Below the pieces are notes generated by a model. That model worked only from the letters and a program-made list of their open reading frames with translations, was not told the origin of the DNA and ran no database searches. A program made the position numbers and the translations under genes. From the NCBI RefSeq assembly GCF_024296665.1, contig NZ_CP100762.1, forward strand, positions 186,001 through 250,000: a stretch of DNA of 64,000 nucleotides. Direction: 5' to 3'. Positions 1-64,000 of this stretch are shown in pieces (the first letter of the stretch is position 1; each line of letters opens with the position of its first letter). Source of the stretch: Salinilacihabitans rarus (GTDB lineage Archaea; Halobacteriota; Halobacteria; Halobacteriales; Natrialbaceae).

Positions 1-319
1 GTCCGCCGACGATCACGATGTCGGCGTACCGGTCGAGGACGTGGTCGAGCAGGTCGCCACCCTCGGAGGCGACCCCCTGCTCGCGCGCGAGCGCCCCGTC
101 GACGATGTCCAGCCAGCCGTTGACGAACACGAGCGCCGCGGCGCCCGCGTACCAGACGGGGTGGGCCCGTCCGCCGAGCAGGAACGCCGCCGCGGCGGCG
201 ACCGCCACCCCGAACGCGAGCGCGCTCACGCCGTCCGGCGACATCCCGATGCGGTCGAACCCCTTCACGAACGGGACGAGAAACCGCGACGCGTAGGGGC
301 GGAGTCTGTCGAGGGTCAC
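1..319 (-). CDS. CDP-alcohol phosphatidyltransferase, C-terminus missing at window edge
   Basis: Integral membrane enzyme that transfers a phosphoalcohol from a CDP-activated donor, most likely in archaeal phospholipid head-group synthesis. The family signature is complete in the visible part: D-x2-D-G-x2-A-R-x8-G-x3-D-x3-D, starting at DIVDGALAREQG and ending at DLLDHVLD (about residues 70-92). Two hydrophobic segments precede it. The start is a GTG at 317-319 whose GTGA overlaps the TGA of the upstream adenylate kinase gene, so the two are translationally coupled at the end of the hisC operon. The coding region runs off the window at base 1, so substrate specificity cannot be judged. Confidence 0.85.
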   Translation of the reverse strand, partial: MTLDRLRPYASRFLVPFVKGFDRIGMSPDGVSALAFGVAVAAAAAFLLGGRAHPVWYAGAAALVFVNGWLDIVDGALAREQGVASEGGDLLDHVLDRYADIVIVGG

Positions 320-834
320 GCCAGATACCCCACGAAGTCGACCTCGCCCGCGCTCGGTTCGCGCTCGCCGCGGACCACCGCCTCGAGTTCGTCGGCGACC
401 GCCTCGGGGTCGCGGTCGGTGGTGTCGACCTCGTAGACCGAGTCGAGGCCGTGGCGTTCGACCGCCTCGGCGAGGATCACGTCGAGCGCCTCGCTCTCCG
501 AATTTTCGGCGGCTTTCGCCTCGCTCTCGCCGCGCTCGCGCAGGCGCGTTTCGAGGTCGGCGGGCGCACAGCGCAGCACCGCCACCCGGTCGGCGTCGAG
601 GTGGTGGGCGAGGTGGGACTCGATCACGACGTCGTCCCGGTCCTCGAAGCGGGCCGCGAGCGCGTCGAGGTCCGCGACCAGACTGTCGCGCTCCGCGTCG
701 ACCTCGGTGTAGAGCCCCTCGCGTTCGAGGACGGCGTTGAGGTGGACCACCTCGAACTCCTCGATGCGGGCGGCGAGCAGGTCGGTCGCGGTCGTCTTCC
801 CCGTACCGGGGGTGCCGGTGACGGCGACCCTCAC
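316..834 (-). CDS. Archaeal AK6/Fap7-type adenylate kinase family protein
   Basis: P-loop nucleotide kinase of 172 residues. The Walker A motif GTPGTGKTT lies at residues 7-15, at the extreme N-terminus as in the AK6/Fap7 family. These proteins have adenylate kinase/ATPase activity and are linked to maturation of the small ribosomal subunit. The gene overlaps the hisC stop by 4 bp upstream and the CDP-alcohol phosphatidyltransferase start by 4 bp downstream, so it is the middle gene of a tightly coupled three-gene operon. The last 20 or so residues are family-typical and not truncated. The family assignment is firm; a specific role in ribosome assembly is inferred from homologs. Confidence 0.85.
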   Translation of the reverse strand: MRVAVTGTPGTGKTTATDLLAARIEEFEVVHLNAVLEREGLYTEVDAERDSLVADLDALAARFEDRDDVVIESHLAHHLDADRVAVLRCAPADLETRLRERGESEAKAAENSESEALDVILAEAVERHGLDSVYEVDTTDRDPEAVADELEAVVRGEREPSAGEVDFVGYLA

Positions 835-1961
835 GCGTCGGTCACCCCCCGGCGGTCGGCCTGGCGGTCGCGGTCGGCGAGCACTTCGTTGAGCGTCTCG
901 ACGGCGCGCTCGGTCTCGGCCTCGGTGCCGCAGGTGATCCGGATACAGCCCGGCAGGCCGAAACTCGTGCAGTCGCGGACGATGACGCCACGCTCTTGCA
1001 TCGCCTCGGCGACGGCCGTCGCCTCGCCGACGTCGACGAGGACGAAGTTACCCTCGCTCGGCCAGACGTCCGCGTCGATCCCCTCGCGCATGTACTCGCG
1101 GGCCTCGCGGGCGGTCTCGACGGTCCGCTCGACGTGCTCGTCGTCGCCGAGCGCCGCCAGCCCGGCCCGGCAGGCGATCTCGCTGGCCGCGAACGGGGTG
1201 TTCACGCGCGCGTAGGCGTCGGCCCACGCGTCGGGGACGATCGCGTATCCCAGCCGAATCCCCGCCAGCCCGTAGACCTTCGAGAACGTCCGGAGGACGG
1301 CCACGTCCTCGCGGGCGTCGAAGCCGTCGCGGCCCTCGATCAGGGCGACGGCGCTCTCGCGGTCGGCGAACTCGCCGTAGGCCTCGTCGACGACGACCAG
1401 CGCGTCGTCGCCCGTCCCGTCGGCGACTTCCGCGACGTCCGCGAGGGGGATCGTCGACCCGGAGGGGTTGTGCGGGCTCGTGAGGTAGACGACTCGCTCG
1501 CCGTCGTAGGCGTCGAGGACCGTTTCGGCGGTCTGGACGAAGTCGTCCTCGCGGGAGAGGCGGTACTCCTCGACCCCGCCGTGGTGGAAGCGGGCGCTCA
1601 TCCCGTAGTAGGCAAAGCCCGGCGTGGGGACGAGGACGCCGTCCCCGGGTTCGAGCGTCGCCCGCGAGAGGTAGTCGATGGCGCCGTCGCCGCCGTTGGC
1701 GAGCCACACCTGTTCGCTCGCGACGTCCCACCGCTCGGCGACGGCGTCGGTGAGGTCGGCGTGGGCGGCCGTCGGGTAGGAGCTAGCGCCGTCGGCGGCC
1801 TCGCGGATCGCCACCGCGGCCGCCGGCGAGGGGCCGTGGGGGTTCTCGTTGGAGGCGAGTTTGACGAACTCGTCGGGGTCGCGCCCGAGTTCGCGGGCGA
1901 CCTCCTCGATCCCCCGGCCGGCCTCGTAGGCGACGTGCTCCGACAGGTCGCGCGGTTGCAT
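831..1961 (-). CDS. hisC: Histidinol-phosphate aminotransferase
   Basis: Class I/II PLP-dependent aminotransferase of 376 residues that converts imidazole-acetol phosphate to histidinol phosphate in histidine biosynthesis. The N-terminal signature KLASNENPHGPSP (about residues 34-46) is typical of HisC. The PLP Schiff-base lysine is K228 in TFSKVYGLAGIRLGYA. The SPHNPSG motif (about residues 162-168) and the VDEAYGEF segment complete the cofactor site. The first gene of a three-gene operon; a TATA-like TTCTTAAG lies about 25-30 bp upstream of the ATG. hisD lies 37 kb away in the window, so the pathway is dispersed, as is usual in haloarchaea. Confidence 0.93.
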   Translation of the reverse strand: MQPRDLSEHVAYEAGRGIEEVARELGRDPDEFVKLASNENPHGPSPAAAVAIREAADGASSYPTAAHADLTDAVAERWDVASEQVWLANGGDGAIDYLSRATLEPGDGVLVPTPGFAYYGMSARFHHGGVEEYRLSREDDFVQTAETVLDAYDGERVVYLTSPHNPSGSTIPLADVAEVADGTGDDALVVVDEAYGEFADRESAVALIEGRDGFDAREDVAVLRTFSKVYGLAGIRLGYAIVPDAWADAYARVNTPFAASEIACRAGLAALGDDEHVERTVETAREAREYMREGIDADVWPSEGNFVLVDVGEATAVAEAMQERGVIVRDCTSFGLPGCIRITCGTEAETERAVETLNEVLADRDRQADRRGVTDA

Positions 1962-2015
1962 ATCAGGACCGTTCGCCTCGCGGCTCTTAAGAATGCTCTC
2001 CTGTACCGGCGGCGG

Positions 2016-2684
2016 TCAGTCGAACTGCGGGACCCGGTCGGTGCGAAGGGACGCCCTGAGCGCGGCGTCGGTGCCGCGTCTGAGCCGTTCGGAGGCCGCC
2101 TGCGTCGAGATGCCGAGTTCGGCCGCCAGTTCCGAGAGGGTGATCTCCCGCGGCACGTCGAAGTAGCCGCGCTCGATCGCCAGCGAGAGCGCCTCGTGCT
2201 GGGAATCGGTCAGGTCGACGCCGCCGCCCGGGCCGGGCGGGTGCGCGCGGACGCGGGCGAGCGTGAGGTCGACGCCGCAGTCGCGACAGGCGTCGTGGAA
2301 CGCCGAGAGGTCCGCCCGGGAGGCAAACCGGGCGCGGACGTCCCAGCGGTCGGCGCCGCGGGCTTCGAGGAGCGTGATCCGCGTCCCGGCGAGGGCCGCG
2401 AGGCGGCCCTCGGCCTCGTCGGACCACTCCACGCGGAACAGCCGCCAGCCGTCGGCGACGTCGCACAACTCGAGGGCCGCGACGTCGGGGCAGTTCGCCG
2501 CCCGGTCAGCGAACCGGCCGGCGTCGGCCCCGCCGACCCAGAGGTACGGCACGACCGCGTCGTCGGCCGGCACCAGTCGCTCGACCGCCACCTCGACGTC
2601 CAGCGGGCCGGCGAGCACGTCGCCGAGGACGAACTCCGAGGCGTCGATCTCGAACTCGGAGACGATCGCAGTCCGGTCGCTCAC
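2016..2684 (-). CDS. HTH-10 (Bat-type) transcriptional regulator
   Basis: Haloarchaeal regulator with an N-terminal sensor-like domain of about 150 residues and a C-terminal HTH-10 domain, the fold first described in bacterio-opsin activator Bat. The diagnostic C-terminal stretch starts LTDSQHEALSLAIERGYFD and continues through ELAAELGISTQAASERLRR. The start is uncertain. An in-frame GTG lies at 2709-2711 and another at 2682-2684. I prefer the second: a TATA-like TTTTATG at 2714-2720 would put the transcription start near it, and family members usually begin close to this point. Ligand and targets are unknown. It lies 61 bp downstream of the ligase gene on the same strand. Confidence 0.85.
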   Translation of the reverse strand: MSDRTAIVSEFEIDASEFVLGDVLAGPLDVEVAVERLVPADDAVVPYLWVGGADAGRFADRAANCPDVAALELCDVADGWRLFRVEWSDEAEGRLAALAGTRITLLEARGADRWDVRARFASRADLSAFHDACRDCGVDLTLARVRAHPPGPGGGVDLTDSQHEALSLAIERGYFDVPREITLSELAAELGISTQAASERLRRGTDAALRASLRTDRVPQFD

Positions 2685-2745
2685 GGTGTCAGTGAGACGG
2701 ACCGTCAGCACATAAAACCAATCGCCATTGCCGCGCGCGCCCGAC

Positions 2746-4530
2746 TCACGCCTCCGTCAGCGAGCGGACGCGGGCGAGCGAGTCGGCGTCCGCGGGGTCT
2801 TTGTCGTCGCGGACACCGAGAAAGCGCGGGAACCGGAGCGCGTAGCCCGAGGAGTACGTCGGCGAGGCCTGGATCTCCTCGTAGCCGACCTCGAAGACGA
2901 CCGCCGGTTCGACCTCGACGCGCTGGCCTTCGCTGGCCAGCACGTGTGGTTCGAGCAGGTCGGTCAGTTCCGCGAGCGTCTCGTCGTCGATGCCCGTCGC
3001 GACCTTGCCGATGGTCTCGAACCCCTCGTCGGCGCGCACCGAGAGTTCGAACGTCCCGAGGAACGTCGCCCGCCTCCCCTCGCCCCACTCCGCGCCCGTG
3101 ACGACGCAGTCGAGCGTCTCGACGTCCGGCTTGCGCTTCAGCCAGTGCTTACCGCGCCGGCCCGGCGTGTACGCCGAGTCGGGGTTCTTCAGCATGATCC
3201 CCTCGTGGCCGCCCGCGAGCGCCTCGGCGTCGATCCCCTCGATCTCCTCGGGGTCGTCGGTGTGCCACACGAGCGACAGCCCCCCGACGTCGCGCTCGTC
3301 GACCGCGTCGGCGTCGTCGGCGTCGGCGAGGACGGCCGTCAGGCAGTCGTGACGCGCCGTCAACGGCTCGTCGAGCAGGTCCTCCCCGCCGGCGTGCAGG
3401 CAGTCGAAGAAGACGGGCCGGACGGTGACGTCCTCGCGGGCCTTCTCGACGTCGTGCTTGCGGCGGAACCGCCGCAACACTTCCTGAAACGGCAGCGGGT
3501 CGCCCGCCTCGTCGATGGCGACCACTTCGCCGTCGAGGATCACGGCCTCGTCGAGGCGCTCGTCGGCGAACTCGACGACCTCCGGGAGCGCCTCCGTGAC
3601 GTCTTCCATGTTCCGCGAGAAGACGCGCGTCTCCCCGTCGGCGCCGCGGTGTAACTGGACGCGGGCGCCGTCGTACTTCCACTCGACGGCCGCCCCGTCC
3701 CACGCGTCGAGGGCTTCGGCCACCGTCCCCGCCTGCGCGAGCATCGCTCCGACGGGTCGGCCGACTTCGAGACCCATCGCGTCGATCCCTGCGGCGCCCG
3801 CATCGCGGGCGACGCGGGCGACCTCGCCGTAGTCGTTCGACACCTGGAGGGCGCGCTCGACCGACGCCCCGGGGACCTCGAACGCCGCGGCGATCGCGTC
3901 CCGAACCGTCCCCTCGCCGACGCCGATGCGCATCTCCGAGAGGACCAGTCGCGCGAGGTAGCGCGCCTCCTCGCTCGAACAGCGGTTGAAAAGCGAGAAC
4001 AGCAGGTCCTCCTTGCGGTCCTGACTGCCCGACCCCTCCGCCGCCGCGACCTCGGCGAGGGTGTCGAACACCTCGCGGACGGTGAGGGCGTCCGACCCGT
4101 CGTCGGCGCCCGCGCCGAACGCCGCGAGCCCCCGCTGGCCGCCGAAGTCGTAACTGGCGGCCACCTCGCCGATCTCGCCGACCGCCGCCAGCCGTTCCTC
4201 GACGTCGGCCGGCCCCACGTTCGTCCCGGCCGCGCGCGCGATCGCCGCGTAGCAGGTGTTCGGACCCACGTCCAGCTTTCGCGGGTCCCACGCCGGGAAC
4301 ACCCGCCCCTGGACGAACCGGGCGACGACTTCGAGGTCGTCGGTCGTCTCGCGCCCGCGGTTCGTCGCGTCGCCTCCCGCCGCTCGCCGCTCCGCGGCGG
4401 ACGCCGTCTCGTCGGCCTCGCTCGCCGCGCTCGCCTCGCGCAGTAACTCGGTCACGAGGTCGACGATCTCCAGATCGGCTGGCTCGGCTTCGATCGCGGC
4501 GGCCCGGTCGGCGAACGTGGCGAACTCCAT
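2746..4530 (-). CDS. lig: ATP-dependent DNA ligase
   Basis: Replicative/repair ligase of 594 residues that seals nicks through an enzyme-AMP intermediate. Domain order: N-terminal DNA-binding domain (about 1-240), adenylation domain with nucleotidyl-transfer motif KYDGARVQLH and the adenylated lysine K285, and a C-terminal OB-fold domain. Other visible motifs are the ILDGEVVA stretch (motif III), EGIMLKNPDSAY (motif IV) and KHWLKRKPD (motif V). The ending FPRFLGVRDDKDPADADS is typical of archaeal/eukaryal Lig1-type enzymes. An acidic, low-complexity insert sits at about residues 33-62, a normal haloadaptation. It is transcribed divergently from the efflux permease at 4674. Confidence 0.95.
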   Translation of the reverse strand: MEFATFADRAAAIEAEPADLEIVDLVTELLREASAASEADETASAAERRAAGGDATNRGRETTDDLEVVARFVQGRVFPAWDPRKLDVGPNTCYAAIARAAGTNVGPADVEERLAAVGEIGEVAASYDFGGQRGLAAFGAGADDGSDALTVREVFDTLAEVAAAEGSGSQDRKEDLLFSLFNRCSSEEARYLARLVLSEMRIGVGEGTVRDAIAAAFEVPGASVERALQVSNDYGEVARVARDAGAAGIDAMGLEVGRPVGAMLAQAGTVAEALDAWDGAAVEWKYDGARVQLHRGADGETRVFSRNMEDVTEALPEVVEFADERLDEAVILDGEVVAIDEAGDPLPFQEVLRRFRRKHDVEKAREDVTVRPVFFDCLHAGGEDLLDEPLTARHDCLTAVLADADDADAVDERDVGGLSLVWHTDDPEEIEGIDAEALAGGHEGIMLKNPDSAYTPGRRGKHWLKRKPDVETLDCVVTGAEWGEGRRATFLGTFELSVRADEGFETIGKVATGIDDETLAELTDLLEPHVLASEGQRVEVEPAVVFEVGYEEIQASPTYSSGYALRFPRFLGVRDDKDPADADSLARVRSLTEA

Positions 4531-4612
4531 CGGCGTGGTGTAGGCGACGGACCCCGCTTAAGCGTTGTCGGTGCGTGTTCGTGGGGCCGCGACGCCGCCG
4601 ACCTTCGCAATT

Positions 4613-4634
4613 GGTTTCAACATATTTTGAAACC
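4613..4634. promoter_or_regulatory. Inverted repeat upstream of the efflux permease, probable ArsR operator
   Basis: Perfect 8-bp arms GGTTTCAA (4613-4620) and TTGAAACC (4627-4634) with an AT-rich 6-bp spacer. The site lies 40 bp upstream of the permease ATG and just ahead of a TATA-like CTTATG (about 4640-4645), where a repressor would block transcription-factor B/TBP binding. The ArsR-family gene encoded 1.5 kb downstream in the same cluster is the obvious candidate to bind it. The palindrome is seen directly; the identity of its binder is inferred. Confidence 0.5.
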
Positions 4635-4673
4635 GATGCGCTTATGCCGCCGTCCATTTTAGATTAATTTGGA

Positions 4674-5831
4674 ATGGCGTCGCTACTCGGCGTACTCGAA
4701 GCGGTGGTCCGTGCAGGCATCGACGAAACGCTGTCGTACCTGACGCTTCACGTCATCACGTGTCTTGTGCCGGCGTTTTTCATCGCGGGGGGCATCTCCG
4801 CGCTGCTGTCCGACCGGTTCGTCACGAAGTACCTCGGCGGGGACGCGCCGAAACTCCACGCGTACAGTATCGCGTCGGTCTCCGGCGTGGCCCTCGCGGT
4901 GTGTAGCTGTACGATCCTGCCGATGTTCGCCGGACTGTACCGGAAAGGCGCCGGCATCGGACCGGCGACGGCATTCCTCTTCTCGGGGCCGGCGATCAAC
5001 GTCCTCGCGATCGTCTTCACCGCCCGCGTGCTCGGACTGCCGCTGGGCGGCGCCCGGGCGGTCTTCGCCGTCGCGATGGCCGGCGCGATCGGCCTCGCGA
5101 TGGCGTTCGCGTTCCGGGACGCCGAGGAGGGCGAGGGCGCGGTCGTCGCGACCGACGGCGGCTACGAGCAGGTCGTCGGCGGCGAGCGCCCGGCGTGGGT
5201 GACCGCCGCCTTCTTCGGCAGCATGGTCGCGATCCTGCTGATCGCGGCGTCCGGTCTGCTCTCGGTCGCGGTGAAGGTGGCCGCGCTCGCGCCGCTGTTC
5301 GCCCTGCTGGGCTACCTCCTGTGGGTCGAGTTCGACCGCGGCGAGATCGACGAGTGGCTCCAGGAGACGTGGTTCTTCACGCGGACGATCTTTCCGCTGC
5401 TGATCGTCGGGACGTTCGTCATCGGGATCATCGGCGCGGTCGCCGCGCTGGCACAGGGGATGGACCCCCTCGAACCGGTGGCCGTCGGCGAGCAGACCTT
5501 CGCGGCCCACCAGGTCGCACCCGGCCTGTTGACCCGCGAGGTCTTCGGCCAGACGACGCTGCTGTCGACGGGGCTGGCGTCGGTCATCGGCGCGGTCCTG
5601 TACATGCCGACGCTGCTGGAGGTACCGATCGTCGGTTCCCTGTTCGGCTACACGCAGGGGCTGATGGACGGCGGACCCGCGCTGACGCTGCTGCTGGCCG
5701 GACCGTCGCTCTCGCTGCCGAACATGATCGTCATCTGGAAGACGATCGGGACGAAGCGGACGGCGCTGTACCTCGTGCTCGTCGCCGTCGCCGCGACGGC
5801 CGCCGGCCTCCTGTGGGGGACGCTGCTGTAA
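4674..5831 (+). CDS. Permease of the ArsP/DUF318 family (metal or thiol-oxyanion efflux)
   Basis: Polytopic membrane protein of 385 residues with about 8-10 hydrophobic segments. The hallmark is the intramembrane cysteine pair in VCSCTILPMF (about residues 82-91), followed by GAGIGPATAFLFSGPAIN; PF03773 permeases share this arrangement. Members export methylated or trivalent arsenicals or other soft metal species. A cytoplasmic acidic loop (about 150-170) separates the two halves. It is followed 17 bp later by a CxxC thioredoxin-like gene and then by an ArsR regulator, a conserved gene set for redox-sensitive metal(loid) export. The substrate cannot be read from sequence. Confidence 0.85.
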   Translation: MASLLGVLEAVVRAGIDETLSYLTLHVITCLVPAFFIAGGISALLSDRFVTKYLGGDAPKLHAYSIASVSGVALAVCSCTILPMFAGLYRKGAGIGPATAFLFSGPAINVLAIVFTARVLGLPLGGARAVFAVAMAGAIGLAMAFAFRDAEEGEGAVVATDGGYEQVVGGERPAWVTAAFFGSMVAILLIAASGLLSVAVKVAALAPLFALLGYLLWVEFDRGEIDEWLQETWFFTRTIFPLLIVGTFVIGIIGAVAALAQGMDPLEPVAVGEQTFAAHQVAPGLLTREVFGQTTLLSTGLASVIGAVLYMPTLLEVPIVGSLFGYTQGLMDGGPALTLLLAGPSLSLPNMIVIWKTIGTKRTALYLVLVAVAATAAGLLWGTLL

Positions 5832-5848
5832 CACCACGACTACCAACC

Positions 5849-6091
5849 ATGAAAATCGAAGTGATCGGACCCGGCTGTCCACGGTGCAAGAAGACCGAAC
5901 GGCGCGTCGAGGACGCGCTCGAAGCGCTCGACGGTCGCGTCGACGCGACCGTCGAGAAAGTCAGCGACCAGATGGAGATCATCGACCGCGGCGTCATGCA
6001 CACGCCAGCCGTCGCCGTCGACGGCGACGTGAAGACGGAGGGCGATATTCCCGAGGTCGACCGACTGGTGGAGATCTTCCGGGCCGCCTGA
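5849..6091 (+). CDS. Small thioredoxin-like redox-active disulfide protein
   Basis: An 80-residue single-domain thioredoxin fold of the MTH895 type. The redox pair is in GPGCPRCKK (C11 and C14), and the cis-proline segment MHTPAVAVDG is clear. It begins at the first ATG after the permease stop and sits in the same operon. In related clusters this small thioredoxin accompanies ArsP/DUF318 permeases, probably reducing or delivering the thiol-reactive substrate. It lacks the dimer-forming extension of glutaredoxins and any signal peptide, so it should be cytoplasmic. The family is confident; the partner function is inferred from context. Confidence 0.88.
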   Translation: MKIEVIGPGCPRCKKTERRVEDALEALDGRVDATVEKVSDQMEIIDRGVMHTPAVAVDGDVKTEGDIPEVDRLVEIFRAA

Positions 6092-6185
6092 GGCCCGCGA
6101 GTCTCGGCCCGTCGCGTCTCGGGGCGGCCGAGCGGGTCGATGCATACACTAATTTGTCCTGGCGACCTAGTCCATCTGGAAAGGG

Positions 6186-6521
6186 ATGTCCGCGCAATCC
6201 AACGAGTTTCGGGTGTCGGAGGAGGAGATGGACCGCCTCGAGGCCGTCGCCGAGGCGGCCGACGTCGAGCGTGCGCTCGCCATCTTCAAGGCGCTGGCCG
6301 ACGACCGCCGCCTGCTCATCATGCGACTGCTCGCCGAGTCCGAACTCTGCGTCTGCGACCTCGTCGAGGTGTTCGACATCGAGTACTCGAAGCTCTCCTA
6401 CCACCTCAAACAGTTGAAGGAGGCCGACCTCGTCACCGCCGACCGCGACGGCAACTACGTGACCTACCGCCCGACCGAGCGCGGCGACGAAGTCGTCGAA
6501 ATCGTTCGGGACATCTCCTGA
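6186..6521 (+). CDS. ArsR/SmtB-family metal(loid)-responsive repressor
   Basis: Winged-helix regulator of 111 residues. The alpha3 metal-site motif ELCVCDLVEVF (about residues 56-66) carries the Cys-x-Cys pair used by ArsR-type sensors, followed by the recognition helix SKLSYHLKQLKEADLV. The N-terminal 30 residues form an extra helix common in archaeal members. It lies 94 bp downstream of the thioredoxin-like gene with an AT-rich box ACTAATTT (6147-6154) in between, so it may have its own promoter. It likely represses the permease operon through the inverted repeat at 4613-4634. Which metal it senses is unknown. Confidence 0.88.
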   Translation: MSAQSNEFRVSEEEMDRLEAVAEAADVERALAIFKALADDRRLLIMRLLAESELCVCDLVEVFDIEYSKLSYHLKQLKEADLVTADRDGNYVTYRPTERGDEVVEIVRDIS

Positions 6522-6597
6522 GCCGAACCCGATACTCGGTCTACAAAAACGAATTTCAGGAAACCGTTACGGTCGGCCGGTCCCTCCCTCCGGTCGC

Positions 6598-7200
6598 ATG
6601 ACGAACTACGACCTTCCCGACCTGCCGTACGACTACGACGCCCTGGAACCGCACATCAGCGAGCAGGTGCTGACGTGGCACCACGACACCCACCACCAGG
6701 GCTACGTCGACGGCTGGAACGGCGCCGAGGAGACGCTGGCGGAGAACCGCGAGGCCGGCGACTTCGACGCCTCGCCCGCCGCGTTGCGAAGCGTCACCCA
6801 CAACGGCTCCGGCCACGTCCTCCACGACCTGTTCTGGAAGAACATGAGCCCGGAGGGCGGCGACGAGCCCTCGGGCGACCTCGCCGACCGCATCGAGGCA
6901 GACTTCGGCTCCTACGAGGCCTGGAAAGGCGAGTTCGAGGCCGCCGCGGGCGCCGCCGGCGGCTGGGCCCTGCTGGTGTACGACTCGTTCTCGAACCAGC
7001 TACGCAACGTGGTCGTCGACAAGCACGACCAGGGCGCGCTGTGGGGTAGCCACCCGATTCTCGCGTGTGACGTCTGGGAGCACTCCTACTACCACGACTA
7101 CGGCCCCGCCCGCGGCGAGTTCGTCGACGCCTTCTTCGAGGTCGTCGACTGGGAGGAGCCCGAACGCCGCTACGAGGCGGCCGTCGAACGGTTCGAGTAG
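6598..7200 (+). CDS. sod: Superoxide dismutase (Mn/Fe family)
   Basis: Cytoplasmic enzyme of 200 residues that converts superoxide to oxygen and hydrogen peroxide. The N-terminus DLPDLPYDYDALEPHIS is typical. Metal ligands are visible: H28 in TWHHDTHHQGYV, the second His in the HNGSGHVLHDLFW region, and Asp/His in CDVWEHSYYHDY. Haloarchaeal members normally use manganese; the GGWALLVYD segment around the metal pocket fits this, but metal choice is not certain from sequence. Monocistronic, with an AT-rich box near 6541-6550. The full length matches the family. Confidence 0.95.
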   Translation: MTNYDLPDLPYDYDALEPHISEQVLTWHHDTHHQGYVDGWNGAEETLAENREAGDFDASPAALRSVTHNGSGHVLHDLFWKNMSPEGGDEPSGDLADRIEADFGSYEAWKGEFEAAAGAAGGWALLVYDSFSNQLRNVVVDKHDQGALWGSHPILACDVWEHSYYHDYGPARGEFVDAFFEVVDWEEPERRYEAAVERFE

Positions 7201-7304
7201 GCACCGTTCTCTCCTCGCGTTCCCCCTCACCGCCCCGGGCCCGTCTCGCCGACCCACGCCCGGAGTAGCGTGCATTCAAGGGCGTCCGTCGCACACGGGC
7301 GAGC

Positions 7305-8852
7305 ATGGCAGGTGAGGACCTCGCGGCGCGGATCGGCGACGTGCTCGCGGTCGACCCCGACGAGTTTCGCGAGGGAGCCGCGGCCGACGCCGAGGTGTTG
7401 CTCGAGGAACTCGAGGACGGCGCGTTCGACAACCCGCAGGCGATCGTCGGCTTCGAGTACGAGTTCTACGCGACCGACGCCGAGACGACGGCGCTCCGGC
7501 GGGTCCCCCGGCGGCTGCTCGAGTTGATCGGCTTCGAGAAGGAACTCGGGTTGCACAACGCCGAGATGACGACCAGCCCCCAGCCGCTGAACGCCGACGG
7601 CCTGCGCGCCCAGGAGGCCGAGGTGAAAGCCCGCCTCCGGACCGCCCTCGACGTGACCGGCAGCGAGCGGATGCGCCTCGTCAGCGACGGCATGTGGACG
7701 ATTCCGCCGGAGGGCGAGCGCGCCCGCGACTACCTCACCGACAGCGTCGAGCGGACCGTCGAGACCCCCGACGGCGAGCGCCACGTCCGGGTCGCGACGA
7801 ACATGAGCGACTCGGCGCGCTACCACGCGATGGCCAACACCGATCGCGCGCAGGCGGCCGGGATGCGGATCGACGCCCCCCACGTCACCCTCGAAGCGGA
7901 CACCGTGATGCCCGAGAGCCTCATCACGTCGATCCAGCCCCACTACCAGGTGCCCCACGCGGCGGACCTGCCGGCGTACTTCACCTACGCCCTGCGGATC
8001 GCCGGCCCGCTGCTCGCGCTCGGGGCCAACTCGCCGTTTTTCCCGCCGGACTGTTACGACGAGGCCGCCCCCGAGGCGATCCTGCGGGACGGCTGGATGG
8101 AGAACCGGATCAGCGTCTTCGAGACCGTGCTCAACCACCCCGCGGCGGGCGCGGGGAAGGTGCGCTTCCCCCGCGACCTCGAGACGGTCGAGGAGGCCGT
8201 CCGCCGGATCGCCGAGGACGACGTCCTCGTCCCGATGCCCGTCGACGGCGGCGAGCGCTTCGACGACCGGTTCCCCCACTTCCGGCGCAAGCACGGCACC
8301 TTCTGGCGGTGGGTCCGCCCGGTGTTCGACGGCGCGACCCGCTCGGCGGCCAACGCCCGCATCGAGTTCCGCCCGATCCCGGCCCAGCCGACCGTGCGCG
8401 ACTCGATCGCCTTTCAGGCGGCCTTCGCCGGCCTGCTGGAGAGCCTCACCCGGCTCGAACACCCCGTCCGCGAACTCGACTGGGAACGCGCCCGCGAGAA
8501 CTTCTACGCCGCGATGCGCGAGGGCCTCGACGCCGACCTCACCTGGATCACCAACGACGGCGAGGAGACGACCGACCGCGAGCGCATCTACGAGGACCTG
8601 CTCGCCCACGCGGAGGGCGGACTGGCAAACCGCGGCCTCTCGGACGAGGAGGTCGCGACCTACCTCTACCCGCTCCGGCGGCGGGCCCGCCGGGGCGTCT
8701 CGCCCGCCGCCTGGAAGCGCGCGGCGGTCCGCCGGCGCCTCGACGAGGGCGCCGACTTCGAGGCGGCGATCTACGGCATGCAGCGCCGGTACGTCGAGCG
8801 CCAGCGCGAGACGCTGCTCGACGGGAGTTTCGCCGACTGGATCGGGGAGTGA
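7305..8852 (+). CDS. Glutamate-cysteine ligase-like (GCS2 fold) protein, long haloarchaeal form
   Basis: 515-residue cytoplasmic protein. The segments GFEYEFYATD (about 47-56), LHNAEMTTSPQPL, ATNMSDSARYHAMANTDRA and SLITSIQPHYQVP resemble the metal/ATP and glutamate-binding core of carboxylate-amine ligases of the glutamate-cysteine ligase superfamily. Haloarchaea make gamma-glutamylcysteine as their main thiol with a shorter GshA. This protein is about 150 residues longer, with an extra C-terminal helical region rich in Arg (about 400-515), so it may ligate a different amine or carboxylate. It stands alone, 104 bp after sod. Superfamily assignment is moderate; the substrate is unknown. Confidence 0.7.
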   Translation: MAGEDLAARIGDVLAVDPDEFREGAAADAEVLLEELEDGAFDNPQAIVGFEYEFYATDAETTALRRVPRRLLELIGFEKELGLHNAEMTTSPQPLNADGLRAQEAEVKARLRTALDVTGSERMRLVSDGMWTIPPEGERARDYLTDSVERTVETPDGERHVRVATNMSDSARYHAMANTDRAQAAGMRIDAPHVTLEADTVMPESLITSIQPHYQVPHAADLPAYFTYALRIAGPLLALGANSPFFPPDCYDEAAPEAILRDGWMENRISVFETVLNHPAAGAGKVRFPRDLETVEEAVRRIAEDDVLVPMPVDGGERFDDRFPHFRRKHGTFWRWVRPVFDGATRSAANARIEFRPIPAQPTVRDSIAFQAAFAGLLESLTRLEHPVRELDWERARENFYAAMREGLDADLTWITNDGEETTDRERIYEDLLAHAEGGLANRGLSDEEVATYLYPLRRRARRGVSPAAWKRAAVRRRLDEGADFEAAIYGMQRRYVERQRETLLDGSFADWIGE

Positions 8853-8908
8853 ACGCCCCACGAAGGCGGGACGCAAGTGATTAAGGGGCTTCGGGGAAAG
8901 TGGCCGAC

Positions 8909-9901
8909 ATGGTTACGTTCCTCTCCGGAGGCACCGGAACGCCGAAACTGCTGGACGGAGCCGGGACCGCGTTCTCGCCGGCGGAGACGACGGTGATCGC
9001 GAACACCGGTGACGACATCGAACTCGGCGGGCTGTTCGTCTCCCCCGACGTCGACACCCTCCTCTTTCAGGGCGGCGGCGTCCTCGACCGCGAGCACTGG
9101 TGGGGGATCGAGGGCGACACCCACCGCACCCACTCCGCGCTCCGGGACATCGCTACCGCGGCGGACCTCCCCGAGGGGCCCCAGTACCTCCCCGACGAGC
9201 GCCAGACCGAGGGCCGGGAGATCGCCCGCTGGCGGCGCTTCTCGGGCGTCGGCGAGTTCATGACGATCGGCGACCGCGACCGGGCGGTCCACCTCACCCG
9301 GACCAGCCTGCTCGATCAGGGCCACTCGCTGAGCGAGGTCACGGCGCGGCTGGCCGACGCGTTCGGCCTCTCGGCCGACCTCCTGCCGATGAGCGACGAC
9401 CCCGTCGCCAGCATCGTCCACACCGACGAGGGGCCGATGCACTTCCAGGAGTTCTGGGTCGGCCGCGAGGGCGAACCCGCCGTCGAGAACGTCGAGTTCC
9501 GCGGCTCCTCGCGGGCCGAACCGGCGCCGGGCGTGATCGAGGCGCTCGACGACGTCGTCGTGATCGGGCCCTCGAATCCCGTCACGAGCATCGGGCCGAT
9601 GCTCGCGCTGCCCGGCGTCGGCGACGCGCTCCACGAGACGACCGTCGTCGCCGTCTCGCCGTTCCTCGGCGACGAGGCGTTCTCCGGCCCCGCGGGCGAA
9701 CTCATGGAGGCCGTCGGCGCGACGGCCAGCACCCGCGGGCTGGCGACGGCGTACCCGTTCGCCGACGCGTTCGTCGTCGACGAGCGCGACGACGTCGCCT
9801 TCGACCGGCCGACCGTCCGGACCGACATCGGGATCGACTCGCCCGCGGACGCGAAACGCGTGATCGAGGCGGTCACCGACGCGGTCGATCTGGTCGCCTG
9901 A
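8909..9901 (+). CDS. cofD: 2-phospho-L-lactate transferase (coenzyme F420 biosynthesis)
   Basis: 330-residue enzyme that joins lactyl-2-diphospho-5'-guanosine (or a phosphoenolpyruvyl equivalent) to 7,8-didemethyl-8-hydroxy-5-deazariboflavin to form the F420 core. The N-terminal [14 protein letters not shown] and [19 protein letters not shown] motifs are diagnostic of CofD, as is [14 protein letters not shown] (about residues 213-226). I choose the ATG at 8909, not the GTG at 8900: the family begins MVTFL, and a TATA-like GATTAAGG at 8879-8886 sits 23-30 bp upstream, fitting a leaderless transcript. The next gene starts 2 bp after the stop. Confidence 0.93.
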
Positions 9902-9903
9902 CG

Positions 9904-10647
9904 ATGTTCGACCCGCGCCTCGCGCTCGCGAGCCTCAGCGGGCGCTCGGACGCCGCGTGGGCCGCCGCCGGCGCCCCGTACGCGGGCGCGGCCTTCCTCG
10001 GCGGCGTCGCCCTCGACGACCCCGCCCGCGAGGCGGCCCGCGAACTCGTCGCCCGCGACCGCGAGGAGTTCCTCCCCCCGGACCCGGTCGCGTTCGTCGA
10101 CGACCAGCTCGCCGCCCTCGCGGACGTCCCCCTCAGAGCGGGGTTCAACGTCCGCAGCGCGACCCGCGAGCCGATCCGGCGGGTCGCACGCGTCTGTCGC
10201 GACCGCGACGCGCTCCTCGAGATCAACGCCCACTGCCGACAGGACGAACTGTGCGCCGTCGGCTGTGGCGAGACGCTCCTGCGCGACGCCGACCGGCTCT
10301 GCGAGTACGTCGCGACCGCGGCCGAGGCGGGCGCGACCGTCGGCGTCAAGGTCCGCGCGGAGGTCCCGGCGGTCGACCTCCCGGCGCTCGCCGCCGACCT
10401 CGAGGCCGCCGGCGCGTCGTTCGTCCACGTCGACGCGATGGACTCGGAGGCGGTGGTCGCAGACGTCGCCGACGCCTGTGACCTGTTCGTGATCGCCAAC
10501 AACGGCGTCCGCGACGCGGCGACGGTCCGGGAGTACCTCGACTACGGCGCCGACGCGGTCAGCGTGGGCCGGCCCAGCACCGACCCGGTCGTCCTCGAAC
10601 GGGTGCGCGCGGCCGTCGACGACCGCGTCGCCGTCGCCGACCGGTAG
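9904..10647 (+). CDS. Dus-like TIM-barrel flavoprotein (MJ0144-type), cofD-linked
   Basis: 247-residue TIM barrel related to tRNA-dihydrouridine synthases and dihydroorotate dehydrogenases. The segments LEINAHCRQDELCAVGCGE (about 100-118), GVKVRAEVP and FVIANNGVRDAATVREYL plus the phosphate-grip-like DAVSVGRPS are typical of the archaeal subgroup found next to cofD. It begins 2 bp after the cofD stop, so the two are one operon. Whether it reduces uridine in tRNA or works on a small flavin/F420-related substrate is not settled; the short length (true Dus enzymes are about 300-330 residues) argues for caution. Confidence 0.7.
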   Translation: MFDPRLALASLSGRSDAAWAAAGAPYAGAAFLGGVALDDPAREAARELVARDREEFLPPDPVAFVDDQLAALADVPLRAGFNVRSATREPIRRVARVCRDRDALLEINAHCRQDELCAVGCGETLLRDADRLCEYVATAAEAGATVGVKVRAEVPAVDLPALAADLEAAGASFVHVDAMDSEAVVADVADACDLFVIANNGVRDAATVREYLDYGADAVSVGRPSTDPVVLERVRAAVDDRVAVADR

Positions 10648-10840
10648 CGTCGGACGGCCCGGGGCCGAGCTTTCATGTGCGTCTGCCCGATACTACCGCG
10701 TATGTTCCGCGCCGACCGCGCCGGAGGGACCGACGACGAACACCGCCGTTCCCCCGCCGGTCGGTGTCGTCCGCCCGACGCGACCCCGTCGAGCCGTGCG
10801 AGCGAGCCGCGACCCGGCGACCGCGGGACCCCGAGGGAGG

Positions 10841-11350
10841 ATGTTCGAACGGATTCGTGAGGACGTCCGGGCGATCCTCGAGCGCGACCCCGCGGCGACG
10901 AGCGCGCTCGAAGTGTTGCTGTGTTACCCCGGCATGCACGCGCTCTGGGCGCACCGACTCGCCCACCGCCTGTGGAACCGCGACCGGTGGCTCGCCGCGC
11001 GCGTCCTCTCGCAAGTCGTTCGCCTCGCCACCGGCGTCGAGATCCACCCGGCCGCCTCGATCGGGCGGCGCGTGACGATCGACCACGGGATGGGCGTCGT
11101 CATCGGCGAGACGGCCGTCGTCGGCGACGACGTGCACATGTTCCACGGCGTCACCCTCGGGGGCGCGGCCGCCCGGCGGGTCAAGCGCCACCCGACCGTC
11201 GAGAATGGCGTCCGGATCGGCGCGAACGCGACGCTCCTCGGCGACATCACGGTCGGCGAGGGCGCGACCGTCGGCGCCGGGGCGGTCGTCACCGACTCCG
11301 TCGACCCGGGCGCGACCGTGATCGGCGTTCCCGCGCGTCCGGTCGACTGA
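10841..11350 (+). CDS. cysE: Serine O-acetyltransferase
   Basis: 169-residue left-handed beta-helix acetyltransferase that makes O-acetylserine for cysteine synthesis. An N-terminal helical part (FERIREDVRAILERDP) is followed by hexapeptide repeats: HPAASIGRRVTIDHGMGVVI, then GDDVHMFHGVTLGG with the catalytic His, and GANATLLGDITVGEG. The length matches the short archaeal/bacterial CysE class. The ATG at 10841 follows a GGGAGG purine stretch, and no N-terminal homology extends into the longer open frame upstream. The 193 bp before it holds no gene; the promoter is not obvious. Confidence 0.9.
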   Translation: MFERIREDVRAILERDPAATSALEVLLCYPGMHALWAHRLAHRLWNRDRWLAARVLSQVVRLATGVEIHPAASIGRRVTIDHGMGVVIGETAVVGDDVHMFHGVTLGGAAARRVKRHPTVENGVRIGANATLLGDITVGEGATVGAGAVVTDSVDPGATVIGVPARPVD

Positions 11351-11433
11351 CCGGTGGACCCGGGGCGCCCGCGGGACGGGCGACGTGTGAGAAGACCGAA
11401 ACGTTTTCGTACGGACGCGAGTCACCTCGCGGT

Positions 11434-12201
11434 ATGCCCTCCACCGCCCGCCGCGTCGCGCTCCTCGCAGTCGTCGCGCTCGTCGTCCTCGCCGGCTGTT
11501 CGGCCCTCGGCCAGGATCCCACCCGGGAGGACCGCGCCGTCGAGGCGCTCGAACGCTCCCAGGAACGGCTCGACGAGGTCGACTCGTACCGAACCGACGG
11601 CGAACTACGCGTCGACGCCGAGAGCGACGGCCGCACCGAGCGGATCCGCGTCGAGGTCGACGGCGCCGTCGACCTCGACGCCGAACGGATGCGGACGAAC
11701 GCGACCGTCGACGGGGAGACGACGGCGACCTACCTCGTCGGCCGGACGACCTACCGGCAGTGTCCGGACCCCTGGGGTGGCTGGGCCGTCGAGGAGGTCG
11801 AGGACGCGGAGGACTGGGCCGACCTGACTCCCGCCGCCGGACCGCTCTCGGTGCTCGAATCCGGCTCGCTGTACTGGAACGGGACCGAGACGGTCGACGG
11901 CCGCGAGGCGGTCCTGCTCGTCGGCCACCCGCCGGCGAGCGCGCTCGACGAGACCCAGAGCGGGTTCGGCTCGGCCCTCGGCGGCGGCCCGAACGTCGAG
12001 GATCCGACGGTCGAACTGTGGATCGACGCGGAGACCGGCCTGCCGATCGAGTCCCGGATCGAATTCGATGTCTCCGGGCGCGACGGTTCGGCCGACGCCT
12101 CGGCGACGATGCGGTACTCGGCGTACGACGAACCGGTCTCGATCGAGGTCCCGGGCGAGGCGTACGACGACCCGTACGAACTGGGCTGTCCCGGCAGTTG
12201 A
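11434..12201 (+). CDS. Haloarchaeal lipoprotein, LolA-like fold suspected
   Basis: 255 residues with an N-terminal hydrophobic segment ending in the lipobox VLAGCSAL (Cys at residue 22), so a lipid-anchored exported protein. The mature part opens with a helical, charged stretch (RAVEALERSQERLDEVDSY) and continues with beta-strand-rich sequence with alternating RTDGEL, RIRVEVDG, TYLVGRTTYRQC, VELWIDAETGLPIESRIEF. The last element is reminiscent of LolA/LppX-type outer-envelope proteins, and many haloarchaeal paralogs share it. No enzymatic motif is seen. Two cysteines (TYRQC and ELGCPGS) could form a disulfide. Function unknown. Confidence 0.82.
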   Translation: MPSTARRVALLAVVALVVLAGCSALGQDPTREDRAVEALERSQERLDEVDSYRTDGELRVDAESDGRTERIRVEVDGAVDLDAERMRTNATVDGETTATYLVGRTTYRQCPDPWGGWAVEEVEDAEDWADLTPAAGPLSVLESGSLYWNGTETVDGREAVLLVGHPPASALDETQSGFGSALGGGPNVEDPTVELWIDAETGLPIESRIEFDVSGRDGSADASATMRYSAYDEPVSIEVPGEAYDDPYELGCPGS

Positions 12202-12230
12202 ACCGCCGGACGGGCCGGCGGAACCGACGG

Positions 12231-12236
12231 TATAAG
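12231..12236 (+). promoter_or_regulatory. TATA box for the CitG-like/DUF447 operon
   Basis: TATAAG centred 27 bp upstream of the ATG at 12261, the spacing expected when the transcript starts at or just before the start codon. There is no Shine-Dalgarno sequence between box and start, in keeping with leaderless translation. Confidence 0.65.
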
Positions 12237-12260
12237 TCCCCGCGGCACGCATCGGCCCGT

Positions 12261-13103
12261 ATGCGAACCGCCGCGGGGAACGCCGAACTCGCCCTCCTGC
12301 TGGAGGTCGCGGGCACGCCGAAGCCGGGCAACGTCGACCGCCACCGCGACCTCGACGACCTGCGGTTCGAGCACTTCCTCGCCGGCGCGGTCGGCGCCCG
12401 GGACGGCCTCGAGATGGCGGCCGAGGGCGCCGCCGTCGGCCCGGCGTTCGAGCGCGCGGTCGAGGGGATGGCCGCTCAGGGCGGCGGCAACACCCAGTTC
12501 GGCGCGCTCCTGTTGCTCGTCCCGCTCGTCCGCGCCGCGCGCGAGGACCTCTCCCAGCCGGTCGCCGAGTCGGTCGTCGAGCGCACGACGGTCGCCGACG
12601 CGGCGGCTTTCTACCGCGCGTTCGACCACGTCGACGTCTTCGTCTCCGAGCCGCCGGCCGACCTCGAACCGCTCGACGTCCGCCGCGGGAGCGACGCCGT
12701 CCCGGCGCTGGAACAGCGGGGGCTGACGCTGCTCGACGTGATGGACCGGAGCGTCCCCGGCGACGACGTCGCCCGCGAGTGGCTGACCGGCTTCGAGCGG
12801 TCGTTCGCCGCCGCCGAGCGGATCGCCGCGGCCGACGGCCCGGTCGCGGATCGGGCGGCGGCGACGTTCCTCTCGCTGCTCGCCGAGCGCCCCGACACGC
12901 TCGTCGCGAAGCGCAGCGGCGAGGGCGTCGCCCGCGAGGTGACCGAGCGTGCGGCCGAACTGCGCGAGTCGGCGGCCGACCGCGAGCGGGTCGAGGCGTT
13001 CGCCGACGACCTCGTCGCCCGCGGGATCAACCCCGGGACGACGGCGGATCTCACCGCGGCCGGACTGTTCATCGCCCTCGAGCGCGAAGCAGTCGACGTA
13101 TGA
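12261..13103 (+). CDS. Triphosphoribosyl-dephospho-CoA synthase-like (CitG/MdcB family) protein
   Basis: 280 residues of the CitG family, whose bacterial members make the 2'-(5''-triphosphoribosyl)-3'-dephospho-CoA prosthetic group precursor. Conserved pieces are LEVAGTPKPGNVDRH (about 12-26, the nucleotide-binding segment), GGGNTQFGALLLLVP (about 74-88), FLSLLAERPDTLVAKR and GINPGTTADLTAAGLF (about 255-270). Haloarchaea lack citrate or malonate lyase, so the archaeal product probably differs. The stop overlaps the DUF447 start (ATGA), which links the two as functional partners. Confidence 0.85.
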   Translation: MRTAAGNAELALLLEVAGTPKPGNVDRHRDLDDLRFEHFLAGAVGARDGLEMAAEGAAVGPAFERAVEGMAAQGGGNTQFGALLLLVPLVRAAREDLSQPVAESVVERTTVADAAAFYRAFDHVDVFVSEPPADLEPLDVRRGSDAVPALEQRGLTLLDVMDRSVPGDDVAREWLTGFERSFAAAERIAAADGPVADRAAATFLSLLAERPDTLVAKRSGEGVAREVTERAAELRESAADRERVEAFADDLVARGINPGTTADLTAAGLFIALEREAVDV

Positions 13104-13687
13104 CCGGGGACGCGGAGTGGCCCGTCGACCTCGCCGGAGTCACCGAGTCGGTCGTGACGACCCTCGGGCCGAACGGCCTGTGGAACGCCGCGGCGCTCGG
13201 GCTGTTCGCCGGCGACGGCGACGACGCGGTCACCGCCCGGACGTGGGGCGACACCCGCACGCGGCGCAACTTCCATCGACAGGGGGAGGGCTACGTCCAG
13301 TTCACGCGCGACCCGGTCGACTTCGTCGACGCCGCGCTGTCGATCCACGAACTCGACGCGCCGGTGCTCGACTCCGCCGACGCGTGGGCGCGCGTCGCGG
13401 TCGAGCGGGTCGACGAGGGAACGGAGGGCGAGACGCGCTGGGAGGAGTGGCGCCTCGACCCGGTCGAGGCGGCCGCCGAGTGCGAGACGGTGGCGACGAT
13501 CGACCGCGGCTTCGCGGCCGTGATCGAGGCCACGGTCGCGGCCTCGCGGCTCGGCGTCGCGGGCTACGACGACGACGAACTCCGGTGTCGGCTCGACTAC
13601 TGTGCCTCGGTCGTCGAGCGCGCGGGCGACGCACGCGAGCGCGAGGCGTTCGCCCGACTGATCCGGCACTCGGACTGGACCCCGTGA
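13100..13687 (+). CDS. DUF447 family protein (flavin-reductase-like split barrel suspected)
   Basis: 195-residue cytoplasmic protein of the archaeal DUF447 family. Visible pieces are VVTTLGPNGLWNAAALGLF (the start of a split-barrel), RTWGDTRTRRNFHRQGEGY, and a C-terminal helical part with LRCRLDYCASVVERAGD. FMN-binding split-barrel proteins have the same opening, so a flavin or flavin-like ligand is plausible. Translation is coupled to the CitG-like gene by a 4-bp ATGA overlap. The association of these two families is known from archaeal genomes; the biochemical product is not. Confidence 0.8.
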   Translation: MTGDAEWPVDLAGVTESVVTTLGPNGLWNAAALGLFAGDGDDAVTARTWGDTRTRRNFHRQGEGYVQFTRDPVDFVDAALSIHELDAPVLDSADAWARVAVERVDEGTEGETRWEEWRLDPVEAAAECETVATIDRGFAAVIEATVAASRLGVAGYDDDELRCRLDYCASVVERAGDAREREAFARLIRHSDWTP

Positions 13688-13725
13688 GCCGCGGCGAGTC
13701 GTCGCGCGGGAATCGGCGGGGGACG

Positions 13726-13754
13726 TTATATCCTCGCCGACCGAACGGTCGGTC
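13726..13754 (+). promoter_or_regulatory. TATA box and TetR operator 1 of the hydrolase gene
   Basis: TTATAT at 13726-13731 lies 26-31 bp before the ATG at 13757. Between box and start sits GACCGAACGGTCGGTC (13739-13754), an imperfect palindrome. Closely related 16-bp sites stand before the MBL gene (15434-15449) and before the tetR gene (15508-15523). A repressor bound here would cover the transcription start. The three-copy recurrence is seen directly; the binder is inferred to be the TetR protein at 15527. Confidence 0.72.
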
Positions 13755-13756
13755 CG

Positions 13757-14665
13757 ATGAGCGACTCCGGCGACTCAAAACCGGTCCGGTTCCGAAGCGA
13801 CGGCGAGACGTGTCGCGGTGACCTCTTTCTCCCCGACGACGCCGCCGACCCGCCCGTCGTGGTGCTTGCCCACGGGTTCGGCGGCGAGCGGACGTGGCGA
13901 CTGCCCGCGTACGCGCGCCGGTTCGCCGAGCGGGGGGTGGCCGCGTTCGTCTTCGACTACCGCACCTTCGGCGACAGCGGGGGGCGGCCGCGGAATCTGG
14001 TCAGCCCTCGCCGGCAACTCGCGGACTGGCGTGCGGCCGTCGCGCACGTCCGCGGGCGCGACGACGTCGACGGGGACCGACTCGCGCTCTGGGGGACGTC
14101 CCTCAGCGGCGGCCACGTGATCACGACCGCCGCACGCGACGGGGACGTCGCGGCGGTCGTCGCGCAGGTGCCGTTCGGCGACGGCCTCGCGACCGTCGCC
14201 GGCGCGCTCCGGCGCGGGGGCGCGTCGTACGCGCGCGAGGCCGTCGCGGGGGCGCTCCGGGACCTCCCGCGGGCGCTGCTCGGGCGCGACCCCCACTACG
14301 TTCCGATCGTCGACGAGGGGGAGGGCTTCGGGGTGTTGAACGCGCCCGACGCGAGGGCCGCGATAGAGGCGCTCGTCCCGGCGGGCGAGGAGTTCCGGAA
14401 CGAGGTCCCCGGCCGGGTCGCCGCGACCGTCCCCTTCTACCGACCCGTCTCGGAGGCGGGGGACGTCGACTGCCCGACGTTCGTCGCCGAGGCGGCGCGG
14501 GACCGGATCGTTCCGCCGTGGACCGTCCGGCGACTCGTCGCGAGACTCGACGACGTCGAACGCCTCCGGTTACCGGGCGGTCACTTCGACGTCTACACGC
14601 CCCCGGCGTTCGACCGCCTCGTCGACCGGCAGGCGGCGTTCCTCTCCCGGCACCTCCGGGGGTGA
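13757..14665 (+). CDS. Alpha/beta hydrolase (dienelactone hydrolase/peptidase S9-like)
   Basis: 302-residue cytoplasmic hydrolase. Catalytic triad candidates: the nucleophile Ser in WGTSLSGGH (about residues 114-122), Asp in the AEAARDRIVPPW segment and His in LPGGHFDVY near the C-terminus. The oxyanion segment VLAHGFGGERTW is near residues 37-48. A lid domain of about 80 residues (150-230) separates the strands. The gene converges on the MBL hydrolase gene (21 bp between stops) and carries the same operator as that gene and as tetR, so the three form one regulon. The substrate is probably a small ester or lactone that is also the inducer. Confidence 0.88.
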   Translation: MSDSGDSKPVRFRSDGETCRGDLFLPDDAADPPVVVLAHGFGGERTWRLPAYARRFAERGVAAFVFDYRTFGDSGGRPRNLVSPRRQLADWRAAVAHVRGRDDVDGDRLALWGTSLSGGHVITTAARDGDVAAVVAQVPFGDGLATVAGALRRGGASYAREAVAGALRDLPRALLGRDPHYVPIVDEGEGFGVLNAPDARAAIEALVPAGEEFRNEVPGRVAATVPFYRPVSEAGDVDCPTFVAEAARDRIVPPWTVRRLVARLDDVERLRLPGGHFDVYTPPAFDRLVDRQAAFLSRHLRG

Positions 14666-14686
14666 CGGCCCGCCCCGCGCCCGACG

Positions 14687-15430
14687 TCACTCCCGTTCGA
14701 GGGCGAGTTCGACGGCCGTCTCGGTCCGTCCCCGCCACGGGTCGCCGTGGCCGGGCAACAGCGTGACCTCGCCGAGCGGTTCGAGCCGTGCGATCGACTC
14801 GCGGGCCCGGTCGTGGTTCCGGTTGATCCACGCCGGCAGCAGTTGGGGGCGGTGGCCGCGGCCGGCGACGAAGTCGACCGTGGCGAGCGCGTCGCCACAG
14901 AAGAGCACCTCGCGGTCGGGGACGGAGAGCGCGACGTGGTCCTCGCTGTGGCCCGGGGCGTGGATCGCCCGCGGCCGCCCGGGAACGTCGAGGGTCTCCC
15001 CGTCGCCGAACGTCCGGACCGTCCGGACGGGCGGCACCGACGTCCCGCCGGACCGGACGAACTCGACGCCGTACCGGAGCATCTCCGGCCGCCAGAGGTT
15101 CTTCACGGTTCCCGCGACCGGAAGCTCCCACTCGCCCCGTGCGGCCTCGACGCCCGCCTCGTGTACCCACACCGGGACGTCGGCCGCCTCGCGGAGTCGG
15201 GCGGCGAACCCCGCGTGATCGGGGTGGGCGTGGGTCAGCACGCAGGCGGCGACGTCCGTCAGGTCGGAGCCGAGCGCGTCGAGCAGCGCGGGTAGCTGGG
15301 GCCAGTGGCCGGGGAAGCCGGCGTCGACCACCGTGAGTTCGCCGTCCGCCGCGACGACGTACCAGTTGACGCGCTCGCTCCCGCACCGGTAGACGCCGTC
15401 CGCGACGGCCGCGGTCCTCGGTTCGGTCAT
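14687..15430 (-). CDS. Metallo-beta-lactamase fold hydrolase (glyoxalase II-like)
   Basis: 247 residues. The zinc-binding motif THAHPDHAGFAARL (about residues 66-79) is complete, with the further ligands in APGHSEDHVAL and FCGDALATVDF and the last His in LLPGHGDPWRG. This set fits glyoxalase II/lactonase-type enzymes. The ATG at 15428-15430 is immediately followed upstream by the perfect 14-bp palindrome at 15435-15448, and a CTTTTC box lies about 25 bp upstream. Divergent from tetR, convergent with the alpha/beta hydrolase. Both hydrolases likely act on related ester or thioester substrates. Confidence 0.9.
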   Translation of the reverse strand: MTEPRTAAVADGVYRCGSERVNWYVVAADGELTVVDAGFPGHWPQLPALLDALGSDLTDVAACVLTHAHPDHAGFAARLREAADVPVWVHEAGVEAARGEWELPVAGTVKNLWRPEMLRYGVEFVRSGGTSVPPVRTVRTFGDGETLDVPGRPRAIHAPGHSEDHVALSVPDREVLFCGDALATVDFVAGRGHRPQLLPAWINRNHDRARESIARLEPLGEVTLLPGHGDPWRGRTETAVELALERE

Positions 15431-15434
15431 ACCG

Positions 15435-15448
15435 ACCGAACGTTCGGT
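15435..15448. promoter_or_regulatory. TetR operator 2 (upstream of MBL hydrolase)
   Basis: ACCGAACGTTCGGT is a perfect 14-bp palindrome, 4 bp upstream of the MBL hydrolase start on the minus strand. It is the most symmetrical of the three related sites and so probably the closest to the ideal binding sequence. Its position across the expected transcription start implies repression. Confidence 0.72.
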
Positions 15449-15494
15449 TGGGAGAAAAGCACTTCGGTCCGGACGGGTTCCGGCGGTGTGCCAG

Positions 15495-15523
15495 TTAAGT
15501 GCCCGCCGACCAAACGGTCGGTC
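15495..15523 (+). promoter_or_regulatory. tetR promoter with TetR operator 3
   Basis: A TATA-like TTAA (15495-15498) stands about 30 bp before the tetR ATG at 15527. GACCAAACGGTCGGTC (15508-15523) lies between them and matches operator 1 in 15 of 16 positions. This predicts negative autoregulation, the normal arrangement for TetR repressors. Confidence 0.72.
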
Positions 15524-15526
15524 GAC

Positions 15527-16156
15527 ATGGACCGCCTCGCGGAGCCCTTCGCGAACCCCGAGACGAGTCGCGAGGAGATCTTTCGCGCGACCTACCGCGC
15601 GCTCGCCGACCACGGGTACGCCGACCTCTCCATCCAGCACATCGCGGACCGCACGTCGCTGAGCAAGTCGACCATCTACCACCACTTCGACGGCAAGGAC
15701 GACCTCCTGATGGCGTTCACCGAGCGGATGCTCGAACGGTACGTCGAGGCGTTCCTCGCCGGACCGGAGGGCGATCCGCTCGGGACCCTCGACCGGTCGC
15801 TGGACCTCGTCCTCGTCGGCGAGACCGCCGACGGAGTGCCCATCGAGGAGGTACAGACGGCGGAACTGGCGCGCGTCGTCCTCGAACTGCGGGCGCAGGC
15901 GGTGCGGGACCCCCGGGTGCAGGACTACTTCGACGCGACCGACCGGATGATCCGCGACCACATCGAGGCGCTGCTCTCGGCCGCCGTCGAAGAGGGGTCG
16001 CTCCGTGACGTCGACGCCGAGCGGGTGGCCGCGGTCCTGTACGTGATCCTCGAAGGCGCGCTCGTGCTCCGCACCACCGGACGGGACGCGGAGTGGCTCC
16101 GCCACGTCCGGGCGATGGTCGACGACTACCTCGCGGGACTGAAACGCGAGTCGTAG
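15527..16156 (+). CDS. TetR/AcrR family transcriptional repressor
   Basis: 209 residues. The N-terminal DNA-binding domain is typical: REEIFRATYRALADHGYADL, IQHIADRTSLSKSTIYHHF (recognition helix TSLSKSTIYHHF, about residues 43-54) and DGKDDLLMAF. The C-terminal ligand-binding domain (about 70-209) is alpha-helical, has no cysteines and fits a hydrophobic ligand pocket. It is divergent from the MBL hydrolase, and both promoters plus that of the alpha/beta hydrolase carry the same operator. I infer that it represses all three genes and is released by a substrate or product of the hydrolases. Confidence 0.9.
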   Translation: MDRLAEPFANPETSREEIFRATYRALADHGYADLSIQHIADRTSLSKSTIYHHFDGKDDLLMAFTERMLERYVEAFLAGPEGDPLGTLDRSLDLVLVGETADGVPIEEVQTAELARVVLELRAQAVRDPRVQDYFDATDRMIRDHIEALLSAAVEEGSLRDVDAERVAAVLYVILEGALVLRTTGRDAEWLRHVRAMVDDYLAGLKRES

Positions 16157-16236
16157 CCCCGACCCGCGGCGAGGACGGCCCTGCGCCGACCGGTCCGCGG
16201 CCGTCCTCGGCGTCCACCATCGCCCAAAATGGTGTG

Positions 16237-16242
16237 TTATAA
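16237..16242 (+). promoter_or_regulatory. TATA box of rps17e
   Basis: TTATAA centred 27 bp upstream of the ATG at 16267, flanked by a G/T-rich upstream element. The spacing predicts a leaderless mRNA, as expected for a strongly expressed haloarchaeal ribosomal protein gene. Confidence 0.7.
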
Positions 16243-16266
16243 GAGTCTCAAGACGGAAGCGCCTGT

Positions 16267-16458
16267 ATGGCAATCAAACCGGCCTACGTCAAGAAGACCG
16301 GGAACCTGCTCCTCGAGCGGTACCCGGACGCGTTCACGACCGACTTCGAGCAGAACAAAGACAGCGTCGAGAAGCTGACCAACATCGAGTCCAAGGGCGT
16401 CCGCAACCGCATCGCGGGCTACGTGACGCGCAAGAAGGGCGCGGAAGTTCCGGCCTAG
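16267..16458 (+). CDS. rps17e: 30S ribosomal protein S17e
   Basis: 63-residue protein of the small ribosomal subunit, specific to archaea and eukaryotes. The whole sequence aligns with the S17e core: KPAYVKKTGNLLLERYPD, FEQNKDSVEKLTNIESKGVR and NRIAGYVTRKKG. It ends with a short acidic-neutral tail. Upstream of asd as in other haloarchaea, although an aldo/keto reductase and a small membrane protein gene are interposed here. The strong TATA box suggests high expression. Confidence 0.95.
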   Translation: MAIKPAYVKKTGNLLLERYPDAFTTDFEQNKDSVEKLTNIESKGVRNRIAGYVTRKKGAEVPA

Positions 16459-16548
16459 AGCTGTTCTCTCGTCTCGCACGCGAACCGGCGAGCGACGGCT
16501 CTGTCCTCGAAGGGGTCGGAGACGTCGTCGGGTTCGGGATTCTCGTCG

Positions 16549-16863
16549 TCAGTCCTCGGCGGCCTCGGCGGCGACCGGCTCCTCGGCCCCGTCACCGGCT
16601 TCGTGGCCGTGGTCGTCGCCGAAACCGGGCTCCATGTAGAAGGCGATCCACAGCGCGAGGACGCCGACGCCGGCGCCGAACGTGAGCGCGACCGCGCCCT
16701 CCAGGATCGTCAGTTCGCGGCCGACGACGAGCAGTTCGCCCCCCTGGTAGCCGGTCCAGCCGGCGACGACGCCGAGCAGAATCGCGAGCGCGCCGACGAC
16801 GGCCGCCGACAGGTTGAACGTGCTCTCGAACGGGCCGACGCCGCGTTCGGTCGCGGCCGTCAT
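16549..16863 (-). CDS. Small haloarchaeal membrane protein with two transmembrane helices
   Basis: 104 residues: two hydrophobic segments (about 16-36 and 54-76) joined by a short loop GYQGGELLVVGRELTI, then a hydrophilic C-terminus rich in Glu, Ala and His (DDHGHEAGDG). The start at the ATG 16861-16863 is preferred over a GTG three codons upstream. No enzymatic motif; the His-Gly-His stretch could bind a metal but is too short to say. Encoded opposite to its neighbours rps17e and the aldo/keto reductase. Function unknown. Confidence 0.7.
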   Translation of the reverse strand: MTAATERGVGPFESTFNLSAAVVGALAILLGVVAGWTGYQGGELLVVGRELTILEGAVALTFGAGVGVLALWIAFYMEPGFGDDHGHEAGDGAEEPVAAEAAED

Positions 16864-17052
16864 CGGTCCCACCCCGCGGTCGGTCGGGGCGTCGGTTCGC
16901 GGGCGCCGGCCGACGCGGCGCCGAGCGGTCCGGAGTCGGGCGAGTGCGGGTGCATCGTTCGATGGGTTCCGCTACGCGTTCTTAATTGCTTCTGTGTTCG
17001 GCCGCGATATCGCGGGTCCACGCCGTCGCGCCGAGGCAATCGGCACGGGGTT

Positions 17053-17066
17053 CCTGAACGTTCAGG
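17053..17066. promoter_or_regulatory. 14-bp perfect palindrome before the aldo/keto reductase
   Basis: CCTGAACGTTCAGG, a perfect palindrome 23 bp upstream of the ATG at 17090, in the position of a core promoter/operator. Its core GAACGTTC is identical to that of TetR operator 2 at 15435-15448, but the flanks differ (CCT/AGG against ACC/GGT). A regulator of the same general type is likely; identity of the protein is unknown. Confidence 0.45.
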
Positions 17067-17089
17067 TGGGCGGATCCGGAAGACGGGGT

Positions 17090-18079
17090 ATGGACCGACG
17101 CGCGCTCGGCACGACCGGCTGGGAGGTCACGGAAGTCGGACTCGGCACCTGGAACGTGGGCTCGGACTGGGGCGACGTCCCCGAGGCGGAGGGTCGCGCG
17201 GCCATCGACGCCGCACTGGAAGCCGGCGTCGACTTCGTCGACACGGCCGACGTCTACGGCGACGGTCGCAGCGAGCGGCTGATCGCCGAGACGCTCGCGG
17301 CCCGCGAGGACGAGGACGACCCCGTCGTCGCGACGAAGGCGGGCCGCCGACTCGACCCCCACGAGGCCGACGGCTACGACCGCGACCACCTCGAACGGTT
17401 CGTCGACCGGAGCCGGGAGAACCTCGACGTCGAGACGGTCGACCTCCTGCAGTTGCACTGCCCGCCGACGGACGTCTACTACCGACCCGAGACGTTCGAG
17501 GCCCTCGAAGCGCTCGTCGACGCGGGGAAAATCGCCCACTACGGCGTCAGCGTCGAGCGCGTCGAGGAGGGGCTGAAGGCGATCGAGTACCCGGGCGTCG
17601 AGACCGTCCAGATCATCTGCAACCCGTTCCGCCAGCGCCCGGCCGAGCGGTTCCTCCCCGCGGCCGCCGACCGCGACGTGGGCGTGATCGTCCGCGTCCC
17701 GCTCGCCTCGGGGCTTCTCACCGGCGCGCTCGACGCCGACACCACCTTCCCGGAGAACGACCACCGCAACTTCAACCGCGACGGCGAGGCGTTCGACGTC
17801 GGCGAGACGTTCGCCGGCGTCCCCTTCGAGGTCGGCCTCGACGCCGTCGACGCCCTCCGGCCGGTCGTCCCCGACGGCTGGACGATGGCGCAGTTCGCGC
17901 TCCGGTGGATCCTCGACCACGAGGCGGTGACGACGGTGATCCCCGGCTCGACGAACCCGACGCACGTCCGCGAGAACGTCGAGGCGGCCGACCGCCGGTC
18001 GCTGACCGACGAGGAGCGCGCGGCGGTCCGCGAAGTGTACGACGAGTACGTCCGCGAGCACGTCCACCACCGGTGGTGA
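17090..18079 (+). CDS. Aldo/keto reductase
   Basis: 329-residue NAD(P)H-dependent oxidoreductase with a TIM-barrel fold. Catalytic tetrad pieces are visible: FVDTADVYGDGRSE (Asp and Tyr, about 49-62), VVATKAGRR (Lys) and VDLLQLHCPP (His). The C-terminal cofactor segment is VIPGSTNPTHVRENVEAADR. The start is fixed by family alignment at MDRRALGTTGWEVTEVGLG; the longer open frame upstream is not homologous. It is preceded by a 14-bp palindrome and followed 71 bp later by asd. A second aldo/keto reductase occurs in the sugar island at 53237. Substrate unknown. Confidence 0.9.
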   Translation: MDRRALGTTGWEVTEVGLGTWNVGSDWGDVPEAEGRAAIDAALEAGVDFVDTADVYGDGRSERLIAETLAAREDEDDPVVATKAGRRLDPHEADGYDRDHLERFVDRSRENLDVETVDLLQLHCPPTDVYYRPETFEALEALVDAGKIAHYGVSVERVEEGLKAIEYPGVETVQIICNPFRQRPAERFLPAAADRDVGVIVRVPLASGLLTGALDADTTFPENDHRNFNRDGEAFDVGETFAGVPFEVGLDAVDALRPVVPDGWTMAQFALRWILDHEAVTTVIPGSTNPTHVRENVEAADRRSLTDEERAAVREVYDEYVREHVHHRW

Positions 18080-18150
18080 GCCGTTCGAGGCGCCAGCAAA
18101 CGGTGACTCGATCCAAACGGTTTTGCGCGCCCGGTTCCCAGCCCCCGACA

Positions 18151-19185
18151 ATGGCAGTACGAGTTGGCGTCCTCGGCGCGACGGGCGCCGTCGGACAACG
18201 ACTGATTCAGCTTCTGGACCCACACCCCGACTTCGCGGTCGCGGCGCTGACCGCCAGCGACGCGAGCGCCGGGAAGACCTACCGCGAGGCCGCCAAGTGG
18301 CGCGTCGACACCCCCATCCCCGAGGACGTCGCCGGGATGACCGTCGGCGCGACCGAACCCGACTCGGTCCCGGACGACGTCGACCTGCTGTTCTCCTCGC
18401 TGCCGTCGAGCGTCGGCGCCGCCGTCGAACCCGACTTCTGTGAAGCCGGCTACGTCGTCTCCTCGAACTCCTCGAACGCGCGGATGGCCGCGGACGTCCC
18501 GCTCGTGATCCCCGAGGTGAACGCCGACCACCTCGACCTGCTCGAAGTCCAGCGCGACGAGCGCGGCTGGGACGGCGCGCTCGTGAAGAACCCGAACTGC
18601 TCGACGATCACGTTCGTCCCGACCCTCGCCGCCCTCGCCGAGTTCGGCCTCGAACGGGTCCACGTCGCGACCCTGCAGGCCGTCTCCGGCGCGGGCTACG
18701 ACGGCGTCACCTCGATGGAGATCATCGACAACGCCGTCCCCCACATCGGGAGCGAGGAGGAGAAACTCGAAACGGAGTCACGCAAGCTACTCGGCGGGTT
18801 CGACGGCGCCGAACTCGACCGCCACGACGTCGAGGTCGCCGCCTCCTGCAACCGCATCCCCACGATCGACGGCCACCTCGAGAACGTCTTCGTCGAGACC
18901 GACGAGGACCTCTCGCCCGCGGCGGCCGCCGAGGCGATGCGCGAGTACCCCTCGCTCGACCTGCCGTCCTCGCCCGACCCCCTGATCCACGTCTTCGACG
19001 AGCCCGACCGCCCCCAGCCCCGGCTGGACCGCACGCTCGGCGACGGCATGGCCATCGCCGCCGGCGGCCTGCGCGAGTCGACGTTCGGCCTGCAGTACAA
19101 CTGCCTCGCGCACAACACGATCCGCGGCGCCGCCGGCGCCAGCGTCCTCAACGGCGAACTGCTGCTGGAGAACGGCTACCTGTAG
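18151..19185 (+). CDS. asd: Aspartate-semialdehyde dehydrogenase
   Basis: 344-residue enzyme that reduces aspartyl phosphate to the semialdehyde for lysine, threonine and methionine synthesis. NADP-binding GVLGATGAVGQRLIQLL at the N-terminus; catalytic Cys is C150 in KNPNCSTITF; substrate-binding segments LQAVSGAGYDG and the His/Arg pieces CNRIPTIDGHLENVF follow. The sequence fits the archaeal/fungal class of ASADH. Monocistronic. The upstream ACGGTTTTGC stretch (about 18117-18126) is a likely promoter element. Length is normal for the family. Confidence 0.95.
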   Translation: MAVRVGVLGATGAVGQRLIQLLDPHPDFAVAALTASDASAGKTYREAAKWRVDTPIPEDVAGMTVGATEPDSVPDDVDLLFSSLPSSVGAAVEPDFCEAGYVVSSNSSNARMAADVPLVIPEVNADHLDLLEVQRDERGWDGALVKNPNCSTITFVPTLAALAEFGLERVHVATLQAVSGAGYDGVTSMEIIDNAVPHIGSEEEKLETESRKLLGGFDGAELDRHDVEVAASCNRIPTIDGHLENVFVETDEDLSPAAAAEAMREYPSLDLPSSPDPLIHVFDEPDRPQPRLDRTLGDGMAIAAGGLRESTFGLQYNCLAHNTIRGAAGASVLNGELLLENGYL

Positions 19186-19193
19186 GTTCCCTT

Positions 19194-19640
19194 TCAGTCC
19201 TCGTCCTCGCTCGCGTCCGCCCGCGGGAGCGACACGACCGGCACCGACGCCGTCTCGACAAGCCGCCGGGTCACGTCCCCGGTGAGCAGTTTCGTCAGTC
19301 GGCCGCCCGTCCGCGGGACGAAGACGACGCCGTCGACCCCGTGGTCGGTCGCGGCGTCGAGGATCGTCTCGACCACGTCCGTCCCGTAGAGAATCTCCGT
19401 CTCGACGGTCAGACCGGCCGCTTCGAGCGGCCCGCGCGCCCGCCCGAAGGACTCGGCCGCGTACTCCCGCCGGGCTTCGAGGGGAGCCTTGTCCGGCGCG
19501 CCGCCGCCTTTCTCGATGACGTGGACGACGAACGCCGTCACCGGGGGTTCGAGGCGGGCGGCGACGGCCCGAGCAGTCCGCTCGGCGTCGTTCGGGTCGG
19601 CGACGGGGACGAGCACCGGTCCGTCGAACGTTATCGCCAT
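19194..19640 (-). CDS. Universal stress protein (UspA) family
   Basis: 148-residue single USP domain. The strand-loop PVLVPVADPNDAERTARAV opens the fold, and the ATP-loop region reads VVFVPRTGGRLTKLLTGDVT, near the G-x2-G-x9-G pattern of nucleotide-binding members. The C-terminus VPVVSLPRADAS fits the last beta strand. Convergent with asd (8 bp between stops). A second USP-fold gene lies at 45781. Role in stress or regulation not determinable. Confidence 0.85.
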   Translation of the reverse strand: MAITFDGPVLVPVADPNDAERTARAVAARLEPPVTAFVVHVIEKGGGAPDKAPLEARREYAAESFGRARGPLEAAGLTVETEILYGTDVVETILDAATDHGVDGVVFVPRTGGRLTKLLTGDVTRRLVETASVPVVSLPRADASEDED

Positions 19641-19767
19641 CGGGCCACCTCGCGGGGCGTGTACACGGTCATCTCGTCCGGACCTACCGGCTCGGGTGCC
19701 ATAAATGTAGACGAGAGCCGCCGCCGACGGGGCGGTGTGACCGACCGCGCTCGTCGCCGCGACCGGC

Positions 19768-20739
19768 CTACGTCCGCGGCAGGACCTGGTTGTCGAGCCC
19801 CTCGAACGAGTCGCTCTCCTCGATCCGGCGGACGTTGCCGGCGACGACGTCCGCCAGCCGCTCGTAGTACTCCGGGGTGTGGCCGGCGTTGTGCGGGGTT
19901 AGCTGGACGTTCTCGAACGTCCACAGCGGGTGTTCCTCGGGCAGCGGCTCGGGGTCGGTGACGTCCAGCGAGGCGCCGCGGAGGCGGTTCCGGCGCAGCG
20001 CGTCGACCAGCGCGTCGGTGTCGACGACCGGCCCGCGGGCGACGTTGACCAGCACCGCCTCCGGCGGCAGGGTCACGAGCGCCTCGGCGTCGACCAGCCC
20101 GCGGGTCTCGTCGGTCAGCGGGCAGGTCAACACGAGGTAGTCCGTGCGCGCGAACGCCTCGTGGAGGTCGTCGTCGTAGCCGAACACCTCGTCGGCGGGG
20201 CCGCCCTTCTCCGGGGAGTGGCGCACGCCGATCGTCTCGACGCCGAAGGGGTCGAGACGCTCGCAGACCGACCGGCCGATCGCCCCCAGTCCGACGACGG
20301 TCACGGTCGAGTCCTGCAACTCGTGGGCCCGATAGTGGCGCCACTCCCGGCGGCGCTGGCGGCGCGCGCCGACGTGGAACCGGCGGGTGAACGCGAGGAT
20401 GGCACCGAGGACGTGTTCGCCCATGTTCGGGCCGTGGACGCCGGAGGCGTTCGTGACGGTCACGCCCCGCTCGTCGAGGGCGTCCAGCGGCAGGTGGCCC
20501 GTGCCCGCGTACGCGCACGCGAACACTTCGAGGTTCTCGGCGACCGCGAGCAGCGACTCGTCGAGGTCCATCCCGGTCACGAACCAGGCCTCGCGGATGG
20601 CCTCGCGCTCCTCGGCCGGCGTCCGGGCCAGCCGAACCGGCGTGTCTGGCAGTCGGTCGCGGATGGCGGCCGCGTACTCCTCGACGGGCGTCCCGTGTGT
20701 CCCCGTCCGGAGGACGAGTACATCGAGGTCCTCTGGCAT
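19768..20739 (-). CDS. D-2-hydroxyacid dehydrogenase (NAD-dependent)
   Basis: 323 residues. The N-terminal catalytic domain is followed by the Rossmann motif VTVVGLGAIGRSVCERLDPF (G-x-G-x2-G), and the catalytic Arg/Glu/His are visible as NVARGPVVDTDAL, LDVTDPEPLPEEHPLW and LTPHNAGHTPEYY. Family members interconvert 2-keto acids and D-hydroxy acids (glycerate, phosphoglycerate-like, lactate). The ATG at 20739 is chosen because the preceding in-frame codons are not conserved. The next element on the same strand, 49 bp upstream, is a broken enoyl-CoA hydratase. Exact substrate unknown. Confidence 0.9.
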   Translation of the reverse strand: MPEDLDVLVLRTGTHGTPVEEYAAAIRDRLPDTPVRLARTPAEEREAIREAWFVTGMDLDESLLAVAENLEVFACAYAGTGHLPLDALDERGVTVTNASGVHGPNMGEHVLGAILAFTRRFHVGARRQRRREWRHYRAHELQDSTVTVVGLGAIGRSVCERLDPFGVETIGVRHSPEKGGPADEVFGYDDDLHEAFARTDYLVLTCPLTDETRGLVDAEALVTLPPEAVLVNVARGPVVDTDALVDALRRNRLRGASLDVTDPEPLPEEHPLWTFENVQLTPHNAGHTPEYYERLADVVAGNVRRIEESDSFEGLDNQVLPRT

Positions 20740-20788
20740 ACCCCCACGCTCGAACCGGAGGGGCAAAGAACCGTGTGCTCCGGGGGGC

Positions 20789-21076
20789 CTACCGGCCCTC
20801 GAACTCGGGGTCCTCGTCGCCGAGGAAGCCGGCCAGCCCCGCCGCGTAGTCGTCGGTCTCGGCCAGCGCGGCGATCCGGTCTCTCTCGCGGTCGAGGTGC
20901 GTCGCGAGGTCGGTTTCGTACGCGCTCCGGAACAGCCCCTTGAGTTCGGCGTAGGCGCGCGTCGGCCCCGCGGCGAGTCGCGCGGTCACCTCCTCGAACC
21001 GCGCGTCGAACGCCTCCGCCGGGACCGCCACGGTCGCCAGTCCCGCGTCGACGGCCTCCTCGGGGCGGCTGAACTG
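20789..21076 (-). pseudogene. Enoyl-CoA hydratase/isomerase remnant (C-terminal third only)
   Basis: The reading frame upstream of stop 20789-20791 encodes about 96 residues that match the C-terminal part of enoyl-CoA hydratases: FSRPEEAVDAGLATVAV, then LAAGPTRAYAELKGLFRSAY and TDDYAAGLAGFLGDEDPEFE followed by a final GR. An in-frame TGA at 21077-21079 ends the homology. Full enzymes have about 255 residues, so the N-terminal two thirds, including both oxyanion-hole segments and the catalytic Glu pair, are missing. The break is directly at the promoter of the next gene (TATA-like box at 21103). A GTG at 21031 could still start an 80-residue peptide, but this would have no active site. Confidence 0.75.
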
Positions 21077-21102
21077 TCACGATCGGCGGGAGTTTCAGGC
21101 AG

Positions 21103-21108
21103 TTTAAT
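21103..21108 (+). promoter_or_regulatory. TATA box of the GGR-family flavoenzyme gene
   Basis: TTTAAT 26-31 bp before the ATG at 21134, preceded by a purine-poor stretch. It predicts a leaderless transcript and lies within 25 bp of the breakpoint of the enoyl-CoA hydratase remnant. Confidence 0.6.
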
Positions 21109-21133
21109 AGGCAGCCTTGAGTCCCCACCCAGT

Positions 21134-22510
21134 ATGGAACGCGTTGACGTCGCGATCGTCGGCGGCGGGCCCGCGGGGGCCTCGGCGGCCGAACAGGCCG
21201 CCGCCCACGGCGCCGAGACGGTCCTCTTCGAGCAGGGCGTACCCCGGGAAGACCGCGAGGACGTCGGTCCCGACTCGACCGACGCCGCCGGGATGCTCGA
21301 CTACTGGGTCGACATCATGGGGTTCGACTACGAGGAGATCCCCGACGAGATCGTTCTCCGCGAACTCGAGGGGGCGGACTTCGTCGGCCCGACGACGGCG
21401 GTCGAGTTGAACACGACGGGCATCGACGCCTCGTACCCGACGTTCGGCTACACCTTCCACCGCGCCCGGATGGACGACTGGCTCCACGAACGCGCCGCCG
21501 ACGCCGGCGCCGACCTGCGCGTCGGCGTGGGCGTCAAGGACCTCGAAACCGACCTCTCGGGGGCCGCGCCGAGCCACACCGTGACGCTGTCCGACGGCGA
21601 GGCGGTCGAAGCCGACTACGTCGTCCTCGCCGACGGCCCCCAGCGGCGGATCACCCTCGGCGCGCTCGACCAGTTCACGCCCGCCGGGCGGAGCATCTCG
21701 GAGGTCCTCTCGCCGCCGGAGGCGAACCACATCGCCTACCAGGAGTACCGCCGGTTCCCCGAGGAGGTCTTCGAGGAGGACCGCCTGAAGTTCTGGTGGG
21801 GGTACATGCCCGGCGAGACGGCCTACCCGTGGGTGTTCCCCAACGACGACACGGTCGCCCGCGTCGGGTTGACGATGCCGATCGGGATGACCCTCGACGA
21901 CGTCGCCCACCCCGAGTCGTACAAACTGCTGGCGCCGACCGACGAGCGGATCCCCGCCGGGGCGGAGTACATCCGCCGCCTGCTCGAACTGGAGTACGGC
22001 GACGAGTACGACGTCGAGTCGGCGTTCCCGCGCGTCGAGGACCGCGGGAAGTCGAAGGGGACCGAGACCTACCCCATCTCCTCGACGCGGCCGATCGAGT
22101 CGCCCGTCGGCGCGAACCTCGCGGTCGCCGGCGGCGCGATGGGCACCACCTCGGCGTTCCACGAGGGCGGCTACCACGTCGCCGTCCGCACCGGCAAGAT
22201 CGCGGGACGGCTCGCGGCGACCGACGCCCTCGGCGAGTACAACGAGGTCTGGAAGCGGGCCATCGGCGACGAGATCCTGCGCAACGTCTCCTTCGCCGAC
22301 ATCGTCGAGGACTACGAACCCGACGACTGGGACCGGGCGTTCGGGATCGTCTCCGACATGCAGGACGCGAACGGCGACGGCGCGCTGATCGCGAAGAAGT
22401 ACTCGGCGGGCATCGGCGCGACGAAGATCGTCGCCGCCTACAAGAAGCGCAAGTTCGGGTACCGCGACGGCAAGTACGTCCAGTTCCGCGAGGACGAGTA
22501 CGTCTACTGA
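21134..22510 (+). CDS. Geranylgeranyl reductase family FAD-dependent oxidoreductase
   Basis: 458-residue flavoenzyme. The N-terminal dinucleotide-binding motif VDVAIVGGGPAGASAAEQAA and the later VLADGPQRR and NLAVAGGAMGTTSAFHEGGY segments (about 330-350) are typical of the GGR family, which hydrogenates the isoprenoid chains of archaeal lipids or of menaquinone. The family's PxxYxWxFP-type motif appears as ETAYPWVFPNDDTVARVGL (about 230-248). Haloarchaeal genomes carry several paralogs; this one is monocistronic with a clear TATA box, so whether it is the main digeranylgeranylglycerophospholipid reductase or a quinone-side-chain reductase is open. Confidence 0.85.
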   Translation: MERVDVAIVGGGPAGASAAEQAAAHGAETVLFEQGVPREDREDVGPDSTDAAGMLDYWVDIMGFDYEEIPDEIVLRELEGADFVGPTTAVELNTTGIDASYPTFGYTFHRARMDDWLHERAADAGADLRVGVGVKDLETDLSGAAPSHTVTLSDGEAVEADYVVLADGPQRRITLGALDQFTPAGRSISEVLSPPEANHIAYQEYRRFPEEVFEEDRLKFWWGYMPGETAYPWVFPNDDTVARVGLTMPIGMTLDDVAHPESYKLLAPTDERIPAGAEYIRRLLELEYGDEYDVESAFPRVEDRGKSKGTETYPISSTRPIESPVGANLAVAGGAMGTTSAFHEGGYHVAVRTGKIAGRLAATDALGEYNEVWKRAIGDEILRNVSFADIVEDYEPDDWDRAFGIVSDMQDANGDGALIAKKYSAGIGATKIVAAYKKRKFGYRDGKYVQFREDEYVY

Positions 22511-22558
22511 CGGCGGTGGATTCCCGGGGAGTGGGAATTAGGAGTCGAAAGTAGGCCG

Positions 22559-23254
22559 ATGACCGTCATACGTCCGGTAGAGATGAGCCGCGACGCGACG
22601 ACAACGAGCGGATCGAACGCCGGGTCGTCACTGCGGGCGCTCCTGCGGATCGAGCCGGAGTCGTCCGCCGGCTGTTCGGTACTCGCGGCGGGCACCGAGG
22701 GCGAGGACGTCCGGCAGAACTTCGTCTACACCGACGGCTCGGCCGCCGAGGGCGGCTGCGAGTGCCGCGCCGAGGTCACCGTGATCGACGGCGACGAGCG
22801 CAAGCGCCGCCTCGTCGGAAGCGAGGTCGACGGCGGCTGCGTCTGCATGGCGCTGCGGCGAACCGACTGTGTCACCGAGATCGAGGGGTTCCGCGACGGC
22901 GCGTTGCTCGTGTCGGTGACCGTCCCCGGCCGCGACGCGCTCCGGTCGGTCGTACAGGCCGTCCGCGAGACGGGCGCGACCGTCCAGCTTCGCCGGATCC
23001 GCGACCTCGGCGAGGCCGACGAGGACGCCGCCGACGAGCGCTTCGTCGAGGTCGACGCCCGCGAGATCACCGACAAGCAACGCGAGGCGATCCGGGCGGC
23101 CTACGACGCCGGCTACTTCGAGCGCCCGCGGCGGGCCGACCTCGACGACCTCGCGGAGGAACTCGGGGTCTCGCCCTCGGCGGTCTCCCAGCGCATCTCC
23201 GCCGTCGAGTCGCGCCTCGTACTCGAACTGCTGCGCGCCGAGGACGGCTACTGA
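22559..23254 (+). CDS. HTH-10 regulator with cysteine-rich sensor domain
   Basis: 231 residues. The N-terminal domain carries GGCECRAE and GGCVCMALRRTDCVTE (about residues 61-110), a Cys-x-Cys/Cys arrangement that could bind a metal or Fe-S cluster or sense redox state. The C-terminal HTH-10 domain reads TDKQREAIRAAYDAGYFERP and DLAEELGVSPSAVSQRIS. It is paralogous in architecture to the gene at 37653. The ATG at 22559 is kept; MSRDA at 22583 is an alternative. A TATA-like AATTA lies at 22536-22540. It may control the two promoters with the shared element downstream (23305 and 23905), which is inference from position. Confidence 0.85.
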   Translation: MTVIRPVEMSRDATTTSGSNAGSSLRALLRIEPESSAGCSVLAAGTEGEDVRQNFVYTDGSAAEGGCECRAEVTVIDGDERKRRLVGSEVDGGCVCMALRRTDCVTEIEGFRDGALLVSVTVPGRDALRSVVQAVRETGATVQLRRIRDLGEADEDAADERFVEVDAREITDKQREAIRAAYDAGYFERPRRADLDDLAEELGVSPSAVSQRISAVESRLVLELLRAEDGY

Positions 23255-23304
23255 TCTCGCCGACGCGACGCCGACCGACCCGCCGCGAGCCGCGCCGCTC
23301 GATC

Positions 23305-23330
23305 GATTAAAATACCTGTAGTATGAAGCG
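23305..23330 (+). promoter_or_regulatory. Promoter with TGTAGTAT element, copy 1
   Basis: GATTAAAATACC (TATA region) followed by TGTAGTAT and AAGCG. It matches copy 2 at 23905-23930 in 21 of 26 positions, including the full TGTAGTAT, exactly 600 bp away. The conserved octamer lies between the TATA box and the expected transcription start, where a regulator would act. It drives the hypothetical gene at 23366. Confidence 0.55.
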
Positions 23331-23365
23331 ACGAGTCGACTGGTTGGTATGTCGTACCGTCGACC

Positions 23366-23830
23366 ATGATGGATTCAGACCGAGAGGGCCACGATCCGGA
23401 CGCCCACGATCTCCACACGGTCGACCGCGACCGCATCCGCTACGAGTTGACGTTCGAACTCGACGATCCGGCCACCGTTCCGATCGAGCGTGAACGGCTC
23501 ACGGACGCCATCCTCGGCTGTCTGACCGTCGATGGCGTACAGGGGTTCTGGGCAGAACGGCGCGTCGGCGGCCGCCACGGCCGGCTCACGTTCGAGTTCG
23601 ACGACGAGTCGGCCTGGGAACGGTTTCGCGACAGCGACGGCCACGCCGCGCTCGTGACGACGCTCGAGGACGGCATCGCCGCCGTCGAACGGGAACTGTG
23701 GGGTCCGGGTGCGGTCTCGCTGGGCGAGGACGGCCCCCTCGTCGTTCCGCTCGAGAGGGTCCTCCCCGGTTCGCTCGACCCGCCGGCGGACGACGACGCC
23801 GAACCGATCCCCACCGGCGACCGCCCCTGA
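23366..23830 (+). CDS. Acidic hypothetical protein
   Basis: 154 residues, strongly acidic, no signal peptide or membrane segment. The middle part has alternating strands and helices: IRYELTFELDDPATVPIER, LTDAILGCLTVDGVQGFWAE, GRLTFEFDDESAWERFRD and ALVTTLEDGIAAVERELWG, suggesting a small ferredoxin-like alpha/beta domain. One Cys (GCLTVDG). Either of two adjacent ATGs (23366, 23369) could start it. The promoter shares a distinctive element with that of the DoxX operon 600 bp downstream, so the two units are probably co-regulated. Function unknown. Confidence 0.7.
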   Translation: MMDSDREGHDPDAHDLHTVDRDRIRYELTFELDDPATVPIERERLTDAILGCLTVDGVQGFWAERRVGGRHGRLTFEFDDESAWERFRDSDGHAALVTTLEDGIAAVERELWGPGAVSLGEDGPLVVPLERVLPGSLDPPADDDAEPIPTGDRP

Positions 23831-23904
23831 CCCCCCTTCTGGAATCCGTTTAACAGGTGCGTTCGGCGAACGGACCACAACGTACATGTCCGATGCGCGA
23901 ACTC

Positions 23905-23930
23905 GACTTAAATGGCTGTAGTATCAAGCG
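23905..23930 (+). promoter_or_regulatory. Promoter with TGTAGTAT element, copy 2 (DoxX operon)
   Basis: GACTTAAATGGC followed by TGTAGTAT and AAGCG, the partner of copy 1 at 23305. The TATA part is CTTAAAT (23907-23913). Transcription would start near 23935, leaving a leader of about 140 nt before the DoxX ATG at 24076, which is long for a haloarchaeon. Confidence 0.55.
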
Positions 23931-23990
23931 GGAATGCCATCGTTTTTGCCTCCTTTCGTTCGCCTGTAGCGGCGAGTGAATAGTACGGTG

Positions 23991-24067
23991 CGCGGCCGGG
24001 AGGTCCCGGCCGCGAAACGCCGGGGCGCCGACGTCACCCGCGTCGACGCCCCTCGAAACGAGACGGG
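23991..24067 (+). promoter_or_regulatory. Structured 5' leader of the DoxX operon
   Basis: Two strong hairpins in the untranslated leader. Hairpin 1 has perfect 11-bp arms 23991-24001 and 24004-24014 (CGCGGCCGGGA/TCCCGGCCGCG). Hairpin 2 has 12-bp arms 24022-24033 and 24041-24052 with one mismatch. The CCCC at 24049-24052 in the second arm could alternatively pair with GGGG at 24064-24067, just ahead of the ATG at 24076, together with the small TCG-AAA-CGA loop. Competing pairings of this kind are what a translational switch needs; no ligand class is recognised. Confidence 0.45.
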
Positions 24068-24075
24068 GACGAACA

Positions 24076-24609
24076 ATGAGCTACGACGTACAACGGATCC
24101 GGACGGACCTATTCGGACGTGACGTATCGCTCGCGCTGAGCGCGCCGTGGACCAGCTACTGGCTCGTATTCCTGCGCGTGATCACCGGCTGGTGGCTCCT
24201 GCACGCCGGCCTCGGGAAGGTACTCGAAAGCGGACTGTTCTACGACACCACCGGCTGGGTGATGGCACAACAGGACGCCATCACCTACCCGCTCATGTCC
24301 TGGTTCGCGACGAACGCGGCCTGGCTCCCGAACCTCATGGTGCCGTGGGGCCAGATTGCGATCGGCCTGGGGCTCATCCTCGGCTGCCTGACTCGGCTGG
24401 CGGCGGCCAACGGCGCGATCCTGATGTTCTTCTTCTACTTCGGGAACGCCGGCTGGGCCCACGGGTTCGTCAACGGCGACCTGCTCGGGCTGTTGATGTT
24501 CCTCACGATCCTCCTGTTCGGCGCCGGACGGGTCTGGGGCGTCGACGCCTACCTCGAGCGCACCGACACGGTACGGAACAACAAGTGGATGCGGCTCCTG
24601 CTCGGTTGA
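24076..24609 (+). CDS. DoxX/DoxD-family membrane protein
   Basis: 177 residues with four or five hydrophobic segments. The family opening SYWLVFLRVITGWWLLHAGL with GKVLESG, the loop NLMVPWGQIAIGLGLILGC and the GNAGWAHGFVNGDLLGLLMF segment match DoxX/DoxD proteins (thiosulfate:quinone oxidoreductase large subunit and relatives). It is the first gene of a two-gene operon with a long structured leader, and lies upstream of cytochrome oxidase subunit III, so a role in quinone-linked sulfur or redox chemistry is reasonable. The partner DoxA domain is not seen in the window. Confidence 0.82.
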   Translation: MSYDVQRIRTDLFGRDVSLALSAPWTSYWLVFLRVITGWWLLHAGLGKVLESGLFYDTTGWVMAQQDAITYPLMSWFATNAAWLPNLMVPWGQIAIGLGLILGCLTRLAAANGAILMFFFYFGNAGWAHGFVNGDLLGLLMFLTILLFGAGRVWGVDAYLERTDTVRNNKWMRLLLG

Positions 24610-24622
24610 GAGGTGACACGAC

Positions 24623-24916
24623 ATGACAACTGACACGACCACGACCGCGGATCGGATCGCGATGGCGCTGGGTGGCGGGCTGATCACCCTCGGCGTCGTC
24701 GTACTGGGCCTGATCAACACGCTCGCGAACGCGCCGACGGTGCCCGCCGTCGAAGAGGGCGAGATCGTCGCGACGCCGATGATCTCGCCGGAGATACGGG
24801 CGTACCTCGTCGCGCTGGGGCTGCTCGTCTGGCTGGTCTACGCGCTGTACAAGCTGACCAGCGTCCCGCCGGGAACGACCGACGAACGCGAGCACCCGGG
24901 CGCCGTCGAGGGCTGA
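24623..24916 (+). CDS. Small two-helix membrane protein in DoxX operon
   Basis: 97 residues: hydrophobic helices at about 13-33 and 58-78, separated by an acidic exposed segment VPAVEEGEIVATPMISPEI, with a short charged C-terminus. It begins 13 bp after the DoxX stop and is therefore co-transcribed. Size and topology suggest an accessory subunit of a membrane redox complex, but no motif proves this. Function unknown. Confidence 0.72.
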   Translation: MTTDTTTTADRIAMALGGGLITLGVVVLGLINTLANAPTVPAVEEGEIVATPMISPEIRAYLVALGLLVWLVYALYKLTSVPPGTTDEREHPGAVEG

Positions 24917-24940
24917 CTCCCCGTCGACCGCCCCGCGAGT

Positions 24941-24963
24941 AACCGACCGACCGACCGCTTTTT
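24941..24963 (+). terminator. T-run terminator after the DoxX operon
   Basis: Repeated CCGACCGA units end in a run of five T (24959-24963), 40-odd bp after the stop of the small membrane gene. Haloarchaeal transcripts commonly end at such short T tracts after GC-rich sequence. No strong hairpin is needed or seen. Confidence 0.35.
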
Positions 24964-25038
24964 GCCGACCGCTTCGACGCCGTGAGCCGTGACCGGCGAG
25001 CGACGGGCATTTTTGGGCGTCGGCGTGGTATCGCGCCC

Positions 25039-25929
25039 ATGACGTCCGCCGACTCGCCCGCGGACGACGGCGCCGCCGGCACGACGGACGCGACGCACCG
25101 GCGGCCGGGAGGCGCCCCGCACGGCCCGACGGCCGCGGGGGACCACGACGAACACGAACACCGGAGCCGGTGGCCGCTCGTGGCGGCCCTCGGCGCCGGC
25201 GGCCTCTACGCCGGGGTCGCGATCGCTTTGCTCGCGAACGCGGCCGGGTTCGCCAGCCCCGCCGTCGGGGTCGTCCTCGGTGCCGGGGGCGCGCTCGTCC
25301 TCCTCGTCGGCGTCTTCGGCTGGCTCGACGAGGCGTTCTTCGGCCGCCTCGACGCCGCCGGGATCGGCAAGCCCCGCGAGTCCTACGTCGGCACCACGCT
25401 GCTGTTCCTCGCGACCGACGTCGCCACGTTCGGCGCGGTGTTCGTCTACTACTTCTTCGTCCGCGTCGGCGCGTGGCCGCCCGGGGAGTTGCCGCCGCTG
25501 CTCAGTTCGCTCGTGCTGGCGAACACCGCCGTGCTGGTCGCGAGCAGTTTCACGCTCCACTTCGCCCACGAGGGCCTGCAGGAGGGCCGGCGACGGCGCT
25601 CCCTCGCGTTGCTCGCGACGACGCTGGCGCTCGGGGTCGTCTTCCTCGCCGGACAGGCCTACGAGTACTACGAGTTCGTCGTCGCGGAGGGCTTTACGCT
25701 CTCGGACGGCGTGTTCGCAAGCGCCTTCTTCGGGCTGACGGGGCTGCACGGCCTGCACGTCACGCTCGGCGTCGGCGGCCTCGCGATCCTCTGCTGGCGG
25801 GCGCTGCGCGGCCACTACGGCCCCGACCGGGACACCTCCGTCTCGACGGTCTCGCTGTACTGGCACTTCGTCGACGTCGTCTGGCTCTTCCTCGTGGTCG
25901 TCCTCTACGTCGGCGCGGCCGCGACCTGA
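25039..25929 (+). CDS. Heme-copper oxidase subunit III
   Basis: 296 residues. An acidic, His-rich N-terminal tail (about 1-45, with DHDEHEH) precedes seven hydrophobic segments. Typical subunit III pieces are GKPRESYVGTTLLFLATDVA (about 111-130), VASSFTLHFAHEGLQEG and FFGLTGLHGLHVTLGVGG (about 231-248), followed by SLYWHFVDVVWLFLVVVLY at the end. The start is the ATG at 25039; the longer frame upstream overlaps a promoter-like GCATTTTTGG (about 25006-25015). It stands near but apart from coxA and coxB, which are on the other side of two small genes. Confidence 0.9.
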   Translation: MTSADSPADDGAAGTTDATHRRPGGAPHGPTAAGDHDEHEHRSRWPLVAALGAGGLYAGVAIALLANAAGFASPAVGVVLGAGGALVLLVGVFGWLDEAFFGRLDAAGIGKPRESYVGTTLLFLATDVATFGAVFVYYFFVRVGAWPPGELPPLLSSLVLANTAVLVASSFTLHFAHEGLQEGRRRRSLALLATTLALGVVFLAGQAYEYYEFVVAEGFTLSDGVFASAFFGLTGLHGLHVTLGVGGLAILCWRALRGHYGPDRDTSVSTVSLYWHFVDVVWLFLVVVLYVGAAAT

Positions 25930-25981
25930 GCCCGCGGCCGAACGGTCGGGCTTTTGTACGGCCGCGGGCAACCCCCTCGAA

Positions 25982-26344
25982 ATGGACACCGCTCGACGGT
26001 TCGTCGCGGACCTCGCGGCGACGACCGACCGCTGGTGGTACCTGCCGGCGGTCGTCGCCGCGACGGCCGTCGTCGTCGAGGCGCTGGTCGTCTCCGAGGC
26101 CGCCTCGCCCCGGCTTCTGGAGGCGCTGGTCGCCTTCGTGCTGGTTCCCGGCGGCTTCCTCGCGGCCGGGGCGATGGCCCTCGACCTCGTCGCCAAAGCC
26201 GAGGGGCGTCCGCCTCCGGGACTGGTGGGCTACCCCGCCGCGGTGCTCGTCACGCTGGCGCTCGGGACGTTCTGGCTCTACCTCGTCGTCGCCGTCTACC
26301 TGCTGGTCTGGGTGCGGCCGGGGTGGGCGCTGTCCGACGCGTGA
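25982..26344 (+). CDS. Small membrane protein of the oxidase locus
   Basis: 120 residues with three hydrophobic helices (about 20-40, 45-65, 80-110) and a cytoplasmic loop LDLVAKAEGRPPPGLVG. It follows subunit III by 52 bp and ends 3 bp from the stop of the convergent membrane gene. A GCTTTTGTACGG box at about 25949-25960 might be its promoter. Position suggests a role in oxidase assembly or stability; no family recognised. Confidence 0.65.
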   Translation: MDTARRFVADLAATTDRWWYLPAVVAATAVVVEALVVSEAASPRLLEALVAFVLVPGGFLAAGAMALDLVAKAEGRPPPGLVGYPAAVLVTLALGTFWLYLVVAVYLLVWVRPGWALSDA

Positions 26345-26347
26345 CGA

Positions 26348-26887
26348 TCACTCCTCCGGCCGTCGCCGCATCCGCTCCTCGAAGCCGGCCATCCGCCGGT
26401 AGATCGGCGGCGTCAGCACGCCCGCGACCCCCACGAGGATCGCCACGCCCCCGATCGGGAACAGCAGGGGTTCGGCCTCCAGACAGGAGTTCAGCGACGC
26501 GATCCGGACGTAGTAGCGCTCGCCGTCGACCGCGACGATCGCACCCTCGCGCAGCACGGCCCCGTTTTCGGCCCCGCCCTCGACGACCGCCTCCTCCAGC
26601 GGGCTGTCGATCGCCTCCCTGATCGCCTCGCGCTCGGCCGCCGAGAGGTTCTCGAACGGGACCTCCTCGGCGGTACCCGCCGGCCGCTCGTCGGGTCCGA
26701 GCGCCCGGACCTCGACGTCGGGCTCGCCACAGAGGCCCAGCGCGTCCTGCATCACGACGTAGCCGCCGAGGATGGCCGCCGGAATCCCGAGGGCGATCAG
26801 GAGGACGCCGACGAACGGGACGACGTAGGTGAGCAGGAACGACTCGCCGGGTGCCCGCGGCGACGACGCGGTGTCGTCAGCGGCCAT
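26348..26887 (-). CDS. Membrane protein with extracytoplasmic loop, coxA-coupled
   Basis: 179 residues: N-terminal helix (LTYVVPFVGVLLIALGIPAA region, about 19-45), a hydrophilic loop of about 85 residues containing ERYYVRIASLNSCLEAE, and a second helix (about 143-163) before an Arg-rich end RRMAGFEERMRRRPEE. Two Cys (GLCGEPD and NSCLEAE) in the loop could form a disulfide outside the cell. The start overlaps the coxA stop by 11 bp, so it is translationally coupled to the oxidase subunit I and probably works with it. Family not recognised. Confidence 0.72.
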   Translation of the reverse strand: MAADDTASSPRAPGESFLLTYVVPFVGVLLIALGIPAAILGGYVVMQDALGLCGEPDVEVRALGPDERPAGTAEEVPFENLSAAEREAIREAIDSPLEEAVVEGGAENGAVLREGAIVAVDGERYYVRIASLNSCLEAEPLLFPIGGVAILVGVAGVLTPPIYRRMAGFEERMRRRPEE

Positions 26888-29162
26888 ACTCCTCGGGCGC
26901 GGCCGGGCGTCTGCTTCCGAGGTACTCGACCGTGCCGGCGAGGCCGAGGCCGTACAGCCAGTGGCCGACGAGGACGAACGCGAGGTAGCCGACGAGTTCG
27001 AGCCCGCTCTGGCCGGTGTAGAAGGCGATGGCGAACCCCGAGGCGATGATCGTCGCGAACCAGAAGCCGGTGACGAGGCTCAACTGGCCGGGCAGGAACT
27101 CCCCGAACGTGAGAAACAGCAACACCCAGGTCACCATCCCGCCGACGAGGAAGACGGTGTAGCCGAAGACGGGGGTGGCCGGGAGGCCGACCAGCGTCGC
27201 GAGGTCGGCGAACGACGCGACCTCGAAGACACCGATGATGTAGGCGACGGTCAACACGCCGGTCAGCAGCATCGTCCCGACGAAGCCGCCGACCGCGCCC
27301 GCGAGCGCGTCGGCGAGGACCCGCTCGGCGATCGGTCGCAGTCGGCCGTACAGCGAGGGTGCCTCGCCTTTCGGCGTCGGCTCGTAGGACTCGCGGACCG
27401 CCTCGGGTTCGGCCGGCGGGATCCCCCGCTCGCGTTCGAGTTTCTCCTCGAACCACTGCCACTCGCGGGTGAACTGGTCGGTCTCTTTCAGGTTCCACGG
27501 GTCGGCGTCCGCGACGGGGTCGCCCTGGAAGTACGACCACACCATGTTGTACAGCCACAGCAGGACGCTCAACCCGACGACGTACGCGCCGACGGTGGCG
27601 ACGATCTGCAGCGAGTGGAACTCGGCGGGGTAGGTCGCGTACCGGCGCGGGAGTTCGAGGAAGCCGATCGCCATCAGCGTCCCGAACGTCAGCACGGAGC
27701 CGCCGACGAGCAGCACCGACTGGAACAGCGCGAGCCGCCGGTCGTACATCCGGCCCGTCAACAGGGGGTACCAGTAGTAACTCGCCGCGAACATCATCAG
27801 CGGGATGATGCCCATGACGATGAAGTGGAAGTGGCCGACGACGTAGTAGGTGTCGTGGTAGACGACGTCGATGGGGATGACCGCGAGGAAGACGCCGGTG
27901 ATCCCGCCGTAGATGAACGTGCCGATGCTGCCGACACACAGCAGCGTCGGCGCGGCGAGTTTGACGTCGCCGTTCCAGATGGTCGTCATCCAGTTGAACA
28001 CCTTGATCGCGCTCGGGACGGCGATGGCGACGGAGGTGGCCATGAAACTCGCCCGGATGCGGGGGTCGAGGCCCGCCGCGAACATGTGGTGGGCCCACAC
28101 CCCGAAGCTGAGGACGCCGATGGCCAGCGTCGAGTAGACGATGAACTTGAAGCCGAACAGCTTCCGGCCGACCATCTTCGGCAGGATGAGGCTCAGCAGC
28201 CCCGCCGCCGGGAGGAAGATGATGTACACCTCGGGGTGGCCCCAGAACCAGAACAGGTGTTGCCAGAGGATCGGGCCGCCGCCCTCGGTCGCGAAGAACG
28301 TCGTCCCGAAGTTGCGGTCGAACAGCAACATCAGGAGGGCACTACCCAGCAGGGGGAACGCGAAGATGACGATGCCGCTCGTGACGAGGAGGTTCCACGA
28401 GAAGATGTCGAGGTTGCCCCAGCCGATCGACTCGTCGCGCTCGTAGACGATCGTCGCGATGAAGTTGATCCCGGCGATGGTCGTCGCGACCCCGCTGAGG
28501 TGCAAGCCGAGCAGGAGGAAGTTGATCTGCGGGTCCGGGGTCACGCTCGACAGCGGCGTGTACAGCGTCCAGCCCAGCGCCGGTTCGCGAAGCGCGAACA
28601 GGGGGGTGAGCCACTCCTCGGGGACGGCGAGCGCGAGCGTCTTCCCGGAGACCTCCGCGATGATCCCCAACCGCGCGAGCAGTAGCGCGGGCGGCAGCAT
28701 CCAGAAGCCGACCGCGTTCAGCCGCGGGAACGCCATGTCGTCGGCGCCGATCAAAAGCGGCAGGAAGTAGTTGCCGATGCCGAAGAAGACGGGCGCGACG
28801 AAGAAGATGAGCATCGTCACCCCGTGCATCGTGAACAGTTCGTTGTACGTCTGCTCGGTCCAGAGGTCCGCCGCGGGCGTCAGCAGGTGCGTGCGCATCA
28901 TCATCGCGTCCACGCCGCCCCACAGCGCCGCGACGGTCCCGAGCGCGATGTAGAGCAGGCCGATCTCCCGGTGGTTCGTCGACGTCGTCCAGCGAATCGC
29001 CGCCGCCTTCGCCTCCGCGAGCGTCGGCCGGCGCTCGCCGACGGCCGCGTACCCGCCGTCGGGCGACGGGTCGGTCCGCCGCCACCGGGCGAGGCCGGCC
29101 ACCAGCAGGCAGCCGACGACCACCGCGAGGAAGAGGCCAGCCTGAACGACCGCCCGGCTCAT
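26877..29162 (-). CDS. coxA: Heme-copper (aa3-type) oxidase subunit I with C-terminal membrane extension
   Basis: 761-residue catalytic subunit of a terminal oxidase. Motifs in order: low-spin heme His in MHGVTMLIFFVAPVFFGIG, the Cu-B/Tyr signature FWGHPEVYIIFLPAAG (with the A-type Glu), the His pair in GVWAHHMFAAG, and the heme ligands in YVVGHFHFIVMG. These identify a proton-pumping type A enzyme. Beyond the normal core (about 560 residues) the chain continues with a charged linker (about 565-610) and four more hydrophobic segments. An N-terminal extra helix precedes the core. Divergent from coxB with 189 bp between starts; an ATAAAG box near 29238 may serve it. Confidence 0.93.
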   Translation of the reverse strand: MSRAVVQAGLFLAVVVGCLLVAGLARWRRTDPSPDGGYAAVGERRPTLAEAKAAAIRWTTSTNHREIGLLYIALGTVAALWGGVDAMMMRTHLLTPAADLWTEQTYNELFTMHGVTMLIFFVAPVFFGIGNYFLPLLIGADDMAFPRLNAVGFWMLPPALLLARLGIIAEVSGKTLALAVPEEWLTPLFALREPALGWTLYTPLSSVTPDPQINFLLLGLHLSGVATTIAGINFIATIVYERDESIGWGNLDIFSWNLLVTSGIVIFAFPLLGSALLMLLFDRNFGTTFFATEGGGPILWQHLFWFWGHPEVYIIFLPAAGLLSLILPKMVGRKLFGFKFIVYSTLAIGVLSFGVWAHHMFAAGLDPRIRASFMATSVAIAVPSAIKVFNWMTTIWNGDVKLAAPTLLCVGSIGTFIYGGITGVFLAVIPIDVVYHDTYYVVGHFHFIVMGIIPLMMFAASYYWYPLLTGRMYDRRLALFQSVLLVGGSVLTFGTLMAIGFLELPRRYATYPAEFHSLQIVATVGAYVVGLSVLLWLYNMVWSYFQGDPVADADPWNLKETDQFTREWQWFEEKLERERGIPPAEPEAVRESYEPTPKGEAPSLYGRLRPIAERVLADALAGAVGGFVGTMLLTGVLTVAYIIGVFEVASFADLATLVGLPATPVFGYTVFLVGGMVTWVLLFLTFGEFLPGQLSLVTGFWFATIIASGFAIAFYTGQSGLELVGYLAFVLVGHWLYGLGLAGTVEYLGSRRPAAPEEYGR

Positions 29163-29351
29163 CGTACCACCCCCGGTCGACGACCGGACGCGTGGCGACT
29201 GCTGGCGAACATAGCCGCACCGTCACCGTCGTCAGCAATAAAGCTGAACTGACACGTTCGGGAAAGTCGTCGCCGCCGACCCGTCGCGCGCCGTGACTCT
29301 CACGCGTCGCGTGAAGGCCGTATTTCCGGGCGGCCGTGGAAGCCGGCACCG

Positions 29352-30116
29352 ATGCCCAGCCGCCGGCTCGTCGCCCTCGCCCTCGCCGGACTCGGACTGC
29401 TCGCGTCGACCGGGACGGCGACCGCCCAGTCGGTCAACCGCGACCTCATCGAGGGTCTGGAGTTCCAGTTGCTGTACGTCGCGCTCCCGCTCTCGCTGTT
29501 CGTCCTCACCGTCCTCCTCTACGCCACCGTCAGGTTCTACGACAACGACGACCCCCAGCCGACCCCGGAGGACCCCGCCCTCGAGATCACGTGGACGGCC
29601 GCGACCGCGATCATCCTCGTGTTCGTCGGCCTCGCCGGCTACTCCGTGCTCGTCAGCCCCTACGTCTCCCCGTCCCAGCCGGCGGACCTCGCCGGCGGCG
29701 AGGAGGGCGGCGTCGAGAGCGTCGAGGACCTCCCCGAGACCGACGACGAGGTCGTCCACGTCCGGGGCTACCAGTGGGGGTGGGAGGTGACCTACCCGGA
29801 CGCGAACGTGACGACGAGCGACGAAATCGTGCTCCCCGCCGACGAGGACGTGACGTTCTGGCTCACCACCGACGACGTCATGCACTCGCTGTTCGTCTCG
29901 GACCTCGGGGTCAAGCAGGACGCCTACCCCGGGGAGTACACCCGCGCGCGGACGCACGTCTACGAAACCGGAGCGTACGACGCCCGCTGTACGGAGTTCT
30001 GCGGCGCCGGCCACTCCCGGATGGAGGCGACGGTCGTCGTCGTTCCACAGGAGGAGTACGACGCGTGGCTCGAGGAGAACGCGGATTCGGAGAACGCCAG
30101 CGCGCCGGGCGTCTGA
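29352..30116 (+). CDS. coxB: Heme-copper oxidase subunit II
   Basis: 254 residues. A signal-like helix (1-26) and a two-helix hairpin (about 36-100) anchor the extracytoplasmic cupredoxin domain. The binuclear CuA site is complete: H in DDVMHSLFVSDL, then CTEFCGAGHSRMEA with both Cys, Glu, His and Met ligands. The aromatic electron-entry stretch RGYQWGWEVTYP is present. It receives electrons from a halocyanin-type or cytochrome donor. A TATA-like GTATTTCC lies about 30 bp upstream. No covalent heme motif (CxxCH), so not a caa3 form. Confidence 0.94.
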   Translation: MPSRRLVALALAGLGLLASTGTATAQSVNRDLIEGLEFQLLYVALPLSLFVLTVLLYATVRFYDNDDPQPTPEDPALEITWTAATAIILVFVGLAGYSVLVSPYVSPSQPADLAGGEEGGVESVEDLPETDDEVVHVRGYQWGWEVTYPDANVTTSDEIVLPADEDVTFWLTTDDVMHSLFVSDLGVKQDAYPGEYTRARTHVYETGAYDARCTEFCGAGHSRMEATVVVVPQEEYDAWLEENADSENASAPGV

Positions 30117-30146
30117 CACCGGAAAGCGTTAAACGACGCGATCACC

Positions 30147-30154
30147 TATATAAA
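30147..30154 (+). promoter_or_regulatory. Strong TATA box of a non-coding transcription unit
   Basis: TATATAAA, the best TATA box in the window, 30 bp after the coxB stop. No protein gene follows on the plus strand: transcription would start near 30178 and run into the hairpin array. Only a 14-codon frame beginning at 30198 lies close to the start. Confidence 0.65.
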
Positions 30155-30177
30155 CTGCGTGCCTCTGTCCCCGTCCG

Positions 30178-30450
30178 AGCAGACCCACACGGGTGCGATG
30201 ACGGCACGGCGAACCCGGGCGCGCGACACTCACGAGTCGTGATTCCTCGCGAATCACGCGCCGCGAGACGGCGTCAGCCGTCTCGCCAGTCGGTGGTTCC
30301 TGTGGAACCACCAGTTCGGCGGCTCGCGCCGCCTCACAAGCCGCGACTCCCCAAGAGTCGCGCAACGCCCGGCACGAGGGTTAGCCAGCCGACGCGGCAC
30401 GCCGCCACGGGATGAGGCTGGACGTTAGTGTTCCGGGCGACACTTCTTTC
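30178..30450 (+). ncRNA. Candidate structured RNA with five consecutive perfect hairpins
   Basis: The stretch 30117-30559 (443 bp) has no convincing protein gene. Within 125 nt there are five perfect stem-loops: H1 arms 30238-30245/30251-30258; H2 30263-30272/30277-30286 (10 bp, loop GTCA); H3 30292-30300/30304-30312 (9 bp); H4 30318-30323/30328-30333 (6 bp); H5 30342-30349/30355-30362 (8 bp). H1 and H5 are the same stem with two compensated transitions, and so are the first six pairs of H3 and H4. A TATA box precedes the unit and a small hairpin (arms 30427-30431/30440-30444) followed by TCTTTC could end it. A repeat element of haloarchaeal genomes is the main alternative; boundaries are estimates. 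Confidence 0.45.
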
Positions 30451-30559
30451 GAGACGCGGAGACGGCGAGTGCCCGCTCCGTCCCGGTCACGCGAGCGCGG
30501 GACGGTTACGCCTCCGGCCCGTGTCGTCCCCGTGAGCGACGGGGAGGGGTTCGATCCAG

Positions 30560-31135
30560 TCAGCCCCGGACCGCCGCCTCGATCGCTTCGACGACGACGT
30601 GGTCCGCAAGCCGGCCGCTGCGGCGCCAGCGGATCGTCCCCTCGCCGTCGAGCAGCATCGTCGTCGGGAAGCCGCCGACGCCGTAGTGGTCGTTGACGAC
30701 GCCGCCGTCGTCGACCCCGAGGGGCCAGCCGCCGTCGGTCTCGGTCCACCACTCGGCGAACCGCTCGTCCGAATCGGCGGGGTCCCGGGTCGGGTCGGTG
30801 ATCGTCAGGAACGCCGCGTCGGCGTCGTCGACCGCCGCCCGCGCCCCGGCGAGCGCCGACAGCGTCGCCCGACTCGTGGGACAGCGCGTCCGCGCGAAGT
30901 TGACGAGGCGGAACCGTCCCGGCTCCGGCAGGGAGACCGTGCCGGACTCGCTGCCCGGCGCGTCGATCGTCCGCACCTCGAACGGGGGTCCGGTTCGACG
31001 GTCGTCTTCGTTCTCGCCGTCCTCGTCGGCGTCGGCTCCGTCGCCGGCCCCCGGCGGTCCGCGGGTCGCGAGGGCGGCCACACCGACGACAGCGGTGAGG
31101 CCGCCGACGCCGACGAGGAGGTCGCGCCGCCTCAC
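30560..31135 (-). CDS. TlpA/SCO-like thioredoxin-fold protein, exported
   Basis: 191 residues starting at a GTG (31133-31135), giving RRRDLLVGVGGLTAVVGVAA, an RR-type (Tat-like) signal/anchor. The acidic linker DGADADEDGENEDDRRTG leads to a thioredoxin-like domain: FRLVNFARTRCPTSRATLSA carries a single Cys where TlpA/ResA have CxxC, and GVGGFPTTMLLDGEG is the cis-Pro loop. Located next to coxB, it may help load copper into CuA or handle oxidase thiols as SCO proteins do, although the second Cys of the motif is Ser here. The longer frame upstream is not homologous. Confidence 0.82.
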   Translation of the reverse strand: MRRRDLLVGVGGLTAVVGVAALATRGPPGAGDGADADEDGENEDDRRTGPPFEVRTIDAPGSESGTVSLPEPGRFRLVNFARTRCPTSRATLSALAGARAAVDDADAAFLTITDPTRDPADSDERFAEWWTETDGGWPLGVDDGGVVNDHYGVGGFPTTMLLDGEGTIRWRRSGRLADHVVVEAIEAAVRG

Positions 31136-31279
31136 GCCCGCCTCCCGTCGGCCGGTCGCGGGCGCTCGCGGGCGCTCGCGGGCGCGGGCCCCGCGCAAGC
31201 CGCCGGCGCGTGGTGTGTCATAGCAGCCCCGTCGTATCGCGGGGGCAAAGGCCCGTCGGTCGGGCCGAGGGTCGTGTCC

Positions 31280-32515
31280 TCACGCCCGCCCGGGGACGGC
31301 GGAAGCGCGGGCGAGGCGCTGGCTCCCCGCCGCGACGGCGACGAGCGTCGCGACGGCGGCCACCGCGCTGGCGGCCAGCAGGAGCGGCTCGTAGCCGTAG
31401 CCGACCGTGACCGCGAGCCCCGCGAACGCGACCGGGCCGCCGGTGCGCCCGAGGAAAGTGGTGCTGTTGCGCAGGCTCATCGCGCCCGCGAGGTGTTCGA
31501 CGGGGATGCGGTCGCTCACGGCGGCGTCGACGGCGGGCATCGAGAGCCCGATGCCGACGCCGACGACCACGAGTCCGCCGGTCACCGCGAGCGCGCCGTC
31601 GGCGAGCCAGAGGCCGGCGAAGCCGACCGCGTAGCAGGCGAAGCCGGCGGTGATCAGCCGATCGTTCGCGAAGCGGCGGGCCAGCCGACCGCTGGAGGCC
31701 GCCGCGGCGGTCGAGGCGCCCTCCGAGAGCAGGATCACGAGGCCGATCGCGACCGGCGCGAGCGTCCCCGCGAGCAGGAAGGGGACGGCGGTGAACACGA
31801 CGCCGAACAGCAGGAACTCCGTCAGGAACGCGACGCCGAACAGCGCCAGCGTCGGGCCCGTCGCGATCGTCCGCGAGGCGTCGACGAGGTAGGCCGTCCC
31901 GCGCGCGCCGCCGGACCGCGACGGCTCGTCGAGGGCGACGTGTGCGAACGCCGCCACCGGCAGCGCCGCGAGGTAGACGACGAACGGCGCGTTCCACGAG
32001 ATCGCGGCCAGCGCCCCGCCGAGGACGGGAAAGAGCGCGGCGGTCGCCGACAGGACGGCGACGTTGACCCCGAGGACGGCGTTGCGCCGGACGCCGTCGT
32101 AGGCGTCGCCGACGATCGTCACCGTCGTGATGAAGATCGCCGCGGCCGCGGCCCCCTGGGCGAGTCGGAGCGCGAGCAGGACCTCGAACGACGGCGCGAC
32201 GACCATCGCCCCGCCGAGCAAGCCGAACGCGACCAGCCCGCCGACGAGCACGCGTTTGCGGCCGATCCGATCGGCGAGCATCCCGATGAACGGCGAGAGG
32301 ACGATCCCGACGACGAAGTAGCTGCTCACGAGCAGGCTCGCCTGCACGTCGGTGATCCCGAACGCGTCCCGGAACGTCGGGAGGACGGGGCTGATAAGCG
32401 GGACGCCCAGCGGTGCGAGCGCGGTACTCGCGAGCACGACCTGGACGGTCCGCGAGCCCCACGGGACGGCGGCGTCCGAGTCGGCGTTCGACGATGGTTC
32501 GACTGCTGGTTCCAT
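31280..32515 (-). CDS. Major facilitator superfamily transporter
   Basis: 411 residues with 12 predicted hydrophobic segments. The loop 2-3 MFS signature GMLADRIGRKRVLVGGL (about residues 72-88) is complete, and the half-repeat appears as SGRLARRFANDRLITAG (about 264-280). The protein resembles the drug/sugar efflux branch (proton antiporters). The ATG at 32515 is preceded by a CTATAG box at about 32540-32545 on the minus strand. It is divergent from the FilR1-like regulator at 32661, which is a good candidate to control it. Substrate unknown. Confidence 0.88.
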   Translation of the reverse strand: MEPAVEPSSNADSDAAVPWGSRTVQVVLASTALAPLGVPLISPVLPTFRDAFGITDVQASLLVSSYFVVGIVLSPFIGMLADRIGRKRVLVGGLVAFGLLGGAMVVAPSFEVLLALRLAQGAAAAAIFITTVTIVGDAYDGVRRNAVLGVNVAVLSATAALFPVLGGALAAISWNAPFVVYLAALPVAAFAHVALDEPSRSGGARGTAYLVDASRTIATGPTLALFGVAFLTEFLLFGVVFTAVPFLLAGTLAPVAIGLVILLSEGASTAAAASSGRLARRFANDRLITAGFACYAVGFAGLWLADGALAVTGGLVVVGVGIGLSMPAVDAAVSDRIPVEHLAGAMSLRNSTTFLGRTGGPVAFAGLAVTVGYGYEPLLLAASAVAAVATLVAVAAGSQRLARASAVPGRA

Positions 32516-32660
32516 ACTCGTCCGGAGGCGCCCGCGGGCCCTATAGGCATTCACTGACACTGATATCTTCGGGCGAGTCGGCGTCTCGGGGGGTGAGACA
32601 CAGCTAAGCGGGTGAGAGGCGTACGCATACCAACGGTCGCGGGAACGACCGGGAGACACC

Positions 32661-33515
32661 ATGACGGGTTCCGTACTCGACGAGGTTCTGGAGGCGACGA
32701 TCGAGGCCGACACCAGTCGGCTCTCGGCCCACGAGCTGGGGCCACGGCTCGACACCGACGAACTCGTCGACGTCGTCCGCCACCGCGCGCTCCTCGAAGT
32801 GCTGTTCGAGGCGCCGCTGGACCGGCGCGACCTCGAAGACCGGCTGGGGGTCTCCCGGGCGACGAGCCACCGGTTCACGCGCTGGCTGGACGAGCGGGAC
32901 CTCGCCGAGCGCGCCGACGGCCGGTTCGCGCTGACGGGCAAGGGGCAGGCCTACGCCGACGCCATCTTGCACTTCGAGCGCGACCTTCGCGCGGCGACGA
33001 CGCTGGCGCCGCTGCTCGAGTCGATCTGCGAGGCCCACCGCGAGTTCGTCGTCGCCCCGTTCGCCGACGGGACGGTGACCACGGCGACGCCGGGTGACCC
33101 GTACGCGCCGGTCACGCGGTTCGCGGAACTGCTGGAGGGGAGCGACGCGTTCCGCGGGTTCAACACGACGCACGTGATCCCGCCGGCGCTCGACGACGCG
33201 TTCGGCCGGCCGTTCGAGGGGGTCGACGCGGAACTCGTCTCGCCGCCGGAGGTCGTCGAGTCTCTGGTCCGGACGGACCCGGAGCGCCTGCGGGGGGAGT
33301 CCGGATCGGGCCACCTGACGCTGCGGACCCGCGAGGCGCTACCGTACGGCCTCGCCGTCTTCGACGACCGTGTCGGCGTCGCGGGCTACGACGAGGACAC
33401 CGGCGCGATGCGCGTCTTCGTCGACTCCGACTCGGCGATCGCTCGCGGGTGGGCCGAGCGCGTCTTCGAGTCCTACCGGGCTCGTTCGGAGCCGGTTCGA
33501 CCGCCGGAGGACTGA
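32661..33515 (+). CDS. Winged-helix regulator with FilR1-like C-terminal domain (1)
   Basis: 284 residues. N-terminal winged helix: VRHRALLEVLFEAPLDRRDL, LGVSRATSHRFTRWLDERDL and GRFALTGKGQAYAD (about 40-105). The C-terminal half (about 130-280), with FVVAPFADGTVTT and a final GYDEDTGAMRVFVDSDSAIA, resembles the FilR1 middle domain (PF08350) of archaeal methanogenesis and haloarchaeal regulators. Divergent from the MFS gene; followed 96 bp later by a paralog on the same strand. Targets probably include the MFS gene; ligand unknown. Confidence 0.82.
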   Translation: MTGSVLDEVLEATIEADTSRLSAHELGPRLDTDELVDVVRHRALLEVLFEAPLDRRDLEDRLGVSRATSHRFTRWLDERDLAERADGRFALTGKGQAYADAILHFERDLRAATTLAPLLESICEAHREFVVAPFADGTVTTATPGDPYAPVTRFAELLEGSDAFRGFNTTHVIPPALDDAFGRPFEGVDAELVSPPEVVESLVRTDPERLRGESGSGHLTLRTREALPYGLAVFDDRVGVAGYDEDTGAMRVFVDSDSAIARGWAERVFESYRARSEPVRPPED

Positions 33516-33611
33516 TCGTCGTGTGCCGGCGGGCCGTCGGCGCGGTTGACCCGTCCCCCACGGGGTACAGTACTTGACGACCGGCGGCGTAGCTCACCCA
33601 AAGGGGAGACA

Positions 33612-34433
33612 ATGACACACACGAACGTCCTGCCGCAGTCCGAGGTGGAGCCCCTGCTAGAGACCGTCGAGTTCCTCTCGCGGTCCGCGAACCGCGTCCG
33701 GGTGCTCGACGCCCTGACGGCGGGGCCGGCCGACCGCCGCGGGATCGAGGCCGCGACCGGCGTCTCCCGGGCGACGCTCAGCCGGACGCTGGCGGCGTTC
33801 GAGCGACGGGGGTGGGTCGACCGCGACCGCGACCGGTACGAACTGACGGAACTCGGCGCGTTCGTCGCCCGCGAGTTCCGGGGACTGCTCGACCGACTGC
33901 GCGTCGTCGACGACCTCCGCGAGGTGGTCCGGTGGTTCCCCGAGGAGGAGTACGGCTTCGACCTCGCCGGGCTGGCGGGGGCCGACGTCGTCCGCTCGCG
34001 CAAGGCGGACGCGTTCGCGCCGACGACCCACCTCGTCGAGTCGCTCGAATCCGCCGAACGGGCGCGGATCGCCTCGTACACCCTCCTCCCGGACTGCATC
34101 GAGACGTGCCGGCGACGTGTCGCCGCCGGCCGGTTGACGCTAGATCTGATCCTCGGGAACCGCGCGGTCGCCGCCGTCGAGGCTCACCCGACGACGGCCG
34201 CCCACATCGACGAACTGGCGGCGTCGCCGGCGGCGCGGCTCTCCCGGTACGACGGGGACCTGCCGTTCGTCGTCGTCGTGGCCGACGACGCGGTGAACCT
34301 CTGTCTCTCCGACGAGGACGGCGCGCTCCACGCGACGATCGAGACGACCGATCCGGGGATCCACGCGTGGGCGACGACCCGCCTCGACGTCTACCGGCGC
34401 GAGGCGGTCCCGATCGACGCGCCGTCGCCGTGA
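33612..34433 (+). CDS. Winged-helix regulator with FilR1-like C-terminal domain (2)
   Basis: 273 residues, same architecture as its upstream neighbour: winged helix RSANRVRVLDALTAGPADRR, ATGVSRATLSRTLAAFERRG and YELTELGAFVAREF (about 20-95), then a C-terminal domain with IASYTLLPDCIETC and GDLPFVVVVADDAVNLCLS. Identity between the two is low, so the tandem pair is old. The 3' end overlaps the 3' end of the convergent ZIP-like gene by 43 bp. Translation starts at the ATG 33612 after a GGGGAG purine stretch, a possible Shine-Dalgarno. Confidence 0.82.
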   Translation: MTHTNVLPQSEVEPLLETVEFLSRSANRVRVLDALTAGPADRRGIEAATGVSRATLSRTLAAFERRGWVDRDRDRYELTELGAFVAREFRGLLDRLRVVDDLREVVRWFPEEEYGFDLAGLAGADVVRSRKADAFAPTTHLVESLESAERARIASYTLLPDCIETCRRRVAAGRLTLDLILGNRAVAAVEAHPTTAAHIDELAASPAARLSRYDGDLPFVVVVADDAVNLCLSDEDGALHATIETTDPGIHAWATTRLDVYRREAVPIDAPSP

Positions 34434-35236
34434 TCGGCGTGCTCGCCCAGCGTCTCGTTCCGCCCCGCGCGGATCGTGCGCAGCGACCGCGCCGTTCCGC
34501 CGCCGCCGACGACGAACAGGACGCCGGCGACCAGCGCGAGCGACGGCGCCTGGACGGCCGGCGACGCCGCGGCCCCGGCGAGCACGCCGACGACCGCGCC
34601 CGTCGCGTACCCCACCTGGACGACGCCGATCGCTCCCAGCGCCCGCGGCGCAGAGCCCGCGTCCGCGTACAGCCCGCCGACCGCGGCGGTCTCCAGCGTC
34701 GCGTGGCCCGCGATGATCGCGGCGCCGAGGAGGGCGAGGCCGCCGCCGGCGGCGTAGAGCGCCCCGATGGCGGCCCCTTCGAGCAGCCGGTGGGCCACGA
34801 GGCCGCCGAGCGTCAGGTCGGCGTGGCCCCGGCAGCGACCCGCGCGGGCGCCGGTCCGCCTCCCGACCCACAGCGCGGCCGCGGCGCCGACGGCGCCGGC
34901 GGCGACCGCCGGGCCGACCGCCAGCCGCGCGGCCGCGAGCGCGAACGCGAGCCCCAGCGCGAGGAGGAAGCCGCCGAACGCGAGCGTCGAGGTCGACGCC
35001 GCGCCCGCGCGGACACGAGCCGACGATCCGAACCGGAGCGCGAGCAGGCCGCCCGCGACGCCGCCGACGATCGGCAGGCCGAGGGCGACGGCGAACGCGA
35101 CGCCCGCGGCCGGCGCCCCACCGTCGGTGCCGTGGGCGCTCGCGGCGGCGGGAACGAGGGCGAGAGCGAGCGCTACCCACGCGACGAGCGCACTGTGCCT
35201 CGACCGCGGCTCGGCCCGACGCAGTCGGGTGGTCAC
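34391..35236 (-). CDS. ZIP-like polytopic membrane protein
   Basis: 281 residues starting at a GTG (35234-35236) whose GTGA overlaps the stop of the 57-residue gene. It has a signal-like N-terminus ending in PAAASAHGTDGG, then about eight hydrophobic segments. GGLVAHRLLEGAAIG and AIIAGHATLETAAVGG resemble transmembrane helices 4 and 5 of ZIP metal transporters, which carry His and Glu metal ligands. A His/Asp-rich tail (GEHADHGDG) follows. Third gene of the selenium-binding-protein operon; a divalent or soft metal is the probable cargo. The family link is only moderate. Confidence 0.65.
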   Translation of the reverse strand: MTTRLRRAEPRSRHSALVAWVALALALVPAAASAHGTDGGAPAAGVAFAVALGLPIVGGVAGGLLALRFGSSARVRAGAASTSTLAFGGFLLALGLAFALAAARLAVGPAVAAGAVGAAAALWVGRRTGARAGRCRGHADLTLGGLVAHRLLEGAAIGALYAAGGGLALLGAAIIAGHATLETAAVGGLYADAGSAPRALGAIGVVQVGYATGAVVGVLAGAAASPAVQAPSLALVAGVLFVVGGGGTARSLRTIRAGRNETLGEHADHGDGASIGTASRR

Positions 35237-35406
35237 GGCTCCTCCGTCGTCTTCCACGGCGTCGGGGCCGAGGCGGCCCGGACGCCCGCGCCGACCTCGA
35301 TCCGGCAGTCGGCCCGCGGCCGCGCGACGCAACACACCGTCTCCCGGCGGCCGTCGCGCCACGTCAGGGCGAGGTCGTAGCCCGGGGCGGGGCTACTGCC
35401 AGACAT
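35233..35406 (-). CDS. 57-residue cysteine-containing protein between SBP56 and the ZIP-like gene
   Basis: Short gene, easily missed. The ATG at 35404-35406 lies 14 bp inside the 3' end of the selenium-binding-protein gene, and its TGA overlaps the GTG of the ZIP-like gene (GTGA), so it is locked between two coupled neighbours. The product opens MSGSSPAPGYDLALTWRDGR and has cysteines at positions 25, 26 and 34 (TVCCVARPRADC), then a short strand IEVGAGVRA. The Cys arrangement suits metal or thiol binding. No family recognised; position in the operon is the main support. Confidence 0.6.
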   Translation of the reverse strand: MSGSSPAPGYDLALTWRDGRRETVCCVARPRADCRIEVGAGVRAASAPTPWKTTEEP

Positions 35407-36772
35407 CGCTGGTGCAGTCGCCGCCGGGCCAGCGCATCTCGTGGGCCCGCGCCGGCCCCTCGGGCAGGTCGCCGAAGTCGACGAGGAACTCCTCGTCGAG
35501 GGTCATCGTCCCCCGCCGCGGGTCGACGTCAGCCTTCAGCATCACGGAGCCTTGCTCGCCCTCGGCGGGGAAAAACTGGTCGTCCCACGTCGAGTACAGC
35601 GAGGTGGTCCAGTAGAGCCGTTCGCCGTCGAGGCTCAACTGGAGCATCTGCGGGCCGGCGTTGATCGCCCGCCCCCGGACCTCCCGGACGTCGCCGAAGA
35701 GGCCGCCGACGGAGATGGTGTCGGTGGGCCGCGGGTTCGACGGGTCGGAGACGTCGTACATGCGGACCTCGCCGTGGAGCCAGTTCGTGAAGAACAGGTA
35801 CCGGTCGTCCATCGAGACCAGGAGGTCGGTGATGAGGCCGGGGACCGGCATGTCCCAGTCCTCGTGTTCGCGTGGCTCCACGTCGATGACCTTCGTCGCG
35901 CGCCACTCGCCGTCCTCGCTGTGGAGGTGGAACATGTTCGAGGAGAGCGCCGCGCCGACGTAGGCGTGGTCCGACTCGGGCGAGTGGAGGAAGCGGACTT
36001 CGAGCGGGACCAGCCCCTCCTCGCCGAGGTCGATGGTCTGTTCGACCGTCCGGTCCGCCCAGTTCCAGACGTTGAGCCGCTGGCCGTACTTGCCCGCCTC
36101 GACGTCCGCGAGGTCGAACCCCGGCTGGTAGGTCGACGGGGCGGCCCACTCGGAGGAGACCATCACGTTGCGACGCGGCTGGTACCAGTAGTCGTAGTTC
36201 ATCCCGATGTCTCCCGGCGTGTCGAAGCGGCCGGCGATCTCGAACTCCTCGTCGAGCAGGAGGAAGCCACCCGGGAGGTCGCCGTCGGCGTTCCCGAGCA
36301 TGCTGATCATGATCTCCCCGCCCGGGATGCAGTGGACGGTGTGTGGGGCCGAGAGGTCGTGTTCGAAGACCTCCTCGGGTTCGATGACCTTGACGAGTTC
36401 GGGGTTCTCGCGGTCCGCGGTGTCGACGACGTGGATGCGCGAGGAGCGGTTCCCCGGCACGACGAGGTACTGGCGTTCGAGCCCCTCGGCGTGACACGAC
36501 GACGAACAGGCGTTCCAGCCGAAGTGGTGCAGTTCGTCGCCGCGGGTCGGCATCTCGATCCGGTCGATTATCTCGCGGTACGTCGCCGACTCGGGGTCGA
36601 CGTCGACGACCGCGAGGAAGTCGGGCGCGTCGACGTCGGTGCCGGTGTGAAGCGAGACGACGTACGCGACTTTCTCCCGTTCCGCTTCTTCGATGGCGGC
36701 CTGGGGAGTCGTGTACCCCGGCCCGCCGACGTCGTGGTCGTGTTCGTGGTGGTGGGTGTGATCTACTGCCAT
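35393..36772 (-). CDS. Selenium-binding protein 56 family (methanethiol oxidase-like)
   Basis: 459 residues. A His-rich N-terminus (DHTHHHEHDHDVGG) is followed by the family core: DELHHFGWNACSSSCHAEG holds the conserved Cys pair, then SSRIHVVDTADRENPELVKV, SAPHTVHCIPGGEIMISMLG, YDYWYQPRRNVMVSSEWAAP and LSLDGERLYWTTSLYSTWDD. Family members are copper-dependent methanethiol oxidases or bind selenium. The ATG at 36772 is chosen; the longer frame upstream consists of the repeat-bearing promoter. First gene of an operon with a small Cys protein and a ZIP-like transporter, so metal handling or volatile thiol oxidation is likely. Confidence 0.9.
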   Translation of the reverse strand: MAVDHTHHHEHDHDVGGPGYTTPQAAIEEAEREKVAYVVSLHTGTDVDAPDFLAVVDVDPESATYREIIDRIEMPTRGDELHHFGWNACSSSCHAEGLERQYLVVPGNRSSRIHVVDTADRENPELVKVIEPEEVFEHDLSAPHTVHCIPGGEIMISMLGNADGDLPGGFLLLDEEFEIAGRFDTPGDIGMNYDYWYQPRRNVMVSSEWAAPSTYQPGFDLADVEAGKYGQRLNVWNWADRTVEQTIDLGEEGLVPLEVRFLHSPESDHAYVGAALSSNMFHLHSEDGEWRATKVIDVEPREHEDWDMPVPGLITDLLVSMDDRYLFFTNWLHGEVRMYDVSDPSNPRPTDTISVGGLFGDVREVRGRAINAGPQMLQLSLDGERLYWTTSLYSTWDDQFFPAEGEQGSVMLKADVDPRRGTMTLDEEFLVDFGDLPEGPARAHEMRWPGGDCTSDVWQ

Positions 36773-36821
36773 GGGGGCGTCACGGTACGAGTACGCCGCG
36801 AAGTATCGAATAGACGCCCGC

Positions 36822-36881
36822 TGCACCCGTTCCGCCGGCCGGAACGGTTGCACGCGGCGGAACGGGTACACGGCGTGCAAC
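36822..36881. promoter_or_regulatory. Three copies of CGGAACGGGTGCA-like operator between SBP56 and a membrane gene
   Basis: Copy a lies on the minus strand at 36822-36834, copies b and c on the plus strand at 36840-36852 and 36858-36870 (CGGAACGGTTGCA, CGGAACGGGTACA). Copies a and b form a near-perfect 31-bp inverted repeat around a CCGGC centre; b and c are direct repeats at 18-bp spacing. Another inverted pair, GTTGCACG (36848-36855) and CGTGCAAC (36874-36881), overlaps them. The array sits 50-110 bp upstream of the SBP56 start, behind its TATA-like CTATTCGATA (about 36803-36813), and could bind an activator. Confidence 0.6.
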
Positions 36882-36953
36882 GGCCGCCGACGGTCCGCGA
36901 CGGCCCCGGCGGTTTCCGACACGCCTTAGCCGGCCCGTCACGGAGCCGACGAC

Positions 36954-37175
36954 ATGGATCAGGGAGGGTTCGTCAGACTCGCCGTCGTCGCGATCGGGAT
37001 CGTCGTCCTGAGCTTCTTCGTCCTCGGGTTCAGCAGGCTCGTCCTCCCGTACCGGACCGCCCAGACGGTCGCGGCGCCGGTCGGCCTCCTCGGCTTCGCG
37101 TTGCTGGTCTATCTCTCGGCGCGGGCGACGCTGTCGGCGGTCGGAATCTGGGAGATCGAGGAGTCGGAGCCCTGA
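36954..37175 (+). CDS. Small two-helix membrane protein
   Basis: 73 residues with helices at about 6-26 and 39-58, an Arg/Pro loop SRLVLPYRTAQTV, and an acidic C-terminus IEESEP. Divergent from the SBP56 operon with the operator repeats in between, and ending 1 bp from the stop of the convergent winged-helix gene. Length and topology are all that can be said; function unknown. Confidence 0.68.
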   Translation: MDQGGFVRLAVVAIGIVVLSFFVLGFSRLVLPYRTAQTVAAPVGLLGFALLVYLSARATLSAVGIWEIEESEP

Positions 37176-37176
37176 G

Positions 37177-37530
37177 TCAGGGCTGGGAGAGGGCGACTTG
37201 GAGGCCCTCGTCCCCGGAGACGGTGACGGTGACGTCGTCGAAGCCGCGGCGGTACTCGCTCGCGTGCTTGCCCGACGTGCGGATGCGGATCCCCTCTTCG
37301 AGCAGCGACGCGTCGGTCAGCAGTTCGAGTTTGCGGTACAGCGTCGACCGCGGAATCTCACACCGGTCGGCGATCTCCGACGCCGTAAGCGCCGTCTCGG
37401 CGGTCGCCGCGAGGATCTCGCGGCAGTCGCGGTCCTCCAGAGCGGTCAGGACCGCCTCGGCGTCTAACGCCGGTTCGCTGGCCCACTTGAGTCGTGCATC
37501 CCTCGCGTCGCGGTCGATCGTCACGGACAT
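37177..37530 (-). CDS. Winged-helix transcriptional regulator
   Basis: 117 residues. VLTALEDRDCREILAATAET opens the domain, [20 protein letters not shown] is the helix-turn-helix (about residues 50-69), and LLTDASLLEEGIRIRTSGKH forms the wing; the C-terminal DVTVTVSGDEGLQVAL is a beta extension common in haloarchaeal ArsR-like one-domain regulators. One Cys each in helix 1 (DRDCREI) and in the HTH (DRCEIP). Stop adjacent to the small membrane gene. It may act on the repeats at 36822-36881, which is inference from distance only. Confidence 0.82.
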   Translation of the reverse strand: MSVTIDRDARDARLKWASEPALDAEAVLTALEDRDCREILAATAETALTASEIADRCEIPRSTLYRKLELLTDASLLEEGIRIRTSGKHASEYRRGFDDVTVTVSGDEGLQVALSQP

Positions 37531-37652
37531 GTTCGAGTCGATTCTTACTTTCTACCGGACGCCAACGTAGCCGCGCCCACAATATACGGGGGCCTTTATA
37601 ACGGGCGGCGGAATCGGTGGACTTAGGGCCCACACGCCCGAGGTACGACTGA

Positions 37653-38312
37653 ATGAGTTCGGGCATCCGCGCCGAGGTGCGGGTCGAGTCGCCGGCCGAC
37701 TGCCCGGTCGCGCGCGTCTCCGGCGAGGCGGACGCGGCGAGTTACTCGATCACCAAGAGCGTCGACCCGACCGACCCCGACGTCGTCACCGAGGAGTTCG
37801 TCCTCGGCGCGCGGGCCGACCCCGACGACCTCGACGTCGACCCCTCCCTCGACGACGTCTTCTCGTACGGTTCGAAGGCCGTCTACCGCTTCGAGCGCGA
37901 CCTCGGGCGGGGCTGTGCCTGCGAGTGCATCGAGCGCTTCGACTGCCCGGTGATCGACCTCCACGCCGAGGACGGCGCGTTACACCTCGTCTTCCACGCC
38001 CCCGACATGGAGACCCTGCAGGGAGCGATGGGGGCGCTCCGCGAGCGGTACCCCGACCTCGACGTCCAGCGACTGTTGCGCTCGCGCGAGGGTGAGACCG
38101 ACGAGGAGAAACTCGTCTTCGTCGACCGGAGCCGGCTCACCGACCGCCAGCGGGAGGTCCTGGAGACCGCCCACGGGATGGGCTACTTCGACCACCCCAA
38201 GCGGGCCAACGCCGGCGAGGTGGCCGACGAACTCGACATTACGACCTCGACGCTGACCGAACACCTCTCGGCGGCCCAGCGAAAGCTCCTCGGGGCCATC
38301 CTCGACGGGTAA
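37653..38312 (+). CDS. HTH-10 regulator with CACEC sensor motif
   Basis: 219 residues. The N-terminal sensor region holds RGCACECIERFDCPVIDLHA (about 88-107), an arrangement of four Cys in 12 residues that could bind iron-sulfur or copper and is paralogous to that of the gene at 22559. The C-terminal HTH-10 reads LTDRQREVLETAHGMGYFDH and VADELDITTSTLTEHLSAAQ. Two TATA-like boxes, TTTATAAC (about 37593-37600) and ACTTAGG (about 37620-37626), precede it. Haloarchaeal members of this subgroup regulate respiratory or metal genes; the target here is unknown. Confidence 0.85.
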   Translation: MSSGIRAEVRVESPADCPVARVSGEADAASYSITKSVDPTDPDVVTEEFVLGARADPDDLDVDPSLDDVFSYGSKAVYRFERDLGRGCACECIERFDCPVIDLHAEDGALHLVFHAPDMETLQGAMGALRERYPDLDVQRLLRSREGETDEEKLVFVDRSRLTDRQREVLETAHGMGYFDHPKRANAGEVADELDITTSTLTEHLSAAQRKLLGAILDG

Positions 38313-38433
38313 TCCTCGTACCGACTGCGTCCACGTGGACTGCTACCCACTCCCGTACCCATCAAATAGAGGATGAATAGCTATTACCTTCTCCGGTGAC
38401 GTTCCGTACACGAACGGTGATCGATCGGACGAT

Positions 38434-38568
38434 ATGAGTTACGAGTTCACGTGCTCCGAGTGCGGCCAGGAGATAGAGGTCGACGAGTCGATGCGCGAGG
38501 CCACCCTCTCACACGGCTGTCCCGTCTGCGGTGCACCGGTCGCCGCGTCGAACTTCGCCAGCCACTAG
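38434..38568 (+). CDS. 44-residue zinc-ribbon protein
   Basis: A short gene with ATG at 38434 and TAG at 38566-38568. The product starts MSYEFTCSECGQEIEVDE and has two CxxC knuckles: C7/C10 in TCSECGQ and C29/C32 in GCPVCGA. This four-Cys pattern makes one complete zinc ribbon with a 18-residue loop; nothing else is in the protein. Small zinc-ribbon proteins are numerous in haloarchaea and most lack assigned roles. The stop lies 1 bp from that of the convergent flavin-reductase-like gene. Upstream, an AT-rich AATAGCTATTACC region (about 38375-38387) may hold its promoter. Confidence 0.78.
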   Translation: MSYEFTCSECGQEIEVDESMREATLSHGCPVCGAPVAASNFASH

Positions 38569-38569
38569 C

Positions 38570-39019
38570 CTACTCGCGGTCGACGACGGTCCGTCGTCCC
38601 GTCAGCGTTTCCGGTGAGAGCGTGTAGAGTTCGATGTCGAGGTCGCGTTTCGTCTCCGCCCAGATCTCGAACAGCGGTCGCCTCGCCTCGCCGTACTGGA
38701 CGATCTGGTCGGCGGTGAGCTCCGCGGGCGGAATCCCTTCGAGGTCGCCGGTGGCGACGACGCTGCGGTAGACCTCCTCGCCGGTCTCGTAGACGACGAG
38801 GCGGACGGCCGGCGACGAGGCGAGGAACCGACGCTTCTCGCTCTCCGGCGTCGAGACGAGCCGCATGTAGAACGTCCGGTCGTCCGGATCGTACCCGTAC
38901 GAGATCGGAATGGCGTACGGTTCGTCGGAGCGTGCGAGCGCGAGTACCCCCGTCTCGTGGCGGCTCAACAGCGCGTCGATCTCCGAGTCGGTCATCTCGG
39001 TCTCCTGCTCGATGGACAT
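38570..39019 (-). CDS. Pyridoxamine 5'-phosphate oxidase family (FMN-binding split barrel) protein
   Basis: 149 residues. DALLSRHETGVLALARSDEP (about 14-33) and AIPISYGYDPDDRTFYMRLV are the first strands of a flavin-binding split barrel; KRRFLASSPAVRLVVYETGE and YRSVVATGDLEGIP continue it. Haloarchaea carry many such small proteins, probably F420- or FMN-dependent reductases or heme-degrading relatives. A CTATAAAG box (minus strand, 39051-39058) precedes it by about 35 bp. Divergent from hisD. Cofactor and substrate cannot be assigned. Confidence 0.85.
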   Translation of the reverse strand: MSIEQETEMTDSEIDALLSRHETGVLALARSDEPYAIPISYGYDPDDRTFYMRLVSTPESEKRRFLASSPAVRLVVYETGEEVYRSVVATGDLEGIPPAELTADQIVQYGEARRPLFEIWAETKRDLDIELYTLSPETLTGRRTVVDRE

Positions 39020-39145
39020 CGGGTCGTCCGGCAAGAGGCGTGATACCCTCTTTATAGTTCCCATCGATTGCGGTCGCGACCGGCGAAACCGGCCGCGATC
39101 GCCCGGAGGGAAACCGTTTTTCGCGGGCCGGCCCAACCGGCCGCC

Positions 39146-40432
39146 ATGACAGTACCCGTGACCGAGGTGGCCGAACTCGGCCCGGACGCTCGCGCCGCGT
39201 TCTTCGAGCGGGACGCCGGCGTCGACGAGGTCCGCGCGGACGTCCGAGAGATCGTCTCGCGCGTCCGCGAGGAGGGCGACGTCGCCGTCCGCGAGTTCGC
39301 CCGCGAGTTCGACGGCGTCGAGGTCGGCAACCTCGATATCACAGACGAGTGCGAGCGCGCCTACGACGGGATCGACGACGACCTCCGCGAGGCGATCGAG
39401 ACCGCCGCCGCGAACGTCCGCGAGTTCCACGAGGCCCAACTCCCCGAGGACTGGCGCCGGGAGTTCGACGACGGCCGCGAACTCGGGCGACGGTTCCGGC
39501 CGCTCGATCGCGTCGGCGTCTACGTCCCCGGCGGGACCGCCGCCTACCCGTCGAGTGCGATCATGGGCGTCGTTCCGGCGGTCGTCGCCGGCGTCGACCA
39601 CGTCTCGGTCGTCACCCCGCCGGCCGACGAGCCGAACCCCGCGACGCTGGCGGCGATCCACGCCGCGGGCGCCGACGCGGTCTACGCCGTCGGCGGGGCG
39701 CAGGCGGTCGCCGCGCTCGCCTACGGCACAGAGACGGTCACGCGCGTCCGGAAGATCGTCGGCCCCGGCAACCGGTGGGTGACCGCCGCGAAGGCCGAGG
39801 TCCGCGGCGACGTCGAGATCGACCTCCTCGCGGGGCCGAGCGAGGTGGTGGTCGTCGCCGACGCGAGTGCGGACCCCGAGTTCGTCGCCGCCGAACTGCT
39901 CGCACAGGCCGAACACGACCCGAACGCCTCCGTCGTCGCCGTCACCGACGACGAGGAGACGGCGGCGGCGGTCGCCGGGGCGGTCGACCGCGGCGCGAGC
40001 GAACGCGACCGCGAGGACGTGATCCGCGAGGCACTGGCCAACGACGCCAGCGGCGTCCTGCTCGCCCGGTCGCTGAGCGAGGCGATCCTCTTCACCGAGG
40101 AGTACGCCCCCGAGCACCTCGCGATCGTCGCCGACGACGAGGAGTCGGTCCTCGACCGGATCGACAGCGCGGGCAGCGTCTTCCTCGGCCCGCACACCCC
40201 GGTCGCCGCGGGCGACTACGCCAGCGGGACGAACCACGTGCTGCCGACCAACGGGACCGCCCACGTCACCGGCGGGCTCTCGGTCGACACCTTCCTCCGG
40301 GCGACGACCGTCCAGCGGCTCTCCGCGGACGGCCTCGCGGACCTCGCGCCGACGATCACGACCCTCGCCGAGGCCGAGGGTCTGGAGGCCCACGCCGAGA
40401 GCGTCCGGGTCCGTCTCGACGACGACTCCTGA
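39146..40432 (+). CDS. hisD: Histidinol dehydrogenase
   Basis: 428-residue zinc enzyme that oxidises histidinol to histidine in two NAD-dependent steps. Recognisable segments: RVGVYVPGGTAAYPSSAIMG (about 122-141), VRKIVGPGNRWVTAAKAEV, IDLLAGPSEVVVVADASADP (about 230-249, with zinc-site Gln/His in AQAEHDPNA) and YAPEHLAIVADDEES with the catalytic Glu-His. SAGSVFLGPHTPVAAGDYAS completes the site. Starts at the ATG 39146 after a CCGTTTTTC box (about 39112-39120); the longer frame upstream covers the promoter and is not homologous. Confidence 0.95.
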   Translation: MTVPVTEVAELGPDARAAFFERDAGVDEVRADVREIVSRVREEGDVAVREFAREFDGVEVGNLDITDECERAYDGIDDDLREAIETAAANVREFHEAQLPEDWRREFDDGRELGRRFRPLDRVGVYVPGGTAAYPSSAIMGVVPAVVAGVDHVSVVTPPADEPNPATLAAIHAAGADAVYAVGGAQAVAALAYGTETVTRVRKIVGPGNRWVTAAKAEVRGDVEIDLLAGPSEVVVVADASADPEFVAAELLAQAEHDPNASVVAVTDDEETAAAVAGAVDRGASERDREDVIREALANDASGVLLARSLSEAILFTEEYAPEHLAIVADDEESVLDRIDSAGSVFLGPHTPVAAGDYASGTNHVLPTNGTAHVTGGLSVDTFLRATTVQRLSADGLADLAPTITTLAEAEGLEAHAESVRVRLDDDS

Positions 40433-40502
40433 ACGGCCCGGGCCCGCCATATCGCGGGTGCGTGGCGTCACAGTTAACACCGTCGCGTCGGTAGTAGGGG
40501 GT

Positions 40503-40871
40503 ATGAGTACGGACGCCGCGGACGGGGGCGAGACCCGCCCCCGGATCGAAGTCACCGAGGACGCCGCGGAGCAGGCCCTCTCGCTGCTCGACGGCGAGAA
40601 CATGGATACCGAGGAGGCCGGCCTCCGGCTGTTCGTCCAGCAGGGCGGCTGCGCGGGCCTCTCCTACGGGATGCGCTTCGACACCGAACCCGAGGAGGAC
40701 GACGAGGTGTACGAGCAACACGGCCTGCGGGTCTTCGTCGACCCCGCGAGCCTGAAGTACATCGAGGGCAGCGTCGTCGACTACGAACACGGCCTCCAGG
40801 CGGCCGGCTTCGAGGTCCAGAACCCCAACGTCGTCAGCGAGTGTGGCTGCGGCGAGTCGTTCCGGACCTGA
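40503..40871 (+). CDS. Iron-sulfur cluster assembly protein, HesB/IscA family
   Basis: 122-residue A-type carrier. The three cluster-ligand cysteines are present: FVQQGGCAGLSYGMRFDTEP and, near the C-terminus, VSECGCGESF. The protein starts with an acidic leader MSTDAADGGETRPRIEVTED. A TTAAC-type box (about 40475-40479) about 25 bp upstream predicts a leaderless transcript. It passes [Fe-S] clusters to apo-enzymes in the cytoplasm. Stands alone rather than in a suf cluster. Confidence 0.92.
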   Translation: MSTDAADGGETRPRIEVTEDAAEQALSLLDGENMDTEEAGLRLFVQQGGCAGLSYGMRFDTEPEEDDEVYEQHGLRVFVDPASLKYIEGSVVDYEHGLQAAGFEVQNPNVVSECGCGESFRT

Positions 40872-40906
40872 GCGTCGCTCGCGACCGCTTTTCGGACCGA
40901 CCCGCG

Positions 40907-41305
40907 TCACTCGCCGGCCGCCGCGTCGCTCGCGACCGGCCGCTCGCGGTTCTCCTCCTCGACGACCCACTCGACGAGCGGTTCCAGTCGTCGGCACAGT
41001 TCCTCGCCCGTCGGCGTGAGGTCGTACTCGACCCGCGGCGGAATCTCGGCGTACTGCTCGCGCGCGAGCAGGTCGGCCTCGGCGAGTTCGTCGAGCCGTC
41101 TCGAGAGCGTCGAACTGCTCACGGACTCGAATGCCGCCTCGATCTCGCCGTACCTCGCCGGGCCGACGGCGCCGACGACGCAGATCACCTGCACGGCGTA
41201 CCGCTTGCTCAACAGGTCCATCACGCCGCCGACGGGACAGTAGCAGGTCGCGTCGGTCTCGGGCGAATCCGGAGCGTCGGCCGTCGAATCGGGTGATCCC
41301 GTCAT
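40907..41305 (-). CDS. HxlR-type winged-helix regulator
   Basis: 132 residues. The HxlR opening CYCPVGGVMDLLSKRYAVQV (Cys at about 21 and 23) is followed by RYGEIEAAFESVSSSTLSRR (recognition helix) and PPRVEYDLTPTGEELCRRLE, the wing and last helix. HxlR proteins often sense electrophiles or reactive aldehydes through the N-terminal Cys. Divergent from the MerB-like gene with 76 bp between starts. The shared region contains repeated ACGCTTCGG boxes around the TATA element, so it probably represses merB and itself. Confidence 0.88.
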   Translation of the reverse strand: MTGSPDSTADAPDSPETDATCYCPVGGVMDLLSKRYAVQVICVVGAVGPARYGEIEAAFESVSSSTLSRRLDELAEADLLAREQYAEIPPRVEYDLTPTGEELCRRLEPLVEWVVEEENRERPVASDAAAGE

Positions 41306-41331
41306 AGCTGTCGGTGGGCGAACCCCGTTTC

Positions 41332-41375
41332 ACGCTTCGGAGTTGACAGTATAAACGCTTCGGGATCGAAAGCGT
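41332..41375. promoter_or_regulatory. MerB-like gene promoter with repeated ACGCTTCGG boxes
   Basis: ACGCTTCGG occurs at 41332-41340 and 41355-41363, 23 bp apart; an inverted half (AAGCGT) follows at 41370-41375. The TATA box TATAAA (41350-41355) for the leaderless gene at 41382 lies between the two direct copies. A repressor bound to both would occlude TBP. The likely binder is the divergent HxlR protein. Confidence 0.55.
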
Positions 41376-41381
41376 AGTCGC

Positions 41382-42032
41382 ATGGTCGACGAACCCTGCG
41401 ATTGCTGTGGTATCGATCCCGAATCGGGGCGGAACCGCGGCCCGTCTCCCGGAACGAACGAGGGGCACTGGATCGACGACGCGCCGATCACCGAAGCGAC
41501 GCTCCCCGCGGACGTTCGGGCGGCGATGGAACGGTTCCTCGACGGTGGCCCGATCGAGACGCTCGGAGACGTCGTCTCGACGATCCGCCGGCGGGCCGGC
41601 GGCGGTCCCCTCGACGTGGCCGACCTCTGCCACGCCGACGGGCCGACTGGACACCGCGGGACGGTCGACGGGCGGACGTACCACTTCGAGTGTTTCTTCG
41701 ACGCGATCGTCCTCGCCGAGCGGGTCGAATCGCCGGTCGACGTCCGGACCGAGAGTCCGGGCGGCGCGGTCGTCGAGGTCCGCGCGACGGGCACGGGCGA
41801 CCTCGCGGCGACGCCCGCCGACGCGGCGCTGTCGTTCGGGGTCGCCGCCGATCCCGATTCGTTCTCGTCCGGCGACTGGACGTTCGAGGAGGCGTACGCG
41901 GCGTTCTGTCCGTACGTCCGGGCGTTCCCCGACCGGGCGGCCTACGAGGCGTGGGCGCCGACGGTTCCGGCGGCGACCGTCGGGGCGCCGCTGTCGGACG
42001 CGATTCCCCTCGCCGCGCGCTTCGCGGAGTGA
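41382..42032 (+). CDS. Organomercurial lyase (MerB)-like protein
   Basis: 216 residues. The MerB active-site pattern is conserved: C104 and D107 in HFECFFDAIVLAE, and C176 in AAFCPYVRAFPDRAAYEAW; together they equal the Cys-Asp-Cys triad that cleaves the carbon-mercury bond. The upstream helical domain (about 40-100) matches MerB's N-terminal winged helix. An extra N-terminal tail with CDCCG (residues 6-10) could bind metal. No merA, merP or merT is nearby, so it may act on other organometals or be a regulator-like relative. Controlled from a divergent promoter with HxlR. Confidence 0.82.
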   Translation: MVDEPCDCCGIDPESGRNRGPSPGTNEGHWIDDAPITEATLPADVRAAMERFLDGGPIETLGDVVSTIRRRAGGGPLDVADLCHADGPTGHRGTVDGRTYHFECFFDAIVLAERVESPVDVRTESPGGAVVEVRATGTGDLAATPADAALSFGVAADPDSFSSGDWTFEEAYAAFCPYVRAFPDRAAYEAWAPTVPAATVGAPLSDAIPLAARFAE

Positions 42033-42111
42033 CTCGGCCGCCGAAGCGGAGTCGGCGATTCTCGCGGCGGAATCGGACCCGTACCGGCCGCGTCGTCGAC
42101 CTCTCGGAGCG

Positions 42112-42312
42112 TCAGTCCTCCAGTTCGAACGCCACCGTCACCTCCGCCTGGTACTCCCGCCCCTCGACGGAGGCGATCTCGACGCCCAGTTCGTCTACCT
42201 CGACCCAGTAGACGTTCTGGAGCGTCTCCTCGGCGCGGTCGATGGCGTCGTCGGCGGCGTCGTCGAAGCTCTCCGTGCTCGTGCCGATCAGCGTGATCTT
42301 CTTGAAGACCAT
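42112..42312 (-). CDS. Dodecin (flavin storage protein)
   Basis: 66-residue subunit of a dodecameric hollow sphere that stores riboflavin/lumichrome. The sequence [40 protein letters not shown] and [15 protein letters not shown] is typical of haloarchaeal dodecin, including the Trp (in NVYWVEV) that stacks on flavin. Start at the ATG 42312 (the frame extends six codons upstream, not conserved). A CGTTTTATA box (minus strand, about 42338-42346) precedes it. Complete gene. Confidence 0.93.
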
Positions 42313-42427
42313 TGCGCGCCACGCTACCACGGGGGTCGGTATAAAACGTCGCCGCGACGACGGTCAGCGAGACCGAGGGTTCGCCGGCGAGTGAACGTTT
42401 TTGGTGGTGCCTGTACCACGTGCGCGC

Positions 42428-43621
42428 ATGGCACCCGACGACGCGCCACAGGTCGACGAGCTAACGCCGCCGAGTCGCACGCTGATGGGGCCCGGCCCGA
42501 GCGACGTCCACCCGCGCGTGCTGCGCGCGATGAGCACGCCGCTGGTGGGCCACCTCGACCCCTCGTTCATCGAGATCATGGACGAGGTCCAGGAGCTGTT
42601 GCGGTACACGTTCCGGACGGACAACCGGTGGACCATTCCGGTCTCGGGGACGGGGTCGGCCTCGATGGAGGCCGCCATCGGCAACGTCGTCGAACCCGGC
42701 GACACGATGCTCGTGCCGACGAACGGCTACTTCGGCGGCCGGATGGCCTCGATGGCTCGCCGCGCCGGCGGCGAGGTCGTCACCGTCGACGCCCCGTGGG
42801 GCGAACCCCTCGACCCCGCGGCCGTCTCCGACGCGCTCGCCGAGTACGACCCCGACGTCTTCGGCTTCGTCCACGCCGAGACGAGCACGGGCGTCCTCCA
42901 GCCGAACGTGCCCGAACTCACGGCGGCGGCCCACGACCACGACGCGCTCGTGATCGCCGACACCGTGACCTCGCTGGGCGGGGTCGAGTTCCGCGTCGAC
43001 GAGTGGGACGTCGACGTCGCCTACTCGGGCCCGCAGAAGTGTCTCTCCTGTCCGCCGGGTGCGAGTCCGCTGACCCTCTCCGACGAGGCGATGGAGAAGG
43101 TCCTCTCCCGGGAGGAAGACCCCCGGTCGTGGTACCTCGACCTCTCCCTGCTGGAGGGGTACTGGGGCGACGAGCGTTCGTACCACCACACCGCGCCGAT
43201 CACGAACGTCTACGCCATGCGCGAGGCGCTGCGGCTGGTCGCCGAGGAGGGCATCGAGGAACGCTGGGCCCGCCACCGCCGCCTCGCGGGCGCGCTGAAA
43301 GCCGGCGTCGAGGGGATGGGACTGGAGATGAACGCCCCCGAGGAGTACTGGCTGCCCAGCCTCAACGCCGTCCGCGTCCCCGAGGGCGTCGACGACGGCG
43401 AGGTCTGCGCCGAGTTGCTCGACCGCTACGACCTCGAGATAGCCGGCGGGCTGGGCGACCTCGCCGGCGAGATATTCCGGATCGGTTGCATGGGCCACTC
43501 CGCGCGGCCGGAGAACGTCCTGCTGGTGGTGACGGCGCTCGGCGACGTGCTAGAATCGATGGGCGCCGACGTCGACCCCGACGCGGGGGTCGCGGCGGCG
43601 CGGCGAACGTTACGGTCCTAG
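42428..43621 (+). CDS. Class V aminotransferase (alanine/serine-glyoxylate/pyruvate type)
   Basis: 397 residues. The signature LMGPGPSDVHPRVLRAM (about 20-36), GTGSASMEAAIGNVVEPGD (cofactor phosphate loop) and VDVAYSGPQKCLSCPPGASP (PLP lysine within GPQKCL, about residue 203) identify the alanine-glyoxylate/serine-pyruvate aminotransferase group. Its haloarchaeal members may make glycine from glyoxylate. The stop TAG is inside the tetramer CTAG shared with the stop of the convergent gene. The promoter lies 42390-42420 with an ACGTTTTTGG box. Confidence 0.9.
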   Translation: MAPDDAPQVDELTPPSRTLMGPGPSDVHPRVLRAMSTPLVGHLDPSFIEIMDEVQELLRYTFRTDNRWTIPVSGTGSASMEAAIGNVVEPGDTMLVPTNGYFGGRMASMARRAGGEVVTVDAPWGEPLDPAAVSDALAEYDPDVFGFVHAETSTGVLQPNVPELTAAAHDHDALVIADTVTSLGGVEFRVDEWDVDVAYSGPQKCLSCPPGASPLTLSDEAMEKVLSREEDPRSWYLDLSLLEGYWGDERSYHHTAPITNVYAMREALRLVAEEGIEERWARHRRLAGALKAGVEGMGLEMNAPEEYWLPSLNAVRVPEGVDDGEVCAELLDRYDLEIAGGLGDLAGEIFRIGCMGHSARPENVLLVVTALGDVLESMGADVDPDAGVAAARRTLRS

Positions 43622-43938
43622 GCGGACATCGTGGGTCCGGGCGGGACGCGCTCGACCTCGTACTCCTCGCCGTCGACGACCATGATCGCCCACTCGTAGT
43701 CGGGGTCGACGCTGCGCAGTCGGCGTTCGAGGTCGTCGGCGTCCCCGGGCTGGGCGACGAAACAGCGGAACTGGCCGGAGCCGTCCGGAATGTCGAGGTG
43801 CTCGTATACCGTGTTGACGTGGACGACCTTCCACGCGCGTTCCGCTCTGAACTCCGGGCCGCTGCCCTCGACCGTGTAGCCGAGTTCCGCGAAAATCGAC
43901 CTGGCCTGTTCGACGAGCCGAATGTTAACAGGACCCAT
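43618..43938 (-). CDS. Small conserved haloarchaeal hypothetical protein
   Basis: 106 residues, soluble. The sequence EQARSIFAELGYTVEGSGPE, FRAERAWKVVHVN, GQFRCFVAQPGDADDLERRL and YEWAIMVVDGEEYEVERVPP suggests a beta-alpha-beta fold, with one Cys. Its stop codon overlaps that of the aminotransferase (CTAG). An ATTTATGATG box at about 43964-43973 (minus strand) is a likely promoter. I recognise it only as a recurrent haloarchaeal family; no function known. Confidence 0.72.
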   Translation of the reverse strand: MGPVNIRLVEQARSIFAELGYTVEGSGPEFRAERAWKVVHVNTVYEHLDIPDGSGQFRCFVAQPGDADDLERRLRSVDPDYEWAIMVVDGEEYEVERVPPGPTMSA

Positions 43939-44052
43939 TCAGTCCAAGGATACACCGGCGGTCATCATAAATCTAGGTACGTGACGGATTCGTGGCCGGT
44001 TTTTCTGGACGAACGTCTCACGAGATGAGAACGTGGTGCCCGGGCAGGCGCC

Positions 44053-44292
44053 TCACTCGTGGGCGGCGTCCCACTCCGTCGGCTTGCGGAAGTTGCTACA
44101 TCGGTTACACTGGATCCGGCCCATCGCGTCCATCGCGTTGTCGAAACTCTCGCAGTTCGCGCAGAACCAGCCGTAGCGGTCCGTGCCGTCGGCGCTCTCG
44201 TAGGCGACCAGAAACGGGGCCTTCGACCCCCTGTCGCCGTCCGACGTCGAGACGTAGACCGTCTCCCCGTCTTCGGTCGACATCGCTTCCAT
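44053..44292 (-). CDS. Small zinc-finger-like protein (DUF5816-type)
   Basis: 79 residues. The strongly conserved core GDRGSKAPFLVAYESADGTD, RYGWFCANCESFDNAMDAMG and RIQCNRCSNFRKPTEWDAAH carries two CxxC knuckles (WFCANCES and IQCNRCSN), which together should bind zinc. The ending WDAAHE is characteristic. ATG at 44292; MSTEDGE at 44283 is also possible. Family known only from haloarchaea; function unknown. Convergent gap of 114 bp to the previous gene holds only that gene's promoter. Confidence 0.8.
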   Translation of the reverse strand: MEAMSTEDGETVYVSTSDGDRGSKAPFLVAYESADGTDRYGWFCANCESFDNAMDAMGRIQCNRCSNFRKPTEWDAAHE

Positions 44293-44383
44293 GCCCGGCC
44301 GTAGGCCACCTCGGCCTAAAGGCGTGTCTCTCCGCGCCGGAAACCGACGGAGCCAAGGGAAGCGCCTCTGAACGCACGACGGA

Positions 44384-45745
44384 ATGTCCCTCCGGCTGAT
44401 ACAGTACTCGGACGTCGAGAACGCCTGCGACGACCCGGACCGGATCGGACGGCTGGCGAGGACGATCCGGCGGTACCGCGACGACGGGACGGTCGTCGTC
44501 GGCACCGGGGACAACACCTCGCCGGGCGTGCTCCCGCTGGTCACCGAGGGACGGCAGGCGATCCGGTTCTACGAGGCCGTCGACCCCGACGTCGAGACGT
44601 TCGGCAACCACGACTTCGACTACGGCCCCGGGGCGACCCTGAAAGTCGTCCGGGACTCCCCGCAGACGTGGGTCAGCGCGAACGTCCGCCGCGACGGCGA
44701 CCGGTTCGGGGCCGACGCGGGCGTCGAACCCTGGACGGTCGTCGAGCGCGACGGCGTCCGCGTCGGCTTCACCGGCGTCACGACGCCGCGGACGGCCTCG
44801 CTGAACCCGATGGCGACCGACCTCACCTTTGCCGACCCGGTCGCTGCGGCCCGCGAGGCGACCGCGCGGCTTCGCGAGGCCGGCGCCGACCACGTCGTGG
44901 TCTGCTCGCACCTCGGGACCGGCGACGACGACCTCGCGCGGGCCGTCGACGCGGACGTCGTCCTCGGGGGGCACGTCCCCAGCCCGCGGGTCGAGCGCGT
45001 CGACGGCACGCTCCTGACGAGACCCGGCGACGGCGGCGCGGCGGTCGTCGAGGTGCGCCTCGACGAGGGGCCGACGGCGCGGCTCCGGCCGACCTCCGCG
45101 GTCGACCCCGCGACGGACGTCGTCGCCGAGTTCGAGCGCCTCCGGGCCGAGGCCGGCCTCGACGAGGTCGTCGGGCGGGTCGACGACCCCATCGCGCGCA
45201 CCGAGGAGGCGCTGTTCGGCGGCGAGTGTCGCGCGGGCAACTTCGTCGCCGACGCCTACCGGTGGAAGACCGGCGCCGACCTCGCCTTGCAAAACAGCGG
45301 CGGCGTCCGGTCGGGACCGGCGCTGTCGGGCGAGGTGACCGCGGCCGACGTGATCGGGCTGGTGCCGTTCGACGAACCCGTCGCGGTCGCCGAGGTCCCC
45401 GGCGAGCGTCTGGCGCGCGTCCTCGCCGGCGGCGCCGGCGTCGACCTCGGCTTCGCCGAACCCGACTGGTGGCACGCCCAGGTCAGCGGCGCGACCGTCG
45501 AGTGGGACCCCGACGGCCACGCGGTGCGGCCGCTGACCGTCGGCGGGGAGCCGTTCGACCCCGACGCGACCTACCGCCTCGCGACCTCCGACTACCTGTT
45601 TCACACCGACGACGAGTTCCCCGCGTTGCGCCCCGCCGACCGGGTCGATCGGACCGCGGGCACGCAGTACGACGTCCTCCTCGAGTACGCCCGCGAGGTC
45701 GGGATCGAGGCGCGCGTCGAGGGGCGCGTCCGGCGCGTCGACTGA
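44384..45745 (+). CDS. Metallophosphoesterase/5'-nucleotidase (two-domain)
   Basis: 453 residues. The N-terminal calcineurin-like metallophosphoesterase domain shows GTGDNTSPG, FGNHDFDYGP and the His pieces CSHLGTGDDD and VVLGGHVPSP. The C-terminal nucleotidase domain has RAGNFVADAYRWKTGADLAL followed by QNSGGVRSG (substrate stacking). This is the layout of secreted 5'-nucleotidases and cyclic phosphodiesterases, but no signal peptide is seen; the chain begins SLRLIQYSDVEN. The first metal motif reads QYSDVEN instead of the usual D-x-H, so the two-metal site may be altered. Confidence 0.86.
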   Translation: MSLRLIQYSDVENACDDPDRIGRLARTIRRYRDDGTVVVGTGDNTSPGVLPLVTEGRQAIRFYEAVDPDVETFGNHDFDYGPGATLKVVRDSPQTWVSANVRRDGDRFGADAGVEPWTVVERDGVRVGFTGVTTPRTASLNPMATDLTFADPVAAAREATARLREAGADHVVVCSHLGTGDDDLARAVDADVVLGGHVPSPRVERVDGTLLTRPGDGGAAVVEVRLDEGPTARLRPTSAVDPATDVVAEFERLRAEAGLDEVVGRVDDPIARTEEALFGGECRAGNFVADAYRWKTGADLALQNSGGVRSGPALSGEVTAADVIGLVPFDEPVAVAEVPGERLARVLAGGAGVDLGFAEPDWWHAQVSGATVEWDPDGHAVRPLTVGGEPFDPDATYRLATSDYLFHTDDEFPALRPADRVDRTAGTQYDVLLEYAREVGIEARVEGRVRRVD

Positions 45746-45780
45746 AAAGTTTACCACCGGGGGTACCGTTCCCCTCCGTG

Positions 45781-46212
45781 ATGACGCTGGTCGTTGTCCC
45801 CGTCCGGTATCCGCTGACGAAGCACTCGCGACGCACCCTCGAGACGGCCGTCGAGGTGGCACGCGAGCGGGACGCGGCGCTCACCGTCTTGCACGTCAAT
45901 CTCTACCAGAACGGCCGGTCGGTGACGCGGACGGACCTGAAAGCGGCCGTCGAGCGGGAGTTCGGGCGCCTGGGGAACGCCCGCTACGTCGTCCGGACGG
46001 GGTTTCTCGTCGAGGAGAGCATCCTCGACGAGGTCGCCGCCGAGGAGGCAGACGTCGTCGTCATCGGCACCGCACAGGCGAGTCGGTGGCGGCGCATCCT
46101 CCAGCGGTTCACGGACAACCCGAACATCGACCGGTACCTGCGCACGCACCTCGACTGCGAGGTGATCACCGTCGAGCGCGCGGCCGCCCGCTCCGGTCAG
46201 GAGTCGTCCTGA
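45781..46212 (+). CDS. Universal stress protein family
   Basis: 143 residues. LVVVPVRYPLTKHSRRTLET opens the fold; VVVIGTAQASRWRRILQRFT matches the USP nucleotide loop poorly at the glycines, and the last strand is CEVITVERAAA. Unlike the USP at 19194, the first loop has no Asp at the ATP position, so it may not bind ATP. The 3' end overlaps that of the convergent mechanosensitive channel gene by 16 bp. An AAGTTTACC box at about 45748-45756 may drive it. Confidence 0.82.
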   Translation: MTLVVVPVRYPLTKHSRRTLETAVEVARERDAALTVLHVNLYQNGRSVTRTDLKAAVEREFGRLGNARYVVRTGFLVEESILDEVAAEEADVVVIGTAQASRWRRILQRFTDNPNIDRYLRTHLDCEVITVERAAARSGQESS

Positions 46213-47186
46213 TCCGGGGGGGCCGGCCGTCGCGGCGAGTCGGCGAACGCGTCCGGTTCGGCGTCGGCGTCGCCGAGGGCCACGCGTGCGGCACCGCTCG
46301 TCTCGTCGAAGACGTGGTGCGTGTGGGGGTAGGCGAACTGGACCCCCTCCTCCAGGAATCGCTCGCGGATGTGCGCCTGGACCGCCGAGCGGGTCACCGT
46401 CAGTTTGTACGGGTGTTTGACCCAGAACAGCACCCCGAGGCGGACGCCGCTGTCGGCGTACTCGAGGACGTTGCAGGTCGGCGCCGCGGCGTAGCGGGCG
46501 CTCCCGATGCGGATGTCGGGACCGCCGGCGATGACGCCGTCGACGTTGCGCGTCGCGCGCTCGGCGATCCGACGGGCCTCGTCGAGGTCGCTCTCGTAGG
46601 TGATCTCGAACTCGACGGAGACGCGCGTGCGCTCGTCCTCGGCGGAGTAGTTGATCACGTCGCGCGTGTGGATCTCCGAGTTCGGGATGACGATGAACGT
46701 GTTTTCGAGCGTGAATATCTTGGTGTACCGGATCGTGATGTCCTCGACGAAGCCGCGGTGGCCCGCGTCGGCCACCTCGATCATGTCGCCGATCTCGTAC
46801 GGACGGTCCGCGAGGACGAAGATGCCGTTGACGAAACTCCCGATCAGCGGCGCGAGGACGACCGCGGTCACGGCCGAGAGGACACCGGCGGTCAGCAGCA
46901 GGTCGCCGCCGCCGACGCCGAGGATGGTCGACGCCACGGCCGCGGTGAAAAGCAGGACGGTGAGACGGACGCCGCGCAGGACCGTCCGGGTCACGCTCGG
47001 CCGTTCGATCCGGCGGGCGACGGTCCGGCCGGTCAGACGGACGACGATCTTCGAGAGGTACCAGCCGAGCGCGAGCACGAGGATCGCGAGCGCGAGTTCG
47101 ACCTGCCACTCGTCGACGTCCCAGGGGGCGGCGCTCTTGATGTACTCCGCCGTCCATTCGACGACCAGCGGCGTGACCGCGCGCAT
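46197..47186 (-). CDS. Small-conductance mechanosensitive channel (MscS family)
   Basis: 329 residues. Three N-terminal helices, the pore helix segment with GVLSAVTAVVLAPLIGSFVN, then the beta domain YEIGDMIEVADAGHRGFVED and the loop IPNSEIHTRDVINYS, as in MscS. The C-terminal alpha/beta cage domain ends in an acidic tail (DADAEPDAFADSPRRPAPPD). It protects against hypo-osmotic shock, of evident use in hypersaline habitats. A TTAACC box at about 47206-47212 (minus strand) lies 20-26 bp upstream of the ATG. Confidence 0.92.
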   Translation of the reverse strand: MRAVTPLVVEWTAEYIKSAAPWDVDEWQVELALAILVLALGWYLSKIVVRLTGRTVARRIERPSVTRTVLRGVRLTVLLFTAAVASTILGVGGGDLLLTAGVLSAVTAVVLAPLIGSFVNGIFVLADRPYEIGDMIEVADAGHRGFVEDITIRYTKIFTLENTFIVIPNSEIHTRDVINYSAEDERTRVSVEFEITYESDLDEARRIAERATRNVDGVIAGGPDIRIGSARYAAAPTCNVLEYADSGVRLGVLFWVKHPYKLTVTRSAVQAHIRERFLEEGVQFAYPHTHHVFDETSGAARVALGDADAEPDAFADSPRRPAPPDQDDS

Positions 47187-47255
47187 AAACGGAGCCTCAG
47201 GCGCACAGCGGTTAAGCGTTCTGACTGGAGCGTGCGGGCCCCGAACCGGGAGGAC

Positions 47256-47288
47256 TCCGTTTCGAAAACTCCTCTTACTCGAAACGGA
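47256..47288. promoter_or_regulatory. Inverted repeat TCCGTTTCGA-N13-TCGAAACGGA, probable TrmB operator
   Basis: Perfect 10-bp arms at 47256-47265 and 47279-47288, centres 23 bp apart (two helical turns), directly abutting the TATA-like AATAAAT (47288-47294) of the trmB gene at 47326. TrmB-family dimers bind spaced palindromes of this kind. The site suggests autoregulation and possibly control of the sugar importer just downstream. Confidence 0.6.
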
Positions 47289-47325
47289 ATAAATCATTTA
47301 CCCGTCGGTCGCGTACGGGGGGCAC

Positions 47326-48387
47326 ATGACCTCAGACGAGCTTCGCTCGACCGTCGAGCGGGTCGGAGACCGGTTCAGCCTCGGCGAGTACGAGATCGAC
47401 GCCTACCTCGCGGTGCTCTCGCACGGCCAGTTGACGGCGAGCGAGATCGCCGACCGCACCGACATCCCACAGCCCCGCGTCTACGACACCGTCCGGAGCC
47501 TCAGCGACCGCGGCCTCGTCGAACTCCGGGAGTCGCGTCCGATGAAGATCGTCGCCATCGACCCCGCGGAGGCGTTCGACGACGTCCAGTCGGCGTTCGA
47601 GCAGATGATCGACGAACTCGAGGCGCGCTACACCGCCCCCGCGCGGGACACGGAGGCCGTCTCGCTGGTGAAGTCCCGGTCGACGATCCTCCGGTATCTG
47701 GAGGAGGTGATCGAGTCCGCCGAGTACGAACTGGCGCTGTCGCTGACCCCCGAACTGCTGACCCGCTTCGAGGACGAACTCCGGGCGGCAGTCGACGCCG
47801 ACGTCAGCGTCGACCTGATCGTCACGCCGGCGGCCGACGCCCCCGACCCGGACGAGTTCGACTACCTCTCGGTGGCGACGACCGCCCGCGCCCGCCGCGG
47901 GATCACGACGCCCGTGATCGCGGTCGCCGACGGCACCTACTCCATCTACGCGACTCAGGACGCTCTCCGGGACGACAAGGACCGCTACGGCGTCATCTTC
48001 AACCGCTCGGCGCTTGGCTTTCTGGTCTCGGGCTTTTTCGGTACCGTCCTCTGGACGACCGCCGAGCGCTCGCTGGCCGAGGACGGCGAGGGGCGGCCGT
48101 TCCCCCGACGGTACGCCTCGATCCGCCGGTGCGTGAAGGACCTGCTCGACGAGGGCGGCGAGTTCTACGCGGCCATCGAGGGTCGCGACGTCGCCACCGG
48201 CGACTCCCGGATCGTCCACGGGCGGGTCGTCGACGTCTCCTTCGAGTTGACCGAGGAGGTCGCCTCGCTCACCCTCGAAACCGACGACGGCGAGGTCTCC
48301 GTCGGAGGCCGCGTCGCCGCCCTCGAAGACGTCGAGGCACACACGATCAACATCGACCGCGACCGCCCGCCCGCGATCGACGACTGA
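47326..48387 (+). CDS. TrmB-family sugar-responsive transcriptional regulator (1)
   Basis: 353 residues. N-terminal winged helix: [40 protein letters not shown] and [20 protein letters not shown] (about 18-78). A short coiled segment (about 85-110) links to the C-terminal effector domain (about 115-350), which includes [20 protein letters not shown] and the family's [17 protein letters not shown] segment. TrmB proteins bind mono- or disaccharides and switch ABC sugar uptake and central sugar metabolism. Located directly before importer A. A perfect inverted repeat flanks its promoter. Confidence 0.92.
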
Positions 48388-48457
48388 CCGCCCGCCGACG
48401 GGATTCCGTCGTTCACGGTGCGACGAAAGTCACATTATTTTACCTTGATCATGGCCC

Positions 48458-48467
48458 ATAATTAAGG
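48458..48467 (+). promoter_or_regulatory. TATA box of importer A operon
   Basis: ATAATTAAGG, 37-46 bp before the binding-protein ATG at 48504, leaving a leader of about 15-20 nt. The surrounding A/T stretch (48431-48442, with ATTATTTTACC) is the most AT-rich sequence of the neighbourhood and may hold an operator half-site. Confidence 0.55.
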
Positions 48468-48503
48468 CTCGCGAGGTAGTCCGTCCGCCATCGATGGTGA
48501 TCG

Positions 48504-49985
48504 ATGGTGCGTGATAGCACGGGACGACGCGACCGCAGCCGCGTCTCCCGGCGGACGTTCGTCGCGGCGGCGTCGGCCGCGGCCGGGGGGACGCTGGCGG
48601 CCGCCGGCTGTCTCGGCCGGGCGGCCGACGAGAACACCGTCGTCCTCTCCGGTGACACCGACTTCGAGGATATCATGCACTCGGAGGGCGACGCCCCGTC
48701 GGTTCAGCAGGCGCTGTGGAACGCCGGCCTCGACGAGAACATCCGCGTCGAGGTGCGTCCCGGCCCCGACGACACGGTCCAGCGGCGCTCGACCTACGAG
48801 ATGGCCCTCGAGGCCGACCGGTCGCCGCCGGACGTGTTCATGATGGACAGCGGCTGGACGATTCCGTTTATCCTGCGAGATCACACGCTGAACCTCGAGG
48901 AACACCTCTCGGGCGACGCCCTCGGCCGGGTCGAAGAGGAGTACGTCGACATGGCCGTCGAGACCGCACGCCACCCCGGAACCGACGCGTTGCACGCCGT
49001 CCCGCTGTTCCCGGACTTCCCGACGATACAGTACCGCAAGGACCTCGTCGAGGACGCGGGCTACGACACCGCCGACTGGGGGACGAACCCGCTCTCGTGG
49101 GGGAAGTTCGCCGACGTCGTCGCCGACACCTATTCACAGAGTAACGTCGACTACGGGTTCACGACGCAGGCGGCCGCCTACGAGGGGCTGTCGTGCTGTA
49201 CGTTCAACGAGACGATGACGAGTTTTGGCGGTGCTTACTTCGGCGGCGCCGACAACCTGTTTACGGCCGGCGACCGGCCGATCACCGTCGACGAGGAACC
49301 GGTGCTCGACGCGATCCGGATGATGCGCTCGTTCATCGGCGGCGGCGGCGACTTCCCCTCGATCTGTCCGTCCGCGATCGTCCAGTGGACCGAGGAGGAA
49401 GCCCGCGGGCCGTTCACCGGCGGCAACGCGATCGCCCACCGCAACTGGCCGTACTCGATCGCGATCAACGGCGCGGAAGACGAGTTCGGCGAGGACCTCG
49501 GCGTGATGCCGGTCCCCTACGGCGTCCCCGAGGGGGAAGCCGAGTACGAGGGTACCGGCGGGACCGCCGCCGCCCTCGGCGGCTGGCACCTCACGGTGAA
49601 CCCCCACACGGAGAAACTCGACCGGTCGTTGCAGGTCGTCGAGGCGTTCACCCACGACGAGGTGATGCTCACGCTGTTCCAACTGATCGGGTGGCTCCCG
49701 CCGAAACTCGGCCTGCTCGACGAGGTCACCCCGGAGGAAGCCGGCCCGGTCGCCCGCTACGTCGAACCGATCCGGGTCGCCGGCGAGAACGCGATCCCCC
49801 GGCCGGTCACCGACGTCTGGCCGGAGCAGTCGGCGGTCATCTTTCAGGAGGTCCACTCGGCCTACCGCGGGGTGAAGTCACCGGAGCAAGCCATGTCAGA
49901 CCTACAGACGCGACTCGAAGAGAGCGAACGGGACGTCCGGGAGGCCGCCGGCGGCGGCGACGGAGGTGATTCCGGTGGGAGCTGA
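48504..49985 (+). CDS. ABC sugar importer A: binding lipoprotein
   Basis: 493 residues. The N-terminus carries a Tat signal (SRRTFVAAASAAAG) and lipobox LAAAGCLG (Cys at about 36), so the protein folds in the cytoplasm and is anchored outside. The type I cluster carbohydrate-binding fold follows: LHAVPLFPDFPTIQYRKDLV (about 163-182), GFTTQAAAYEGLSCCTFNET, RNWPYSIAINGAEDEFGEDL and GGWHLTVNPHTEKLDRSL. A Gly/Ser/Asp tail (GGGDGGDSGGS) ends it. Paralog of the protein at 56360. Ligand: an oligosaccharide or disaccharide is most likely. Confidence 0.93.
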   Translation: MVRDSTGRRDRSRVSRRTFVAAASAAAGGTLAAAGCLGRAADENTVVLSGDTDFEDIMHSEGDAPSVQQALWNAGLDENIRVEVRPGPDDTVQRRSTYEMALEADRSPPDVFMMDSGWTIPFILRDHTLNLEEHLSGDALGRVEEEYVDMAVETARHPGTDALHAVPLFPDFPTIQYRKDLVEDAGYDTADWGTNPLSWGKFADVVADTYSQSNVDYGFTTQAAAYEGLSCCTFNETMTSFGGAYFGGADNLFTAGDRPITVDEEPVLDAIRMMRSFIGGGGDFPSICPSAIVQWTEEEARGPFTGGNAIAHRNWPYSIAINGAEDEFGEDLGVMPVPYGVPEGEAEYEGTGGTAAALGGWHLTVNPHTEKLDRSLQVVEAFTHDEVMLTLFQLIGWLPPKLGLLDEVTPEEAGPVARYVEPIRVAGENAIPRPVTDVWPEQSAVIFQEVHSAYRGVKSPEQAMSDLQTRLEESERDVREAAGGGDGGDSGGS

Positions 49986-51000
49986 GACGGAGACGCCGAC
50001 GCGGCGCGAACGCGACCGCGAGCGGACCGGCAACGCCGTCGTCAACCGGATGGAGAACCTGAGCGAGGCGGCCTACGGCTACCTGCTGTTACTGCCGGCG
50101 TTTGCCCTGCTGGCGTTCGTCGCCTTCTATCCGCTTATCATGACGTTCGTCATGTCGCTGCGGGCCGACCGCACGCGCGGCGCCGAATCCCTCGGCGGCT
50201 TCGTCGGCTTCGAGAACTACGTGAACATCCTGACCGGCGACGCCCGCCTCGCCCGGCAGTTCGTCGACCTCTCGCTGTCGGGGTCGTTCCCGTTCGTCGA
50301 GTTCGGCGTCCCGATGCTGCAACAGGCGCTGTTCGTGACCCTCGGGTTCGCCATCCTGAGCGTGGTCTTCGAGACGCTGCTTGGCTTCGGTCAGGCGCTC
50401 GTGCTCGATCAGGAGTTCTACGGGCGCCGGTGGGTCCGCGTCGCGATCATCCTCCCGTGGGCGGTGCCCATCGTCATTCAGGGGATGATCTTCTTCCTGC
50501 TGTTCCAGCCCACCGTCGGCTTCGCGAGCGACCTCATGCAGTGGGTCGGGTTGTTCGGGGCGAACCCACTGGCCGACAGCCGCGACTCGTTTATCATCGT
50601 GCTGGTCGCGGACATCTGGAAGACGTCGGCGTTCATGGCGTTGCTGATCCTCGCGGGCCTGCAGAGCGTCGACCGCAGCCTCTACGACGTCGCGCGCGTC
50701 GCGGGTGCCTCCCCGTGGCAGCGGTTCAAGATGATCACGCTGCCGCTGGTGCTGCCGGCGCTGCTCGTCGCGATGCTGTTCCGGACGATGGACGCCATGC
50801 GGATCTACGGACTGATCGAGTCGACCGCGGGCTGTACGACGCTGCCGTCGCTGACCTGCATGATGGTCGAGGCGATGTTCGGCGGCACCCGCATCTGGGG
50901 GACCGCTGCCGCCGTCGCGTTCACGACCGCGGTCGTGATCGGCCTGTTCATCCTCGTGTACGTGATCAAGTTCCGCGACACGGAGGCGGGGTTCTACTGA
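49975..51000 (+). CDS. ABC sugar importer A: permease 1 (MalF/UgpA type)
   Basis: 341 residues with six hydrophobic segments. The start is a GTG at 49975 (MGAETETPTRRERDRERTGN), chosen because the paralog at 57898 begins alike; it overlaps the binding-protein stop by 11 bp. The EAA loop reads YDVARVAGASPWQRFKMITL followed by PLVLPALL (about 240-270), the contact to the ATPase. IILPWAVPIVIQGMIFF precedes it. Second gene of the operon. Confidence 0.93.
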   Translation: MGAETETPTRRERDRERTGNAVVNRMENLSEAAYGYLLLLPAFALLAFVAFYPLIMTFVMSLRADRTRGAESLGGFVGFENYVNILTGDARLARQFVDLSLSGSFPFVEFGVPMLQQALFVTLGFAILSVVFETLLGFGQALVLDQEFYGRRWVRVAIILPWAVPIVIQGMIFFLLFQPTVGFASDLMQWVGLFGANPLADSRDSFIIVLVADIWKTSAFMALLILAGLQSVDRSLYDVARVAGASPWQRFKMITLPLVLPALLVAMLFRTMDAMRIYGLIESTAGCTTLPSLTCMMVEAMFGGTRIWGTAAAVAFTTAVVIGLFILVYVIKFRDTEAGFY

Positions 51001-51974
51001 TGACCCGACCAGACACCACCCGAACGGACGGCGGCACCGAGGCGGTCGGCAGGAGCGACGACACCGAGATCAAACGCGGACCCGTGGAGGCGTGGGCCGC
51101 GCGGATGGTCAAGAACCCCAAGCGTGCCTACCGCTCGATGTTCTACGTGGCGACGATCTTCTTCCTCGTCACGACGCTGTTCCCGTTCTACTGGCTACTG
51201 ATGGTCGCGCTGACGCCACAGGGGCGGCTACAGGACGTCCACCTCACGCCGAACGGGTTCAACCCCGAGGTGTTCGTCGAGGTGTTCACCATCATCCCGT
51301 TCCACTGGTACATGTTCAACAGCTTCGTCATCGCGACGGCTTCGACGATCATCGTGCTGGTGGTCGCGAGCCTCGCGGGGTACGTCTTCGGCCGCCTCGA
51401 GATCCCGTACAAGGGGCCGCTGATGCTGCTCGTGTTGATCGTGTCGTTCTTCCCGCCGGCGGCCTTCTTCATCCCGCTGAACGACCTGTTCAACACGCAG
51501 TTCGCGGTCATGGAGCCGGTGTTGACCAACGGCAGCCTCTACAACACGCCGTACGCGCTCGTCACGCCGCTGTCGGGGATCTTCATGCCGCTGTCGATTT
51601 TCATCCTCACGACGTTCTACGGCCAGATTCCGGACGGGCTGGAAGACGCCGCGCGGGTCGAGGGGACGACGCGGCTGGGCGCGCTGTTCCGCGTGATCAT
51701 CCCGCTGTCGGCCCCCGGCGTCGCGACCGCCGGCGTGTTGACGTTCATCGCGGTCTACAACGAGTTCTTCTTCTCGTTCCTCATGACCGACGGCCAGCCC
51801 CAGAACTGGGCGCCGATCGTCGAGGGACTGATGGGCTACCAGGGACAGTACGAGATCCTGTTCAACGTCATGGCGGCGGCGAGCATCGTCGGCGTGTTGC
51901 CGGTAGCGATCCTCGTCGTCGTCGCACAGGAACGAATCGTCAGCGGCCTGACCGCCGGTGCACTCAAGGAGTAA
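51000..51974 (+). CDS. ABC sugar importer A: permease 2 (MalG/UgpE type)
   Basis: 324 residues with six hydrophobic segments. The TGATG overlap with permease 1 shows translational coupling. Cytoplasmic N-terminus with PVEAWAARMVKNPKRAYRS; first helix ATIFFLVTTLFPFYWLLMVA; EAA loop GLEDAARVEGTTRLGALFRV followed by IIPLSAPGVATAG. Bases 51588-51730 in this loop region match the paralog at 58914 in 141 of 143 positions, far above the rest of the gene, a sign of gene conversion. Confidence 0.93.
   Translation: MTRPDTTRTDGGTEAVGRSDDTEIKRGPVEAWAARMVKNPKRAYRSMFYVATIFFLVTTLFPFYWLLMVALTPQGRLQDVHLTPNGFNPEVFVEVFTIIPFHWYMFNSFVIATASTIIVLVVASLAGYVFGRLEIPYKGPLMLLVLIVSFFPPAAFFIPLNDLFNTQFAVMEPVLTNGSLYNTPYALVTPLSGIFMPLSIFILTTFYGQIPDGLEDAARVEGTTRLGALFRVIIPLSAPGVATAGVLTFIAVYNEFFFSFLMTDGQPQNWAPIVEGLMGYQGQYEILFNVMAAASIVGVLPVAILVVVAQERIVSGLTAGALKE
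51588..51730 (+). repeat. Gene-conversion tract in permease 2, copy A
   Basis: 143 bp nearly identical (141/143) to 59514-59656 in importer B, both coding for the EAA loop region (IFILTTFYGQIPDGLEDAAR and following). Flanking parts of the two genes are clearly more diverged. Direct observation; recent recombination between the tandem copies is the inference. Confidence 0.8.
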
Positions 51975-51982
51975 GATAGACA

Positions 51983-53185
<1,203 letters not shown>

Positions 53186-53208
53186 CCGATCGGAGCCGAC
53201 GAACGTTT

Positions 53209-53226
53209 TTACCGTGGGGGCGGTAA
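53209..53226 (+). promoter_or_regulatory. Promoter-associated inverted repeat before aldo/keto reductase 2
   Basis: TTACCG (53209-53214) and CGGTAA (53221-53226) flank a T-G6-like spacer (TGGGGG). The TATA-like GTTTTTACC (53205-53213) overlaps the first arm and lies about 25-30 bp before the ATG at 53237. The gene can thus be transcribed separately from importer A and may be regulated. Confidence 0.45.
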
Positions 53227-53236
53227 CCGTCGGGCG

Positions 53237-54226
53237 ATGACGCCGGACGCGATGGAGTACACGCGGCTCGGATCGACCGGCCTGGAGGTATCGCGGCTCT
53301 GTCTGGGCTGTATGAACTTCGGGAGCGGGCAGTCGTGGATGCTCGACGACGAGGAGGCGAGCGTCGAGATCATCGACCGCGCGCTCGAACTGGGGATCAA
53401 CTTCCTCGACACGGCGAACGTCTACTCGAACGGCGAGAGCGAGGAGATCGTCGGCCGCGCGATCGCCGAGTACGACCGCGACGAACTGGTGATCGCGACG
53501 AAGGTCTTCGGCCGGATGGGCGAGGGGCCGAACAAGCAGGGGCTGTCGCGCAAGCACGTCATCGACCAGTGCGAGGCGAGTCTGGAGCGGCTGGGACTGG
53601 ACTACCTCGATCTCTACCAGATCCACCGCTTCGACGACGCGACGCCGACCGAGGAGACGCTGTCGGCGCTCGACCACCTCGTCGACGAGGGACTCGTCCG
53701 GTACGTCGGCGCGAGCACGATGCCGGCCTGGAAGTTCGCGCAACTGCTCTACACCGCCGACGTGGAGAACTACGAGCGGTTCGTCTCCATGCAGCCGGAG
53801 TACAACGCCGTCGACCGCCACGAGGAGGCGAACGTCCTCCCGCTGTGTGCCGACGAGGGGGTCGGCGTGATCCCGTGGTCGCCGCTGGCCGGCGGTTTCC
53901 TCACGGGCAAGTACGAGCGCGACGCCGACCCCGAGGAGGGCCGCGCCGCGCTCGACGAGTACACCCGAAAGCGGTTCACCGAGGCGAACTGGGAGGTGCT
54001 CGCGGCGATCGAGGCGGTCGCCGAGGAGGTCGACGCGACGCCGGCGCAGGTCAGCCTCGCGTGGCTGTTGCACAAGGACGTCGTCGACGCACCGATCGTC
54101 GGCCCGAAGTCGATCGATCACCTGGAGGAGAACGTCGGGGCGATCGACGTGTCACTGACCGACGAGCAGATCGAGCGAATCGAGGCGCCGAAGACCCCGC
54201 GGTGGCCCGCGGCGGGCAAGGACTGA
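53237..54226 (+). CDS. Aldo/keto reductase of the sugar island
   Basis: 329 residues. FLDTANVYSNGESEEIVGRA holds the catalytic Asp and Tyr, LVIATKVFGRM the Lys and DLYQIHRFDD the His; VGPKSIDHLEENVGAIDVSL is the NADP-binding end. It falls with aryl-alcohol dehydrogenase/YajO-like sugar-aldehyde reductases. MTPDAMEYTRLG or MEYTRLG (15 bp later) could be the start. The stop is followed after 1 bp by the ATG of a second trmB, so the reductase and regulator form an operon. Likely acts on the sugar brought in by the importers. Confidence 0.9.
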   Translation: MTPDAMEYTRLGSTGLEVSRLCLGCMNFGSGQSWMLDDEEASVEIIDRALELGINFLDTANVYSNGESEEIVGRAIAEYDRDELVIATKVFGRMGEGPNKQGLSRKHVIDQCEASLERLGLDYLDLYQIHRFDDATPTEETLSALDHLVDEGLVRYVGASTMPAWKFAQLLYTADVENYERFVSMQPEYNAVDRHEEANVLPLCADEGVGVIPWSPLAGGFLTGKYERDADPEEGRAALDEYTRKRFTEANWEVLAAIEAVAEEVDATPAQVSLAWLLHKDVVDAPIVGPKSIDHLEENVGAIDVSLTDEQIERIEAPKTPRWPAAGKD

Positions 54227-54227
54227 C

Positions 54228-55313
54228 ATGGACGGCGAGGAACTCGTCACGGTCCTCGAGGAGGCGGGGCTCTCCCCCTATCAGGCCGACGCCTACGTCA
54301 CGCTGCTGGAACTCGGCTCGGCCTCCGCGACGGACGTCGCCGACGCGAGCGACGTGCCCGACCCGCGGATCTACGACGTGCTGCGGAACCTCGAATCGAA
54401 GGGGTTCGTCGAGATCTACGAGCAGGAGCACCTCCACGCCCGGGCGCGCCCGCCGACGGCCGTCACCTCGGACCTGCAGTCGCGGGCGGACCGGTTCGAG
54501 CGCGCCGCGAGCGAGATCGAGGAGCGCTGGACCCGGCCGCCGGTCGAGCGCAGCAAGGTGAGCATCGTCTCGCGGCTGGAGACGATCGTCGACGAGGTGG
54601 CCGCGGCCGTCCGGACCGCCGAGAACCAGGTCCAACTGTGTACCACGCCGGACCGGTTCCGGACGCTGCGGCCCGCGCTCGCGGCCGCGGTCGACAACGG
54701 CGTACACGTGAAGCTGACGCTGTCCGCGCCGGACCGGAACGCGGTCGAGTCCATCGGCCTCGAAGGCGCCTGCACCGAGGCGAGGTACCGCGAACTCCCC
54801 GCGCCGTTCGTCGCCATCGCCGACCGCACCCGGGCGTACTTCGTCCCCCACCGGGACTCGATCAACCGGTACGGCGTCCTCGTCGACGACCGCAGCCACG
54901 CGTACGTGTTCCACTGGTTCTTCCTCACCACCCTCTGGGACGTCTGGGACGTCCTCTACCGGGACGACGAGGAGTCCCCCCGGGTGTACGTCAACATCCG
55001 GTACTGCATCCGCGACATCGCGCCGCACGTCGAGGCCGGCGACCCCGTCGCCGTCCGGGTCATGGGGACCGACACGGAGACCGGCGACCGCCGGACGATC
55101 GAGGGGACCGTCGTCGACGTCACCACGACGAACGAACTCGGCTCCGTCAACGACGCGCGGCGGGGGACCCTCTCGGTCGCCGAGTTCGCCGGGGTCGCGT
55201 CGATCGCCGTCGACACCGGCGACGACGTGGTGACCGTCGGCGGGTGGGGCGCGACGCTCGAACGGATGGAGGCCGAGCGGATCACCGTCACCGATCCGGG
55301 GGGCCAGCCGTGA
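54228..55313 (+). CDS. TrmB-family sugar-responsive transcriptional regulator (2)
   Basis: 361 residues. Winged helix: SPYQADAYVTLLELGSASAT, DVADASDVPDPRIYDVLRNL and ESKGFVEIYEQEHLHARARP. The coiled linker RADRFERAASEIEERWTRPP leads to the effector domain, containing SRLETIVDEVAAAVRTAENQ and a Trp/Phe-rich stretch HAYVFHWFFLTTLWDVWDVL near residue 225. It differs strongly from the first TrmB at 47326 in effector-domain sequence and may sense another sugar. Coupled to the aldo/keto reductase (1-bp gap) and to the next gene (GTGA overlap). Probably regulates importer B 1 kb downstream. Confidence 0.9.
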   Translation: MDGEELVTVLEEAGLSPYQADAYVTLLELGSASATDVADASDVPDPRIYDVLRNLESKGFVEIYEQEHLHARARPPTAVTSDLQSRADRFERAASEIEERWTRPPVERSKVSIVSRLETIVDEVAAAVRTAENQVQLCTTPDRFRTLRPALAAAVDNGVHVKLTLSAPDRNAVESIGLEGACTEARYRELPAPFVAIADRTRAYFVPHRDSINRYGVLVDDRSHAYVFHWFFLTTLWDVWDVLYRDDEESPRVYVNIRYCIRDIAPHVEAGDPVAVRVMGTDTETGDRRTIEGTVVDVTTTNELGSVNDARRGTLSVAEFAGVASIAVDTGDDVVTVGGWGATLERMEAERITVTDPGGQP

Positions 55314-56188
55314 CGTCCGCACGCGGGTCGGACGACGACGCCGCGGACGCCGGGGTCCGCAGTTCCCTCCGCCGGGCGGTCGACGCCGTCCGGCGCCCGG
55401 CGTACACGGGCGAGCGCCGGTGCTGGCCCTGCACGGCCCTCAACGTCGCGTTGCTGGCGGTCGCCTGCGCGGCGGTGGCGCCGTGGTCTCCGCCGGCCGC
55501 GCTCGCGCTCGCCGTCGTCGGCGCCGCCGGGATCTGGCTCCGGGGGTACCTGGTGCCGTACACGCCGCGGTTCGCACCCCGGATCGCCGCCGCGCTCCCG
55601 GGTGACGTCTTCGCGGGCGAGAAGACCCCCGCCGCGACGGGGTCGCTCTCCGGGTCCGGCCCCGACGGCGACGACGAGGACGTCGGCCGGCGGCTGTTCG
55701 CCGAACTCCGGCGGGCCGGCGTCCTCGAAGGCGACGACGAGGCCGTCGCCCTGTCCGACGAGTTCCGCCGCCGGTGGGCGGCCGCGACGGCCGACCTCCG
55801 GGAAGCGTCGCTCGACGAACTGGAGCGGACGGTCGCCGAGATAGCCGGCACCGACGGCGTCGACGCCTTCGCCGGGGAGACGAGAACGTACGTCGCCGTT
55901 CCCACCCCGTCGGGGACGGCGTACCTCTCGCAGCACGTCGCGATCGCCGAGGCGGCGGCGGTGCTCGCGCTGCGGGACGTCGCGCCCGGGATGGACGCGG
56001 ACCTCCGCGTCGCGGCGGCGGACCCGCTCCGGATGTTCCTCGAACGGTGTCCCGTCTGCGACGCCGCCGTCGTCGAGACCGACCCGAAGGCCTGTTGCGG
56101 TTCCGTCCGCGACCCGCGGACGCTCCCCGAGGCGGTGCTCGCCTGTCCGGAGTGTGACGTCCGCCTGTACGCCTTCGACGACGGCTGA
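55310..56188 (+). CDS. Membrane-anchored zinc-ribbon protein coupled to TrmB 2
   Basis: 292 residues starting at a GTG that overlaps the trmB stop (GTGA). Two hydrophobic helices (about 43-62 and 65-85) follow a basic N-terminus; the Cys pair RRCWPCTALN lies just before them. The rest is soluble and ends with a probable zinc site: CPVCDAAVVETDPKACCGSV and ACPECDVRLYAF. The middle part (about 120-230) is helical and acidic. A membrane protein genetically tied to a sugar regulator might hold it at the membrane; this is conjecture. No family recognised. Confidence 0.7.
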   Translation: MTSARGSDDDAADAGVRSSLRRAVDAVRRPAYTGERRCWPCTALNVALLAVACAAVAPWSPPAALALAVVGAAGIWLRGYLVPYTPRFAPRIAAALPGDVFAGEKTPAATGSLSGSGPDGDDEDVGRRLFAELRRAGVLEGDDEAVALSDEFRRRWAAATADLREASLDELERTVAEIAGTDGVDAFAGETRTYVAVPTPSGTAYLSQHVAIAEAAAVLALRDVAPGMDADLRVAAADPLRMFLERCPVCDAAVVETDPKACCGSVRDPRTLPEAVLACPECDVRLYAFDDG

Positions 56189-56198
56189 TCGGCGGACG

Positions 56199-56216
56199 CC
56201 GGCGGCCGGTTTTTTC
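56199..56216 (+). terminator. T-run terminator after the TrmB 2 operon
   Basis: GC-rich GGCGGCCGG followed by six T (56210-56215), 20 bp after the stop at 56188. It separates the TrmB 2 operon from importer B. Confidence 0.45.
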
Positions 56217-56293
56217 CTCCTCGTCGCGCCGTCTGGCGCCGCGACGTTACTCGTCAGTGAACCGTCACCAGCTTTTGATAGTTCGCGCGCCTA

Positions 56294-56315
56294 ATTAACA
56301 ACAGCCGTTGTTAAT
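56294..56315. promoter_or_regulatory. Inverted repeat ATTAACAAC-N4-GTTGTTAAT before importer B
   Basis: Perfect 9-bp arms at 56294-56302 and 56307-56315, 45-66 bp upstream of the binding-protein ATG. A TATA-like CTATTATG (about 56325-56332) follows 10 bp later. In this GC-rich genome a 22-bp AT-rich palindrome is striking and is a good candidate for an operator, for instance of the TrmB encoded 1 kb upstream. Confidence 0.6.
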
Positions 56316-56359
56316 ACGCCGCAACTATTATGTAGGACGGATTCGAGGATCAGAACGGA

Positions 56360-57868
56360 ATGTCTGACAAGCTAACGAATGTGTCACGCGGTCGGCGGAA
56401 CGTCTCGCGCCGGCGCTTCGTTCAGGCGGCGAGCGCCGCCGGTATCGTCGGCGTTGCAGGGTGTACGGGCGACGAGGGGGACGACGACCAGCTCGTCGAC
56501 GACCCCGACGCGGAGTTCGAGTTCGACGAGGAGGTCACCGTCGAGCTCTACGCCGACTCCGACATGAAGGAGCTTCAGGACCTCATCAACGACGCGCTCC
56601 ACGAGGGGGGACTCCACGAGAACGTCTCGATCGAGGTCACCGCCGGTCCCGACAACACGGACGAACGCCGCGACTTCATCGCGAACGCGTTCGAGGCCGA
56701 GCGGTCCTCGCCGGACCTGATGCTGACCGACAGCGGCTGGACGATCCCGTTCATCGCGCGCGATCAGGTGCTGAACCTCGAGCAGAACCTCTCGAGCGAC
56801 GTCCTCGATCACGTCCACGAGGACTACTTCGACATGGTCGTCTCGACGGCGTCGGACATCGACGGCAACCTCCACGCGCTGCCGCTGTTCCCCGACTTCC
56901 CGACGATGCAGTACCGCAAGGACCTCGTCGAGGAGACGGGCTACGATCCGGAGGGGGAAAACTGGGCGACGGAGTCGCTGTCGTGGGAAGAGTTCTCGCA
57001 CATGGTCGAGGACGTGAAAGACGACCACGGCCTCGAGTACGGCTTCACCTTCCAGTCGGCCGCCTACGAGGGGCTTGCGTGCTGTAACTTCAACGAGTGG
57101 CTCACCAGCTTCGGCGGGGCGTTCTTCGGCGACCACGACAACCTCTTCGGCCCGATCGGCGATCGGCCGATCACGATCAACGAGGAGCCGGTCCACGACT
57201 CGCTGCGGATGATCCGGACGTTCGTCCACGGCCACGACGACGGGGAGGCCCTCGACGACTTCGCCGGCGGGATCTCGCCGGAGGCCGTCCTCCAGTGGGA
57301 CGAGGAGGACTCCCGCGGGCCGTTCACCGACGGCGACGCCGTCGCCCACCGCAACTGGCCGTACTCGATCGCGATCAACGGTGCGGAGCCCGAAGAGGAG
57401 GACGACCCGGGCTTCGGCGAGGACCTCGGCGTGATGCCGATCCCCTACGGCGTCACCGCCGACGAGGCCGAGTACGAGGGCGCCGGCGGCCCCGTCGCCG
57501 CCCTCGGCGGCTGGCACATCACGCCGAACCCGAACACCGAGCACATCGAGGCGACCCTCGCGGTCATCGAGGCGTTCACCAGCGAGCCGGTCAAACTCAC
57601 GCTCTGGGAGGAGCAGGGCTGGGTGCCACCGGAACCCGAGCTGTTCGGCTCGGACGAACTGCGCGACATCGAACCGGTCGGCCGGTACCTCGACGCCCTC
57701 GCGGTCGCCGGGGAGAACGCCGTCGCCCGCCCGGTCACCGAGATCTGGCCGACGCAGGCGACCAACGTCTACCAGGAGGCCCACGACGCGCTCAGCCAGA
57801 CGAAGAGCCCGGAGGAGGCGATGGCCCAACTCGAGAGCGACCTCGAGGAGCAGGAGCAGGCCTACTGA
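56360..57868 (+). CDS. ABC sugar importer B: binding lipoprotein
   Basis: 502 residues. Tat signal with SRRRFVQAASAAG and lipobox GVAGCTGD (Cys at about 34), then an acidic linker (DEGDDDQLVDDPDAEFEFDE) that keeps the domain off the membrane. Core segments are near those of importer A: LTDSGWTIPFIARDQVLNLE, LHALPLFPDFPTMQYRKDLV, YGFTFQSAAYEGLACCNFNE and HRNWPYSIAINGAEPEEEDD. The same ligand pocket pattern suggests a related sugar. First gene of an operon of at least four genes with its own promoter and palindrome. Confidence 0.93.
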   Translation: MSDKLTNVSRGRRNVSRRRFVQAASAAGIVGVAGCTGDEGDDDQLVDDPDAEFEFDEEVTVELYADSDMKELQDLINDALHEGGLHENVSIEVTAGPDNTDERRDFIANAFEAERSSPDLMLTDSGWTIPFIARDQVLNLEQNLSSDVLDHVHEDYFDMVVSTASDIDGNLHALPLFPDFPTMQYRKDLVEETGYDPEGENWATESLSWEEFSHMVEDVKDDHGLEYGFTFQSAAYEGLACCNFNEWLTSFGGAFFGDHDNLFGPIGDRPITINEEPVHDSLRMIRTFVHGHDDGEALDDFAGGISPEAVLQWDEEDSRGPFTDGDAVAHRNWPYSIAINGAEPEEEDDPGFGEDLGVMPIPYGVTADEAEYEGAGGPVAALGGWHITPNPNTEHIEATLAVIEAFTSEPVKLTLWEEQGWVPPEPELFGSDELRDIEPVGRYLDALAVAGENAVARPVTEIWPTQATNVYQEAHDALSQTKSPEEAMAQLESDLEEQEQAY

Positions 57869-57897
57869 CCCGGGCGATTCGAGCACGGTAATTTATC

Positions 57898-58917
57898 ATG
57901 GGTACTGAAACTCAACGGACGGCCCCGACCGAACGTAGCGGCGTCGTCTCCAGGGCGTCGACGTGGATGGAGAACCTCTCCGAGCAGGCGTACGCCTACC
58001 TGCTGCTGGCGCCGGCGTTCCTCCTGCTCACGCTCATCGCCTTCTGGCCGCTGTTCGAGACGTTCCGGATGTCGCTGTACGCCGACGGCCGCGGCGGCGA
58101 GACGCTCGGCGAGTTCGTCGCGATCGACAACTACGTCCAGGTGCTCACCGGGGGCAACCCGTTCCTGCCGCGTGAGGTGATCGACCTCTCGCTTACCTCG
58201 TCGTTCCCGTTCGTCGAACTCGGCGAGCCGTTCTTCCGACAGGCGCTGCTGGTCACGCTCTCGTTTGCCATCCTGAGCGTGATCTTCGAGACGCTGCTTG
58301 GCTTCGGTCAGGCGTTCGTAATGGCGAAAGACTACCGCGGCCGACGCTGGTTCCGCGTCGCGATCATCCTCCCGTGGGCGATTCCGATCGTCATCCAGGG
58401 GATGATCTTCTACCTGATGTTCCAGCCGACGGTCGGCTTCATGACGGAACCGCTTCAGGCGATCGGCGTCTTCGGCGGTTCGCCGCTGTCGACCAGCCGC
58501 GACTCGTTTTTCATCATCCTGGTCGCGGACATCTGGAAGACGTCGGCGTTCATGGCGTTGCTGATCCTCGCGGGGATGCAGAGCATCGACCGGAGCCTCT
58601 ACGACGTCGCGAAGGTCTCCGGCGCCTCACGGTGGCAGCAGTTCCGGATGATCACGCTGCCGCTGGTACTGCCGGCGCTGCTGGTCGCGATGCTGTTCCG
58701 GACGCTCGACGCGATGCGCGTCTTCGGCATCATCGAGACCGTCTCCTCGTGTAGCACGGTGCCGTCGATGACCTGTCTGGTCGTCGAGACGATGTTCAGC
58801 GCGCGCCTGTACGCCTCCGCGGCGACGGTCGCGTTCATCACGGCCGGACTCATCGGGGTGGTGGTCAGCGTCTACCTGATCAAGTTCCGCGACACGGAGC
58901 GGGGTGCGTACGCGTGA
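57898..58917 (+). CDS. ABC sugar importer B: permease 1 (MalF/UgpA type)
   Basis: 339 residues, six hydrophobic segments. MENLSEQAYAYLLLAPAFLL is the conserved entry also seen in importer A. The EAA loop is YDVAKVSGASRWQQFRMITL followed by PLVLPALL. It starts 29 bp after the binding-protein stop, and its own stop overlaps the GTG of permease 2. Differs from importer A mostly in the periplasmic loops, which fits altered contacts to the binding protein. Confidence 0.93.
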   Translation: MGTETQRTAPTERSGVVSRASTWMENLSEQAYAYLLLAPAFLLLTLIAFWPLFETFRMSLYADGRGGETLGEFVAIDNYVQVLTGGNPFLPREVIDLSLTSSFPFVELGEPFFRQALLVTLSFAILSVIFETLLGFGQAFVMAKDYRGRRWFRVAIILPWAIPIVIQGMIFYLMFQPTVGFMTEPLQAIGVFGGSPLSTSRDSFFIILVADIWKTSAFMALLILAGMQSIDRSLYDVAKVSGASRWQQFRMITLPLVLPALLVAMLFRTLDAMRVFGIIETVSSCSTVPSMTCLVVETMFSARLYASAATVAFITAGLIGVVVSVYLIKFRDTERGAYA

Positions 58918-59900
58918 GCGTCGAAGACCGCCCCGACCCGACCCCGGCGGACGGGGACGACGAGGCCGCGGGACCGTTCGAGCGGTGGGTCCGGGACACG
59001 ATCAGGAACCCCGAGAAGGCCTACAAGGCCATGTTCTACACGGCGCTGATCTTCTTCCTGATCACGACGCTGTTCCCCCTCTACTGGCTGTTGATGGTCG
59101 CCCTCTCCGGGGAGACCACCCAGGACGTCGGTCTCCTGCCACGCGGGTTCGACCCGGGACTGCTGCTCGAAGGCGACCTGACGATGGGAGCCGAACCCGG
59201 CGTGTTCGTCAACGTCTTCACCGTCGTGCCGTTCCACCGGTACATGCTCAACAGCTTCGTCCTCGCGCTCGTGACGACGGCCATCGTGCTGCTGGTCGCG
59301 AGCCTCGCGGGGTACGTCTTCGGCCGTCTCCAGTTCAAGGGGAAGACGCCGCTGCTGCTGTTGATCCTCGTCATCTCGTTTTTCCCGCCGGCGGCCTTCT
59401 TCATTCCGCTCTACCAGCTTTTCAACCAGAACATCACCCCGTTCGGGCTGACGCCCCCGGAGCTGTTCAACACCCCGGCGGCGATGTTCCTGCCGTTCAG
59501 CGCGCTGTTCCTACCGCTGTCGATTTTCATCCTCACGACGTTCTACAGCCAGATTCCGGACGGGCTGGAGGACGCCGCGCGGGTCGAGGGGACGACGCGG
59601 CTGGGCGCGCTGTTCCGCGTGATCATCCCGCTGTCGGCCCCCGGCGTCGCGACCGCGGGCATCCTCACGTTCATCGCGGTCTACAACGAGTTCTTCTTCT
59701 CGTTCCTCATGACCGACGGCGGCCCCGAGAACTGGGCGCCGCTCGTCGAGGGGCTGATCGCCTACCAGGGACAGTACCGGATCAGATACGACCTCATGGC
59801 GGCGGCGAGCATCGTCGGCGTGTTGCCGGTGGCGATCCTCGTCGTCGTCGCACAGGAGAAGATCGTCAGCGGCCTCACCGCTGGCGCACTCAAGGAGTGA
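58914..59900 (+). CDS. ABC sugar importer B: permease 2 (MalG/UgpE type)
   Basis: 328 residues starting at GTG (GTGA overlap with permease 1). First helix TALIFFLITTLFPLYWLLMV; an extra loop of about 20 residues relative to importer A at DVGLLPRGFDPGLLLEGDLT; EAA loop GLEDAARVEGTTRLGALFRV. The loop-coding tract 59514-59656 is almost identical to that of importer A at DNA level. The C-terminal VAQEKIVSGLTAGALKE is shared with A. Confidence 0.93.
   Translation: MSVEDRPDPTPADGDDEAAGPFERWVRDTIRNPEKAYKAMFYTALIFFLITTLFPLYWLLMVALSGETTQDVGLLPRGFDPGLLLEGDLTMGAEPGVFVNVFTVVPFHRYMLNSFVLALVTTAIVLLVASLAGYVFGRLQFKGKTPLLLLILVISFFPPAAFFIPLYQLFNQNITPFGLTPPELFNTPAAMFLPFSALFLPLSIFILTTFYSQIPDGLEDAARVEGTTRLGALFRVIIPLSAPGVATAGILTFIAVYNEFFFSFLMTDGGPENWAPLVEGLIAYQGQYRIRYDLMAAASIVGVLPVAILVVVAQEKIVSGLTAGALKE
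59514..59656 (+). repeat. Gene-conversion tract in permease 2, copy B
   Basis: Partner of 51588-51730; 141 of 143 bases identical. The two differences are one A/G change in the codon after TTCTAC and one silent A/G change in Glu. Confidence 0.8.
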
Positions 59901-59906
59901 CCACAC

Positions 59907-61094
<1,188 letters not shown>

Positions 61095-61118
61095 CCCGAC
61101 CACCACGCCCACTCACAG

Positions 61119-61211
61119 ATGGTCGAACCGCTCCCGATCGCTGCCGTCGCCGTGCCCGTCCCCGCCGCCTTCTGGGTCCACGGCGCCGTCCCGTTCGTCC
61201 TCTCGCCGTGA
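61119..61211 (+). CDS. Possible 30-residue hydrophobic peptide between importer B and the oxidoreductase
   Basis: An ATG at 61119 opens a frame of 30 codons ending with TGA at 61209-61211. The product begins MVEPLPIAAVAVPVPAAFWV and is hydrophobic throughout, enough for one membrane helix. It starts 24 bp after the ATPase stop and lies within the operon. The rest of the 186-bp gap (61095-61280) shows nothing. In a GC-rich genome such a frame can occur by chance, so this is a weak call. Confidence 0.25.
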   Translation: MVEPLPIAAVAVPVPAAFWVHGAVPFVLSP

Positions 61212-61280
61212 TCCCGACCCCGACGCCGACGGCTGACGACGCCGCCCGTCGCGAACCGCCCTCCCCGACACCGACCCACC

Positions 61281-62345
61281 ATGGCCACAGATCGAACCAC
61301 CGTCCGAACCGGAATCATCGGCCTCGGTAACATCGGCCAGTTCCACGCCGAGCGCCTCCGCGAGCTGGGCGTCCCGCTCGTCGGCGGCATGGACGTCGCC
61401 GCCGAGGCGCGAACCCAGTTCGCCCGCCGGTACGACGTCGACGTCTACGAGGAGTACGAGCGCCTCTACGACGAGGTCGACGCCGTCGTCGTCACGACGC
61501 CGAACAAGTTCCACGAGGAGTACGCCGTCGCCGCCCTCGAACGCGACCTGCACGTCCTCATCGAGAAGCCGCTGGCACACACCCTAGAGAGCGCCGAGCG
61601 GATCGCCGCGGCCGCCAGCGAGAGCGACGCCGTCTGCGCGGTCGGGTTCAACAACCGGTTTGCCAACACCGTCCGGGTCGTCAAGAACCGGATCGACCGG
61701 GGCGACCTCGGCGAGGTCACCCACCTCGAGGCGAACTACGTCCGCCGGCGCGGCGTCCCGGGGCGGGGCTCGTGGTTCACCCGGCGGGCGGTCGCCGGCG
61801 GCGGCGCGCTGATCGACCTCGGGGTCCACGCCATCGACCTCGCGCTGTACCTGCTCGACTACCCGACGGTCGCGGAGGTCACCGGCGTCACCCGCACCGA
61901 GTTCGGCACGCGCGAGGACTACGCCTACCTCGAGATGTGGGGCGAGGACGCCGGCCCGGGCGGGTTCGACGTCGACGACTCCGCGAGCGCGTTCGTGCGC
62001 ACGGCCGACGACCGGACGATCACGCTGGAGGTCGCCTGGGCGACCAATCGCCCCGCGAACCACGAGTTCGTCGTCCGGGGCACCGAGGCCGCCGCCCGGT
62101 TCGACCTGCTCGAGAACGAACTCTCGTTTCACTCGGCGAGTACGATCGGCCCGGACCACCTCGAAGACACGACGGTCGAGACCCGCCAGAACGACACGCA
62201 CACGGACGAACAGCGCGCGTTCTTCGACGCCATCGTCACCGACCACGTCGACGACCGGAGCGTCGAGCAGGCGCTGGCCGTCCAGCGGGTCGTCGACGCC
62301 ATCTACCGGTCGAACGAGGAAGGCAGCACCGTCGCCGTCCGGTAG
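61281..62345 (+). CDS. Gfo/Idh/MocA family oxidoreductase
   Basis: 354-residue NAD(P)-dependent sugar or inositol dehydrogenase. N-terminal Rossmann motif GIIGLGNIGQFHAERLRELG, the family's VVTTPNKFHEEYAVAALERD and the catalytic-lysine motif HVLIEKPLAHTLESAERI (EKP, about residues 95-97). The C-terminal substrate domain includes GRGSWFTRRAVAGGGALIDL followed by GVHAIDLALYLLDYPTV, with the Asp/His pair of the active site. Downstream of importer B on the same strand and followed 43 bp later by a TIM-barrel gene. Likely oxidises the imported sugar at a ring carbon. Confidence 0.92.
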   Translation: MATDRTTVRTGIIGLGNIGQFHAERLRELGVPLVGGMDVAAEARTQFARRYDVDVYEEYERLYDEVDAVVVTTPNKFHEEYAVAALERDLHVLIEKPLAHTLESAERIAAAASESDAVCAVGFNNRFANTVRVVKNRIDRGDLGEVTHLEANYVRRRGVPGRGSWFTRRAVAGGGALIDLGVHAIDLALYLLDYPTVAEVTGVTRTEFGTREDYAYLEMWGEDAGPGGFDVDDSASAFVRTADDRTITLEVAWATNRPANHEFVVRGTEAAARFDLLENELSFHSASTIGPDHLEDTTVETRQNDTHTDEQRAFFDAIVTDHVDDRSVEQALAVQRVVDAIYRSNEEGSTVAVR

Positions 62346-62356
62346 GAGCCGCCCCC

Positions 62357-62363
62357 TTTATTT
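62357..62363 (+). promoter_or_regulatory. TATA-like box of the TIM-barrel gene
   Basis: TTTATTT 26-32 bp before the ATG at 62389, in the 43-bp gap after the oxidoreductase gene. It suggests that the TIM-barrel gene can be transcribed on its own in addition to read-through. Confidence 0.5.
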
Positions 62364-62388
62364 CGCCCGCGTCCGTTGGTCCGCGTGT

Positions 62389-63357
62389 ATGGATATCGGC
62401 GTTCACACCCCGCCACTGTACGGTGAATCGCTCGAAGACGCGGTCGCGTACCTCGCCGGTATCGGCGTGAGCGCGATCGAACCCGGCGTCGGCGGCTATC
62501 CGGGCGACACCCACCTGCCCCGGGACGAGTACCTCGGCGACGAGGACGCACAGGCCGACCTGCACGACCTGCTCGACGAGCACGGGATGCACATTAGCGC
62601 GCTCGCGACGCACAACAATCCGCTACACCCCGACGACGAGCGGGCCGCCGAGGCCGACGAGGAACTGCGCGAGGCGATCGAACTCGCCGACCAGCTCGGC
62701 GTCGACGCGGTTACCTGCTTCTCCGGGCTGCCCGGCGGCGGCCCGAACGACGAGGTGCCAAACTGGATCACCGCGCCGTGGCCGACCGAACACGCCGAGG
62801 CCCACGAGTACCAGTGGGAGGTCGCCGTCGACTACTGGGCCGACCTCGCGGCGTTCGCGGACGACCACGGCGTCGACGTGGCGATCGAGATGCACCCGAA
62901 CATGCTGGTCTACGAACCCCACGGCATGGCGCGGCTGCGCGAGGCGACCAACGAGCGCGTCGGCGCGAACTTCGACCCCTCGCACCTCTACTGGCAGGGC
63001 ATCTCGATCACCGACGCGATCCGCTTCCTCGGCGAGCGCGACGCGATTCACCACTTCCACGCCAAGGACACGAGGGTCTACGAGGAGCAGGCCCGCGAGA
63101 AGGGCGTCCTCGACACGACGGCCTACGACGACGAGCCGAACCGCTCGTGGCTCTTTCGGTCCGTGGGCTACGGCCACGGCGAGTCCCACTGGAAGGATGT
63201 CGTCTCGACGCTGCGGATGGTCGGCTACGACGGCACGCTGAGCATCGAACACGAGGACTCGCTGACGAGTTCGCGCGAGGGCCTCGAGAAGGCGGTCGAA
63301 CTCCTCCAGCGGGCGGTCTTCGAGGAACAGCCCGGCGAGGCCTACTGGGCCGAGTGA
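62389..63357 (+). CDS. Sugar phosphate isomerase/epimerase-like (xylose isomerase-like TIM barrel)
   Basis: 322 residues. Metal-binding Glu/Asp/His are visible along the barrel: VDVAIEMHPNMLVYEPHGMA (Glu), GANFDPSHLYWQGI (Asp, His), IHHFHAKDTRVYEEQ (His, Asp) and the final Glu in GTLSIEHEDSLTSS. This is the fold of IolE/IolI, ThuB-like and related enzymes. In bacteria, Gfo/Idh/MocA dehydrogenases and such barrels act in sequence on disaccharides or inositols (oxidation, then isomerisation or elimination). The same order here suggests that the pair processes the substrate of importer B. Confidence 0.9.
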   Translation: MDIGVHTPPLYGESLEDAVAYLAGIGVSAIEPGVGGYPGDTHLPRDEYLGDEDAQADLHDLLDEHGMHISALATHNNPLHPDDERAAEADEELREAIELADQLGVDAVTCFSGLPGGGPNDEVPNWITAPWPTEHAEAHEYQWEVAVDYWADLAAFADDHGVDVAIEMHPNMLVYEPHGMARLREATNERVGANFDPSHLYWQGISITDAIRFLGERDAIHHFHAKDTRVYEEQAREKGVLDTTAYDDEPNRSWLFRSVGYGHGESHWKDVVSTLRMVGYDGTLSIEHEDSLTSSREGLEKAVELLQRAVFEEQPGEAYWAE

Positions 63358-63653
63358 TCGCCCGACGAGCCGTCGAGACGGAACTCGTTTCCGGACCCCG
63401 TTTCCGAGAGGTCGACCCGACCGTCGCCGCGGACGACGACCTCGTAGCCCTCGTAGACGAATTCGAGGGTGACGTCGGCGCGGCCCGCGAGCAGGCGGTC
63501 GAGCGCCTCCGGGTTCACCACGGCGTACAGCGGGTCGTACGTCGGCGGCTCGACGTCGGTGACGTCGACCCCCTCGCGCTCGGCGACGGCCTCGACGACC
63601 GCTCGACTGGGCGACCGTTCGCCGGCCGCCGGCGCGTCTCCGGATACACCCAT
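63342..63653 (-). CDS. HalOD1 output-domain protein
   Basis: 103 residues made of one HalOD1 domain: AVVEAVAEREGVDVTDVEPP, YDPLYAVVNPEALDRLLAGR and VTLEFVYEGYEVVVRGDGRV. HalOD1 is a haloarchaeal signal-output domain, often stand-alone. The ATG at 63653 is favoured since CTTATGA (minus strand, 63676-63682) is a TATA-like box at leaderless spacing. The 3' end overlaps that of the convergent TIM-barrel gene by 16 bp. Partner proteins unknown. Confidence 0.85.
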   Translation of the reverse strand: MGVSGDAPAAGERSPSRAVVEAVAEREGVDVTDVEPPTYDPLYAVVNPEALDRLLAGRADVTLEFVYEGYEVVVRGDGRVDLSETGSGNEFRLDGSSGDHSAQ

Positions 63654-63705
63654 GCGCGCGGCTACCACAAGTCCGCTCATAAGCGTGGCGACGATCCTCA
63701 GCCGC

Positions 63706-64000
63706 TCAATCGCTCTTTCCGCGTGCGCGCTCGAACGCCTCGATCGCCGCCTCGCGGCGCCGCGCGTGGTCGACGATCGGCGCCGGGTAGTCGGGGGCGA
63801 CCGCCTCGCGCTCGGCCGGGTCGAGGTCGGCCCAGCCGTGGATCTGCTCGGCGGTCGCGTCGGCCAGTTCCGGCACGTACCGCCTGACGTACGCGGCGTC
63901 CGGATCGTAGTCGCGGCCCTGTTTCGTCGGGTTGAACACCCGGAAGTACGGCTGGGCGTCGGTCCCGGTCGAGGCGGCCCACTGCCAGCCGCCGACGTCG
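63706..64000 (-). CDS. DNA photolyase/cryptochrome, C-terminal end (cut by window edge)
   Basis: The visible 97 residues are the FAD-domain end of a photolyase: GGWQWAASTGTDAQPYFRVF followed by NPTKQGRDYDPDAAYVRRYV, with the FAD/DNA-contact residues Trp, Asn and Asp, and then PELADATAEQIHGWADLDPA. The ending VDHARRREAAIEAFERARG is normal, so the C-terminus is complete. The start lies beyond base 64000. CPD photolyase of class I is most likely and fits UV-exposed salterns, but the N-terminal antenna domain is not visible. Confidence 0.92.
   Translation of the reverse strand, partial: DVGGWQWAASTGTDAQPYFRVFNPTKQGRDYDPDAAYVRRYVPELADATAEQIHGWADLDPAEREAVAPDYPAPIVDHARRREAAIEAFERARGKSD

Follow-up and report, generated by a model that had tools for sequence, protein, structure and literature searches.

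The array of five perfect hairpins between SL1 and SL2 in the window (the whole stretch of 64,000 nucleotides of Salinilacihabitans rarus DNA that was analysed) is a spacer inside an RNA of known kind, not a new RNA class. That RNA, at positions 30155-30445, is almost certainly a haloarchaeal two-hairpin box H/ACA guide RNA, the ortholog of HP1/HP2 (Hvo1/Hvo2) of Haloferax volcanii, and for this locus the identity is as firm as sequence allows. The guide RNA itself is ordinary and nearly universal in haloarchaea; its variable spacer is little described. What looked like a mystery array would accordingly be read as part of a well-defined, ribosome-modifying RNA, with a corrected promoter.

BLAST detected homologs in 159 of 292 genomes of the class, and most of the matches are to the initial 52 nt of the query, which lie outside the array. 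Read side by side, these homologs have two conserved blocks around a spacer of very variable length. Both blocks contain a lower stem, an internal loop, an upper stem with a k-turn-like GATGA motif and an ACA (or AUA) box, and two flanking blocks with this anatomy point to an archaeal box H/ACA guide RNA (Table 1). The original prediction had treated the array as the element itself and suggested a new structured RNA. It was right about a structured, non-coding RNA but not about the novelty, since H/ACA guide RNAs are a known kind, and its limits were too narrow, because the RNA also includes the conserved blocks that flank the array (30155-30230 and 30365-30445). The search that it had proposed, for intergenic homologs that keep the stems, gave a positive result.

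Table 1. Features of the predicted guide RNA, its spacer and its surroundings (positions in the window).
Feature	Position	Strand	Basis or detail
coxB	29352-30116	+	same-strand upstream neighbour, context only
Predicted promoter GGAAAGCGTTAAAC	30121-30134	+	conservation in 178 homologous upstreams
BRE-like GGAAAG	30121-30126	+	GAAA at 30122-30125 conserved
TATA box TTAAA	30129-30133	+	~26 nt ahead of RNA start
TATATAAA, 'TATA box' of the original prediction	30147-30154	+	TA element adjoining start site
SL1, H/ACA guide hairpin 1 (HP1/Hvo1)	30155-30230	+	alignment of 30 genomes, covariation, target ranking
SL1 short 5' guide GUC	30167-30169	+	
SL1 putative k-turn CCGAG with GATGA	30175-30179 with 30197-30201	+	
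SL1 3' guide AACCCGG	30212-30218	+	
SL1 ACA box	30226-30228	+	
Spacer	30231-30364	+	134 nt, five perfect stem-loops between SL1 and SL2
Spacer hairpin 1	30238-30258	+	8 bp arm, 5-nt loop
Spacer hairpin 2	30263-30286	+	10 bp arm, 4-nt loop
Spacer hairpin 3	30292-30312	+	9 bp arm, 3-nt loop
Spacer hairpin 4	30318-30333	+	6 bp arm, 4-nt loop
Spacer hairpin 5	30342-30362	+	8 bp arm, 5-nt loop
SL2, H/ACA guide hairpin 2 (HP2/Hvo2)	30365-30445	+	alignment, covariation, model R1, target ranking
SL2 5' guide GAGGGTTA	30376-30383	+	
SL2 putative k-turn GATGA	30411-30415	+	
SL2 3' guide GTTAGTG	30424-30430	+	
SL2 ACA box	30440-30442	+	
T-rich stretch after ACA box, possible transcription end	30444-30450	+	sequence; homologs T-enriched there

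A covariance model of SL2 (R1) has hits in 384 of the 392 genomes sampled from the class and in 84 of 86 genera, with a single copy in nearly all cases; the source genus holds one genome. SL1 followed by SL2 on the same strand was found in 178 loci; this order, and the S. rarus targets at E. coli 1915/1917 and 2586, agree with the definition of HP1/HP2 (PMC2584109). A CBF5 model scored above its cut-off in the S. rarus genome itself (G000:C1:1235500-1236387). With the window as query, Rfam 15 gave no match at the gathering score, and a cut-off as permissive as E <= 5 brought up no H/ACA family. A covariance model and a guide/target map are now provided for this nearly universal haloarchaeal RNA, which is unmatched in Rfam. 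One genome, G193, carries two SL2 copies of equal score on one contig (C1:1714774-1714854 and 3469975-3470055), where nearly all others have one. Three nearly complete haloarchaeal genomes (G034, G268, G290), draft assemblies of 30-120 contigs, have no SL2 match, which may reflect either gaps in the assemblies or a true loss.

The SL1 block is conserved as TGCGTGCC...AACCCGGGCGCGCGACA and the SL2 block as CGCCCGGCACGAGGGTTAGCC...GTTAGTGTTCCGGGCGACA. In the alignment of 30 genomes, the guide and k-turn bases of SL1 are invariant or nearly so, and the guides of SL2 are likewise invariant. CCGAG/GATGA of SL1 and GATGA of SL2 are nearly invariant and, judged by their sequence, are putative L7Ae k-turns. 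The box reads AUA instead of ACA in 2 of the 30 genomes for SL1 and in 7 of the 30 for SL2. With the same 30 genomes, RNAalifold folds each hairpin with an internal loop between its lower and upper stem, and covariation was found in the stems of both (in SL1, in the lower stem). Each hairpin also folds as expected when taken alone. In an unconstrained fold of the whole 295 nt, the 5' arm of SL1 pairs with the SL2 region and the two modules are not both formed. Because this minimum-energy fold joins SL1 to SL2, the two would fold apart in the cell only with the help of proteins or through the order of folding. At the 3' end, the weak hairpin that had been proposed at 30427-30450 is instead the 3' strand of SL2 with its ACA box; the T-rich stretch behind it may still terminate transcription, and T is enriched right after SL2 in the homologs (0.45 at the first position).

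All 507 U of the S. rarus 23S rRNA were scored for bipartite pairing with the guides. SL2 placed U1947 at rank 1 (8 + 4 contiguous pairs) and U1949 at rank 3 (6 + 4 contiguous pairs), while SL1 placed U2612 at rank 1 (7 pairs on the 3' side and 3 on the 5' side). By their surrounding sequence, these three positions were assigned to E. coli 1915, 1917 and 2586, respectively. The 5' guide pairing of SL1 is short in this genome, with 3 contiguous pairs. From the ACA box to the guide-target junction there are 16 nt for SL2/U1947, 14 nt for SL2/U1949 and 14 nt for SL1/U2612. These best targets coincide with the pseudouridine sites that this RNA has been assigned in halobacteria. In S. rarus, SL1 and SL2 would each bind Cbf5, Nop10, Gar1 and L7Ae through the k-turn and the ACA box, and the resulting RNPs would present U2612, U1947 and U1949 of the 23S rRNA for isomerisation to pseudouridine.

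The H/ACA sRNA of Haloferax volcanii was reportedly named sR-h45 by Blaby et al. in 2011. The S. rarus spacer has 134 nt and five perfect hairpins, and the H. volcanii spacer could be compared with it by its description as a 'long spacer' only. Otherwise the S. rarus RNA is like HP1/HP2 of H. volcanii, with two H/ACA hairpins in the same order, the same 23S targets and a long spacer (PMC2584109, PMC4652768, PMC6490895). The two hairpins were predicted in H. volcanii and other halobacteria, with the same targets and a 'long spacer', by Grosjean et al. (2008), and HP1 was assigned to H. marismortui 2621 (PMC2584109). The same pair was named Hvo1 and Hvo2, and H. volcanii is among the organisms listed as fully validated by experiment (PMC4652768). 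Both hairpins were detected on one transcript (PMC6490895), and transcription and modification have been reported in Haloferax (PMC6490895, PMC4652768). In contrast, Pf7/Pab40 of Pyrococcus has three hairpins, which are adjacent in Thermococcales and lack the long spacer; HP2 is homologous to stem III of Pf7, and HP1 apparently to stem II (PMC2584109). In Archaeoglobus, a related third motif of the H/ACA sRNA Afu4, likened here by description only, guides the 1915-equivalent position (PMC4652768).

Position-specific conservation was read from 178 upstream regions aligned at the SL1 start. They share a BRE-like GAAA at -33 to -30, a TATA element TTAA(A) at -26 to -22 and TA at -8/-7; the profile is A-rich at -32 to -30, and T/T/A/A at -26 to -23 reach 0.7-1.35 bits. 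Contrary to the original prediction, which saw a very good TATA box in TATATAAA, this stretch adjoins the 5' arm of the RNA, and only its TA at -8/-7 (30147-30148) is conserved. It cannot be the TATA box, because a start ~25 nt downstream would fall inside SL1 and remove its 5' arm; the conserved TATA box is the TTAAA listed in Table 1. Transcription would proceed from this BRE/TATA promoter and start near 30155. A scan for sigma-70-type promoters and terminators, of a type unsuited to archaea, gave no match. Of the 121 loci that are 1.9 kb or longer, 25 have a hit for the neighbouring gene coxB, each time upstream and on the same strand, and in 24 of these 25 it lies 41-260 bp from the RNA.

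The five perfect hairpins of the original prediction are all present, with arms of 8, 10, 9, 6 and 8 bp and loops of 3-5 nt. They are real and far beyond chance. Perfect stems of 6 bp or longer take up 82 of 136 nt in the array. When the whole 64-kb window was resampled 20 times with a first-order Markov model, the densest 136-nt stretch of each resampling had 38-56 nt in such stems. Relative to dinucleotide shuffles, 30178-30450 folds with an energy lower by 3.7 standard deviations; for the spacer, fold z is -6.4, with 5 perfect hairpins versus 0.9 in the shuffles. A hidden tandem repeat was considered and rejected: an alignment of hairpin 1 with hairpin 5 agrees at 21 of 30 positions, a score that 31 of 300 shuffles reach, so that the similarity is not significant and the earlier statement that the array has no constant repeat holds. 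After the array, the window is densest in perfect hairpins at 5901-6036 (66 of 136 nt), a stretch that overlaps several open frames.

In the 178 distinct loci that contain SL1 as well as SL2, spacer length runs from 1 to 199 nt (median 42), and in several genomes it is no more than 1-6 nt. Spacers that reach 60 nt number 63; they contain on average 3.0 perfect hairpins versus 0.8 in dinucleotide shuffles and have 37% of their bases in perfect stems versus 8%, with a median fold z of -3.2. Spacers of at least 90 nt occur in seven sampled families (f1, f2, f3, f4, f6, f8 and f9) and also in named Saliphagus, Halovivax and Halovenus records. The known 'long spacer' is a fast-evolving hairpin array in roughly one third of these loci. 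In the literature on halobacterial HP1/HP2 we found it described as a 'long spacer' only, and found no description of a hairpin array as a structured spacer. An alternation of hairpin and connector such as GACGGC-NNNN-GCCGTC-TCGGCA recurs in several families, and the compared spacers have no invariant loop or stem sequence. Two spacers, of a Halovivax sp. and of Natronoglomus (L098, L101), open with a short tandem run of TTGCGG/TTGCAG that is followed by hairpins.

When read by hand, the nearest array (L129, from Saliphagus infecundisoli) keeps the order of the five hairpins, with several stems altered on both arms. A common hairpin order in homologs, as had been anticipated, fails as a general rule given spacers of 1-199 nt; among the arrays read, only Saliphagus keeps it. 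Compensatory changes were counted in 46 non-overlapping linker pairs chosen by similarity, and the counts depend on the linker alignments. In these pairs, 561 stem pairs are unchanged, 43 have become a different Watson-Crick pair through changes on both sides, 34 stay standard in other ways and 105 are broken, many of the latter in the least similar, poorly alignable linker pairs. Changes on both sides were observed 60 times, versus 23.9 expected with independent sides. The share of G-U pairs, compared with regard to a DNA- or RNA-level origin, is 6% in the spacers, close to the 7-9% of SL1/SL2.

Three spacers (L102, L012, L128) contain stretches of 21-34 nt that are duplicated internally with no more than 1 mismatch, which indicates that arrays can grow by duplication. 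In L012, the duplicated copy takes in the first bases of the lower stem of SL2. Within genus g34, spacers range from ~21 to 125 nt: three loci have ~21-27 nt (L203, L205, L209) versus 105-125 nt in three others (L021, L204, L210), with 25-27 nt in L203 and L209 versus 123-125 nt in L021 and L210. This range within one genus points to fast turnover of the spacer.

Taken together, the excess of hairpins, the compensatory changes and the duplications make the array look like a structurally maintained spacer with fast turnover. The reading that we favour, although tentatively, is that the array acts as a self-folding structural insulator, in which closed local hairpins would prevent pairing between spacer and guide pockets, and the array would hold the two guide RNPs apart. 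Its structure would be maintained, while sequence, length and hairpin number would turn over quickly, partly by duplication. With somewhat greater reserve, we suggest that this lineage-specific array of perfect hairpins may be kept by selection on pairing, as a functional structured spacer that serves as insulator or RNP-spacing element. The array spacer would then allow a test of how selection can act on RNA structure where the sequence itself is not conserved. Since spacers of 1-6 nt exist, no array is needed for the basic function. A serious rival, which we consider quite possible if rather doubtful, is neutral turnover of palindromes at the DNA level. The hairpins would then be by-products of template switching that perfects quasi-palindromes and of local duplication, with little selection and no role in the RNA. 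Perfect arms, near-exact internal duplications, the tolerance of spacers of 1-6 nt and the rapid length change inside one genus (25-27 versus 123-125 nt) are what such a process might leave behind. However, it accounts less readily for the surplus of structure seen in the majority of long spacers from seven families, for the complementary double changes and for the presence of some G-U pairs. The complementary changes are not decisive against it, because template switching could also produce them. Alternatively, the hairpins might have a separate function, such as protein binding sites or extra RNA contacts, and be tolerated inside the guide RNA. The similar alternation of hairpins and connectors across several families would agree with this, but the lack of an invariant loop or stem sequence, the many genomes without an array and the absence of the two hairpins searched from the rest of the S. 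rarus genome make it improbable.

The same two exact-hairpin patterns, each matching the S. rarus genome at this locus only, lend no support to a multi-site protein sponge and argue against a dispersed haloarchaeal hairpin element, both of which had been proposed. A dispersed or mobile element is very improbable also given the position of the array between two guide hairpins. In its favour, three genomes of genus g2 have a 27-nt near-exact match to 30311-30337 elsewhere, which in Natrinema ejinorense (L033), where it is exact, lies antisense to what looks like RNase P RNA. A link to RNase P was rejected, as the RNase P RNA of S. rarus does not share the stretch; for this reason the Natrinema match is probably due to chance between GC-rich hairpins. 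Scarcely credible, finally, is a small protein gene on either strand. An open frame is present, for example one of 78 codons on the minus strand (30129-30365), but the homologous spacers of 1-199 nt do not keep a frame, and it is the stems, guides and k-turns that are conserved instead.
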